NCBI GenBank assembly: GCA_035235625.1 | Contig: CP141140.1 | Coordinates: 62,984,581-63,048,580 of the forward strand | Direction: 5' to 3' | DNA length: 64,000 nt | Source of the DNA: Saururus chinensis | Lineage: Eukaryota; Streptophyta; Magnoliopsida; Piperales; Saururaceae | Shown here: positions 1 to 64,000 of the stretch, piece by piece | Position numbering within the stretch: position 1 is the stretch's first letter | Layout: each line of letters opens with the position of its first letter | The notes under the pieces: generated by a model | What the model was told of the DNA's origin: nothing | What the model saw: the letters and a program-made list of their open reading frames with translations, nothing else | The model's database searches: none | Position numbers and translations under genes: made by a program

Positions 1-59
1 GAAACCCATCTGAAGCGCAGCGGGTTGGACCTTGGCCTTGGCCCAAACAACCCGTCTAT

Positions 60-220
60 GTCGAGTGTCAATCTTCACTGGCAGATCCAGCCTGTGTTGG
101 CTAGTTGGATCTCTCTCCCCAAGACCCCAGGTCTCGGAGGGGCCCGGGTTGAATCCCCCGTGTGAAAGGTGCCCGTGTTCAGACCTATCAAAGAAAATTC
201 ATCAAAATGCTAAGTAAGAA
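60..220 (+). repeat. tRNA-derived SINE-like fragment
   Basis: A box-A-like string (TTGGCTAGTTGG, about 97-108) is followed about 40 bp later by a box-B-like string (GGGTTGAATCCC, about 146-157). This is the spacing of an internal RNA polymerase III promoter in tRNA-derived SINEs. No cloverleaf folds, and the acceptor and anticodon arms cannot be drawn, so it is not a working tRNA gene. The 3' tail and target duplications are not clear. A chance match of the two boxes remains possible. Confidence 0.4.
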
Positions 221-1390
221 TTAAGTGGAGAAGTAGGTAATGTGGCGTGAGTTTGCCAAATTAAATTCATGGCTATTCTTCTTTCATGGGCCTTGTGGGA
301 GAAACTGCATGGGCTTTCTGTGATACGATTCTCAATAGATAATACTCCTCATGGAGCCCAAATTGCGTCCCCAACAGATTCACGCTATCTCGCTCCCCAC
401 ATGTAAATTACACGTTCATTTTGTTAACTTAAAAAGGAAGCGAGTATTCCTATTTCACTTTTTTTACACTAAAATTTTATTTTAGTTTTTTATTAAGTAG
501 AGAAAAGTAAGTCTCACATTACGATAAGGAAATTTATTTTTCTCAATACAATGAAAGCCTGGAGCTGAGTTCTAGTGCAAAAAACAAAAAGGTAGAAATA
601 TTATTTTTCAAGGAGCTATCTTGATTACTTTGATTTTAGCTGTTGTTCCATACTACTTTAAGGATATGTTAATATAAGCCCAGGCTCAGGCTCAGGCTCA
701 TGGTCGCGTGTGAGCTCGCGCTTCAAGAACTATCAGATAAAAATCCAACAATCCCACAGTTAAAGGAGACATACAAATGATACAACCTATCTACCCTGAG
801 TTGTACTCATTATTGGATGCCCCACAAAACCTAGGTTCACGCTTATGTACGTAAGCCTAAACTCGTAAAGATCTTATCTTAATGCAAATGAAGTAAACAT
901 TACACTGGGCTGATCTCATTGCTTACATATCGTTCACTCCTGTCTTCTTCACTATTACAGCAGGGTGATTTCGAACAGTTATCCCATTCGACCTTCGAAA
1001 TCAACAAGACTTGTTACATTAAGCCATTTTGAATCCAAGTAGCAGTTGGAAGCCATATCGCATTTTGCTATTTGGTTGTCCGTCCAATTCGATTTTCTTT
1101 CTTTTTGCAGCAAACAGTGTAAGTGGAGAAAAATGTTGGCCATGCCTCCTTCCACTCTCTTTTGACTTGCTTTGTAAACTTCTAAGTATTTTAGTGATAA
1201 TAAAACTGCTAAAATGAACCATTATTCATGTGTTTTAGTAGTTTTGATTTCAATCTCTCAAACATAATTACATAATATAGAGCTTTGACTAACTAGCTGG
1301 AGGGGCGACATAGCAATTAGGTAACATGGGATGACCTTACGCTAAGAGTTACTGGCCCATAATTTCTTTGTTTCTTATACAGGTCGCAAC
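221..1390. other. Intergenic, no supported gene
   Basis: AT-rich sequence with only short open frames and no recognisable domain. A small GGCTCA direct repeat lies near 683-700. I see no RNA gene or mobile-element end here. Confidence 0.6.
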
Positions 1391-2842
1391 AACTAATCTA
1401 ATGAGAGAGAGAGGGCCACTACCCTAGCCCTTGATTTCGCATTTTATGGGGGACCACGTAGCCCTTGATGTTTTGAATTTTCCTTGTGAATTAGATCACA
1501 TGACCGTTGGAGAGTCGGTCTCAGCCTTTTGCCGCCTGATCCTCCCTCTTTTCTAATTTCCGATTATGGTGGCTGCCGCCTGTTTTCAGACTATGTTGGA
1601 CCACCCTTGCTTGCCTTAGCTTTGTTGCCCTAATATTTCTTGGGCCTACGTGGGAAAGCTCTCATCCTCCCTTTTTCGGCTACTAAGTTACCCAAAAAAC
1701 TGGCCTTTCTTTTGGGTTTCGCTGGGACAACACATGAGTATGCTATTTGACATCCAATTCGCCCTATTAGGGTCTAGATCTTGTTGCCACCAGCTAGATC
1801 CGCCTCCGGGCCACCGATAGTTCTCTCTCCCCCTCTCATTGCTTTTGGCCGCACATGCAAGTTGTCATGCTTACATTTCAAGGTTTAGGCACTGCTTTTG
1901 TGCTGACCGTCGGATGACACCACCATAGACTAGATTTTACCACTAGAAACTTCCTCCACCTCTTCTTTGTCATTGAGTACATACCCACACCCTCCGCCCC
2001 TCTTGTGGGGAATCGACAACATGAAATGTCTGTCATTAGGTGCTATCAAGGCCAATTTCGACGTCTTATGGCCAATTGAGCGCTTCTAAATCACCGGCTG
2101 ACTATTGTTAAGCCCACCCTTGATTGTTGGTCACACCTATTGCTTCTTGTTAGCACGACTTTGCTCCTGACTGCCCTTGAGTGTCGTTGAGGACCTTAAT
2201 TTCTCTGTCTAGAGTGCAATTAGCCCTCTGTCTTTGTAAAGTCTGTGATTTTTCTACGATTTTATGTAATTTTTCTGCTATTTTTCTAGTCATTTCGGCA
2301 GGAAAATATTACGCTTCGGAATATTTGCCTTGGTATTTATACCCATATATTCGGGTGTGGGGTTCAGTCATAGGCCACGGGCCTCGACATGTGCTTCCGG
2401 TGCAAAAAAGAGACAAAATAAGAGAGCAAAGGATAAGAGCAGAGAGAGAGAAAAAGAAAGAAAGAAAGAAAAACAGATCAGGCTTGGTAGAGCCTGATCC
2501 AGAAGAGACCAGAAGCTCTGGACCCCACCCAATTATGATCACCACCCAACTATCGGAGCCGCAGGGCCGCCACCGTCGACTCCGCCTCGGCAATGCGATG
2601 CCAAGGGGCTTTGCCTCAGCCCCCACGGCCACGCCACCCTCCTCCCCGATTTTCCCCTCTGTCTATTTTGGATGTTGTGACTGCTGTCGTTGGTATTGGA
2701 TAGCCTCTGGCCAGATTTTGTATGGCCTACCTTGACCTAAGGTGGACGAGTTCACATGCACAGGCCTTGTCCAGTGACAGCCTCGTGGCCTTTGCTCGAC
2801 CTTCAATAGTCCCCCTGCCCTCTGCCATGTGAGATGCACAAC
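1391..2842 (+). repeat. Old degenerate repeat, left part
   Basis: The stretch 1850-2200 matches 6640-6960 in the same order: GGTTTAGGCACTGC, a CCTCCACCTC block followed by CTTTGTC, a TTAGGTG block, then a GACGT and a GCACGAC block. The divergence is high. The solo LTR at 2848-6482 sits between the two. This part also has an AAAG-rich microsatellite at about 2441-2472. The longest open frame (2181-2735) crosses that low-complexity tract and has no known domain, so I do not call a gene. Confidence 0.5.
2441..2472. repeat. GA/AAAG microsatellite
   Basis: A short purine run, GAGA then AAAG units, inside older repeat DNA. Confidence 0.7.
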
Positions 2843-3270
2843 TACCCTGTAAGATCCCTAATCGTAAGCCGGTTTGAATTCATTTTGTTTAAATGCTTTT
2901 CGGTGGTTTAATATTAATTCTGATCGGTTCGGGATGATTTTCTAAATTTGAGTACTTTCTAAATGTTTTAATCAAAACCAACTTCACATTTATGAGTTTT
3001 AAGTTGTTTTAGGTTAAATCTGAATTTTTTGAAATTTTCTGATTTTTTACTAATTTTCTAAAAATTAGGGTTTGGCGGGACTCCCCTGTGGGCCCCACAG
3101 ACAAAATTAAGGTTTTTGGACCAAAATGCCCTAGACATCAATGGAAGACACTATAAAAATTTTTAGAATTTTTCTAGACCTAATTTTGGGTTAAATTGCC
3201 AAATTTCCTAATTTTAGTTAAAAACTCTATTTCTACCCCACATTTTTATTAGGTATAGCACAACCCCTCC

Positions 3271-3279
3271 TATAAAAGG
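3271..3279 (+). promoter_or_regulatory. Candidate TATA box of the solo LTR
   Basis: TATAAAAGG about 420 bp into the LTR, in the element's sense orientation. This is the expected kind of position for the U3 promoter. Activity is unknown. Confidence 0.45.
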
Positions 3280-5020
3280 AAAGGGTTGTGTCATTTCTCA
3301 TTGGGGAATAGGCTTAGCCAGGAGATTTAGAGCCTAATCCCCGATTAGGCCCGAAAAGGAAATGATTAGAGGTGAGTTTAGCTTAATCTTCGCTTAATCT
3401 CTAAGTTTTTCTTAAACTCTTCTTGATCATGACTTCCCCCATCATTTCAATCCGTTTTGAAAATATAAAACTATTGGTTTACCTCTCTTCTCCAAGCCTT
3501 AATTTTCAAAATCTCGTTTTTAGGTTTCTAAAACCCTAGATCTAATATTTACTTCTGATTTTTTCAAAGCTAAATCGAGATTAGTTGTGTATTAACTTAA
3601 AATCATGTTTTTGGAATGTGTTGGAGGAGATTGAAGGTTCATTCCGACCCAAATCAACAAGGAAAGGTAATGGGTTCTTCAATCTCAGCTTTGGGTGGTA
3701 AAAATCTTGTTTTTCATGATTTTATTTGAATGAGATTTGCTTAATTAAGACTCTAATGGTGGGTTTAATAAATGTTAATCTTTTACTTTGATTTCTTACG
3801 GTTTTGTTTTAGAATGATTTAGATTAGTGTTTTGGAAGGTTTGATGAGTTTTTGATAGTGTTTGAGGCCATGAATGGAAGTTTTAAGGTGTTTTCATGGT
3901 GTCTTGGTTTTGATTTTCGAAATGAAGAAGAAAGTCAAAACTGCTTTGTTTATGAACAAACGGCCTACTAGGCTGATCGATCGGCAACACTACATTTTTA
4001 TCAGATTTTCAGTTCAGCCGATCGAACGGCCTTGCAGGGCGATCGAACTACTACACAACAGTTTTGCTATTTTTAAAATTTATGTTCATTTCAATGTTTT
4101 ACACCATCTAATGATTATAACAGTTATAGGAGGTGTGTTATATTGACATTAGGCTACTGAAGGTGTAGAATTGATGATGAAAGTTTATGGAATGTGTTTA
4201 AGTGTGGTCATGTGACATTGTATTATGTTGAAAATTATGCATGTTGATATTGAAGTACCTTAAACTTTTAAATGTTAGAATTCTTATGATTAGAATATGT
4301 TTCCAACATGGATATTATATGGAAAATGGTGAGATGTGTTCTCTTATAATGAGGATGATTTATGAGTAATGGATGTAATCATGTTGTGACTTAATGTGTG
4401 GAAAAATCATGTTTGTGGGAGTGAATGTTCGATTTCACATGGATGGATTTAAGCTTTATGGTGGATTTTGCTTGATTTTAGTTGGGAATCATTGTTTTGG
4501 AATGTGTTTAAGCATGCATATATTGTCTTATAAGTTTATGTCAAGCATTGGCCATGTGCTTAGAATATGCATGAATGCACACGTATGGGGAATCTACTAT
4601 GAAATTGTAGTTAATTATGCTTTGATTATGATGCATGACGGGACTAATTGGGAGCACGTTCTATGTGTTGGAACCCACGTAGGTCTGCTCACGGATGTAT
4701 TATGCTATCATGCATCATGGATTGGTATTTATGGATGAAGTTTTACCGATGTTTAACCAGAATTAATCAATTGTATGCAATGGTTGAGATTGTGTGCCGG
4801 ATTAATCTTTTGGTGAATTAATCGGAATTGATCCGAAAGGACATGTTTTTTATTTAAGTCCTGTGTGGAACTTGTATATTTCTTGGGTTGAGTCGAGTCA
4901 AATTGAGTTATATGAGGATGAGTTGTATACTTGTCTTGTGGTTGAGATTTATTGAGATAGTCATATCTGGACACTGAGCACCTAGAGTGGTATGCCTTCG
5001 TGCACCGGCTACCATGTGTT

Positions 5021-5310
5021 CTAGGTTCCCTATGTGGGAATTTGGACTCTCCCCACCGCAGAGATGTCCTTGGCGAACACCCTGCTCTAGGTTCCCTATG
5101 TGGGAATTTGAACATTATTGGCCAGAATCGTCTTTGGCGAGCAGACTTGCTCTAGGTTCCCTATGTGGGAATTTGGACTTCCTGTGTGGATTGTCCTTGG
5201 CAAGCAGAGGGGCTGACTACCCCTACATCTTAGTTTTCCTAGGGAATTCGGACTATGTCCAAAGCGGGCAATGCCCTAGGTTTTCGGTTAGGAAATCGAA
5301 CTACGTTCAG
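5021..5310 (+). repeat. 66-bp minisatellite within the solo LTR
   Basis: The string CTAGGTTCCCTATGTGGGAA recurs at 5021, 5087 and 5152, a period of 65-66 bp. A diverged fourth unit follows near 5274 (CCTAGGTTTTCGG). The open frame over it is a repeat artefact. Confidence 0.8.
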
Positions 5311-5441
5311 CCTTTGTGGCAATAATTGTGTTTACTCTTTGATGGAGACATTCACCATTTGTATTAATGCATGTTTATTATGAATGATATGCACTATTGT
5401 GTATCATGTGTTTGACACATTTGTCGTGTAGGATGAATGAG

Positions 5442-5725
5442 GTTTATGTGATATGAATGCATAATCAGAAATGGTGTGATTGAGACACTATTATGCAGGT
5501 TTATGTGATGTGAATGCATGATCAGAAATGGTGTGATTGAGACACTATTATGCAAGTTTATATGATATGAATATATAATCAAAACTAATGTGAATGAGAC
5601 ACTATTATGTAAAGTATGTGATATGAATGCATGATTAGAAAGTGTGTGAATGAGATACTATCATGCAAGTTTCTGTGATATGGTTGAATGATCAAAAAAG
5701 GGTGTGAAAGACACTTCTTATGTGA
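5442..5725 (+). repeat. 57-bp minisatellite, about five units
   Basis: Units start near 5442, 5499, 5556, 5614 and 5669, with the motif GTTTATGTGATATGAATGCA and then GAGACACTATTATGCA. It lies within the solo LTR and degenerates toward its 3' end. Confidence 0.8.
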
Positions 5726-6487
5726 TTTATGGGATTATCATGCTTGATTTGAGTAGATATGAACAAATACCTATGTGCAATGCATGTTAGGTTATAACTT
5801 GAATATTTATAACTTGCCTTGATAGGTATGTCTTATGCAAGCTAGTTCTTATGTTTACGGTTAAATATGGTTTTCGCTAGTAAATGATCAGAAAGTGGTA
5901 TAACATGTTAATTTTGGATTTTGAATTGCTACATTGTCATGTCGTCGTGTTTTCTGATTATTACAGTTGTATTCAAACCATTATTGAGTTTTTATACTCA
6001 CCTCACTTTCCTTGTTTTGTTTTGGGGTTGCATGGCATGACATATAGTCGGACAGGATCCTCTTCATAAGGAAAGGTCAGGGAAAGCTTGGGAGTAGGAG
6101 TGGAGGCCACTAGATTTTGCATCTCTCTCTAATTATTTTGTTATGATGTTAGAACCCTTATGGAGTGGTTCTTGTTTCAGACTTGTAATTTATTATATCT
6201 TTAGTTTTGTTTGAGACCTTATTTTGGAGCCAAGTGCGTTGGCTATAGATTATTAGTATGTGGGTTTAAGATTTGTGGTTTAATTTAGAGTTTAAGAAAC
6301 TCTTTCGGTTCTACCTATTTACTCTTGCTCAAAGTAGTGTGTTACTCCGTTAATTAGACCGCCCGTGGTAAGGGCATAAGTCTTCCGCTATTTCTTTAAC
6401 CGTTTTCAATATTGTCGCCCTCGTGCACTAGACCGGCCCTTGGACCGGATTCGGCTCGGGTCGGGCAGTCCAGGGTGTGACATACCC

Positions 6488-7085
6488 GCACCATTGGTTT
6501 TGGTTGTGGGTGGTGATCGGCGATGTCACCGCTTTGATTAGTCACCACTAGGGCCTTAGCCCTATCGGCCTTTTGTGGGCCTTGGGTCGCTTCCGTTCAA
6601 CCCTCTCCCCCGCCCCTTTGGGTCGCGTGTGTATGTAGCCACGTGCTCAATTTAGGGTTTAGGCACTGCATTCACGCCGCCTGACCATCATATGGCTCTA
6701 CCACTGAGTGGAGTTGACACATAGCCCTCCTCCACCTCTCCTTTGTCCTTGATTGTCACTCCATGCCCTCCACCTTCATGTGGGCTCTTGTTGACACAAA
6801 ATTGCCGTCGTTAGGTGTTGTCAACGGTTGATTTTGACGTATTGCAGCTGACCGAGTATTTCCCAGCTCCCGACTGACTTTCAATGAGTACACATCAAGT
6901 TTCAGTTGCACCTCCCACCCGTTGGCACGACCTTTCTCCCGACCACCCTAGTGTGCCGCTGTGGATTGCATATTTTGTCATGTTGATTTGTGTCACCTCA
7001 TTTGGCTATGATTAGTTTCGGCACTTCCTAAACCCTCAAGACAACAGATCTCTCTAATTGGCAATGCTCCGCCAACTCCGCCACC
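6488..7085 (+). repeat. Old degenerate repeat, right part
   Basis: This is the right flank of the solo LTR. Positions 6640-6960 are a diverged direct copy of 1850-2200. No gene is supported. Confidence 0.5.
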
Positions 7086-7304
7086 ACTACCATTGTGTAC
7101 TCGCCATCAAACGTCATGATTATGAGGTAGGGGAGCTTTGAACTCGTAATTTCATGATAGCATGCTTGAATGAGTAGCAACATGCTAGGATTTTATGATT
7201 CAATGCTTTGGATATTAAATCACGATATGTTTGCATGATGTAAGAGGATAAATTATGATATGCTAAAATGCATATGACATGCATGTGGGCTGTAAGTATG
7301 CTTG

Positions 7305-7612
7305 AAGTATGTATATACTAGTGATGGCTAGCGTGTATATTTGTAAGCTACATATATAGAATATGTATGTGCTAGTGATGGCCAGCGTGTATGTTTGTAA
7401 GCTATGTATGCGAAATATGTATGTGCTAGTGATAGTTAGTGTGTATGTTTGTAAGCTACGCATGAGGAATATGTATGTGCTAGTGATGGCTAGCGAGTAT
7501 GTTGGTAAGCTACGCGTATGGATGTGTATGTATGTGCTAGTGATGGCTTGCGAGTATGTTTATACGTATGTGGATTGTATTTGTGCTAGTGATGTCTAGC
7601 AAGTATGTTGAT
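7305..7612 (+). repeat. 54-bp minisatellite, six units
   Basis: The core GTGATGGCTAGCGAGTATGT recurs with starts near 7321, 7375, 7429, 7483, 7540 and 7589, an almost constant 54-bp spacing. A unit divisible by three gives open frames on both strands that only reflect the repeat. Confidence 0.85.
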
Positions 7613-8540
7613 AAGCAATGTGTGGAATAGTATGTGTGTTATATGTATGTGTGATGGGCATACGTATGTATGATGGCTATATGCCTATTTGATGAATATG
7701 TGTATGCGTGTGGGGCATAAATATGGGCAATGGATAGTAAGAGGTGACAGAGGGTTTCATCTGGATTTGTTGTGGATGTGTAAGCATATGACGAAAGACA
7801 GAGGATGTAAGTTTGATGGGCGAGGATTGGAGCCGTGTTTGGTTTGGATCAGAACGTATGTTGGGGATTATCAGACAGTAAGAGTGTTGCATAATTGTAC
7901 AAGCATAACGTACAAATTATGAAGTGAAAAGTAAGCTCAATAAGTGAGGTATTAGTAAGAGGGTGATAACTAGGTTTGACTCTAAGGAGCTTAGTTTGAT
8001 GACGTTCGTGTAGGATGTTTTGGCCATAAGGTGGATGGCGGAGTATGAAAGATCGTAAGGATTTGTGGTATGGTAAGTTATGATCATGAGACTGATGGAT
8101 TAAGTGAAGTTTGATGCCCTGACGAACTAGGGTTTCAAATCAGGCTCAACTTCAATTTGATCAGTAGAGCACTGTATGTTTGAGAGTTTGTGTGGCATAA
8201 TTGTACCCGCATAAATTACTTAATTCAAACTTGAATTATAAGTAAAGCTAATGATAGCATTGTGAGTTTGAGACTTGAGGGTTTGACAGATTAAGTTTCA
8301 TGTTTGAGCTAGCCAATAATGAATTGGTTGAGCATTTCTCATGTCATGTCATGGTGTTTATCCTGTGGGATGTTATCTGTGTGTTGTATAGAGCACCAGA
8401 CGTCTAATGCTCTGTTGATAGCAATGTACGTTTTCGATTTGGTCTATGTGCTATATAAGCCTAGACGTTTGATGCTTTATTGAGAGTGTTGTATGATTCT
8501 GCCCAACTGTATGATTTTTGCCCAAGAGTGTCACTGGTAA

Positions 8541-8646
8541 TATAAGACCTATAATGGTGGGCAATTGTATGACATTATAAGACCAATAATGGTGGGCAAT
8601 TGTATGGCACTATAAGACCTATAATGGTGGGCAATTGTATGGCCCT
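8541..8646 (+). repeat. 35-bp tandem repeat, three units
   Basis: The block TAAGACCTATAATGGTGGGC followed by AATTGTATG starts near 8543, 8577 and 8612. It lies inside LTR-like copy A. Copy B (13190-13300) has only a diverged counterpart. Confidence 0.75.
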
Positions 8647-8889
8647 AAAGTGTGGACATTTGTGTTTATGTTTGCGTGCTCAGGTAAGTAGTATCATGGA
8701 CCTGCTCTTGCCTGTTTGATCATGTGCCCCATGAGCATTTGTGTGCCTTGCCTTCGGAAAAGTCCATGGCGTCTAGTCACTCCCCGGAGGTTAAAGTAAT
8801 GCCCCAATGACATTCTTTTCCATTTCGACGTTGGAGCTTATTAATGGTAGTGAGCTTTAGTAGTAGATAGTATGAGTGAGTATATATGT

Positions 8890-9250
8890 TTTTTAGTAAG
8901 AGTAAGTTTCTGAGCACGACTGTAAGAGTATGAGTATGAGCACGACTATAAGAGTATGAGTATGAGCACAATTGTAAGAGTATGAGTATGAGCACAACTT
9001 TAAGAGTATGATTTTGAGTAAGACTGTAAGAGATGATTATGAATAATACTGTAAGAGTATGGTTCTGAGCAAAATTGTAAGCATATGTTTCTGAGTAAGA
9101 TTATAAGTGTAAGGTTGTACAAGTAAAGTCGTACAAGTATGTGTAAGTTATATGAGTAAGTGTACGATTCTATGAGTAAGTTTGTAAGACTGATTATGAG
9201 TTTATGTGTAAGATTTGTCTGATGGTATGTAGTTGGCATGATTGTATGCA
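8890..9250 (+). repeat. AGTATGAGT-type minisatellite
   Basis: Reiterated AAGAGTATGAGTATGAGCAC and then diverging GAGTAAG/GTAAGA units. A poorer counterpart lies at 13510-13720 in copy B, so the array existed before the two copies diverged. Confidence 0.7.
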
Positions 9251-9968
9251 TATGTGTATGATTATGATATGCCTGTTTGCTTTATGTTTGAGTTGCATGA
9301 ATGTATCTATGTATGGACTTACTGAGTTCACTATTTAGAACTCCCCTACTGGGTATTTTCCTACTGAGTATGAAAATACCCATTACCCTATTTTTTAGCC
9401 CCGTTGTTTGGGAGGCTTTTGCAGGTTTGTGATGAAGAGATCCTGGAGATGGATGCTTGTTTCCATAGTAGATTGATTCCCTTAGACTCAGGTATATGCT
9501 TGACTTACTGCAAGTATTACTTTGTGTCACGATCTCTTGTATTGGGTGAGATGAGAATTAAGGTGTTTATGCTTTCTAAACTTGTAATTTGGATTAGACT
9601 GTGGATTGTTATGGGACTTGCACTCAGGGATGTCTGGGAGTGATTTGTATTTAAAGCCTATGATCATAGCAATTTATTCGTATGTTGGTTTTCAAGTAGC
9701 GTTTGAGGATATTTGGTTTGGTCGTACGATGTTTGATCGAATGATAAAAAATTTATATGGAAAAAACTGATGTGTTATGTTTAAAATTATAAAATTGCTT
9801 TCACATGTTTTGTATTTGCCATTTTTTCTGATTTACAACTATTATATTGCAAAAAAAATTATGAATTTTAAGAAAATATGAGGAAAAATTTCAGGTGTTA
9901 CAGTCTTGATGTGATTACTTCCAGCATTTCATAAATCCTTAGAACATTTTTGGCTGGCTCCTAACTTT

Positions 9969-12900
9969 AATGCTACCATCGTCATGTGTTCTCCATCAAG
10001 CTCATATGGATTATGATGTAACGTGCTTTGAATGATTAGTTGCATGCTAGGATTGTGTGATTTAACGCTTTGAATGTTAACTAAGGACCCATTTGCATTA
10101 TGTATGGGGGCAAGATAATGAAATATGTTATGTTTGCTTAGTATATGACGTGTATGTAAGCATGAGTATGTGGAATATATATAAGCGAGTGATAGCTAGC
10201 GAGTATGTTTGTAAGCTATGTATTGAATTAAGGGTATGCGATGCATACTGTCACGATCGGAGATTTTATAAAATATATATAAAGAGTTATAAAGTAAAAT
10301 CAGTGCTTGCTCGGGTCGCAACCATACATAGATAACCATAATCGTAACAAGAAATATTTTATTCCCCAGGAAATATATTGTCTGTGTACAAATACATAAG
10401 TAAAGATATAAACAAGTCTTCTCAAGCCACAAATATAAAGATATACTTAGAAAACTATTGGTGTGATCGTAGACTCTGTGGTCACCAGCTGAAGCTTCCA
10501 AAAAGTATCTTTTACTGCTTTCTTTTACACCCGTCTATTCCACACTGGGCCCTGCGAGGTCTGGGGGGTGGTGAGTATTTTAAACTACTCAGTAGGGGTA
10601 CTTATCCTATTTAGACATAAATATAACACTAGGTAGTTTGTAAATCACAAGGTAAATAGACAATACTTTTCAAAAAAGTTGTAAGGGTGTGCCTCTCACC
10701 CAAAAACTTCCCTAGGGCTTCTTCCTACGTATCAAAGATGCTCCTAGGGTTTGTATTACTATTAAAGAATTTACTGCGGGTACAAAGCACGACCTCTTAC
10801 TCCTCTACAGATTTTCATAAAACACTCCGTGCTTGTAGAGGGAAGAGCCACCCGTGCTCATGGGGCGCCAGGATCTAAAGAGCAGAAAATTTTCCCATAA
10901 TACTCTCTACCTAGCGCGCGTAGCCTTGATAGTTGCCCTTCGTTAGGGGCGAATCAGGGATCTTGCCCTTCGTTAGGGGCTCACCAGGCTAATGTGCGTA
11001 CCGTGTATCCGATTCCAAACCGGATTTCCTTGTGTACTCTTAATTATAGAACTCTATCGGTACGTCTACCAATTTGAGTTCCAACAATTAAACCTCTTAT
11101 ATACCCAACTAAAACAGGAATTTCCTTCTCTTTTTCTTCTTCTATGAAGATCAATCTTTCTAGCCTCGCCTTTACAAGTCATGGTCGTGTTACTGACAAC
11201 GATTATAAAGATAGGGTTAGTCGCTCGTTCCAACGAGATAGTTACCCCTTCTTTAGCTCATCTCAGTAACTCGGTGGTCATGATTGTACGTATTTTCTAA
11301 AATCATTTTGATAGAGCAACAATTTCATGAAAACTGTCTTTCAATCTTACCGTACTTTAAAATAATGGCGAAGTTAGATTTTCTTTACATCACATATAAC
11401 AGAAAGCATAATTCCTAATTAAATTCAAAAGATAAACACTTAATAAATCAAGTATACGAGGCAATTATAAAACATACACAGAAAGTAACTAAAATTATTC
11501 ATATAAACTTTTAAAGATAACCAATATAAGTATTTAAGTCATAAAAGAGGATAAAAGCCCCTACCTCGATTTTCGAGCGAGAAAATAAATGATACTCCGA
11601 GTAGGCCGAAATTAAATAGCAGATTTCAGGGCTATAGAGATCTCAAAATAAAAAAATAACTCCGTCATGACATTCAACACGCTCGATTTTGGTAGAAACG
11701 CCTCTTAAATTACTTAAATCGGACTTAAAACGAAGAAGAAATGAAGAAAAGAAGTTTTGAAATGAACTGAAGCAGAACTGGTGGCTATTTATAGTAAAAA
11801 GACAGACGCGTGTCAAACACGTGTCAGGTGTTTGACACATCACTAACACACGTCTGATGTGTCACTGACGCACGTCAGCATTCTAACACGCGCATCTGAC
11901 GCGGTTTTCTTTATTATTATTATTTATTTATTTATTTTATATATATCTTAAAAGTCTTATATATTTTTATCCCGATATCGGAATTATGCGTTCTTTATAC
12001 CGATGGACTCGTATTAACGAGCCCTTCGATACTAAACCAAAAATTGATAGGTTCTCTCACATTTTTAAATTGGGTCCCACCTATATAACACGTTTCCTGT
12101 GGTCATAACCTTTTGTCCTGACCTCCATTTCGCGTGTTCTTAGGTTCGTTACGCTCGTCTTACCGAGCTCTATTTAATATACTTCACATATAAAAATTAT
12201 AAAAAAATATTTTAAAAAACTTACGGATGTTACACATACACATGATGAAATATGTGTATGAGATATGTATGCGTGATGGACTTACGTATGTATGATGACT
12301 ATATGCATATGTGAAAGATATGTGCATGTGTGTGGCACAGATGTATGTGCAATAGACGGTAAGTGGTGATAGAGGGTTTTGCATGGATTTTGATGTGGAT
12401 CTGTATGAGTATGATGAATGTCGGACAGTGTATAAATGACAAGCGAGGGTTGGTTTGGATTAGAGCGTATGTTGAGGGTTTAGTGAGTAAGCGGACTTAA
12501 GGTTTTTAGCCTTTATGAGGGATTATTAGATGATAAGAGTGCTCAATATAATCGTACAAGCATAATATACATATTATAAATTCAAACATAAGAATAATAA
12601 GTAAGGTATAAGTAAGAGTTTGATGACTAGAGTTAGATTAGAAGGGTTTTATTTGGTGATTTTTAAGTAAAATATTTTAACCATAAGGAGGTTTGAGTCA
12701 GATGTATAAGTATGTGAAGAGTAAGTTAAATCAATAAGCTGACATGTATGATGAGTTATGATCAAGAGAAGGACGAGTCAAACAAAATATGCTACCTTAA
12801 AAGTCTAGAGTTTTGGAACTTGGTTAGCGAAAGACTTTAAGGCTAGAGGATTTTTTAACATAATTGTACCTTCATAATTTACATAAATCGAAACTAAACT

Positions 12901-14378
12901 ATAAGCCAAACTAATATAGTTACTTTGTGAGTTTGAAACCTTAGGGGTTCAACAAATTCAGTTCCATTTTTGTGCCATCAAGTAATTAGTCTAATGCATA
13001 TTTTTCATGTCTGGCTATGGTGTTATCCTACGAGATGTTGTCTTTGTGTTATATTTAAGCCCAAATGTCTAATGCTTCATTGAGAGTGCAATATGTTTTG
13101 TTAGTCTTGTCTTGGTGTTATATTTAAGCCTACACATTTAATGCCTTATTGAGAGCGCTGTAAGTTTCTACCCTTAGTTAGCATTGTATGATTTTTTGCC
13201 TATAGATGTCATTGTATAATTATGCTTATATGTGACATTGTAATTTTTTTACCAAAAGAGGCATTGTATAATTTCTGCCCTTATTTTACACTCTATGACC
13301 CCTTGAGTGTGGGCATTTGCACGCTTAGGTAAGTAGTATCATTGATCTATTTTTACTAGTTTGATTCTATGTCATTTGAGTATAGGTGTGCCTTGCCTTC
13401 AGAATAGTTTATGACTTATAGCTGCTCCCTAGAGGTTAAGGTGATGACAAAGTAACATTCCTTTTCTTCAAAGCTAGAGCTAATTAAATTATAATGAGCT
13501 CTAGTAGTAGAGAGTGAAATTGTACGAGTATGTATACAACTGTAAGAGTAAGTTTGTAAAATTCTGAGTAAGAGTAAGATTACAAAACTCTGAGTAAGAT
13601 TGTACATGTAAGACTTTGAGTAAGACTGTAAATGTAAGTTTTTGAGAAATACTATGAGTGTAAGGATTTAAGTACGATAGTACGAGTAAGGCTACAAGTG
13701 TAAGAGTAAGTGTAAGTGTATGAATGTATGGTAAGATGATAGGTGTTTGAGCATGGATGATTTATATTGGTGACTTTGATGTGTTGTGTATACGTGTTTC
13801 ATGTTTGAGTTTTATAAATGCATCTATGTATGGATTTACAGAATTCATTGATTAGAATTCTCCTACTGAGTATAAAAATACTTATTTTTCTTATTTTTAG
13901 CCTCATGTGTCGTGGAGGCTTTTGCAAGTTTTTGTTCAAGGACTCTCGTTTCCGTGGGTGGACCAATCTTTGCTAGCTCAAGTATACATTTGTTTAAGAT
14001 GAAAATTTATTATTTTGGCACAACCTATTGTATTGAGTAAGGTGAGAGTTAGCTATGTTTATGTTTTTGTAGACTTGTATATTGGATTCAGACTATTGTG
14101 GGACTTGTATTTTGAGGTGAATGAAATATATTTATTATTAAGCCCATGACCATGACAATTTATTTTAAATGTTCCATATTGATTTACGCCTAAGAAGTTT
14201 TTGTTTGGTCGTATAATGTTTGAAAATTTTATGTGAGAAAATTTATGTATGATGAATTAAAGTTGTAAAATTATTTTCACAAGTTTTGGTTTTCGTTATT
14301 TTTTTTGCTTTATAGCCATTATATTGCAAGATTTTTCATGAAATTTCAAGAAAAATGTGTAAAAGCCTCAGTGTGACA
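9969..14378 (+). repeat. LTR-like repeat, copy B, split by a solo LTR
   Basis: This is a diverged copy of 7086-9902, ending in CAGTGTGACA. The solo LTR at 10249-12234 splits it between the GTAAGCTATG block and the TATGTGTATGAGATATG block. Only about 65 bp separate copy A from copy B, so they are not the two LTRs of one intact element. No coding remnant is seen in it. Confidence 0.5.
10249..12234. mobile_element. Solo LTR, 2.0 kb, TSD CATAC
   Basis: The element starts TGTCACGATCGGAG and ends CGGATGTTACA. It is flanked by the perfect 5-bp duplication CATAC (10244-10248 and 12235-12239). It has no internal domain. Its last 270 bp match the last 300 bp of the solo LTR at 56596-58754 (shared GGACTCGTAT, ACGAGCCCTTCGATAC and a CGTT-CTCGT block), so the two belong to one family or sister families. 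It is inserted in LTR-like copy B and is therefore younger than it. Confidence 0.8.
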
Positions 14379-14501
14379 TTTATTGATTTACAATTGAAAT
14401 GTAATTATTTGTGCAATTTTTTATTTAAAACTACTATAGTTTGAATATAAATAATATATATTTGTTTTTTGTATTATGATTTCATATAGTTAAACTAAAA
14501 T

Positions 14502-14590
14502 ATATTCCCTCTAGTCAGCATTAATAGCACCATTTAGTTCATTTTAAAAAAACCAAATGGAGATATTAATTTGGGACAGAGGTTGCATAC
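14502..14590. mobile_element. Stowaway-like MITE
   Basis: About 85 bp with inverted ends: TTCCCTCTAGTCAGCATTAA at the left and AATTTGGGACAGAGG at the right. The core CACCATTTAG...CCAAATGGAG is self-complementary. It has no coding capacity. Confidence 0.55.
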
Positions 14591-14666
14591 ATCTAATCAA
14601 ATTACTCATTTTTGTATAATTATTTAATAGGAAAAATTAATATAGCCAAGAGCATATTTGAAACAC

Positions 14667-14772
14667 TACTTCCATCCCATATTAATAGCTATATTTTAAT
14701 TTTTAAAATAAATTAATTTAAATTTATTTTAAAAAACTAAATGGAGCTATTAATATGAGATCGAAGGAGTAT
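14667..14772. mobile_element. Stowaway-like MITE, near complete
   Basis: TACTTCCATCCCATATTAAT at one end pairs with ATTAATATGAGATCGAAGGA and AGTA at the other, with an AT-rich foldback core (AATTTTTAAAATAAATT, then CTAAATGGAGC). TA dinucleotides flank both ends as expected for Tc1/mariner-class MITEs. It is one of the best-preserved members of a family scattered through this window. Confidence 0.65.
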
Positions 14773-16650
14773 GTCTTTAGGCTTATTGCGTGCACGACAA
14801 TCATTATTTACAAGTGACTGCCCTAGCTAAGGCTACTTTACTCCTGGTTAAGTGCCAAGTTTAATTTTTCAGATTAAGGGGCGAAAAAAAAAACAGTACC
14901 AGGAATTAGTAATTGTGGCCATGGCCCCATAATTTTTTTGGAGAAACTATACATTTTCTGAATTGGCCCACAAAAAGTATGAGTACTTCAATAGCTTATT
15001 ATGTGCCTACCAAGTAACTATAATATAATTAGGCCCCCACTTTAAGTTGGATCTCTTCCATTAAAGAATTTCTAGTACTGCATGAATGACATCCCCATTT
15101 TTGTTTTTATGAGCAAAAATGTGGATCATGCTAGCATGGGCCCTGTAAAGCTAGCTAAGTACTGTCTTCAAAGTTATGACTGATATAGTTTATGGTACTC
15201 TTAATGTTGCTTTCATTACAAAGCAAGCAACCATTAATTGCTCAAAAGTGGAGAAATCCTTAACATACACTCTACAATCCAGCCACCATACAATTCAAGC
15301 AAAGTAAGCTGGTGCTCACTCCGCTGCGGTCCCAGCATTCACTTGGCCAACCGCCACAACCTCTCTTCTCCACTTTGCACACTGTATGCCTCTTTTCCAT
15401 CTTCAACATGATGTCATAAACATGTCAACATGTTTGTTCTCTTTCCATCTTAGGTATCTAACGACGAATTACAAGCATGAAATATCTCTCACACTTCTTT
15501 TACTGAAGAAAAATGAGCAAATACTTGATAATGAGCGACCAGAGCAATTACTCTACAACAACAAACTCTATGGTTGCATTGGGCTAAATGTTACATGATA
15601 GTACCCTTGTGGGCCCTTACCAAATTGCGAAATTGGGTAAGATATTTTAATGGATTACTCAGATACACTCAGATAACCTGGTTACTTTGTAACGCAATGA
15701 ACGTTACCTAATATAGTTGATTACATAGATAACTTTGTTACAAAGTGACGAGGCATATGATACCACATTCTAAAGTAAAGATGTGTAATATAAGAGCCTC
15801 ATTTGTGTGCGCTAAGGACCAGATGTGTATATAAATTGGCCCGCGTCACATGCATTTGATTGCGCGAACAACATTAATATTGGGGACTGGGGAGGGTGGG
15901 ATTTTTAGATTCTCTCTTCCCCCTAAATAAGTTGAGACTACACATGTCCATATACAATGCTGGTACCGCTGCGAAGCTAAGCTATTCTGCGGTAACTCTA
16001 TTTCATTTTCATCAGTTTATTAAGTATTCTATTCTTTCAGTACTAATAGCTATATTTAGAAAATTAATTAGTACTCTTTATTTTATATTAATAATTATAT
16101 TTAAAAAGTAATATTTTTTAATTAAAAGGTGAAACTTATTTCTAAGAGAAGAAAAAATAGACTTATGATTTTTTTTTAAATATTTAATTACTTAAATAAA
16201 ATAAAATAAATTTATTAATATAAAATAATTTTTTTGTTAAATAGAAGTACTAATTTAAGACAGAGATTAGTTTTTATTGAATTGTAAACCTACGTGTGAG
16301 TCTTATTTTAAGTACCTAATTATTTAAATAAAATAAAATAAAATTATTTATGTACTTTTTTTTTGCTAAATGGAGCTTATTTATTTAAGACAGAGAAAAT
16401 ATAACTATTTAAGTCATTAATTTTTAATTAAAGTAAATAAGCTTGGCCGATTAATGTCAAACAACCTTCATAGCAAAAAAAAAATCATGTAAAACAACCT
16501 TAATGTAAAATTGTACGGCAAATTTAACTGCCTGATTTTTTATTCTTGAAAACATTTTTTTATCTTCCGAGTATTAAATAAGTTATTAATAAATAGCTCC
16601 ATGCTGTTGCATGTGCACAGGCGGGGGCCCACCGTGATTAGCGGAAAGTG
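14773..16650. other. AT-rich intergenic region upstream of the ICR gene
   Basis: No gene is supported; open frames at 15386-15598 and 15896-16111 have no known domain. Between about 16010 and 16400 there are decayed MITE-like pieces (ATTAGTACTC, TTAAGACAGAG) related to the Stowaway-like family. The distal promoter of the ICR gene must lie here, but I cannot identify elements in it. Confidence 0.5.
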
Positions 16651-16689
16651 GGCCAATCAAGCGGCCCAAAAATTCTAACTTGGGGACGC

Positions 16690-17999
16690 AAAAAGCCCAT
16701 CTATCTGAGTTTAATTACACCAGGAGGAGGGAAACGACAACGCTTTCTCTTCGTCCTTCAGTCTGCATAACGCCGCTCCTCCCTCTACTTTCCTTCCTTC
16801 CTGTCTCTGGAGAAGCCAAAACTCTCCTCGGGAAACTCGTGCAGAAGAAGGAGAAGAGAAGCAGAAGCTGAAGCAGAAGTAGGATGGCTTGTTTGTTTCT
16901 TTTTGCTGGGCTCGGATGTAAGAGCCAGACATTTGTCTCCATTCCTCTGTACGCTACTACTACTTGTTCTAAGATCTTTCCCATTTGTTCTTTCTTCATA
17001 ACCTCTTCCGCCTGCTTTTTATGTTGAGTTTGTTACAGTAAATGCATTTGGGTTTTGGGTCATCTAGAGAAACCCATTTGCGAAATGAAGATTCATGTTG
17101 TTAGCTTCGTGCCCATTTGATTTTTTTAGCCTGGAGTTGCTCGTTTCCTGCTAAAGTTTGTTCCTTCCTTCTTTCTCAGGCGCCATTGACGGATTTTTGC
17201 CTCTCCAGCTCCGCTTCTGTCCTGCTTTACTTCGTTCTCACTTCTACCAAGACTTTTTTTTTTCACTTCTGAGCACAAGGGTGAAGAAATCTAAGGTACT
17301 GATGAATGTCTCGAAATATTACTATCGTTTTTTTTGGGTATCATTTTTATATTCGTTAGTTGACATTTCTGATTGGTAATCTATTCTTTAATCAAAGTGA
17401 AACCTCCCCTGTTCCTTGATTAATGGTCAGCTGCCCAGTTTGTTTACTCTGAGTGGTCTGCTTGTTTAGATTTCCCACTGGAATGCCATGTGTACCCTTG
17501 CTCCTGTTCTCTGGAGTAAATTTTGACCTGGTAGTACTGGCCGACTGGGTAGTTGAAAGTTTGAAATGATGGACTTTCATGGAACCTGTCTGGTCAAAGC
17601 CATGGGGGCATGGAGTGGAGAAAGGTGATATTGATTTTTACTGCACCTCCTACCTAGTCATAGGAGGGATGGCGGAGTTACAGAAGCACCCTTAATTAAA
17701 ATCTTTGGTTTAGAAATTTTAATGTGGCATCATAACTTGCCTTACGATTGGGATGATGAGGTCTGATAGTGTGCCGAGTGAAAGTCATTAGAGGGAAATT
17801 GGATTTCACTGCTATTACCCTCCCTTTATCTTTACCAGCCCATGAGATAAGATGTAGTGAGAAACAGAGTGGTAATTAATGCTTGCTTCGATTTACCATG
17901 ATCTGGTGTGTGGTCCTGTGTATAATCCCAGAACCCATTTAATTGTTCATGTGACTTCACTCTCAACCAACTTCTGATTTTTTCTCTTCCTTCTTGCAG
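16690..17999 (+). other. Probable 5' leader and 5'UTR intron of the ICR gene
   Basis: CT-rich leader-like sequence (TCTCTTCGTCCTTCAGTC, about 16745-16762, and CCTTCCTTCCTGTCTC, about 16790-16805) lies upstream of the coding exons. An acceptor (TTCTTGCAG, ending at 17999) precedes the exon that contains the ATG. A candidate donor is CTAAG|GTACTG at 17295/17296, giving an intron of about 700 bp. The transcription start and leader exon limits are inferred, not seen. Confidence 0.4.
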
Positions 18000-18027
18000 G
18001 TCTTGTGGGTCCCAAGCATCGTGAACA

Positions 18028-20952
18028 ATGCAGACACCGAAAACCAGGTGATCTTTTTATCTATCCTTTCTATCTGAACATACTCAGTTTTGTTTTCTTC
18101 TTTCAAAAATCAAAAGTGGTTGAGAAGTGTCATTTGATTCCTCTCCGATCGCTCAGGCCTATTTCTTGTGTTTTGTCTTGTGTGGATGTAACCACGTGGT
18201 ATGTTGCCCATAAAACACTGAAATACTTAAATAGAAAATGATAGTTCTTTTTCTTCCCTCCCATTGAAGCAGTTTACTTTTGTGTATCACATCTGGGTTG
18301 TCTGAATACATATCTTGCTTTCACTATCGCCTTGTCCTTCAATGTGCACTGGTTTGAACTTTATTTCAGCTAGTACCGTAACGTGAATCTGTCCAACTTC
18401 TATATTCTGCTAGAACTTTTTGTCTGATTTGTTTCACGGCGATGTTTGGTAGATGCAATCTTATATTTGGGGACCACTTTACCTTATTGAGCCCACTGTG
18501 GTCCAAACGCAAGCTTGTTATGGGCCATGAAGTCTTAGGCAAGTTTGCCAATTGCTGAATATTATATTTATCTTGATTTCAACTGCAGAAGTAGCTCGTC
18601 AGATGTCCCTCACAAGACGTCACCTGGCACTCGATCCGCTAGGCAGGCAAAGACAACTGGATCAGACTCTGATTCAGCCTCCTCAGGGCATCCAGTGATC
18701 AAGTCTACACTTGATAGAAGTTCCAAAGCTGTTGATCGAAGATCTCCTAGGAGCCCGGTGACAGAGGTACTTGAGTTTGCTCTTAAATTCACCGTCTCTG
18801 AACACAGTAAATTACAGTATAAGTTTAAGTTACTTAATTCCAAAGGAATAAATATATCACTTAATTATTCCACAGCAACGAACAAGTACGGTAACATTCT
18901 ACTGTTTAGTGGTCTAAAATTACCACCTTGACGAGCAATGCGACTTGGAGAAGCAACTATATTTTGCAACGAAATATATATTAAATTCTTGGATCACAAT
19001 TTACGGCCTTGTGGTTTAATGAACATGATCTGATTGGTTCCATTACGATTACATTATCCCAGTCCAAATTTCTTACAAGTGCATGGTAATCTTATTTTCT
19101 ATCTGGAAGAAATGGATGCAGATGCTGCAGTGCGTACCTATGATTAGAGTTACTATTTGCCATAGATTCTTAGCGAGGAGTCAAAAGAACATGAAAAAAG
19201 CAAAACAACTGAAAGCTTATTTATGAGAAAGGGCTATTGCTACATCTTTAACATTGCTAAATCTGTAGCTAGCTCACTCAAAAGCAGTCACTGTTTTCTG
19301 ATACTTTGGAGCGAACGCTCTTTTAATTTGAACTACAGAAAAAACGAGTTAGCAGGGTCACTGAGCTGGAATCTCAGCTCATACAACTCCAGGAAGACCT
19401 CAAGAAAGCAAAGGAACAGCTGAGTGCATCAGAGTCATGGAAGTTTCGAGCTCAGCAAGAGGCAGAAGAGTCCAAGAAACTGATTGCAGCAATGACAACA
19501 AAGCTTGAGGATTCACAAAAACAGCTTCTTGACCTCTCAGAATCCGAGCAGGCACGCTTTCAGGAACTCCGGAAGATATCTCAAGAGCGGGACCGTGAAT
19601 GGGAGGCCGAGCTTGAAGCACTTCAGAAGCAGCACTCAGCGGACTCGGCTGCCCTTTCATCTGCCTTGAATGAGATACAGAGGCTTAAGCTCCAACTCGA
19701 TGCAGCTGCTGAATCCAAGGCTTCCTATGCCAAACAAACAGAAGTTGCTCGCTCTGAACTACAGGACTTGAAACAGGACATGGCAGAAACGCTTTCTTTC
19801 GTTGACAGTATAAAAATGCAGCTGGAAGATTGTAAAGAATCTGAGACTAAAGCTCGTGCTATGGTCCAAGACACCTTGATACAGCTGGAAAAGGCGAAGA
19901 CTACGGTAGAAAAGCTTCAGACTGATCGATTGAAAGCGTTGGAGTCTTTTCACTCTACATCCGAAGAATTGAAAGAGTCTAAAGCTCGCATGAACTCAAT
20001 GGAAGAGGTTATAACTCAGTTGAGGGGGGATCTAGTTAAGGCCAGTGGTGTCCGAGAAGGGGAAGAGGAGCTAAGAGGAGAACTCAGTTCTTTGAAGTTC
20101 GAAGTTGTACAGCAAAAGTCATCTCTAGAAGCAGCTGAAATGAGGTATCAAAAGGAAAGGTCTTTAGCTACTTTGGAAATTCAATCTGCTTATGAATTTG
20201 CTGACAGGACAAAGTCCCAATCGAGCCTACGACAAAGTCAACTTGCAGCGGAGTTAAAGAAAGCAGAAGATGAAATAACAGAGTTGAAGGCAAATTTGAT
20301 GGATAAAGAGACTGAGCTTCAGGGCATAAGAGCGGAGAATGAGGCTTTGCAACTTGAAATTGGTAACGCCAGTGTGAATCAACAAGAGAAGGAACTTGAA
20401 ACAGAATTGAACAAATTGAAGGCAGTTGTGGCTGATTTGAAGTCTAACCTGATGGACAAGGAAACCGAACTGCAGAGCATATTGGAAGAGAATGACACAC
20501 TAAAAAGAGAGATTCAGAATAGAGAATTAGAGAATGGCCAAGGCAATGCGGAGGCTGAAGCAGCAAAAGCTGCCGAAAAAGAAGCTTTGATGAAGCTAAA
20601 TTATGCAAGTGAGGAAGCAGACAAGACTATTCGGAGAGCAGCAAGGATGGCTGAGCAGCTTGAGGCGGCACAAGCTGCAAGCTCTGAGATGGAAGTGGAG
20701 CTAAAGCGGCTTAGGATTCAGTCTGATCAGTGGAGAAAAGCTGCCGAAGCTGCTGCTTCTGCACTCTCAGAAAATAATAACAATGGGAGGCTGATGGAGA
20801 GATCTGTCTCTATGGATGGTGTTGACTATAGCCATCCGACGGGTGGGAAGATGATGAGCCCATATGCAGAGGACATGGAGGAGGACTCTCCCAGGAAGAA
20901 GAACAGCAATGTGTTGAAGAAGTTTGGTTTGTGGAAGAAGGGGCAGAAGTAG
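18028..20952 (+). CDS. Interactor of constitutive active ROPs (ICR/RIP family), long form
   Basis: Three coding exons, 18028-18047, 18589-18766 and 19339-20952, have GT/AG borders and join in frame to 603 aa. Members of this plant-only family bind GTP-loaded ROP GTPases and scaffold polarity, exocytosis and cortical microtubule regulators. The start MQTPKTR and the basic Ser/Pro-rich N-terminus ([20 protein letters not shown], spanning the exon 2/3 join) are family hallmarks. Most of residues 70-560 is heptad-rich coiled coil. The conserved QWRKAA motif, needed for ROP binding, is at 530-535. The C-terminus is basic ([11 protein letters not shown]), as in ICR proteins thought to contact membrane or microtubules. 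An internal repeat (LMDKETELQ) occurs twice in the coiled coil. Length and C-terminus fit the ICR2/ICR3 subgroup rather than short ICR1; which of the two is not decided. The gene looks intact. Confidence 0.93.
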
Positions 20953-22147
20953 CTTATATTAAGAGAAGATTTGCATGTAGTGGCAATTTCTGCCCTTGGT
21001 AGATTTTGGCGTATCTCCTTTATGTTAAAATTCTTTTTGGGCGGTTGGAAGGAGTTTGTGACTTGCTGAATAGTGTTACAGGTCAATGGTTATTAATGTT
21101 TTTGAGTTTATAATGAACGTTTAATGGTTTTTTGCTGGTTCTTTTAATACCGGAAACCTCATTGGTTTCCACTCGTGTGATTCTGTGTATGCACCATGCC
21201 TTGTTCTGTTGCCTCCCATTGTTTAAGCAGTAAAATGCATTTGACTCCTATTTGCTTTGACTATGAGCAGTGAAGTCATCCTACTACTAAAAAAATGTTA
21301 GTTAGGTCTGAAAGTATGTGAGTAAACAGGATTTGCAGAAGCAAAACGGAGTCACGGGTGCTCAGTAGAAACTGATCAGCAAACAAGAGTTATATGCATA
21401 GCCACAGTTGACAAGCCCATTGACTGTGTGATATCAGCTTGGTGTTTGGATGAAGCCAAATATTCTGCGGTTCTCCATGATGTTAGGCATGGTGTTTGTG
21501 GGAAATAAAAATTGCTTTTGTCATATGTGGTTAAAAATGTCACATTAAAGTTGTTTCGTTTTTGCCTGAAACTTACGAGAAGAATTGGGCGGAAAGCGGT
21601 AAATGTTTGCCCTTAATTAAGGTTATAATTATTTATAAATTAATCTTATAATAGTAGATTATTGTTTGTGTATAGTTATTCTTTGTATCATTGCATGTGA
21701 TATATACTCGAGGGACTCAAAAAAATTGGATTTTGGTGCCTCCACCGAACGAGCTCTCCACCTAACTTCAGCTGACATTACCCAACAGTACCCACACCCC
21801 ACCATCGATCTCCTCTTAAGTGTCGCCACCATCTTCTTCAACAACCTCGTACTTTACCTTTCACCTTTTTTTTAGGAGAGAAGTGGCTTGTGACCACGAC
21901 CTCTCGTCTAGAGCTTCGAAGAAGAATAGGACACGAGAAGCCAGAAAGAAGATGATACAGGGAGAACAAGGCAAAAAGCTTATTCCGGGTTGGCCAGGGT
22001 CAACGCATTTGAAAAGCTAAAAACTTGATATACAACTAATAGGAAGGGTAGCCATATAAAATTTGAAATGTAGCAGAGGACCATTGGCAGTCTCCAGTGA
22101 GTAGCTCCCGCCAAAGTTTTGAGGTGAGCCTCACCATTTAATAAAAA
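20953..22147 (+). other. ICR 3' flank and intergenic
   Basis: The 3' untranslated region must begin at 20953. AT-rich candidate poly(A) sequence (TTTATAATGAACG) lies near 21108. Beyond about 21150 I see no gene; short frames at 21666-22020 lack domains. Confidence 0.45.
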
Positions 22148-22148
22148 T

Positions 22149-22440
22149 TATCCCCTCTATCTTATATTAATAATTTTATTTAATTTTTCTAAATAAATTA
22201 ATTTAAAAGGAAAAAGTTTATATAAGTATAGGAGTGTAAGCCTAGACATCACATGCTTCGGATCAAGATTTGCGGCACAAGGGGGCAAAAACTAATCTGC
22301 CTACTAAGTTTTATATGTTGTTGGATTGAAATTTGACCATGGTCGAGTTCACACAATCGTGCATATACCTAGGCTCATATAAATAAGACTATATATAAAA
22401 AAATAAATACAAATATTAATATGAGATATAGGGAGTATTA
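22149..22440. mobile_element. Stowaway-like MITE split by a small insertion
   Basis: The left half (CCCTCTATCTTATATTAATA, from about 22152) and right half (ATTAATATGAGATATAGGGA, to about 22435) are reverse complements of each other. They are separated by about 180 bp foreign to the family. The middle piece has no recognised ends. Confidence 0.45.
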
Positions 22441-22991
22441 TTTTTCCAACAATAGCTATTCTCATGGACAAAGTGCTTATATTTTTTTTTAAAAGGAAGT
22501 GTTGGAGTCATTAAAAAGATAAGGGCAACAGACCTTTCAAAGTATCGCATCCCTAAGCTCAGCCACCACAAATCTTCTCAAGTATGCAAGGCCACACTTT
22601 ATAAGTTTTTTGAGGCAAGGTTATGCTACTTGGGGGTGCTAACGAGCCGAGTTGAGTGTGTTTTGAGTTAACTCAACTCAAACTCGATCGATCTAGTTGC
22701 CAAAAAACACAAACTCCTTGACCACTTCGTCTACAATACCTTTTGCATCAAGCATTCCATCAAATAAATATAAGTTTCTCATCGTGTATATACATTTTTT
22801 TTATCAAATATAATTTTTTGACTCCATCATTAAAGTTGTACGCTTGGCCTATGTTATTTTAAATAATATTTGTAGTTCTTTATATTGATCATATATTTTA
22901 ATGCATAAAAATAAGTGCAAAAATTAATTAATATTTCTACCTCATTATACCAATATATTCTAATAGCTTGGTAAAAAATAATATTATCAAA

Positions 22992-23101
22992 TATTCCATC
23001 CGTCTTAAATTAATAGCTCCATTTGGTTTTTTGCAATGAATTAATTTTAATTTATTTTTAAAAACTAAATAGAGCTATCAATGTAGGACAAATGGAGTAT
23101 T
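22992..23101. mobile_element. Stowaway-like MITE
   Basis: TATTCCATCCGTCTTAAATT at the left pairs with AATGTAGGACAAATGGAGTA at the right. The core ATAGCTCCATTTGG/AAATAGAGCTAT is complementary. The foldback is about 108 bp and non-coding. Confidence 0.65.
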
Positions 23102-23265
23102 TATAGATACAATCCTTTATAAAATTGCCATCATTTACTAAAAGCTCATAAATTTATAAATAAATAACTAAAGTATAAATAATATAATTTACTTATTTAT
23201 GAGCTTTCTTTTCTAATATTTTCATTTGATGTTATGCTATATCTTGTATTTGTATGTTTAACTAT

Positions 23266-24885
23266 GAACGCGGCTATTCCCCCCCCCAAAATTTACTCAG
23301 GGCCCCCCTAATAAGAAATATATGGGTAATTCTTTTATTACTTAGCACCCCCCACACTATTCTTATGAGGCACCTCAGTTAATAAAGAAAAAGAAATAAT
23401 TCTTTCATATCCTCTTCACTGTGCTCAATGGGCATGAAGCTCTCACCGGCGGCAAGAAGGTTGTGAGCATCCCTCCCATCTTCCTCCATGCCTATAATGG
23501 TCAATCCTCCCAATTGCTTTGCTCCATGCATGAAAAAAAACTGATTACATGAGTTTCTCCTCTCTCCCACATTCCTGATTAAAGAACTGTCTTCATTCAC
23601 TTAAAAATCGTTGCTTCCCATCCAACTCAAAAAATTCTTTCCTTTGGCTGCTTAGCAAGTCATCTTTATTGATTTCCTGGGCCTTCAATGATTAGAATTT
23701 GGGTTCAAAGTGCACCATGGCTAACTGAACTTTCACGTGCACGAAGGTGTCAAAGCGTCGTTCTACTTTATGTGACAGGGGGTACCTACCGCCAGGAAAT
23801 CTCCAGAAGGTTTCAACACCCTCGAAAATCTTCTGGAAGTTGTCTGGCGGGGGGTACCCCCCGCCACATTCAATGCATGTATACGGGGACCGATGTCCCC
23901 GTTAAATTCTTCCTACTTTGGCAGTGATTAATCCCCTCCAGAACTCGTCTAAAAGGTTTCAATGGATGCGAAAATCTTCTGGAAGTTGTCTAACAAGGGT
24001 TACCCCCCGCCACATCAAATGAATTCATACGGGGACCGTATGTCCCCGTCAACTTCATACTACTTTGGCAGTGATTGATCCCCGTTAGAACTCGTCTAGA
24101 AGGTTTCAACACCCTCGAAAATCTTTTGGAAGTTGTCTGGTGAGGGTACCCCCCGCCACATAAAATGAATTTATACGGGGACCATATGTCCCCGTCAACT
24201 TCTTATTACTTTGGCAGTAATTTATCCCCGCCAGAACTCGTCCAGAAGTTTCAAACCATAAAAAAATTTGTGAACTGCATTCTGCAAACTTGTGAAGCTC
24301 ATTACCCTTCATACCCCACCCTTCTTCCCTTCATATAGACAAAAACAAACCACCACAAAAAAACATCAAAAGAAGAAAATTATTGCTGGTTTGTGACTCA
24401 ATTAAAAAGTTGTATTATTTTCCACAAACTAACAACACTTTTGCTGATCTCAAAGTCGTTAACCTGTCAAAGATGCTATACGGGACGGGAGGAAAAGAGA
24501 CAAGACGGCAGAGGAAGGGGACTTCACCGGAGGAGAGGGGACGGAAATGGAGAAGAAAAGATAGGAGGGGGAAATAGAACAATGGGAGGTGGGGGCACGA
24601 TCCGAGTGGGGGAGCTGGGGCGTATTGAGTAAAAATAAATGTTATGGTGAGGGTGGGGTGTAGGGAAGTAAAATCTGTATTTTATTTGGGGTGTGTAAAG
24701 TTTAGGGGGCCCTGAGTGAAATTTTTTTTTTTGGGAGGGGGGGGGGGGCGTATTGAGTAAAAATAAATGTTATGGTGAGGGTGGGGTGTAGGGAAGTAAA
24801 ATCTGTATTTTATTTGGGGTGTGTAAAGTTTAGGGGGCCCTGAGTGATTTTTTTTTTTGGGGGGGGGGGGGGAATAGCCGCATTC
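23266..24885. mobile_element. Unassigned TIR DNA element with G/C-run ends, TSD TAACTAT
   Basis: The left end is GAACGCGGCTATTC followed by a C-run and TTTACTCAGGGCCCCCCTA. The right end is its reverse complement (GGGGGCCCTGAGTGA, T-run, G-run, GAATAGCCGCATTC). A perfect 7-bp duplication TAACTAT flanks it (23259-23265 and 24886-24892). The right subterminal block is itself tandemly duplicated (about 24622-24748 and 24749-24871). The interior has three hairpin-bearing repeats (23795-24255). No transposase is present, so it would be non-autonomous. Superfamily is unclear: 7 bp is not standard for MULE (9) or hAT (8). One open frame (23379-23600, - strand) has no known domain. Confidence 0.6.
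23795..24255 (+). repeat. Three 146-bp hairpin-bearing tandem repeats
   Basis: The anchor CTGGAAGTTGTCT (TTGGAAGTTGTCT in the third unit) recurs at 23833, 23979 and 24126. Each unit has a TACCCCCCGCC palindrome half, complete in unit 1 as GGCGGGGGGTACCCCCCGCC (23846-23865). Each also has a second stem, ACGGGGAC...GTCCCCGT (unit 1 at 23883-23902), and ends with TTTGGCAGTGATTGATCCCC-like sequence. A partial fourth unit starts near 24231. Stems are kept better than loops between units. Confidence 0.8.
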
Positions 24886-25179
24886 TAACTATATATGCAT
24901 CTTTTAGTAGTCTTCTATAAATATGTCACTATTATTAGCACATATGTACTTCTACCATATCATTAAAGTGTTCATATGTTTATATTATATGTATTTTTTA
25001 GTAGTTTTGTATGAACATGTCATTATTATTAGTACATATATATTATATATATGTGGCACCACAACTTTTTCTGTATACGCTAACCTTCTTTTGGTTGTAT
25101 GAAATATATTTATTATTTGATAACCTAAATTTTCTAAATCTTTATATTCACGTCTTACTTCAAGTGTCATCTTATAACC

Positions 25180-25663
25180 AGTGTTTTGAAAACTGGCCCG
25201 CCCATTGACCCGGAATGGTCGTCGAATTGGGTCAATTGGGTTCAATCGGGGGTCAACCCGGGTTGACCCAGTTTTGCTATATATTATATTAAATATAATA
25301 TTATGTATACAAAATCATTATGGCGCAGTGGGTTGTGTGCTTGAAACAGTTGCAACGTCAGGAGTTCCTATTTTGAAGTTTTAGTTATACAGTTGATAAA
25401 TATACATTACATAAAATTGTTGTGTTAAATGTTTAAACCAAAATTGTGGTAGTCAAGGGGGTTAGGTATTAGTAGCCCATTTAACAGACATAAAATTTTT
25501 TCTTCACTTTTATGTCATAGAGTAGTAAACCAGACTGACCCAAGACCCAGGTCAGCGGGTTGCCGGTTCAACCGGACGGGTCATCCTGACCCAGTGAACC
25601 GGATGAACCGGCCTAGTTTATTAACCGGGTTTGGTTGAACCCGGTCTAAGTTTTAAAACAGTA
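25180..25663. mobile_element. Small inverted-end DNA element (copy in unit 1)
   Basis: The left end AGTGTTTTGAAAACTGGCCC faces the right end CCGGTCTAAGTTTTAAAACA, an imperfect inverted pair. Inside, GGGTCAACCCGGGTTGACCC and CCGGTTCAACCGG palindromes accumulate at both sides. Flanks TTATAACC / TTATAACT could be a diverged 8-bp duplication, suggesting a hAT-like MITE. A box-A-like string (TGGCGCAGTGGG, 25321) lies inside but has no matching box B. Assignment is tentative. Confidence 0.45.
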
Positions 25664-26118
25664 TTTATAACTACCAAAAAGAAGTTAACTTCATTTGTGT
25701 ATATAATATATCATATATGAATGTATGTCATTTATTTCTATTATACATAAATAAAAATTAAAGTAAATATCACATATATAATATATGTATATTATGTCTT
25801 TTTAATAAAATAATTATTAAATATATATGATATATGCATCTTTTAGTAGTCTTCTATAAATATGTCACTATTATTAGCACATATGTACTTCTACCATATC
25901 ATTAAAGTGTTCATATGTTTATATTATATGTATTTTTTAGTAGTTTTGTATGAACATGTCATTATTATTAGCACATATATATTATATATATGTGGCACCA
26001 CAACTTTTTCTGTATACGCTAACCTTCTTTTGGTTGTATGAAATATATTTATTATTTGATAACCTAAATTTTCTAAATCTTTATATTCACGTCTTACTTC
26101 AAGTGTCATCTTATAACC

Positions 26119-26602
26119 AGTGTTTTGAAAACTGGCCCGCCCATTGACCCGGAATGGTCGTCGAATTGGGTCAATTGGGTTCAATCGGGGGTCAACCCGG
26201 GTTGACCCAGTTTTGCTATATATTATATTAAATATAATATTATGTATACAAAATCATTATGGCGCAGTGGGTTGTGTGCTTGAAACAGTTGCAACGTCAG
26301 GAGTTCCTATTTTGAAGTTTTAGTTATACAGTTGATAAATATACATTACATAAAATTGTTGTGTTAAATGTTTAAACCAAAATTGTGGTAGTCAAGGGGG
26401 TTAGGTATTAGTAGCCCATTTAACAGACATAAAATTTTTTCTTCACTTTTATGTCATAGAGTAGTAAACCAGACTGACCCAAGACCCAGGTCAGCGGGTT
26501 GCCGGTTCAACCGGACGGGTCATCCTGACCTAGTGAACCGGATGAACCGGCCTAGTTTATTAACCGGGTTTGGTTGAACCCGGTCTAAGTTTTAAAACAG
26601 TA
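26119..26602. mobile_element. Small inverted-end DNA element (copy in unit 2)
   Basis: This is the duplicate of the element at 25180-25663, moved with the 939-bp tandem duplication rather than by its own transposition. Confidence 0.45.
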
Positions 26603-26792
26603 TTTATAACTACCAAAAAGAAGTTAACTTCATTTGTGTATATAATATATCATATATGAATGTATGTCATTTATTTTTATTATACATAAATATAAATTTA
26701 AGTAAATATCATATATATATATATATAATATGTATATTATGTCTCTTTAATAAAATATTTACTATTAAATAATTTATGTCATGTGTAACATG

Positions 26793-27313
26793 TAAGGGTG
26801 TCAAGGAGCCAGGTCAAGTCTAAGTTTTAGTATAGTGGAACATAAAACTTAATGTCTTGTCATCTTGGACTCATCTCAAATAAATATAACTTACCCTAAT
26901 CTTATATAAAAAAAAAGACTCTATGAGTCAATGCTAATTTTTTTTATAAAATTATTGTAAATTTTAAATTTATAAGGATTTCAATAGTAGTCTCTATAGA
27001 AAATTTGAAAATACATATTTTAATTTATTTTATATGTAGAGATAGTAAATAATATTAGCATAACATATAACATATTGTTTGATACATAGTACAATCTATC
27101 ACATTTTTTTACTTAGTTGTACTATATATGTATATACTTTCTTAAATCTTATTGTTATAATATATCTAAATTTCAATAAATATCACATGTGGACATATGT
27201 GTATAATGTGTCTTTAAATGTTTACTTCTCAAAAATAAATATGATGTGTGATATAAGCCAATACTCAATACATAGACATTATATATTTATTAATAATATA
27301 TAAATTTATTATA

Positions 27314-27398
<85 letters not shown>

Positions 27399-27676
27399 TT
27401 ATTATATATATGTATATTTTATAAATGTCAATTGGAATTGATAATTGTGCATATGTATACATAAGTGTCAATATGTATGTATATATATATATATATAAAT
27501 TTCATTTGGGTTTGACTACTATTCGAGCCGAGTTGAGTCGAGCTAGGGTATGTTCGAATTCAACTAAAAAATATTCGAGTTCGACTCAAATTTGAACCGA
27601 GCCACTTTGAGTCAAGTTATATTCGAGTTAAGACATCTTTGCTCAACGAGTTATATTGTCTCATTAGCACCTCTAC
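26793..27676. repeat. AT-rich dispersed repeat with GTGC/TCAA-type inverted ends
   Basis: The left end AAGGGTGTCAAGGAGCC and right end CTCATTAGCACCTCT are imperfect inverted copies. The interior (26870-27080) matches 50760-50960, with shared GACTC-ATGAGTCAATGCTAA and ATTATTGTAAA blocks, and both copies contain a long TA array. It is non-coding and probably a non-autonomous DNA element. Confidence 0.45.
27319..27394. repeat. (TA)n microsatellite
   Basis: Uninterrupted TA dinucleotide run, followed by a repeat of the TAAATTTATTATATATATGT flank. The poly-Tyr/Ile frame across it is an artefact. Confidence 0.95.
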
Positions 27677-27959
27677 TACTATTAACACCATATTGGTTTT
27701 TTGATTCTAGAGTTTGTCTTCAGTTTCTTCTAGACAATTTCTTGCAAACACAACTTTGTCAAAAAAAATCAATTGTGATTGTCGTTTTTGAGAATTTTGA
27801 TTGTAACTATTGGATGGGCTTAATGTAATAGAAGAACAAAAGTACATTCCTTGTATTAATAATTTTAAATTTTCCATCGTCGATAAAACAAAACTAGATG
27901 GGCATTTTTTTGAAATTTTATATGTGGGGTACTGCCGTTCTGGGTGCCGTGAACCGGCC

Positions 27960-28445
27960 ATCCAATAACAAAAATATGCCGGCCGTCTTTTTGGGCTTTG
28001 AAGACATTGGGCCTCTTCAACTTCAACTGGACTAATTAATAGCTGTTCCACTTCTGTCAGTAAATCAGATAAACTGAGATTGTACTCTTATCGTAGGACC
28101 AACTAGGAAAAGGCCCATGGACTATCTTTTTGGGCCTTCAAGACATTAGTCATCTTTACCTCGGCTGAACTAACAAGAGTGTAATAGTTGCCCCGCTTCG
28201 ATCTGTATGAACATGACCATTTTATGTTTATATTTTTTTGTATACCTGTATGAACATGGCATCAGGTTCATTTCTAGTCCAATCCATCTCGTTGGCTAGG
28301 GCCACTCTTTGGAATAGGATAGGTCAAATAGTCTGCTGTCTGCCCATCGCTTCCAATTTCGATAGGCTTAACTCGGGAGATCAAATGAACAGTGAGTGTA
28401 CTCTCTATCCTACGACCAACTAGGAAAAGGCCCATGGGCCTAATC
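27960..28445 (+). repeat. Diverged direct repeats around CCAACTAGGAAAAGGCCCAT
   Basis: The 20-mer CCAACTAGGAAAAGGCCCAT occurs at about 28100 and 28418. TTTTTGGGC followed by AAGACATT occurs near 27990 and 28125. No gene is supported; the frame at 27707-28051 on the - strand has no known domain. Confidence 0.5.
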
Positions 28446-31127
28446 CCAATTGATTAGGCTCGGAGCGGCTGAATCTCCCCCAAATCCCCTCCAGCCTGGT
28501 GAACATTTGATTAGGTATTTCATGCCTGATCAGATCAGGGTGAGGGGCTTTCACCGGTGTCTCATGGGGGGTCAAAGAAGGGTGGGGGCATGGAAGGCTC
28601 GCACTCTAATTACTTCGCACTTTTGTAGTGGTTAAAACGAACGGCAGGAAGGTTGGTTAGTTAAAAGAGTTAAGTAAGTACGAATCTGTTCTAATTTCTA
28701 ATTAGGATGGGTAGTTAACCACGTCATCTTTTAGCCAGCCGATCTTTTTAACAAAGATAGTAGATATCCACCATTTTTATATATTTATTATCTGTGTATA
28801 AAGAGGTTGGGCTAACTAAAATGAGGGTGGAGAACTATTCATCTTTCTAATTAAGTTGGTTTATTAACCGAGAAATTATTGAGTACATGAACCATTGCAC
28901 AAGCTACGTTGTGCATAGCCTATTCATTGTCCAACACGTTAAATTTTTTTTTTTCGCCGGAAGCGCCGAGTAATTTTAAGTATTGACTTTAGTTTAAGTG
29001 TAAAAAAAGAATTGACCTATTTAAACCAACTCTTCCACTGGATACTTTTTCCCTATAAACTAGAATTAAAGACTCAACCGGCCATAATAAGGCCGGTCGT
29101 AGTTAGCATGCATGGTTGGACCTACTAGCTCGTCTGGTGAGGTTTTTAAAACATTGGTTTTGCAAAGTCAAAATAAGGTTTTAAAAACCTTTAGGTCAAG
29201 ATGGTTAAATTAAATTTAGAACCAACACTGATATAGGAAGTTTTTTTAATGTTCTTCCTAAACAATGAGCCCACAATAAGGAATGTACTTAGAACTTTTA
29301 ATATTTGAGATCGATGTTAAACACGCTAAAGCATATTAACATCAATATCACTAATACTAACATATCCTAGCATATGCATCGTTAATACTATAGATGAAAA
29401 CTCTGATATGTTTCATATACTCACTGTTAGTGAGAAGGGAGAATTAAAAATACTTCCCCATGCTTCATTTCAAATTGAAGCTTCTTACAAAAACAATGCT
29501 ACGTCGTGTGCCAATCAGGCTGCTTATGATTGGCACATGCATCTATACCCGTGGTCCCATGTAGTGGATTTGTACATTGATGACAAGCGGGCTGATCAAC
29601 AAGCATACCTTGCATTTCTTTGCTTACAAACTATGTGTATTTTTTACATACTTCCTCCCTCTTTTATTAATTATTTGGATTTAAAAAAATATATCCCATA
29701 CTGCTTGTTTTATTTTATATTACTTTTAATAAGTACATGAGTAGAAAGGTCATCACATTACCTTAAACTTCACCTTTTTTTTCTTCTAATGTGGACAACT
29801 GGTATATATTGATATTCTTAAGTCTTAATTTGCTATTTACATATTATAAGAATTACATAACTGTATCTCAAGAAAGATGAAGAGGAAAAGTTCAAAATGT
29901 ATTCCAGTGGCTTAACAAAGACTTGTATAATTGGGTGCCGTTAGGGGGCCGTAGGCGACCTAGGAGTGTTACAAAAATTGTCACTTCCGTTGACATTGGG
30001 GTCCCAAGTATACATATATGTAGTTCACTTGTCGATCAAGCTCCATAAACTAACTCCTGTACCAGTACTGTAATATAGAACATAATTTCATCCATCCATT
30101 CAAAAATTTTATTTTTTTTCATCTTTCTGGGGGGAGGAGCACAGACAGCCCTCATCTCCCTGGTTCTGCCCACCGGATTCACCTATTGAGGCAGATTCAG
30201 GGCACTCTTAGGTCGTACTTGTTAAATTGATAAACAAAACATGTTCATAATAAAATTAGTTAAGAAAGCACTCACTCCGTGTTGAATTGGCTGTCAACTG
30301 GATTAGCTGGTTCTTGCTAGCTACCACCTTAGTTATCTGCAGGTTTGCCTTCTGGACCTGATCATCATTGTAAGCAGAATTTTCTTGGCAACTGTAAAGT
30401 CCAACCTTTCAATTTACTAGGCCCAGGACTAGGGCCTGGAGGTCTTAGATAATCATATTTAATTTTTCTAAACACACCCAGTTCATAATTCATCATAGTG
30501 CGCATCGAAATCTACAGATTCTTCATGAGGACATTAACCGATTAGGTACTGGGAAGGAAAAACAAGACTATTGTTTGACTATAATCAGATATCTTATCCT
30601 CAACATGATTTTTTTTTTTTTAAAAAGGTAGGCGTACGGTCCTTGTGCGTGCATATATTTATGTGATTTTTTTGTAGCATGGTTAATATATGAGGGAAAT
30701 CGTTGATATACAAGTGAGAAAAGAAAGAAGATTGCACCCAAATGCTCCAGCGCAGCCATGTAGACCCCAGTTTAAAAGAGATAAACAAAAAGGAAAAGCA
30801 TTCTCTTAAGGCAAGAGAAGCAACTTTATAAAACTGAAGGGTCTCAACTTTTGGATGCATGAACACTTTAAGAATGTTGACATAAATTCATGGCCAAGTC
30901 TCACTTTCTTCAAAACTTTGCCTTCTTTTCCCACTTGAGTTGTTGGCATGATCCTTTTAGATCACCAGCTATGACCTGAGAAATGATCTTTGGATTCAGA
31001 CTGAAACATGATATCTTATCCATATTGTTACTCTTAGGTCTGAATGGAAGTTCAGAGCATTTATGGCCGAACTGGAGGGGGCAGAATCTCTGGGTGTTAT
31101 TTGTGTAAAGAGAATGTCCGTCTTTCC

Positions 31128-31187
31128 AGAAATAGAGATGAGATGACATGGCACTCTTTCTTCAGAAATAGAGATGAGATGACATGG
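31128..31187 (+). repeat. 36-bp tandem duplication
   Basis: AGAAATAGAGATGAGATGAC plus ATGG occurs at about 31129 and again at about 31165. GGAAGTTCAGAGCATTTAT also occurs twice nearby (about 31047 and 31185). Confidence 0.8.
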
Positions 31188-33896
31188 AAGTTCAGAGCAT
31201 TTATTTTTTCTATCTTTTTCATACCCTACTCGCTAGTAAAGCTCTCTAGAAGGAGAGATAACCTAATCTTGATATTTCCATGAGGGGAATTGTTTATTTG
31301 GACAAGACTTAAGTGGCCAGAACAAAGGTCAACCATTTTTCTTAGTAGATGGCTGGGTAACAATTTCTTCTTCAGTATTTATTTGTAGACCACTTGTATC
31401 GAAAGTCCTGACTAAAATACCATGCCAAATTAAGAAAGCCACACAATTTGAAAAATGAAAAATCGGATTCTCTCTCTGTCCATGAGCTATTGACCACGGA
31501 AAAACTGCTTCTGAATGCCAAAGAATAACTTAGGCTGGCTGAGGAAAAGGCTACAACTGACTGGAGAAGATTAGGTATGGGGAGAAATGAGAAGACCCCT
31601 ATGCATGGATTGCGTGTTCCATTTAAGTTACGAGTGAAGAAAATACATAGACCGGTTCAGTATTAGTATTGACTTGCAGTACTTTTCGCCATCGGATTTA
31701 CTATTTTTTTCTGCAAACGCAAGCTAAATTTCAATGAAAATAACTTCCAATGGACTCTCTTTACATGAACAAAGAAGTAGCAGTAGAAATGGTTGCACAT
31801 ATAGAAAATCATTTCGTACTGTTGTGATGAGACAGCGTGGTCCATCTGTCGTGGTGTTGATTAATGATCACAGTCTGTAGACACTAAATTTGACACTTCC
31901 TATAGGCTGATCTTGATAATGCAATGAAGGTAATCAAGCTTATATGTGACAAGCAATGCCAAAACTACTCACCTAACTATAAGGAACACGTACCGATAAA
32001 AAGAAAGGAAAAACTACGTGGAAGACGTCATGTTTGGCTTCAAACTCGTCAACAGAGTGAATAGAGTCATCGTAAAAACAGTAAGTGACTGAAAACCTTA
32101 TCTGCCTCCTCCATTTACGGAGCTGGAAGCTTACTGCTAAAAGAACAACATAATTTGATAATTACGGGAAGCACCATATTCGATATAAAGTATGGGGCAT
32201 TGACAAGTGACTTCTCTTATAGAGATGCCAAAACATTCTTTTAGAACCAACTGGTCATACCCATAAGCCAGTTTAAAGTTGTTTAATCCTCTCTACTTGT
32301 ACTAACTTCAATTTATTATGTGCAAGGACCCAATGAGAATTGTTGGTCTGTGCGATTAGCATAGGCGGCTTAGGGGCGAGCTGGACCATGGTGACAATCA
32401 TGAGGTAACTATTTATTAAATAACGACGCATGTATTTATAATAATAAAACACTTCCGAATCCAACAGAATACTATGGCGAACTTATTGAATTTGACAGAT
32501 AATTCTAACAAGAACGATCCATTTTCCTTAGCAAGAAAACTGGTTTTTAGTGGTCAAATTCAAACCCGTCCTTATTGATCGTTACAGCTCAAGCTTGAAT
32601 TGCTATGAACCAAATTTATCATTCAGCAAATGGCCATGAGATATGCTTACATTTGAGCTCTGACATTACAGGCAACAGAATTGTTTATGTGCTGATGTGA
32701 CATAGAAAATTTACCTTTAAGTGGTTAATGCAGAGAAAATCAACTGTAATTTAGAACTTTGTTTCTATCATTCCACAAAATTTTACTTCCCACTGAGTTC
32801 TTATCACACACTCAACATCGAGGCCTCCTCTGTGACTTCGAACATAAACTACTAACTTTCAGTAGGAAAAAAGAGGTGGAATTCGGCCGCCCATCGGACT
32901 TTTGAAGACCTTAATGGTTCTTCTCTTCTCTCTTTGGCTCACATGTTAATTAAATGGTCTTAGAGGATATTCTCAAGGTGTTATGTCTTCAAGTGGAAGT
33001 GGTAAACTTAAGTGGTGGTCGGACCAGTTGAGCATTTTTAGTAGGAGACCATGGCGAAACTGAAGTTGTACTCCACTATCCCTATATGGAGTGAATAGTT
33101 GCCACCAAATCCTTGCTATAATACAACTCAGGTCCAGCATATAGGCAAAACCCATTTGCATCTTAGCTAGTCGTTTCTAGAACTCAGATTAATTTCTCCT
33201 TAAGTTTCCAGGTTGGGAATGATGGGACCACCGACATGATTAACTCGCTAATAAAAGTTCATTAACATACATAATAGTTGAAGCAAAATAGTAATACCCA
33301 CCAAACAATCCTTTAAGAATTAATTCCCAGTTCACTAATTTCAACTTCAAAGCGTTCTTTTTCTTGGATGGATCTACGACTCAAGAGGGGGGAAGGTTTT
33401 CCCTGCACACCAGTAGATCTTCGTATGGAATTTTGTCTCATCATGAAAAGAAAGAAACTAAAGATGATTAGGATTTGACTTTGGATTCTCGCATGTAGAT
33501 GACTAGGGGAGTGTTCTTTGTGGCTGTGGATGGATTTTAGGGAAGGTCTGCCTGTACGTTAGTCAAACAAAAATTCCGGTTCAATTGTAGAAAAAACGTG
33601 GCCAACATGTACTTCAAGCTTTGTTGGCCGGGTGAGACTTTTGAGAGACATCGGAAAGCCCTGTCTTCAACCAGGTTTTTGCCGACGCCTATATGTCATC
33701 CGCACCTGACCGAAAAGCAGCCGGCCGGTTCTTATTCTTGTACTATTCTTCGGATCTGCACAAAAAATCTAATAGATGGCTAAAGGTGTCCCTATTCTAA
33801 GTGTGGGCGTGGCATGTGTGGAGTTATAATTCACAATGGCATTAATGTTAAAATTGCGAATAACATTTAATCAGCCATGCATGTCAAAACAATAGA

Positions 33897-33990
33897 TACT
33901 TCCTTCGTCTTAAATTAATAACTCTATTTAATTTTTCAAAATAAATTATAATTAACTTATTTTTAAAAATTAAATGGAGCCATGCGCGTA
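33897..33990. mobile_element. Stowaway-like MITE, 3' end lost
   Basis: TACTTCCTTCGTCTTAAATT and AATAACTCTATTTAATTTTT begin a family member. The right half reaches TTAAATGGAGCCATG and then stops matching, so the right terminus is missing. Confidence 0.55.
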
Positions 33991-35596
33991 ATTTTATAAT
34001 AATAAATACTATTCTATACAATTTTTTATGGGTGCGGATGTTTTTAGTTGACATGTTTTACATGCTTCATCCCTCATTTTTGTTTACTGGTACATTTTTT
34101 TTTGTATTTGTGGTTTTTGTAAGGTTTTGATGCATAACATGAAAACTAATATATATATAGGTTTAACCACTTTTTATTTTCAAATTAAAGGAGGAATTCA
34201 GAGATATCTAAATGCTTACATCCTAAATTCGTAATGGACATGAACTTTTTGCCACCCCATCTGCACCCTTTATATTGGTATTTATAAACCAAAACGAAAA
34301 GAGGCTAAATTCTCTAAACTCTCCAAATTTGATATGAAGAGGATATATACATTCATCAGTCATTGATGGTATAAAATGAAATCTTCATACAACTGTGTGC
34401 TGTTCAAATATGCAACACTACCACATGATTTCCATGAGATCCGTCATGTCATTTTTCAAGGACAAACATAGAGACAAATTTTCGATGAGTCTTTACTGCA
34501 TGTGTAGTAGCATGTTTATGACTTTTAGAAATCAAGAAAATGGCATTCAGCGAGAGGGCACGTAGAAAGGCAGTCATTGATCTTTTAAGTATATTTTTTT
34601 CCATTTTAATTTTCTAGCATAAGTCCAACTATGGTTGGCCTCCATGTGAGACGTAACATCATCTACAAGCTTAGGAAGAAAGGCAAGGCCTAATGGGCGA
34701 GGAAGACCGTGGTACTATCCCGTAACGAGAACGATGTCTAGCGTTAAAGACTCGAGGGGATGCTGCTTAAAAGACTTGATGACCTAAGCCCACCGCTGTC
34801 TTACGTGTGAATCACATTACCTCAGAAAAGTCGTTTTGGCGGAAGCCGGAAATTTGGATTAAATGGCGTCCAAGTTTCATTGACCTGGTACCAAAAAAAG
34901 AAGACCCAGCTTATTCTTCTTCTTTCACGACTTACTTCGACAGATATCATGTGCGTAGCATTTTCTTTTCCTTACCAAAAGCCTTTCTAATTTCCAAGCA
35001 AGATTCCTTTCGATCAGGGAATTCACTTACCTGTGTGCTTAATCCAATTTAGTAACATGTTTGCGACCTAGGATAATAGGATCGATGCATTTCGGACAAA
35101 AAGGCTTGTTAGGCTTCTATACATCGCCGCATGCGTTTTTCACGAACACGGTCATGGACAAAAATGCCAAATTTTCACCACATGTTGGCAGAATTCTCTA
35201 TCTCTCTCTCTCTATATATAACGCCATTGATATGTGTTGGCCATATATCGTCCCTGTAAGGAAAAAATATTCATAAAAGAATAATGTTTTTATGAAAGAT
35301 ATTAAGGAGGTAAAAAAATGTATTCACCTTCACCTTAATACTACCTCACAATATTCTCTTTCTCTTTGTTTTTTTTTTAATAAATACTTCACAATTCCGT
35401 TTGCCTTGCACTTTGGTTTGAAATGCATTTCCTCTTCCTCACTAAAACCTTAAAAAATGTTAGGTAGTCCATATGATGGATATATATACTATTCTCAGTA
35501 GGTATTGTAAACAAAATGATTGGATTAGGTAGTAAATATCCCGGGGTCGATTATACTACTTAGAAGAGTTTATTGCTGAAGGTATGTGTGTGGCTT

Positions 35597-35599
<3 letters not shown>

Positions 35600-35659
<60 letters not shown>
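35600..35659. repeat. (TA)n microsatellite
   Basis: About 60 bp of uninterrupted TA dinucleotide. Confidence 0.95.
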
Positions 35660-35662
<3 letters not shown>

Positions 35663-36884
35663 CACTCATCCTACAAGCCTTATTATTCTACATATAATTC
35701 CCCCTAAAGCTCTCAAAAACAATAGGAGACATGTCTAGCCTAACTGGCCTTAGTGACCAGAGCTATGTAACCATACTACATAGACATAGTATATAGAGAG
35801 CAACTTGCCATCTATATATAATTATTTTCTATATACTATGTTCAGTAGGAGTCTTATGTAACATGGTCACACATGTCCCGGAAAGCATTTTAAAAAATAG
35901 TATGTATACATGTATTAATTAGGAATAGAATACTTCAAGGGTTGTAGACATGGAATGAGGCCAACATCTTTGGAAATGGTGCCATTGACTTGGTGTAGAA
36001 TTACCACATTGCTCCTTGTAAGACAACAGAAGAATCACTTCAACCTAAGATGCCAATTGCGTGTCTAGTTTTCTGAAGGATAATACTCATTTGATCAACA
36101 ACTTTCAAGTATCTGAAAAAAAAACAAGAAGTATGAAAACAAGAATGAGTCTATGTGAATCCATTAATCCCCCCAGTAGCCTAATAACCCCGTAAACTCT
36201 CTTATAAATTTATGAATAAAATAGGGTACTGGGGTCCAGTTTTCTGAAGATCATCCGCGTCAGGATGCACTGGTATGGCACATAGGTATTGTCGAGAACT
36301 TTCAAATCAGTTGCTCAGGGTCAATGATCTAGGCTTGGACTTGTCCACACTTGTCCACTTGAGTGGCGCCTCTCCTCACCCAAGATCACATTGTCAACTG
36401 TACAGCTTTTCACACGCTTATGCGTTGAGTTACAAATAGTTCACAACAACTGTTTTTGTTTTTTGTTCTGTGCCAGTAGCCATTCCTTCATCTAACACAA
36501 GGTTGAGAGAGGAGAGATGTGCTAAGAGAAGAGAGTGACGTGCACCAGATAGTAATGAATTTGGCCTTCCAGCGAACATGCATGTTAATATGAAAGCTAG
36601 CTAAATTGGTTTTGAGATTCAATTGCCCAATATCTTTGATGTACAAGAAGAACCCCAAAAATATAGTTTCGGAAATTCTCATCCCCACTTTTGGAGAAGT
36701 GATTACAGTTTCAAGTTGCCAACGCGTTATTCCTTAATGTTTCTGAACTAGCTCCCCTTGATAGGAAGAAGGAAACAAATTAAGAAAGAACAGAACTAAG
36801 AAAGAGATTAAGACAGAAGAATTAGTTTTATTTCTCGAGGTCGGCAAGTTTATCAGATTGATCAGATCAAAAAGTGGGTACGGG

Positions 36885-37588
36885 TCACGTCCAGAGTTCC
36901 CAGGCAGTCCCTAGTGCGGCCGAGTCGTCAATGAAGATGCCGGTGGCGGCAGCGGCGGCATTCGAGATAAGTGTGCTGTTAGCAACGTAGTAGTTGTCAA
37001 CGTGATCGGGCGAAGGAGGAGGGGGAGGCGAAGCAAGAGAGCAAATGATGGCGATTAGGCTATCCTGCTGGCTCTTCATATTGATGAGCTCCGCCTGGGA
37101 CTTGGCCAGCTCAGCTTGAAGCTCGTTCACCTGCTTCTGCAGCTGGAAAATGGCCCCGGCGCAGCCGTACACCGGATCCCTGATCCGGGCATTCGCCTCG
37201 TACACCATGCTGCTCACCGCGTCGGCCCTCTGGCTTTCCGGCAGTTCCTGCAAAATCATAAACAAGCAAAACTCTCACCCAATCCTCATTTTGCAAGAGC
37301 TCGATCGCTAGATCAATCTCATTCAATAACTTTTCCATGCATCATTACCTGTAAGAACTTGATGATGTTGCTAGCCCCGAACACCCGGTGCGCCGTAGTG
37401 AACTTGAGCGGCTCGGTGGGCGGGAAGTAAGGCGCAAGCACACACTTCTCGACGCACCGCCTGCGAAGGATCTTGCAGGCGGCGCAGGGGCTAACGACTA
37501 CCGGAAGGGATGAAGGAGGAGGGGAAGAAGAAGGACAAGACGAATATGGAGAGCCAGTCGTTACGATGGTGGTGTCACTGCCCTCCAT
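36885..37588 (-). CDS. LOB-domain transcription factor, class I (LBD1/LBD11-like)
   Basis: Two exons, 37588-37349 and 37247-36885, with a 101-bp GT/AG intron in phase 0, give 200 aa. LBD proteins are plant-specific nuclear DNA-binding regulators of organ boundary, lateral organ and vascular development. The DNA-binding motif C-x2-C-x6-C-x3-C is intact (CAACKILRRRCVEKC, about residues 38-52). The GAS block (FGASNIIKFLQ) closes exon 1, where the family's conserved intron sits. The class I leucine-zipper-like L-x6-L-x3-L-x6-L is complete (LQKQVNELQAELAKSQAEL). The N-terminus is Ser/Pro-rich and the C-terminus has a Pro run, an Ala run and an acidic end. The core around LPESQRADAVSSMVYEANAR is closest, from memory, to LBD1 and LBD11, which act in cambium and secondary growth; this subgroup call is less sure than the family. 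No lesion is seen. Confidence 0.93.
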
Positions 37589-37685
37589 CTTTCTTCTTCT
37601 GTGAAGAAAGGAGATCGAGGAGTCTGATGATAAAAAAGACTCGAACTGGGACTGTGTCTCTCGAGCTTTAACAGGGAGGAAGCTC

Positions 37686-37697
37686 CATATATATAGC
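37686..37697 (-). promoter_or_regulatory. TATA box of the LBD gene
   Basis: CTATATATATGG reads on the - strand about 100 bp upstream of the LBD start codon, with purine/CT-rich leader sequence between. Spacing and sequence fit a plant core promoter. Confidence 0.6.
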
Positions 37698-37699
37698 AG

Positions 37700-38258
37700 C
37701 GGCCAGAGGGAGCAGCTGCAGGCAGGCGAGGAGACCATGGCGTCATGCAAATTAAGCCTCTGAGCTTTGAAATTCCAGGCGGGGCCCGTGGGGGGCATCG
37801 ATTTTCCGTAACAGACTCGGTGCCTCCTGCCGGTCCAGCCCCACGGACGGACCGGCGAATCCAGGCCGCCCATATGTTTGCAGCTGGGTCGGTCAACCGA
37901 GTCGGTCGTCAAGCCCTTCCATGTGCTAACTCACAGCACTCGTCTTCTGTCCTACGTGACGGTCGTGCCCGGGCTGGACCGGTTCGTAAGTTTTAGGTGG
38001 ACCCTACCAATCAGGTGGTGACAGGTGTCTCACATTGGGAAAAGTTCAATGTTTCCCTGCCAAGTCCAATGTTCTCACCTGGACGAATTTCAAGATTAAT
38101 GTGGAGATGGTGGTCATGTGTCGACGTGGGCCGCGTGGGACCGGGTTGGGTGGAAGACCGGTTTGCTCGTTGGGCACGTGAAAGCAACAGCCCGGTTCGA
38201 TTCAAGATGTGACAAGTAAAGGCGCTATGCACCATTTTTCTTCACCAGATTGCACTCA
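37700..38258. other. LBD upstream region
   Basis: GC-richer than its surroundings. Several overlapping frames exist on both strands (for example 37745-37996 and 38011-38235), but none has a domain and none looks like a gene. It probably holds the LBD promoter; I recognise no further element with confidence. Confidence 0.45.
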
Positions 38259-38259
38259 T

Positions 38260-39233
38260 TTTTCTACCCCGTTTTTATTTTTCCAATCCCGTTGGAAAAA
38301 AAGGGCATGTACAGAGAGAGGGTTTGGCACCCCACCACACTCCTGGGGAAGCTGTTGACGTTCTAGATCCAACTATGCGGCCTTTGCATCATAATTAATA
38401 TTATATGTCCCTCTAATTACTTATAGAATTTTTAGTCTTATTTACATTTTTTTATAATACTTTATTAATTTTATATTAATAATTTCACTTAAAAAATAAA
38501 TAGAATTAATAATATGAGAACTATCAGAGCCATTGGATTGACACTGTACACTTTAGAATAGGAATGCCGTGTTGAATATATAGTAAACCCTAATCCGACT
38601 CTAATATAGGGTTTTTAAATTTACCCCAAATAGTTATTTAAGGCTTAAGGTTCAGGTTTCAAGTGATTCAATTCAACCTGATCTTATTAAAGTTATGAAT
38701 ATAATTTTTTCATATTTTGATAAAATATAATTTAACCTTAATAAATTGAGTTTGAGTTTTTAAATTCAACCTAAATAAATATTCAAGTTTATTATCTTAA
38801 ATAGTATCGAATTTAGGTTTTATCAAACCTGACCGGAACCGACCATGTGACATTCCTAGTCTAGAAGATCTGAAATTTATGGACAACATTAGGGAGAGGA
38901 TAAAAAATTCTTCCTTTGTGAACACATTGGAGGAGCCGGACTAGAATTTATTAGGGAAAGGCAAGGGATGGTTAGGGGGTAACGTAATTAATAGGGTCAC
39001 AGTTGGACTGAATTAAATTGAGTCTTTATAATGGGCCTTTTAGGGGTTTAATGGTGTTTGGCAAGAAGAAGAAAGAAGAAGAAGAGGCTTACGCGGCAGC
39101 TACCGTTATTCCATTAGCTTTTCCTTATAATTGGACTCTTGTCTGATTTTGGGTTTCACACTCAAGTCCAGCTCCCTTTTAATAGGCAGCGTTCTTTGTG
39201 TAAGTAGAGGCTGCTTAAACTGCATGATTATAA
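38260..39233 (+). repeat. Duplicated segment, copy 1
   Basis: Collinear with 40499-41786. Shared blocks: GGCACCCCACC, GTTCTAGATCCAA (TATT-prefixed in the copy), the GGTTT-rich middle, GGTTTAATGGT-TTTGGCAAGAA, TAGGCAGC and GTGTAAGTAGAGG followed by GCTTAAACTGCA. This copy lacks the inverted-repeat arm and the four-unit expansion found in copy 2. It continues past 39233 where copy 2 is cut by the Helitron, so it gives the paralogous empty site. Confidence 0.7.
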
Positions 39234-39806
39234 AATATAAAATGATCTTGCTTCTGTGTCTCTTCCTATGGTCTCTTCATCTCCTCTTACCTGCACGCCT
39301 AGTTGCATGTGATAGAAGTTCTCCTTTAAGGTGCAACTTCAGTTTTATTAGATTGCTAATGGTTCATCTTTTTATTGTAAAAATAAATCCTTAATCCTAC
39401 TGAAGAGCTAATATATAAAATGCCCTTGTCATGCGTGACTAAACAAAGCAATACGTTTTTTAGTTTGCATTAAAAGAAGCTCAATATTGGGGTCAATAAA
39501 TTTGTCATCCATTTTTAGTCATTTTTTAAATATAAAAATAAAGATTTTGTTATTATTAACCCAAGCTCACACACGTCAACATGAGCTTATACATTCAACC
39601 AAAATCTAAAGGTAGACATAACTCATGGGGCAGACAAATTATCTATTTTTTTAAGTCGTTGGACCTCATTTTAACGGCTCATGATACCTGAGATCAAGAT
39701 GACACATATAAGCCCAGGCTGATACAAATTTTTCCTAAAGTAATAAACTCTCTGTGTACATGAGAGATCAACCTAAGGGTTAAAATTATACCGGGCCGGG
39801 CGTGGC
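39234..39806. other. Intergenic, no supported gene
   Basis: AT-rich, with short frames only. GCCCAGGCT- and CAAGCTCA-type short repeats are scattered here, but I cannot define an element. Confidence 0.5.
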
Positions 39807-40057
39807 TAGGCCCAGCCAGTCCTATCCAAGCTGTAAATGAGTCGGGCCTGCCTTAGGCCGCATGGAAGGGGTCTCCTAAAAGAACACATGCTGTAATCAG
39901 CACAAAAATATGCTACAAGGCTGATATAAAAATAAAATGGTGGGTTGGACATGGGTGAAACGGGGGAGATAAGGAAGAAGTGGGCTTTGAACGTACATGG
40001 ATGCCGAGAAATAAATGGACGATCTACATGTTTGGCACTTTGTATTGGGCCAAAGTA
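39807..40057 (+). repeat. Long inverted repeat, left arm
   Basis: This 250-bp arm is the reverse complement of 40789-41041 with high identity. For example, AGTCCTATCCAAGCTGTAAA here faces TTTACAGCTTGGCTAGGACT there. The two open frames over the arms encode the same peptide only because of the inversion. Confidence 0.85.
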
Positions 40058-40252
40058 TTGGAGGCCCATCGGTTCACCTCAGGATATGGGCTGGGCGTGG
40101 GCCTAGCCTAGCCAACGGATCGAATGGCTTGTGGCCTGAGCCCATCCCATTTTTAGACGAGCCTAATAAATTTTCGCCCGACCCATGGCCCTGTTTTTTT
40201 GCAGGTTGAGTGGCTAGCCTAATTGTGCTTGCACCACTTCAGCACTAAGTAA

Positions 40253-40456
40253 TGCTCCCTCCATCCCCAACTAATAGCTCTATTTAACAAAAAAAAATTA
40301 TTTTATATTAATAATTTTATTTTATTTTATTTAAATAATTAAATACCTAAAAAAATATTATAATCATATTTTTTTTTTCTTAGATGTTAGTTTCGCTATT
40401 TAATAAAATTTATTATTTTTTTAAATATAATTATTAATATAAAATGAAAGAAGTAT
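40253..40456. mobile_element. Stowaway-like MITE, longer variant
   Basis: The left end is GCTCCCTCCATCCCCAACTA with an ATAGCTCTATTTAA core. The right end is TATTAATATAAAATGAAAGA and AGTATA. The inside repeats ATAATTTTATTTTATTTTAT and its complement. It is about 200 bp. Confidence 0.55.
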
Positions 40457-40673
40457 ATATTAAAAGAATCAAGACAAAAAAAATATGCTAATATTGATTT
40501 TTCTAACCCTTTTTATTTTTCTAATTGAAAAAAATGGGCATGCACATTTGGCACCCCACCGCTTGAAAGTTGTTGACATTCTAGATCCAATGATATGGCC
40601 TTTACATCATCATAAATACTATACATTCATCTAATTACTTAGAATTTTTAGTCATCTCATTGACATCTTATAA

Positions 40674-40747
40674 TACTCTATTTATCTTATATTAATAGTT
40701 TTACTTAAAAATTAAATAAAATTATTACTGTGAGATGGAGAGAGTAT
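40674..40747. mobile_element. Stowaway-like MITE
   Basis: TACTCTATTTATCTTATATT at the left pairs with TACTGTGAGATGGAGAGAGT at the right, about 74 bp. A decayed counterpart is present in duplicated segment copy 1 (about 38452-38520), so the insertion predates that duplication. Confidence 0.55.
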
Positions 40748-40788
40748 CTTTTATTCTATTAGAGGTGTCAATTATCAGAATTGACATA

Positions 40789-41041
40789 GTACTTTGGCAC
40801 AATACAAAGTGCCAAACCATGCAGATCGTCCATTTCTCTCTCGGCATCCAACGTACGTTCAAAGCCCACTTCTTCCTTATCTCCCATGTTTCACCCATGT
40901 CCAACCCACCATTTTATTTTTATATCAGCCTTGTAGCATATTTTTGTGCTGATTACAGCATGTGTTCTTTTAGGAGACCCCTTCCAGGCGGCCTAAGGCC
41001 GGCCCGACTCATTTACAGCTTGGCTAGGACTGGCTGGGCCT
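40789..41041 (-). repeat. Long inverted repeat, right arm
   Basis: Reverse complement of 39807-40057, lying inside duplicated segment copy 2 where copy 1 has no counterpart. It is therefore an insertion later than that duplication. Confidence 0.85.
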
Positions 41042-41473
41042 ATAATTGGGATATCACTCGGGGCCAGGTACATAGTAATACCTAACCCGATCTGACCCTA
41101 ATGGATTGGGTTTAGGTTTTTAAATTCACCTTGAATAGCTATTCGGGTTAGGTTTGGGTTTCAAGTAATCCAACTCAACTCGACCCTTTTAATGTTATAA
41201 ATATAGTTTTTTTTTTGTATTTTTCTTTGTAGTTTTATAAAATTCGACCGACCCGGTCCTAATGGGTCGGGTTTGAGTTTACAAATTCAACCCAAATAGC
41301 TATTGGGGTTTACTATTTCTTAAATGGTATTAGGTTTGAGTTTTGTCAAACCTAACATGAACCCGACCTTGTGGCATTCCTAGTCTAGAAGATTTAATAT
41401 TTAAACAATACTAGGAAGAGGATAAAACATTCTTCATTTGTAAACACATCAATGGGCCTATCAATACGTTTTT

Positions 41474-41670
41474 AGGGGTTTAATGGTATTTGGTAAGAAG
41501 AGGCCCATGCGGTAGCCACCGTTATAGGGGTTTAATGGTATTTGGCAAGAAGAGGCCCATATCGTTATTCATGTTTAATGGTATTTGGCAAGAAGAGGCC
41601 CATACCGTTATTCAGGTTTAATGGTATTTGGCAAGAAGAGGCCCACGCGGTAGCCACCGTTATTCGATTA
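41474..41670 (+). repeat. Four-unit tandem expansion, 43-54 bp units
   Basis: GGTTTAATGGTATTTGGCAA followed by GAAGAGGCCCA occurs four times. Duplicated segment copy 1 has one such unit (about 39046-39110). The first and last units keep the GCGGTAGCCACCGTTAT tail, and the middle two have a shorter CCGTTATTC tail. Confidence 0.85.
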
Positions 41671-41786
41671 ACTTTTCCTTATTACTAGACTCTTGCCCTA
41701 TTTTGTTTCCCACTCGCAGTCCGATTCCCTTTTAATAGGCAGCATGCTGTGTGTAAGTAGAGGCAGCTTAAACTGCACAATTATAA

Positions 41787-41816
41787 CTAGTAAATGTGTA
41801 CGTGCATTTTGCACGT
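41787..41816 (-). terminator. Helitron 3' terminal hairpin and CTAG end
   Basis: A 7-8 bp stem with a short A/T loop, then ACACATTTA and CTAG. In Helitrons this structure marks the end of rolling-circle transfer. It is clean here even though the element's genes are decayed. Confidence 0.75.
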
Positions 41817-42633
41817 GTAACGGAATGAACAAAGTCATGGTATGTTAAAAATAGATAATGAATTATATATTTTTTGTGAATAATTTAAATAAGTTACAAA
41901 ACTTAATGTTTTCCCATTGATCTAGACCTTGATCCTATAGTTCTTTGTCAGAAATAAATAAATAAGCACTACTGTAATCTTTAACCTTATGGAAGCATTT
42001 GACGGTCATTGCAAGCTACTTCGCCTACATTTGTTGCTTTTTATATAAAAAAATGTCAAAAAAATTAGTAGGAAAAGAGAATGATTGATTGGTTTTTATG
42101 TGTGTTTTAGCTTGTAAATCGTGTACACTAATGGACACTAGTTGTGTAGAAGGTTTTTTTCCTAATTTATTTTTCTTTTGTTTTGATAATAAAAATGAAA
42201 GGCTCCCATAGAACTCTTTTGATTATAGATTGAAACCCTTCTTAATTGGACATTTAAATGTGAATTTTAAAATATGTAAATTCAATGAAGTCAATAAAAT
42301 AACTATTTAATATTTTGTATGATGAATAATCATAAGCAAATTACTTTTGTATTCTAAAAGTCAAACTTAAGTTAGTATGATAATTGTGTTTACCACTTCA
42401 AAATCTTGTAGTTTTGTGTCTTTCCGTCTCTACTAAAGAACCTCATATAGTTATTGTTGTTGGATGAATAGAGATGACATAAAAAAATAAATTAGTAAAT
42501 TTTAATAATTCTTTATTTTGTTAAATGTATATTTTACATGTCATCAACTATGTCAAATGATTGTCTTTCGACATTTTCTATATTTTCTTTTCGTCTTATT
42601 GTACGTTGATCAACTTTGATAATGATGTCAAGA

Positions 42634-42658
42634 ATATATATATATATATATATATATA
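42634..42658. repeat. (TA)n microsatellite
   Basis: A short TA run in the Helitron remnant just left of the MULE. Confidence 0.9.
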
Positions 42659-42689
42659 GGTCATTCATTTATTTTTGTTAGAATATTAA

Positions 42690-42698
42690 TTAAAATAA
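42690..42698 (+). repeat. MULE target-site duplication, left
   Basis: TTAAAATAA directly precedes the element's first base. It is identical to 49433-49441. A 9-bp duplication is diagnostic of the Mutator superfamily. Confidence 0.85.
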
Positions 42699-42955
42699 GG
42701 GAAAATTATTAAAATAATAATTAAAAAAAATATTTACCAAAATATACCACTTTGGGAAATATTTCTCAAAGTGGTGTTCGTTTTTGCCACGCTGGCGCCA
42801 GCGTAGCTTTTTTTTTATATTTTTTAAGTTGATTTCGTCGTTTAGAACGACGAAACCTTTTATTACTTGACCCGGTTTTGTCGTTCAGAACGACGAAATC
42901 AGCTTAAGTTGATTTCGTCGTTCTGAACGACGAAACTACCACGTTTGTCTTATTT
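42699..42955 (+). repeat. MULE terminal inverted repeat, left
   Basis: Pairs with 49180-49432. Landmarks in order are the AT-rich tip, ATATACCACTTTGGGAAATA, GTGTTCGTTTTTGCCA, a GCTGGCGCCAGC palindrome, and CGTCGTT/AACGACG palindromes separated by CTTTTATTACTTGACCCGGT. A fourth palindrome (42981-43007) lies just inside. Confidence 0.9.
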
Positions 42956-43233
42956 CGGGCTCAGTCGTGGGAAGGACACTGATTTCGTCGTTCTAAACGA
43001 CGAAATCAAATTAAATTTTTTTAAAATTACTATTTAAAACTAATTTTATCACCTGTCCCTGTTCATTCATTCAAAACACAGAACACAAAACACAGATGTA
43101 TATGCACGACTTCATTCATTCCACCCATAACAAATATCACCATAACAAATATCACTATCACGAATATCACCATAACAAATATAAGTAAAGTACATCATAT
43201 ACGAGTAACAAATATAATACATCACAAATAATA

Positions 43234-45531
43234 TCATAATCTCCTACGTCCTCGTCCTCGCCCTCGCCCTCGTTCTCGACGGGGGTGTACGAGCTCCTTA
43301 TGATCTACCTCTGGCTGTGGCTCTAACTCGGGCTCCGACTGGGGCTGGGGCTCCAGCTGCGACTTCATGTCAGGCTCCTGCTCGGGCTCCGGCTCAGCAT
43401 AAGTAATAGATGGTACAATACGAGCTGGCCAATGTCGTCTATAATATAAAATCGGATCTGGCTGAGTGACATGTGTAGTGTCTGGAAATGATGAACCTGG
43501 AGGAGAGTTATATGCTGCTGATGATGATGGAATATCAGGGCATGAAGAGTGCATTGGCTGCGTCTGAGCGGCCTCGTCGACAGGATAATCTCGATGAACA
43601 TCCGTAATCACCGAATGAAGTAGTGGCAAGCTACAAAGGACATCATTAGACGATCTAATCACCGACTCACATGCTGCTGCTAAGTCCTCACGCGAAATAC
43701 AGGTGACAAGTGCATCACTCAAATACGCATTAGTATGTCGAAGCTGACGAAGCTATAAAAAAATAAATTAAATATTAGATAAATAATTAAAACGAAATAA
43801 GAAAATAATGTATGCCTTAATTAACAAAGTTGTACTTACTAGAGCTGCCTCAGATGCTCCCCTAGGCTGATATGTCATCTCCTCTACATCATCGCGCGGT
43901 AAAATATATCAATGTGTAATCGGTAAATACCAGTGCATATAAATACTACGAACATCTCGCAATGTCGTGCCAGCTCCCCTCTAATAATAGTGGATCTCCT
44001 ATCCTCCCATCGAGCAATATACGACGCATGATATATAGCCCAGTCGGTAATATGGCGGCCCTGTCGAGTGATGCGATGGACAAACTCGACAGTAGAAGGT
44101 GGGACCCCTTGCTCCAGGTTAAACTGGAGCATTACACGATTTGGCACATACATCTCTATAATCTCATAACATATGAGAGGGGTTCGAGAAAGCCACACCT
44201 CTCGACCGTCAGTGCAGAGTGGAGGTATCACAGCGAACAAGTCCTCCGAGTACGGCTGCCAAATAATCTATATAATATATAAAGATAAGTTAGTTTAAAT
44301 AACGACAAAATTTTTTAAAATCATTATATAAAAAAGTTCAACACGGTAATAAAATTACCTGGTATGGCCGCTGGTAGTCTAACTCCCCTCTATACAAACG
44401 GAGGACTCCTTGTGGATTTTCGGTTCTCTTCTTCCGAACATTCCACCTTAAGGAGTTAAATTTAAGAAATGAGTTCAACATATGTTCATAAAACGTTGCA
44501 TAAAAAGTAATGTGGTAAACATAAATACAACCTACCTCACCCCTAATGGAGCACCCTCGACCAAGCGACCCATCTCAGCAGTTGGTCGGCCGACGTGTAA
44601 GTGCTCCCACGACCATAACTATGTCATAAAATAGTGATAACAAATATTAGAAATAAAAAATTATACGTGACTAAAACTCCAAGTAAAGTTACACAATTAT
44701 TTACTTGAAGAAGAGTCAGACAGCCCGCAATCCCCGAGGTCATGGCCTGGCATGCCTTTCCTAACTCTCGGTATAAGAATGCGAGAGTAGCACTGCCCCA
44801 TGAATAAGCGCCAGCCATGTCAAAGTCGTGAAGGAGAGAGAGATACGAAACATGCACGTGGCTGCTCGTGGTATCCGCAAATATGGTGGCTCCAAGTAAA
44901 TGCAATATATAGGCTCGTGCATGCTGCTCGATAACTATCTCTGTAGCATCGGCTGGGAGCTCACGAAACTCCTGTAAGAGCCATCGTAGGCTCACTCGGC
45001 TACCACGCATCACTGTAGGAGGAGGAGCTCTACCAAGAAGTCTAAGTAATATATCCATATGAGCTCCTCCTGTCGTGCCTGTCACTGGATGTCCATCAAT
45101 ACGGAGTCCTAATAGAACTGCCACATCCATGAGCGTGATGGACATCTCTCCATATGACAAATGAAACGTCTGTGTCTCCCTCCTCCATCTCTCAACAAGA
45201 GCTGTCAATAGAGGCCGATCGAGACGAACATACTGTAGATGAATGAAATGGCCGAATCCAGCTCGCTCGATATAAGGTAATATACGCTCATCTATAGGCC
45301 AATGGCGGAGGTATTTAAAATGTTCGGTGCACTCAAGGCACCCGGGGTCCTATAATAAATTTTAAAATTATAACATGTCGTATTATATCAACCAAAAAAT
45401 AATGAAACAAATTTTAAAAAAAGTTATCATACCTCTCCTCTCCAAATAGCAGCAGACCTATGTGACTCCTGCTCTACGAGTAAAGAAGCGTCACTCGGGC
45501 CTGGCCCGTAACAAGGCTCTGCATGATCCAT
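43234..45531 (-). pseudogene. Plant mobile domain (PMD, MAIN-like) protein gene of the MULE
   Basis: Six exons fit: 45531-45433, 45349-44705, 44618-44536, 44446-44359, 44267-43840 and 43752-43234, all with GT/AG borders; the first five joins keep phase. It starts MDHAEPCYGPGPSD. The PMD core includes DPGCLECTEHF, ERAGFGHFIHLQYVRLDRPL, TALVERWRRETQTFHLSYGE and LMDVAVLLGLRIDGHPVTG, then LWSWEHLHVGRP and a VPLICYEI-like block. The last exon gives a Glu/Pro repeat tail (EPQPQSEPELEPQPE) and an RGRGRGRGRR end. PMD proteins are related to Arabidopsis MAIN/MAIL1, nuclear proteins acting in silencing and genome integrity; TE-borne relatives are known. In exon 5 the frame shifts and a stop occurs near YMHWYLPITH, so this copy appears broken late in the domain unless an unrecognised splice avoids it. 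Function in the element is unknown. Confidence 0.75.
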
Positions 45532-45626
45532 ATGATCTGTGGAAGATGAAGATCATATCATTAATCGTAAGGAATACATGCGTACGTAACTAAAAAATAT
45601 AATAAATACAGAGGTTGATTATATGT

Positions 45627-48472
45627 TTACCAATCAACAGGAGGGTTTCTACATGATTTACTATTATGCCCACTTTGTTTACACCTCATGCATTTATATC
45701 CTCCTCTACCATCTCTTTCCATTGTTCTGCGGTCCATGGTATTCCTAATGCGAACAGACCGTGGGCGACCGGGTTGCCTTGTTGCTATCGGTGGGTATAA
45801 CACAAACGGTATATCCCTCTCCCAATACTCCCGACCACGAGGAGAATAAAATTCTGCGGAGTACACATTTCTATAAGTAGAAGATGTGTAAAACAGTGAT
45901 GCATTGATTGGCTCCCGCCGCTTTGCCCACACGGCGATAAGGTGCGAGCAAGGATAACCATAAACCTGAGGGATGTTGCATGTACAAGTATGCATCGCAG
46001 CATTTACCATAACCTTGCAGGCACGAATGGATGTCACTTCGTACTGACTCCTGTTGATCCTATTAAATATATACTCCCCAATTTTTCTTGTTTGCTCTCT
46101 CAATATGGCTTCCACTCTAGGAGTATATGGGGTGACTATGGCAGAGGCGGCAGAAGATCATTTAACAAAAAATTTTATGAGCCGATAAAAGATAGCTGAC
46201 ACTAAAGCCTGCATGGGTAACCCTCGTGCCCCATTCAAGACGCTATTTAAACTTTCAGCCATATTTGTAGTCGTCATGCCAAATGTCATAAAACCACCGT
46301 GTGCATGGGACCACTGTGCGGGATGCAATTCTCCTCCTAAGAGGAGATGTTTTGCCCTAGGACTCTCTTGACCAATCAAGTCCATTTTAGCATCAAACTT
46401 TTCTACTGTGAGTGCACAAGCTGCTGCCCCAATCAAGTCCGTCAGTGTATCATTTTTGAACTCCTTAAAATTTGCTTTTATGTGACGGATGCAATAACGA
46501 TGGTGGTAATCCGGCTCTGGAAGAACCTCAGGCACTGCCTTCTAAAGCCCCTTATGTCGATCTGAAATAATGACGATGTTCGTCATGCCCATCAGTACAT
46601 GATCCCTCAATTCCATTAGAAACTATTTCCAATTATCTCCGTCTTCCTTCACGACAAGCCCGAATGCAAGAGGAAATAACCCATTATTTCCATCTGTAGC
46701 CGTTGCAGCCATAAGAGCACCAGGATATCTGCCATACAAGTGAGTGGCATCAACGCCAATCACAGGGATGCAATGTCGAAACCCAGCTATAGACGGCCCA
46801 AACGCCCAAAACAACCGTCTAAATCTCCTACAAGTGCCACCATCTGCACGAGGTACTACATCATCCTCTAAGCGGTAGTAGGTGTCAAGATTGGCTTCTT
46901 GCACCGCCCTTAGGTACATTGGCAACAATTTATACGATTCTACCCAATCTCCATAAATGGCCTTGATCGCCATATTCCTTGCTGCCCATGCTTTCTTATA
47001 AGATATGTCAACATGATACTTCTCCTTCATTCTTTGAATAATATCCCCTGGTGTGAGAGTTAATTCGGCTTGGATAGCGGGCATTATGACCTTCGAAATA
47101 AAGGAGGCACTGCACTGCCTATGATCTGTGCTAAGCTGGGCATTCCGACATGTGTGGTCACCTTTGTACGTCTTCAATTTAAAGAACCCACCACCCCTTT
47201 TGATTGAGCCATGCACTCTCCAAGGGCAAGTGCTATCAATGCACTTCACTGTATACTCCGCCGGATTGGCTCGTACAACCTTGTATTCGACATGATTTTG
47301 AATGGAAAACTCCTGCAAGGCTGTAACGAATGCTTCTTTATTCTCAAAGATGCGGCCAACGTATAACTCATCTTCATTTTGTTGGTCCAAATCCATTGTA
47401 GAATTCACTGCCGCATCTATCTCCTCATCTGTGATGTGTGCATAAGTGGCTCCACTTCACAGTACGGCGGCTCTTCATCATCTACATTCATATCATTCCC
47501 AGCAATGACATTGTCTACCGCATCATCCCCCTCGCCGTCAACCATCTGTTGAGCACTTTCTTCACCTCTAACCCCTTCTACATTCATATCAGAATCTTCT
47601 CCACTTACTTCGTCAATATTATCTTCACCTTCATTATCCTCATTTTCATCAATATCTTCACCGTAGACATATCCCCCCTACATATAAACATCGCATATGT
47701 ATTAAATTTCGTAAGCCTAAAAAAGTTAAATTCATTTATAAATATATATTTCACCTTTGATTAGATGGTCCAGCATCGGTATGACCAACATACGTGTAGG
47801 GGTAATGAAGGCCCATCGAACTTTGAGTTTCATACCATGCACCGCCTTGAGACATTTGAACGCTAAATGGCTCGTGTGCATGCGTCGTAGACCTTCCATA
47901 TTACACATAAAATCTCAAAATTTAGCTAAACGTATTTTCATTAAAGGATAATAAGATTGAAAACGTATTCACAACTAAATCAACCCTTACCTCCAAGTAG
48001 GTCCACTTCCATCGTAAATAGGGGCAGACGACCTATGACGTTCATTTGAAGCTACTGTCATAGATAAATTTCCCTCTTCTTCGTCGTCCACCGACACTTG
48101 CATATGACTTTCATTGTTCACATTTCTATCCGAGCTCCTTTGTAAGCTTCTATGAGAGCTCCTATGTGAACTACTTCGCCTTTCACTAGTCACTCGGGCC
48201 TCTTTTTCGAGAAATAACTCGAAAGAAATTATGTGACGCGAGTGGTGAAACATAAAAGCCATTGATGAATCATCATTTATGTTCATTAGTATCATTCTCG
48301 ATCCATAGGATGGAAGATTACATTTGATAGTAATTTTCCATCTTCTTCGATCTAACCCAACCTTACTTGCTACGTGCATCTCAAATTCATCAAATATAGA
48401 CGGTTTCTTCATTAATAATCCTTCTATGCGTCCGTCGTAGTTAATGAAAAAACTAACCATTTCTTCTGCCAT
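45627..48472 (-). pseudogene. MURA-type MULE transposase, decayed
   Basis: It starts MAEEMVSFFINYDGRIEG (48472), a PB1-like N-terminal module. A second exon (47892-47755) and a third (from about 47670) carry an acidic linker. DNA-binding MuDR domain: YVGRIFENKEAFVTALQEFS through CPWRVHGSIK. MULE catalytic domain: first Asp in IPVIGVDATHLYG, second in IVIISDRHKG, candidate Glu in NMAESLNSVL. C-terminal SWIM finger: CTCNIPQVYGYPCSHLIAV. CCHC knuckle: CMRCKQSGHNSKSC. Lesions seen: a frameshift just before ITDEEIDAAVNSTM (about 47440), stops after NWK (46622), after RHKGL (about 46543) and after IKFFVK (46158). It transposes DNA by cut-and-paste in intact relatives. This copy could only be moved by another element's enzyme. 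Confidence 0.85.
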
Positions 48473-49176
48473 TTCTATTCAATTAATTCATAAATAATAA
48501 ATTAAATTAATATTAGATTAAGCAAACTAATACTAATATTTACCCTAACAAATATATTTTCAAAATATATACGCACAGAAACTAATAACTTTACTAAGTA
48601 TATAAGCATATCATTAATAATTTATATTAATGAGTAAATTTTCTGATTAATAAAATTACACAATTGATGCAATAACGCATACAATGTCACAAATCATATA
48701 AAAACAAGTTCAAAAACTCAAATCCTCCTTATTTTCCAAAATTTGAGAGACTTGCCATCTTAAAAAACAAAAACTCATTAATTAAAAATCCATCTCAATT
48801 TAATAATCTTAAACAAAAAAAACACACAAAATGACTTAGAACAATACATCTAAAATTAGGGCTCAATGATAGGACATTCAAAACTTCAAATTTTTTCAAT
48901 GTAATATACAAAAGCTATATTTCTTCAATGTAACATATAAAAGATATATTACAACGATTGAAAAACAAGTAAATAAAAAAAAAAAGAAAAACATGCACCA
49001 AAAAAATGAAACGGGAGCGGCTCGACGTGGGCAGCGGCGGGCTAGACCAAGGCGGCGGCGGGCTGGATGGCGGCGGCGAGATTGGCAACGTCCGGATGTC
49101 GGCAAAAGCGGCGGAGCGAAAACCAGTCACTGGAACGCGATGGGAGGCGGAGCGGAGCCGCGGATTTAACGACGAT
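48473..49176. other. Transposase upstream region within the MULE
   Basis: About 700 bp between the transposase start and the right TIR: AT-rich, then a short GGCGGCGG-rich patch (49030-49090). It presumably holds the transposase promoter and leader. The frames at 48896-49233 are low-complexity and lack domains. Confidence 0.5.
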
Positions 49177-49432
49177 GATTTCGTCGTTCTGAACGACGAA
49201 ACCGGGTCAAGTAATAAAAGGTTCGTCGTTTAGAACGACGAAATCGTATTCAAGCCAATTTCGTCGTTCTAAATGACGAAATTAGCTTAAAAAATATTAA
49301 AAAAAAGCCACGCTGGCGCCAGCTGCTTGGCTGGCGCCAGCATGGCAAAAACGAACACCAGTTTGGGAAATATTTCCCAAAGTGGTATATTTTAGTAAAT
49401 ATTTTTTAAATTATTATTTTAATAATTTTCCC
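49177..49432 (-). repeat. MULE terminal inverted repeat, right
   Basis: Reverse complement of the left TIR at roughly 85-90% by eye. It carries two GCTGGCGCCAGC palindromes where the left end has one, and three CGTCGTT/AACGACG palindromes (49177-49203, 49221-49244, 49257-49283). Confidence 0.9.
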
Positions 49433-49441
49433 TTAAAATAA
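49433..49441 (+). repeat. MULE target-site duplication, right
   Basis: TTAAAATAA, identical to 42690-42698. Confidence 0.85.
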
Positions 49442-50138
49442 TAAACAACACTGAACTTACTTATGACATTTGATGAAAATTGAAGATTATTCAATGAGGT
49501 GATGTTGAATTGTATATTATGAGCAAATGAATCTTCATTTTGAATGAGAACAATTGTTGTATTATCATTGACAAAGATATCATATTCTATTGTGGCCCGT
49601 TTAAAGCTTAGATTTTGTTTCTTGACCATTTGATTTGAAATCAAGTGTACGTTATTCTCTATCCATGTTAAATTGTACTTGTCTATGAATTTGTTGAAGA
49701 GGACAACTTGAATGGTAGATCCCTAACATAAAGAAGAAAGATCATTGTTAAAATTTGCAAATGTAGAAAGTAATAGTTTTAAAAATCTTAGTACATACCA
49801 CATTATCAATGACTCGTATGTTCATCACAATACTTGTTCCATTCGAGTTGTTGTAAGTGTGAATTTTCATTTTTTGTACCAATGAATAGTCCATGATTTT
49901 AACGTGGATGATAATTGAGCAATAGTGAAGCACTTCTTGTCCATTGTTTATGTATGCAAAATAACTATGAAAATAAACATTTATTTGAGCATAAAATATT
50001 AAAGACAATTATAAAGCTACAAATTTAAAATGATACCTTTAATTTCTTATAAATTTCATTGAAGACGATATTTTTTTGTAAGACTACTTGTTATTTTTTT
50101 CTTAGAATTATGCTTAATCAAAATTTTGATTGTACCTA

Positions 50139-51018
50139 GGGGTGCTAATGAGCCGAGTGGAATTTTTGCCTCACGCAGCTCAAACTTGAAGTGAGAATAC
50201 TTGGCTAGAACTTGACTCGAGGCTCAAATGAGCTCGGGCTTACTAGCTTGAAATCAGTTGAACCAAAAACGTTGAGCTTGAACTTATTCTATTACAATGG
50301 CAAGCCTAGGTCGAATTGAACCCGATCTGTATATAAAAAAAACCTAATTTTGAATTCAAAATTTCGAACTAACATTCAATAAAAGATTAATTACATAGAA
50401 TGAGTTAATCATTTTAAAATTATATGAAAAGTTACAAATAAAAGTTAATATGTGCTCAAAGCAAACTTATTCAAAGTCTCAAACTAGCCTGCACTCGAGT
50501 CTTAATTACTCCCAACTCTATAGTATATATAATATCAAAATGTCATTATTTATTGAGGATGTATTAAAACACAATAGCTAATCATATAATCAATGTTGTC
50601 CCTTCTTTGGGATTTTAATTTTAGGTTATGACTACCTTGAATTTTGGTCTCAGTATGTGGAGAGACATCTTGGCATGTTTACATCTCATCCTTAGAATAA
50701 TGATTATCAAGCAAATCATATTGTATTGGCAACAAGAAACTTGGAGACTTGCCATTTTTGACTCAACCTAATTAAATATAACTTGTCTTTATCTTATGAA
50801 ATAAAAAGAGACTCCATGAGTCAATGCTAAATAACTTTTGGGGAATTATTGTAAAATTTTGATTTTTAAGAATTTCAACATTAGTTTTTATATAAAATTT
50901 GAAATATATATCATAATTTGTTTGACATGTAGATATGGTAGATACTATTACCAATACATTTTTGTTTGCTGACTGCCATATAGTTTGATGTGTAGTATAG
51001 TCTATAGTATTGATTGTA

Positions 51019-51110
<92 letters not shown>

Positions 51111-51245
51111 ATATACCTTATTAAATCAAATTTCTATGATACATCTAATTTTCAACATGTATCACATGTAGACATATATGTATTATGTGTCTTTAAAAAT
51201 TTAACTTATCAATATCTCTCTCTATACAAATATACACACCTAATA
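50139..51245. repeat. AT-rich dispersed repeat, second copy
   Basis: It begins AGGGGTGCTAATGAGCCGAG and contains a long TA array. The part 50760-50960 matches 26870-27080. A related start (GGGGGTGCTAACGAGCCGAG) is at 22632. It is non-coding and sits between the RepHel and RPA remnants of the Helitron, so it is probably a later insertion. The right end is not clear. Confidence 0.4.
51020..51108. repeat. (AT)n microsatellite
   Basis: About 89 bp of uninterrupted AT dinucleotide. Confidence 0.95.
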
Positions 51246-51399
51246 AAATGATAGGGCAATGTTCCTTTAGAAGTAATTTGTGTGGTGGTAGTCCATTTGG
51301 TGTTATACTATTAAGAAAATCTTTTAGATGAGAAGTTTTCTTCTTATCTATTGCACTGTCATAGCTATAATATGTTTCTTATTCTCTAATGCAAGAGGA

Positions 51400-54300
51400 A
51401 ACAATTTTTTCATTTAGATCATTACAAATTCATTTCTTGTTGCTAATATGCATTTATTTGCCAAGAATCAAGGATCTAGATAGCGAGAATGTAGATCATG
51501 ATAAATTATTGCTATCAATTTTCACTTTCCATCTTCAAAATCTTCATGTTCAATTAACATTTCTTTTGGAACTTAAACATAAATGTCTTCTATATTTTTT
51601 CTTCTCCATTACCAATCCACAATAGATAGTTACAAAATTCTAAATTTTTTCTTGCTCTCATCTTCTTCAGAAGAGGTGGTTTTCAATTTTTCCCATAGAT
51701 GGGATCATACCAAACTTGAGTCTATAGTTTCTTCTCTAGTTCCACGTGGTATTACTAGTAGAACATGTCTAAAAATACCACCAAACTCCATCACTTTTCT
51801 ACCCAATAATTTTGAGAAATCTAAAATATCCTTTAATGTGCGATCAAGTGCTTCAAATGCATGTTTTTTGGCCATTTGAGCCTCATCCCAATTATGATTG
51901 ATGGTTGTGCCAATCCACATTGCTTTGAAATTTTACACATGCTATTCAGTTCAACATTAATGGGTATTTTGAACCTTGAATAAGTTGTACATCCTCTAGG
52001 TAAAACTGAGGCGACTACACCATTTTTATTGTTGCAATTGTAATCAATCCCTTTTTTCTAACTGCTGTAAAGATGGATCTATACAAAAAGGTTTTACTAA
52101 ACCATCGGGGCCATTGATGAAGAAAACACCAGAATTTTCAAATTGAATGTGCTCAATAATTGTGTCAAATGCATGTTTTTGGTCATTGTTTAAAAGCAAT
52201 ATACCATCTATATATGATTGTAGCGTTATAATAGATATTTCTTCATAAATTTCTTGTGTCCTATCATAAAGAAAATTAAGAATGTTTGATTTTGGTAAAT
52301 CACACTCATTCGAAGTTCTTCCAAAGCTTTTCAAAATTTTAGGCAATTCTTTCAAAACATATGACAATCGAAGGTCATTGGAAAATTTAACTCCCAACAT
52401 GCAACCTTTTGCCATTGCATCAAATATAGCATTCCATAATTGTCTTATATTGTTTAGCTCAGACAATACCAATATTGTTGTCAATAGCATCCTTAGAGCA
52501 CATGACATTGAATATGTTGCTACTTCTTGTAAACATAGTAATATATGATTATTATCTTCGAAGTATTTTGTGTTGCCTCTTGAAATGTTGTGCATTGAAT
52601 TCCTTTAACAGTGAAAAAATTATTAAAAGATTTTATTCTACGTAGACATGTTAACAACAACCTTAAAAAATATCTCTCTCCTTCAGCTAGGTTTGCAGCA
52701 TTTATTCTACCCATTGTTTTTTGTTCTTCTATTTTATCCAGATTCAATTTTTTGTATTCCAGACATAATATGATGGGAATTGTCGATATAATAAAGTTCT
52801 TGCAAATGGATCAATTACGTTCATTGCAAAATATTATGTGAATACAGTTCTTTTCATTCTTTTATCTTGCACAACTTTTTCTAAATCTTGTTTATTATCA
52901 AATGATACTAAATGATGATTTAGTAAATGCATTTATAAATTGGAGATTGCAGGATGATTGTTGCATAAATTGTAGCAAAAAATTCTCCATGTTGCCCCTG
53001 GAGGAGATACCCAATGTGCATTTTGATATCTTTCTATCTGATTTACATCATCAATATGCATATATTTTCATAATTTTACTAAAATACGATCATGGCCTTT
53101 GTATATATACTTGTAAAAATACTTTATTACCTTAATGCTTCAACATACTTCAATATTTATACGACAATCATAACATTTCAACAAGTACAGATTGTAGGGA
53201 ACAACCTACGTATTATCCAAGTAGTAGCCTCAAGTATGAATAAACGATCATTATTCCTTCATCTATAAATAGGATATGCATCATTCCCTTTTGATGTGGT
53301 ATTTGATAACTTTTTCAGTTATTTAAATCGACAAGCTCCATCTACCATACAATGCAATTTCTTCCTTAACATACCACATGGTCCATGCATCATATGATTT
53401 GTTTTTATCTTATAGAGAAACTTATCTTCTTCAATATTTAGAATTTTAGCACAAACATAACTGTCATAAGAATCTACTTCCGTGATCTTGTCCTTTTGAT
53501 CCATTGTTAATAGCAAATGAATGTGTGATATTCCTTGTTTTTAAAATTCTATAACACCAGCATAAGCAACATCCTTTCCTAAAAAAATTGTTTTTAATAT
53601 CAAATTTTCATGTCATCCACTTTTGCTTTAAAAACTAGTGCAATGAGTTCTGGGCAATCAAAGGTCTTTTCTCTAGGCATGAGGTGGCAAACAATCTCTG
53701 GCCATTCCGAATTGTAAGTCATTGTGATAAACAAATTTGGTTTTTCATACTCTTGGACTAAAGTCGTAGTATCTAAATATCAATGTTTCATGTCTCGTAG
53801 GCCACCTATGAATGATAGAGGTAACACTATCATTTTTCCCAATTTTACTACCATTTGTTTCTCCTATTGTTATACTATCAACAATACCTTGATAGAGTTT
53901 TACACAACTTTTGTTTTGATTGTGATATAGAAAGTTCAATCTATGTGTCTCGATCTTTACATACATATCAATTATAAATTGTTGGAACAATTTACCAATG
54001 TAGATTACACTCCAGCTTTCATTGGACCTTATTTTAAACAGATATGCATAGTATTCTCTGCATGTAATTTCAATTCTTTGTTTCCATAAAAAAATTTCAA
54101 TATTTCTTTAAATAATACTTCATTGTTGTGTATAATGTTCGATGTATATATCATTATAAATATCTTTATACTAATATGCCAACCATTTTCTCCCCTTGGA
54201 AACTACAACGGGTATTGATGTGGATCATAATACCCATAGTATGGTTGAACATTATAAGAGTGACCTATTTTTCTATGTACAATGATCTCTCTTTCTTGAG

Positions 54301-55400
54301 CCTGAGATTCATTACTTCCTTTAATCCATATTGCAGCAACTTGGGAGACAGATGGTTCCTTGTACACACTTTGGTCTTGAACACAACTTTTTTGAATAAC
54401 AATTTTGTAATCTTCTATCTTTTCCATATCTCTTAGAGATCTTAAAAATTGTAAATAAGGAAACATGTCAAGTATAGAGATTAACTTCTGCTCTATATGT
54501 GGACATAAATTATCTATTTGACGAATTCGATTTTTAACCTCATGATCTTTATCATATAACTATAATTATAAAAACTTTGGACCTTTTTCAATTAGCCGGA
54601 GGGAATATAAGCAATGGTATCTTTGTCCATGTACTCAATACACTAGAGCTCATATTGATAACAATTTCATCAGTTTGTGCCTGCATTGAAGTGAAAGAGA
54701 ACATGCTATTATACCCTCTAATGAGTTCACGAAATTTCTTTGAATATTCTAATGTGCCATTATACAAACTTTCTAATTCACTTGGCATTGGATTTACACA
54801 CACTTGAATTTCTCCATTTTGACAACAAAATCCCGGCCTCTCACCCCTAAATCTTTTTACACCACAAAATTTACAATATGTATTTTTATTTAATCAATGA
54901 ACCACAACTTTTGTTTTCAAACATCTTGTCATTGATGGTATTGAAAAATTTTCACTCCCAAGTGATAGAATTTGTGCATTTTTTCAACTACATGATTGTA
55001 TATTTCCACTTGAATGTAACTTGACTCATCATCTATGGTATTTTTTAATAAGAACTAAAATTTAAAATTTTTCAACAATTTTTTATTTTTAATTATTTTT
55101 TTATTGGAAAATTTTAAATTACCAATGTTATTTCTCCATCTTGATGGAGAATATTGTTTGAACAAATATTGTGAGTATTTATTTTGTGTAAATTATTGTC
55201 ATTAATACTTTATTGAAACTTTTGTTAGTAAAGTTTATGACTATGACAATGACATTTCATTTGTTCACGTAGCTTGCATGTGTTTAAAGAATACATCTGA
55301 GCATAAGTGGAATGTCTTTGTGCATTTCTTCTTGCTCTAGTTGATAGAGATTTTTTAACACCATATATTTCTATATTTATTCCCTAAGTTCATTTTGCAT
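51400..55400 (-). pseudogene. Helitron RepHel (Rep plus Pif1-like helicase) remnant
   Basis: Order on the - strand: a zinc-binding-like N-terminal piece (FCGVKRFRGERPGFCC, about 54850) followed by NPMPSELESLYNG and a YNSMFSFTSMQ block near 54680. Next is a Helitron_like_N-type block (FQQFIIDMYVKIETHRLNF, LYQGIVDSI, about 53985-53850). Helicase parts follow: LNNDQKHAFDTIIEHIQFEN then FFINGPDG (Walker A region, about 52180-52090) and WDEAQMAKKHAFEALDRTL with FGGIFRHVLLVIPRGTR (about 51885-51730). Intact relatives nick, unwind and transfer one strand by rolling circle. Multiple stops and frameshifts separate the pieces, and the Walker A is degraded (GPDGLVKPF instead of GxxGxGKT/S), so it is inactive. 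Confidence 0.75.
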
Positions 55401-55410
55401 ATTTTTTTTA

Positions 55411-56254
55411 ATTGTAACATTAATAGTTCATGAAAAATATAACTATACTCAATAACTAATTAAAAAAATACTAAAAATTAAATAATAAAAGGAGAAGTAA
55501 ACATATACGAACTAAAATAAATGGCAATATGAAAATACCACCCACTGGGACTAATAGTAGTTTTAAAAAAATTTGAACATCATGAGGCAAAAGATTAAGT
55601 AATTAATTTATCTTTTTACATAAGTATCATACTAGTGTATACTACTATATATTGGTAATATAAGGTATAATAGGTATTTGTTTGATATGTAGCAATTATA
55701 TGAATGATATTATTAAAGTATTTTCAAAAAACATACGAAATGTTAATTATATTAAAAGATTCATGGGTTTAAAATAGCAGTAGTATAAAAATTTATGTAA
55801 AATAGAGGTGGTAGTCATCACTAAATCAAACTAATATCAAACTATATAATGAAAAATTAACTATTTGGAACCCCAAGCTACTCACCAGAAAAATTAGCAA
55901 TTGTACAACTTTGTAATAATTAGGTAAATTTCAACTTATAACTATCATACCACACTTTACCTTACTTAAATAACTTATATTATTTATACAAGTTATATCT
56001 TATAATGTATTTAATTATTTTAAATCCAACGGCCCATGTTACTCAGGGCTAAAATGTACCTGAGTAACATCACGTGAGCCCAAGCTCACCTCAACAACCC
56101 TCTTATAATAAAGCTTGTGGTAACTTATATCTTATAAGTATGCAAAGTTTGATTTATATTTATTTAAGTTATATAATTATAGAAGCTACATAAGATATTA
56201 GTTATGTTATATCTTATATATAAGTTATAGAATTGTATGTTATAAATTATTTAT
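55411..56254. other. AT-rich stretch, possible Helitron 5' part
   Basis: Many short TTATATCTTATA-type repeats and no coding signal. The Helitron 5' end may lie here, but I could not find a convincing TC start. Confidence 0.4.
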
Positions 56255-56524
56255 TGTTAAGAAATTCAGAGAACAAGGAAGAAGAAAACTTTATTATCTC
56301 TAAACCATGTTCATATTACAATAATGAAGGGATTGACCCTCTTAATCAAATAAGGAACTACCCTAACCCTAATCACAATTACATCCTAATTACCTTTCAC
56401 TTAAAGAAGAGTTAACTAATAAGAAATTAACAATTAACTAGATTGACCTAACTACCCTCTATGATGTAAGAACTAAAATAAACACTTAGACAAAAAGACT
56501 AAAATATGAAATGATACTCTAATA
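56255..56524 (-). repeat. Copia fossil 3' LTR
   Basis: 270 bp, matching 63262-63512. Shared blocks include GAACAAGGAAGAAGAAAA, ATATTACAATAATGAAGGGA, AAGAAGAGTTAAC and TTAGACAAAAAGACTAAA. The divergence is visible by eye. Confidence 0.85.
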
Positions 56525-56595
56525 CCCCCTCAAACTCTGGATGTGGGTAACATACAATGTTGGCTCAAAAAAAATTGAGAGTGTGTCATTGTATG

Positions 56596-58754
56596 TGTAA
56601 CGACCCGACCCAGGCCGGGCCCACAAAATCACTAATAGAAAAATTTTCTTTTCTTTGAGCCAGGAATCATCGTCTGAGTGCAAGAGGTACAACGTTCATC
56701 TACGCACTACGGAGCTTAAAGGCTTCCTCGTTCGTAGACTTAGGTTGTAACGAACACGTACACACAACGAAGCTTCATAGTTCGTCACGTGTAAAACAAA
56801 ATAAAACATATTATTATAATGATTTGGATCGGGCCAATGTTGTTTTGCCGTTGGTTGCCTACGTACGTATTGGATATTATTCCAACATGATCGGATCCGA
56901 ACGTAGTTCTGCCTAATGGCTACTACATACAACAAGCATCACAAAATTATACATATAAAATACATATCTCCGAATATTTAATATGAATATACAAAAACTC
57001 GTCATATATCGGAGTCAAGCGGAAGTTAATAAATTAACGGAATCGTACATCTCGCTCTACCACAGAGCGGGATCAAAATCACATACACATATCTCGCTTC
57101 ATTACTGAATCGAGATTGAACACAGCAACCAACTCGCTCTATCACTGAGCCCAGACCGGACACACACACACACGTCTCGCTCTACCCTAGGGCGAGACAA
57201 CACACATCATGGCATATAAGTACACATTGTGGCATATAAGCACACACCAAGTATATGGATCAAAGCATAACACACACGTCGTTTTATAATTAAAATGAGA
57301 GATTAGAAAAGCTTACTGCCCTCATGTCTCGCAAGGTAGCGATATTTGGAGTTGCTCGTATGAGCATCCTCCCCTTCAGATTCGAAGATATAGACGAAAT
57401 TTCCTCTAGCCTCCATACGTTCATCGTTTTGTGCTAAAGGACCACGTATAAATGTTCTCCTTGCTGGAGACTCTTTTCGTTTTCTGCGCCTGTGAGCAGC
57501 GGACAGAACCTCCCTTACTATGGATTACTTCTCTTCATGTAGCCCGGCAACTTCGGACAGAACCCCGTCTTGCTCTGGGCCCCTAATTCTTGTTCGGTGC
57601 TTGAGAATAAAGGGCGGAGCCTCTCCTTGTCTTGGGGTATTTCTTCCTTATACGGTTGCCAAATCAAAGAACGGACCTCTCCATCATGTAGAACATACTT
57701 GATTTAGTCAAGAACGCCTCTTGGATCGATAAATCGGAGTTAGGATGCTTAAGAACAGGAAGAAAGAAGCTTGTCAACGCCCGAGGACAACAAGCAGAAC
57801 CTCTCCTTATCTCGGGGCGTTTTCTCTTTATATAATTGCCAACTCAGAAAACAGAACCCTCCACAGCGTAGAACATACTCGATTTAGTCAAGAACACCTC
57901 TTGAATCGACTAAATCGGAGTTAGGATGGCCAGAAACAGAGAAAAACGAAGTTGATTGGTATGGATAGAACCTCTCCTTGTCTTGGGACGTTTCCTCATC
58001 ATACGGTCTCCAACTCGAAGAACAGACAGCTCCATTGCATAGAGCACGCTCGATTTAGTGGGAAACGGGTCTTGAATGGCCTTAATCGGCCTCAGAACGG
58101 TTAGAAACAGAGGAAAAGAAGTTATGGGTGAAGAATGGAAAGAAATGGGGGTATAAATAGCCCCTGAGCCGCCGAAACCGCGATGCCGCAGTTTCGGGCA
58201 GCGGCACCTGCGGAAACGCGCGGCTCGCCCGTGGCGCTCGCCAAAACGCGCGGCGCGCCGCGGCGCCCGCCGTTTCATGTCTCCCGCCGTTTCACGTCTC
58301 CCGCGCGCTGCATGACAGGCGCGCGTACCCCCGCGTTACGTGCGCCGCGGTCGCGCATGCCGCGCGTGCGTCGCGCGCGCACCTTAAAATTTATTATTAT
58401 TTTTTATTTTTAAATCAAATCTTCGAACGCGCATATCTCCCTACCCCGGAATCGGATTCGCGCGTTCTTGGTACCGTTGGACTCGTATCGACGAGCCCTT
58501 CGATACCAACCCACTTAAAGCAATAAATCGTGCTCTTTCTAAGTGGGTACCACCTATATTGCATGTTTATCAAATATCGTAACTTCCGGTCCCGACCTCC
58601 GTTTCGCCCGTTCTTTGAATCGTTACACTCGTTTCTTCAAGCTCTATTCAAATACGGAGGTTTCAACGGTTAAAACTGTCCATAATTTATTACTAAAATT
58701 ACTAATTACCTATAACCCCCTTGGTTAGACGTAATCGAAAAACGAGGTGTTACA
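56596..58754 (+). mobile_element. Solo LTR, 2.2 kb, TSD GTATG, nested in the copia fossil
   Basis: It starts TGTAACGACCCGACCC and ends GAGGTGTTACA. It is flanked by the perfect duplication GTATG (56591-56595 and 58755-58759). It carries a good TATA box (GTATAAATAG, 58151-58160) and two internal repeat families: GCTCTACC-type units at 57050-57200 and AGAACCTCTCC-type units at 57490-58030. Its last 300 bp match the solo LTR at 10249-12234. It is younger than the copia element it interrupts. It is probably Ty3/gypsy by length and termini; this is inferred. Confidence 0.8.
57045..57200 (+). repeat. Short tandem repeat in the solo LTR
   Basis: Four diverged units of the form TCTCGCTCTACC...GAGCG(A/G)GA at roughly 40-60 bp spacing. 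Each unit is partly self-complementary (CTCGCTCTACC...GGGCGAGAC). Confidence 0.6.
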
Positions 58755-61700
58755 GTATGAGACTTGGTGAAGTTGTTCGCCAACTGGAGGGAGGACTGAA
58801 CGTATGAAAGAGAAAGATATCTAGTATGTAGATGATGATGGACAAAGTGGCAATTGATTTCTATATATTTTGTACGTTGGTGAAACATAGAAAGATGAGC
58901 AATCTAAATAGCACTCCAGTTATCACAAAACATAGGGGTGGGAGCAACAATAGAAACACCCATATCAAATAACAGCCAACAAAGCCAAACAATCTCAACG
59001 GCCATGTCAGCCATAGCCCTATACACTAATCAAAAAGATCTAGCAACAACATCCTGCTTCTTGCTCTTCCAAGAGATAAGAGAATCACCCAAAAACACAC
59101 AGTTACCAGTAGTAGACTTACAATCAACACATCGCTAGCCTAATCAGCATATGAATAGGCTTCAAACAAGATTAGACGAGGATGAAAGGACACTGTAATG
59201 CAAAGTGTTTTGTACATAACAAAGAATTCAAAGAACAACAACCCAATGGGTAGCCTAAGGAGTTGAGGAAAATTGGCTGACAATATGTACAACATATTGA
59301 ATTCAGGATGACTGGCACTAAGGTATACTAAGGAACCAACAACCTCCCTATATCGAGTAGGATCATCAAGTGGAGTGTCATCTAAAAGGTCCAACTTCAA
59401 ATTTAATTCCATAGGAGTAGCTTCTGTATGAGAAACAAATAAGCTTTAGCGAGCAACAATATTAGTGGTATACTTGGATTGAGAAAGAAGATATCCTTGA
59501 AAAGAGTAGGCAACTTCAATTCCAAAGAAACACAATAGCTTTCATTTGAAACAACTCCATCAATTGGTGTTTGAGAGAAGAGATACCTACAACATCACTG
59601 CCAATAATAATCATATCATCAACATACAAAAGGAGTACAATATGCCCAGATGGAGTATCTCTGAAGAATAAGTCTAAATCATGAGTAGTGACAGTAAAAC
59701 CCAAACAAAGCAATGTTGCACTGAATTTCTCAAACCAAGTATGTGGAGATTGCTTAAGACCATACAAAGCACGATGAAGGTGACAAACTTGCCTTGGCTT
59801 ATATGAAAGACTAGGAGGAGGCTTCATATATACTTCCTTAGAGGAATCACCATTAAGAAAAACATTATTGACATCCATTTGATAGAGTAGGCACTTATAG
59901 ACTGAGGCAACATGTATAAGGGCATGAATAGAAGTCATCTTAGCAACATGAATAAATGTCTCATCATAATCAATCCCATATTTTTGGGCAAATCCTTTGG
60001 CAACTAACCTCGCCTTGTACTATTCAAGAGAACCATTAGATTTTGTTTTGATCTCAAACACCCACTTATACTCAATGGCCTGCTAATTAGGTAGAAGAAT
60101 CTAACTGCTAGGTGCCAGTCTTGTGCAAAGCAAATAATTCATCTTGCATAGTCCTCTGCCAGTTAATATCAACTAACTAAGAAAATTGAAAGTGTAGAGA
60201 GAGGAAGGAGAACCATATCAATCACCAAGAGAGGAAATAGTAGAATAATTCGATAGCAGAGAGCCAGTAGGGGGTGGAGGTAGAGCGGGAGTCAACCCAA
60301 CTAAATGGCGACTATGTTTGTGTTTGGGAACATGTAGAGATGCACCAACATAGTCTCTAGCAGGGGCAACTTGAGACAACAAGGGTGTTGTGGAGCCCTT
60401 AAGGTTTCATTGGTAAGCTTGAGTAATGGGTGGATGAGTCGATAAAAGAGTAGATACATCAACAGATTTATTACACTAATCAAAAAGAGATTTAGGAAAA
60501 TGATCGATGTAAATCAAAGTAGAGTGATCAATAGTAGAAACAGGATGAGGAATGACATAATAAATAGACGTTAAACAAACACAACAGTTGAGAAATATAT
60601 AACTTATTGCATGTCAAATCATAACATCGATATCCTTTCTAACCAATGCCATAACCTAAAAAGACACATAATCAAGAGCATGCAAACAACTTTGAGCATT
60701 CAATATCAAGGAGCAATACGCAACAAGCACAACCAAAAACACGTAGTAACTAATAATAAGGTTTAACACTATATAAACATTTAAAAGGAGACTTACTTGC
60801 AGTAAGGATGATGGAATGCGATTGATCAAGTAGGTTCAAGTAAGGACATCTTCATCTTGGAAGATAGAGGGAACAAAAGCAAAAAGTAACAGTGCACGTG
60901 TAGTCTATAAGATGTGACGATGCTTCCTTTCAGCAACCCTATTCTATTGAGGTGTGCAAGAGCAAGATAATTGATGAAGTGTACCTTCATTAGTGAGAAG
61001 GACTTTAAACTCAGAGGATAAATATTCATCACCTGAGTTAGAGCGGAATCACTTAATAGATGCATTAAATTAATTATGCACCATAGCAATAAACTCATGA
61101 TCAATCAAGAGAAAATCATATTAGCCATGCATAAGGTACACCCAAGAAAAGTGAGTACAACCATCCACAAAATAAAACATAATAGTTTGAATCACCCTTG
61201 GTAGAAAGTAGGGCAAAACACCATACATTAAAATGAACTAAGTCAAATGGATGATCAGAAATTGAATCACTTAAATTAAATGGAAGTGCTGATATTTTTG
61301 AAATTTTACAACCACGACAAGCATAAACGTCACTAACTGGCAAAGTTCCTAAAACATCTGCAGAAACTAAATATTGTAGTCTTGTCCTAGAAACATGTCC
61401 TGATTGCGACTGACATAAGTAAAATAAGGAAGAATCATAACAAAGATAGAAGTCACCCAAAGTAGAATGAGGAGTAGGAGAAGCATGTGCATGTAAGTGA
61501 TATAATGTGTAGGGACCTCCAACTCTACAACATGTCCCAATCTACCTACTTGTCTTCGGGTCCAACACAACACAACCAAAGGAAGAAAACATAACAAAGT
61601 AACCCAATTTAGTAAGTTGACTGATAGAAACAAGACCAACAGTAAATTTGGGACATGCAAAACATTAAAGAGTGAAAGAGAGGGTGAGCTAATGGAGCCC

Positions 61701-63261
61701 ATGCCAAACGATGACATGGAGCTACCATTGGTTGCTCAAATAGTGCAAATGTGTGAAGAGTCTCCGCATGCAGCAAAGTAGGTAGCATCTACTGTCATAT
61801 GGTGTGTGGAGCAAGAATCAAACATCCAATCGAAACAAATTAAGATGAATAAAAATCAGGTGGTGGAGACAATTTGTGTATGTGATAGACAACGCAAAAG
61901 GAGAGACAAAGGTAACAAGTAGTCGAGTCAAATTTGCCAGCAAGACTAGAGCTCATGAGTGGAATCTTCCACAAGTGAGGAGGCACTGGAGATGTCAATA
62001 GGTGCATCAGAGACCATATTGGCAGTCATATGGCAACCACTAGGGAACCACTGTCCACGATTTTGTTGAAAAGAACGGGCTAGTTGAGAAGCTGGGAATG
62101 AGCCAGGAAATGAACATCCATGTTGATGTGAAGAAGTGGACTAATGCCCATACTACTTTGGGTGTTGCGGGCATTCGGCTTTCCAATGTCCCTTATAATG
62201 ACAATAGTTACATTCGTCAATGGCAGTACGAGGTTTAGGCTTACCCATTACCTGAATAGGTGCGGTAGAGGAAGCAACCAAAATAGTTGGATTAGTTGAG
62301 GCTGAGACACTCAAAATCTTCAATCTAGTTTCCTCTACAATTAATTCATTACGAATAGTAACAATAGTGGACAAGGGAGACCAATGCAAAATGGAACCAC
62401 AAATGACTTCATATTCATCTCGGAGAGCCATAAGAAATTGAATAACCCTACAATCATCATGACATCTGAGCAAATTAGGAGAAACAAAGATTTCAACTAA
62501 TTCCATAAAAGCTAACTGATATGTAGGCATAGAAATCATGAGTAGATTTATCTCCTTGCCTAGGAGAACGAATATCCAGTTTCAGTTGATAAAGTTGGCA
62601 TAATTAGATTGCACATATGAAGAGGCTAAATAATCTTGAACAACCTTGCCTATCTTGAACTTGGCTAATTATAAACAAATAGAAAGATCCACATAATTAT
62701 TTATCCAAGTAATAATTTTGGCATTATGTATACGCCATTTAGAACATAATTTTGCAAAATCCTCTACTTTGACATCAGCTTTCAAAACAGGTTCAAGAGT
62801 AGAGCCATCAATATAATTTCATAATCCTTCTCCCATGATGAAGTTACTCATGACATAACTCCAATAGGAGTAATTACTACCATTCAGACACACGCTAATG
62901 GCTTAAAGATTATCATGTTTGTCTGATAAATCCATAGTAATGAGATTGGACCAATCAATATGTAATCAAGGGCAATGTAGGGCAAAGAGAGATAAAAAAA
63001 TACCAAAAACTTGAAGGGAACAAATGCAAGGGATATGTTACAATGAATAGTTATGCCAGAATAATAAAATGCTACAATGCACCAAAATAGTATGCTTAAT
63101 AGTGGCCAAGAATAGTATGGTGAACAATGTCGAACAATGTTGTGAACAGTACAGTGGAACAGTGTGGTGAACATTGTAGTGAACAGTAAGACAGAACAAT
63201 GCGATGAACAATGCCGATGCAAAGCCAACCAAAGAACAGATTCAAAACACCTCGGCTACCA

Positions 63262-63512
63262 TGTTAGGAAATTTAAAGAACAAGGAAGAAGAAAATTTTA
63301 TTAATTGTAAACCATGTTTATATTACAATAATGAAGGGATCAACCCTCTTAATCAAAGAAGGAACCTAATCATAGTAAAGGTCCTAATTATCTTCTTAAA
63401 GAAGAGTTAACCAATAAGAAAATAACAATTAACTAGGATTAACTTAACTACCCTCTACAATGTTAGAACTAAAATAAAGACTTAGACAAAAAGACTAAAT
63501 GATACTCTAATA
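63262..63512 (-). repeat. Copia fossil 5' LTR
   Basis: 251 bp, the partner of 56255-56524. On the - strand it ends CCTAACA next to the primer-binding site. Confidence 0.85.
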
Positions 63513-64000
63513 GTTCTTTCTCGCACAGTATAAGTGAAACCTATGGCCAAAGGATTTTCATCAAAATTAGGAATCCAATTAATACATTTTCTCATAGAAA
63601 AATTAGGACTTTCCTTATATGTTATTTTACCATGCTCTTCTCATTAAAGTTTTCCTTGTATTAGATATATTATTTAGTCTATATTTGGTTAGTTCATTTA
63701 ACTGATAGGCTATCTATGCACTAATTGGGTAAGTTAAAAGAACCTTCTCTTCTCCCTCAAGTTTTCGCTATATTGGATATATTATTTATTTCTTGTTTAG
63801 TTAGTTCATTTAATTGATAGGCTATGTATGCACTAATTAGATAAATTAAAAGTTTTTTGGTCCAAATGAAACAAAATATCAAATATTTTAGAGTTAAATA
63901 ATTATGATATTGATTAGCAATTTGTTGCATGACATTTATTTGTGTTTAAAATTTTGTGATATTGTAGGTTTTGTGTACCTATGTTGTACCTACTTTAAAA
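63513..64000. other. AT-rich flank with a tandem duplication
   Basis: A 91-bp block (63650-63740) is repeated at about 63762-63853. Both copies share AGTTCATTTAA, TGATAGGCTAT and TATGCACTAATT. There is no gene. Confidence 0.65.

Follow-up and report, generated by a model that had tools for sequence, protein, structure and literature searches.

What does a plant mobile domain (PMD) gene do inside a transposon? The question is raised by a Mutator-like element (MULE) that spans positions 42699-49432 of the window, i.e. the whole 64,000-nucleotide stretch analysed, and that carries two genes on the same (-) strand, a MURA-type transposase and a PMD gene. MULE-borne PMDs have already been published: Ikeda et al. 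2017 (PMC5418596) describe PMD-C genes carried by MULEs in grasses and Amborella and propose an anti-silencing role for them, a proposal repeated in a 2021 review (PMC8616336). New here are arrays of a CpG-rich palindrome at the element's ends and the co-divergence of this palindrome with the PMD.

Structure of the element

The element combines a MURA-type transposase with a 9-bp target-site duplication (TSD) and long terminal inverted repeats (TIRs), which places it among the MULEs (Table 1). The duplication is perfect, as an earlier sequence-only reading of this DNA had stated; its figure of about 250 bp for the TIRs holds for the right arm, the left one being shorter. In the outer block of the repeats (42699-42855 versus 49259-49432), 146 of 156 aligned bases are identical, with two gaps, and in the inner block (42854-42901 versus 49176-49223) 47 of 48, so that the aligned blocks share about 95% identity. 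The outer block contains a palindrome of its own, CCACTTTGGGAAATATTTCTCAAAGTGG, which is a candidate transposase site because the divergent copies L001 and L014 have it too.

Table 1. Features of the two-gene element, in window coordinates
Feature	Position	Strand	Remarks
Target-site duplication, left	42690..42698	.	TTAAAATAA, read directly
Left terminal inverted repeat (PMD-side end)	42699..42901	+	arm ~200 bp
Outer TIR palindrome	42746..42775	.	counterpart at 49357-49386
Palindrome array, PMD side	42833..43005	.	23-bp units at 42833, 42876, 42913, 42983
PMD exon 6	43234..43752	-	Pro/Glu/Gln repeat and Arg-Gly tail, differs among copies
PMD exon 5	43840..44267	-	window copy: one frameshift and one in-frame stop
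PMD exon 4	44359..44446	-	comparison of copies
PMD exon 3	44536..44618	-	comparison of copies
PMD exon 2, main part of PMD domain	44705..45349	-	Pfam PMD match
PMD exon 1	45433..45531	-	comparison of copies
Probable intron between transposase and PMD frames	45537..45630	-	conserved GT/AG borders
MURA-type transposase gene	45627..48472	-	broken in window copy: one frameshift, three in-frame stops
Palindrome array, transposase side	49179..49281	.	units at 49179, 49221, 49259
Right terminal inverted repeat (transposase-side end)	49176..49432	-	arm ~257 bp
Target-site duplication, right	49433..49441	.	TTAAAATAA, perfect 9-bp match to left copy

Domain matches confirm that both genes lie within the same TIRs on one strand, as had been claimed. 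The transposase matches the Pfam families DBD_Tnp_Mut (E 2.9e-11) and SWIM (3.4e-5); its MULE domain is matched in part (E 1.9e-5, under the curated cut-off in the broken window piece) and its zinc knuckle below threshold. The PMD is matched at E 1.3e-50 by exon 2 alone and at 3.6e-86 by the spliced exons 1-5. Both genes are broken in the window copy. Elsewhere the main exon of the transposase is open for 638-639 codons (L009, L011, L012 and L020) and the PMD of L010 for 624 codons, its sole stop falling late in the Arg-Gly tail; none of the 20 copies compared has a quite intact PMD frame. A solved PMD structure was sought by sequence and no PMD was found among the three weak matches, and an AlphaFold model of exon 2 from the single sequence was set aside (mean pLDDT 56.7). 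A search for PMD relatives in viral contigs and genome contigs returned none.

How separate are the two genes? The sequence-only reading had described a separate spliced PMD gene. Spliced it is, in six exons, but its separateness is in question, as the PMD ATG follows the transposase stop by only 95 nt, a stretch with intron-like borders. Of the 19 copies that have this stretch, all keep the GT, and 17, i.e. all but L019 and L026, keep the AG that precedes the ATG; in the divergent L014 GTAAACATATAATCAA and AG-ATCATATGG are unchanged around a changed middle. Because the borders are kept while the middle has diverged, the stretch is probably an intron. MURB of MuDR offers a comparison for a different role of such a second gene: the PMD could be a transposition cofactor or, via splicing, the C-terminal portion of the transposase, and have nothing to do with silencing. 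The shared direction of transcription, the 95-nt distance and the intron-like borders would fit this reading, as would a selection on the PMD that resembles that on the transposase, and the MULE PMDs of Ikeda et al. are described as transposase fusions (PMC5418596, in the sections cited here). Splicing at the conserved borders, however, yields TGA with an ATG four bases on, i.e. a stop and no fusion, and a fusion would need another donor such as the phase-1 GT sites that exist upstream of the junction. In addition, L016 has a PMD without a transposase, though it may be a dead deletion copy. We therefore regard a cofactor or fusion partner without a silencing role as quite unlikely.

Elsewhere in the window we observed a tandem duplication of ~940 bp, 98% identical (24890-26770), a LOB-domain gene on the - strand (37322-37930), an inverted repeat with 190-bp arms of 97% identity and 856 bp between them (39807-41042), a Helitron-like piece of a PIF1-like helicase on the - strand (52047-52604) and Copia pieces (RVT_2, gag_pre-integrs), also on the - strand (59519-62581).

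The family in the genome

Is the pairing of transposase and PMD a one-off? In the genome that contains the window (516 Mb in 11 contigs, a plant's to judge from the genes), the Pfam PMD profile had at least 186 matches, with 117 of the 2740 first candidates scored. Besides the window we read 33 distinct PMD loci, 32 from the ranked match list (mostly its top PMD matches) and one, L034, found via the palindromes. The family's transposase, TIR or palindromes are present at 32 of these 33 loci. A one-off capture of the PMD was thus rejected, and the two-gene element type that had been proposed from the window is real and multi-copy. The exception, L003 (C1:36965775-36970031), has an exon 2 of 40% identity and no transposase in 4.3 kb; its PMD may belong to a host gene or to another element. 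A second transposon type, considered for matches with frames of ~525 aa, was also rejected, as L029-L031 belong to the same MULE family. L004 and L009 are one locus, as are L007 and L010; the doubles L004 and L007 are inside the PMD trees and outside the 28- and 29-element correlations given below.

In the first 20 copies, both ends were found in 18, and all four transposase pieces tested in 14, some of them in five and none in L016. Their target-site duplications are perfect in ten (11 bp in L022), have one mismatch in three and are unclear in five, an end being missing in two. Three further loci, picked non-randomly for close palindrome pairs, each have a perfect 9-bp duplication: L034 is a full element, L032 is a derivative in which none of the PMD pieces tested is present, and L033 has neither gene. 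Copies with the same TIRs and no PMD do exist, then, as two of three palindrome-picked loci; that all other copies would lack the PMD, the outcome that the sequence-only reading had named as fatal to its proposal, was not found, and the PMD-less copies look like derivatives. L033 (98-3680 of C1:1752500-1756300) is a 3.58-kb element with the family's TIRs and palindromes around a foreign interior, whose many frames may be captured pieces of host genes (Pack-MULE type).

Selection on both genes

A gene captured by chance could be a neutrally evolving passenger, and the private codon changes of the PMD are indeed close to the neutral expectation (ratio 0.98 in 18 copies; transposase 1.17 in 14 copies). 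Against the divergent L014, however, the PMD has a dN of 0.0985 and a dS of 0.4533, i.e. a dN/dS of 0.217 between subfamilies (20 pairs, with L016 and L017 included despite their non-homologous exon 1), and the transposase a dN of 0.0785, a dS of 0.2492 and a dN/dS of 0.315 (15 pairs). The exon structure is kept as well. Over 21 rows, the window and 20 copies, the prevailing lengths are 99 nt for exon 1 (17 rows), 645 nt for exon 2 (20 rows), 83 nt for exon 3 (20 rows), 88 nt for exon 4 (all 21) and 429 nt for exon 5 (16 rows); exon 1 is lost in just two of the 20 copies (L016 and L017), and at other borders a splice site is lost in single copies, e.g. in L011 and L018 at exon 5. A neutral passenger is hence hardly credible and disfavoured, and purifying selection on the PMD predates insertion; the neutrality since capture named beforehand as a contrary outcome was not found.

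Shared codon changes fall below the neutral expectation in both genes, at 0.59 of it for the PMD and 0.35 for the transposase, so that the constraint on the PMD is the weaker in this analysis, in which the shared changes include recurrent CpG changes, e.g. seven shared stops in the PMD. For the PMD this analysis left out L014, L016 and L017; for the transposase L014 and L015 were dropped, and L016, L017, L019, L021 and L023 were never in the alignment. Since shared changes lie under the expectation and private ones are neutral, the pattern marks a gene that was under selection in the mobile lineage and decays once inserted.

Palindrome arrays at the ends

A CpG-rich 23-bp palindrome, TTTCGTCGTTNNNAACGACGAAA, recurs in arrays at both ends of the element; it had escaped the sequence-only reading. 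At up to three mismatches the window has seven units, all of them subterminal, with none elsewhere in it and none in 100 shuffles. In the genome the exact sequence has 1152 sites and its backwards control none; a search of viral contigs for this palindrome found none. Each of the 20 copies holds between 2 and 12 units at up to two mismatches. A set of 184 units contains 119 mismatches, 105 of them CpG transitions, as methylated copies would be expected to show. The CpG observed/expected ratio reaches 2.21 and 2.08 in the ends versus 0.67 in the window.

The palindrome is conserved beyond its surroundings. At non-CpG positions its arms are 99.0% identical versus 91.0% for the spacers on one side of the element and 98.3% versus 93.2% on the other (P 2.5e-9 and 4.2e-4; 19 copies per side, with L014 and L021 left out), and at CpG positions 91.3% versus 79.4% and 90.0% versus 84.6%.

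Co-divergence of palindrome and PMD

Six elements (L001, L002, L005, L014, L039 and L040) carry a variant palindrome, TTTCGTCCTTNNNAAGGACGAAA, with a symmetric change in both halves (type 2). At the two diagnostic positions 213 of 287 units are free of decay, and these comprise 183 of type 1, 21 of type 2 and nine mixed units, versus 44.9 mixed units expected under independent halves with kinship ignored. Mixed units are present in L006, L008 and L033.

Could the palindromes matter as structure, as cruciforms or as hairpin RNA feeding small-RNA silencing, and not as protein sites? As single-stranded DNA the ends do fold far better than shuffles (z -14.0 and -12.8), and long MULE TIRs are described as yielding siRNAs (PMC10398659, in the part cited). 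Structure alone leaves unexplained the retention of one particular sequence and the identical variant change in all of an element's units, and we consider this explanation very improbable.

Which protein does the palindrome type follow? The six type-2 elements form one PMD clade (bootstrap 99). In PMD exon 2 (28 elements) the mean distance is 0.082 within type 2 and 0.042 within type 1 versus 0.156 between types, and two of 246 pairs of like type lie farther apart than the closest pair of unlike type, i.e. the types are separated. In the DNA-binding part of the transposase the corresponding distances are 0.081, 0.039 and 0.083, and such pairs number 64 of 246, i.e. the types are unseparated. 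The partial correlation of motif type with the PMD, given the DNA-binding part, is 0.862 (p 0.0005), and with the DNA-binding part, given the PMD, -0.281 (p 0.999), permutation p-values that overstate independence because there was in effect a single evolutionary split. A run with 22 elements concurs (0.863 for the PMD, -0.324 for the transposase), and with the C-part of the transposase instead, in 29 elements, the values are 0.839 versus 0.034. The 28-element set holds elements with both regions present (L041 and L003 are out, and L006, L015, L016 and L023 are among those missing regions); the 22-element set excludes L041, L003, the broken L014 and 11 elements with missing regions; the 29-element set has L041 restored and L023 out.

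The palindromes could still be subterminal binding sites of the transposase, with the PMD co-varying since PMD and ends are inherited as one block. Other DNA transposons commonly have several subterminal sites for their transposase. L033, without either gene, keeps its arrays, which therefore serve a protein acting in trans, and the distance in the DNA-binding part, before the PMD is accounted for, correlates with motif type at 0.71. This correlation vanishes given the PMD. Moreover, L005 and L039 are mosaics whose DNA-binding parts are closer to the type-1 L031 (95% and 94% identical) than to the type-2 L002 (92% and 90%), and L001 and L014, the two variant elements with both ends read, are type 2 at both ends; both observations speak against this reading. 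In the other four type-2 elements (L002, L005, L039 and L040) the PMD-side array alone was seen, physically adjoining the PMD, and no far-end units of L005, L039 and L040 occurred in the three stretches fetched. On balance, subterminal transposase sites seem a somewhat unlikely explanation, and the palindrome type appears to follow the divergence of the PMD and not that of the DNA-binding part. The two types are essentially one split on the PMD tree, which L041 (C5:22053650-22057650) fits poorly: its share of variant half-sites is 0.625, yet its PMD is nearer to type 1 (0.891 versus 0.855). L041 is an intermediate member, and its transposase C-part reaches just 74-77% identity with the others in the comparison.

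Discussion

Because the palindrome is conserved, symmetric, arrayed and CpG-bearing, and changes with the PMD and not with the transposase, we favour reading it as the target of the PMD protein or of its complex. In the model that we favour tentatively, at a little less than an even chance, the element is a two-gene MuDR-class MULE whose PMD works like VANC. The transposase would move the element, probably through the outer TIR, and the PMD protein, as a dimer or in a complex, would act on the subterminal palindromes by direct DNA contact and in a methylation-sensitive manner. It would thereby keep the element's ends active, as a self-activator or anti-silencer. The suggestion from the sequence-only reading that such a PMD counters silencing is consistent with our analysis. 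Its further idea that the host PMD family was taken from such elements finds no support here; for MULEs, Ikeda et al. argue the reverse, a capture of host PMD-C (PMC5418596, in the sections cited).

How does this compare with known systems? The PMD-C MULEs likewise join a MULE transposase to a MAIN-like PMD; they are described as fusions and the account cited contains no end motifs (PMC5418596), whereas here the frames are separated, probably by an intron, the ends have palindrome arrays, and palindrome and PMD fall into two subtypes that match. VANC, the product of a second gene of VANDAL MULEs, binds arrayed short motifs in the element's noncoding DNA and causes methylation loss there (PMC5735166, PMC10398659). 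In the parts of these papers cited, VANC targets change together within an element and the protein has repeat-rich, variable parts, both as seen here. The present family also has an arrayed motif that differs between subfamilies, which would be the target. In contrast, VANDAL TIRs are degenerate and those here are long, and the VANC motifs come without a description as palindromes in the same texts.

VANC contains DUF1985 and DUF287, and DUF1985 is the one other Pfam match of our PMD. The best match has 18.2 bits (E 0.0026) against a cut-off of 35.1, with a 59-aa piece picked after the first match; longer pieces give E 0.013-0.061, all below the cut-off, so that the PMD protein fails to qualify as a VANC by this domain. 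None of nine shuffled or reversed controls matched DUF1985, and one reversed control matched an unrelated family (E 0.052). The tie between the PMD and DUF1985 is a lead only. In a literature search, with subscription papers and preprints mostly outside it, no paper named both DUF1985 and the plant mobile domain, and among the matches listed for palindromic or subterminal motifs there was no plant mobile domain.

Two further systems pair proteins with short motifs. TnpA of En/Spm is a second element protein on arrayed subterminal motifs, tied to methylation state; it is unrelated to the PMD, and En/Spm belongs to the CACTA superfamily. The Arabidopsis proteins MAIN, MAIL1 and PP7L include PMD proteins acting in pairs, and the genes dependent on them have a promoter motif in common, CATGCAGTTT, present in 25 of 26 commonly down-regulated genes (PMC7156037, PMC9899485, in the parts cited). 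Unlike the PMD here, they are encoded by host genes. They promote silencing, and CATGCAGTTT is unlike our palindrome.

In summary, transposon-borne PMDs have so far been guessed to be anti-silencers, and the present family supplies a concrete candidate target, a 23-bp palindrome. It also provides a natural two-allele test, in which two PMD types pair with two palindrome types and the transposase does not track the split, and it points to a link of PMD with VANC that is open to testing. A more general proposition, that transposon PMDs are sequence-specific anti-silencers which recognise CpG palindromes at the ends of their own element, co-evolve with the half-site and are distantly related to the DUF1985 domain of VANC, we hold to be unlikely. 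If it were true, the domain of the host silencing proteins MAIN and MAIL would also be that of a widespread class of anti-silencers in transposons.
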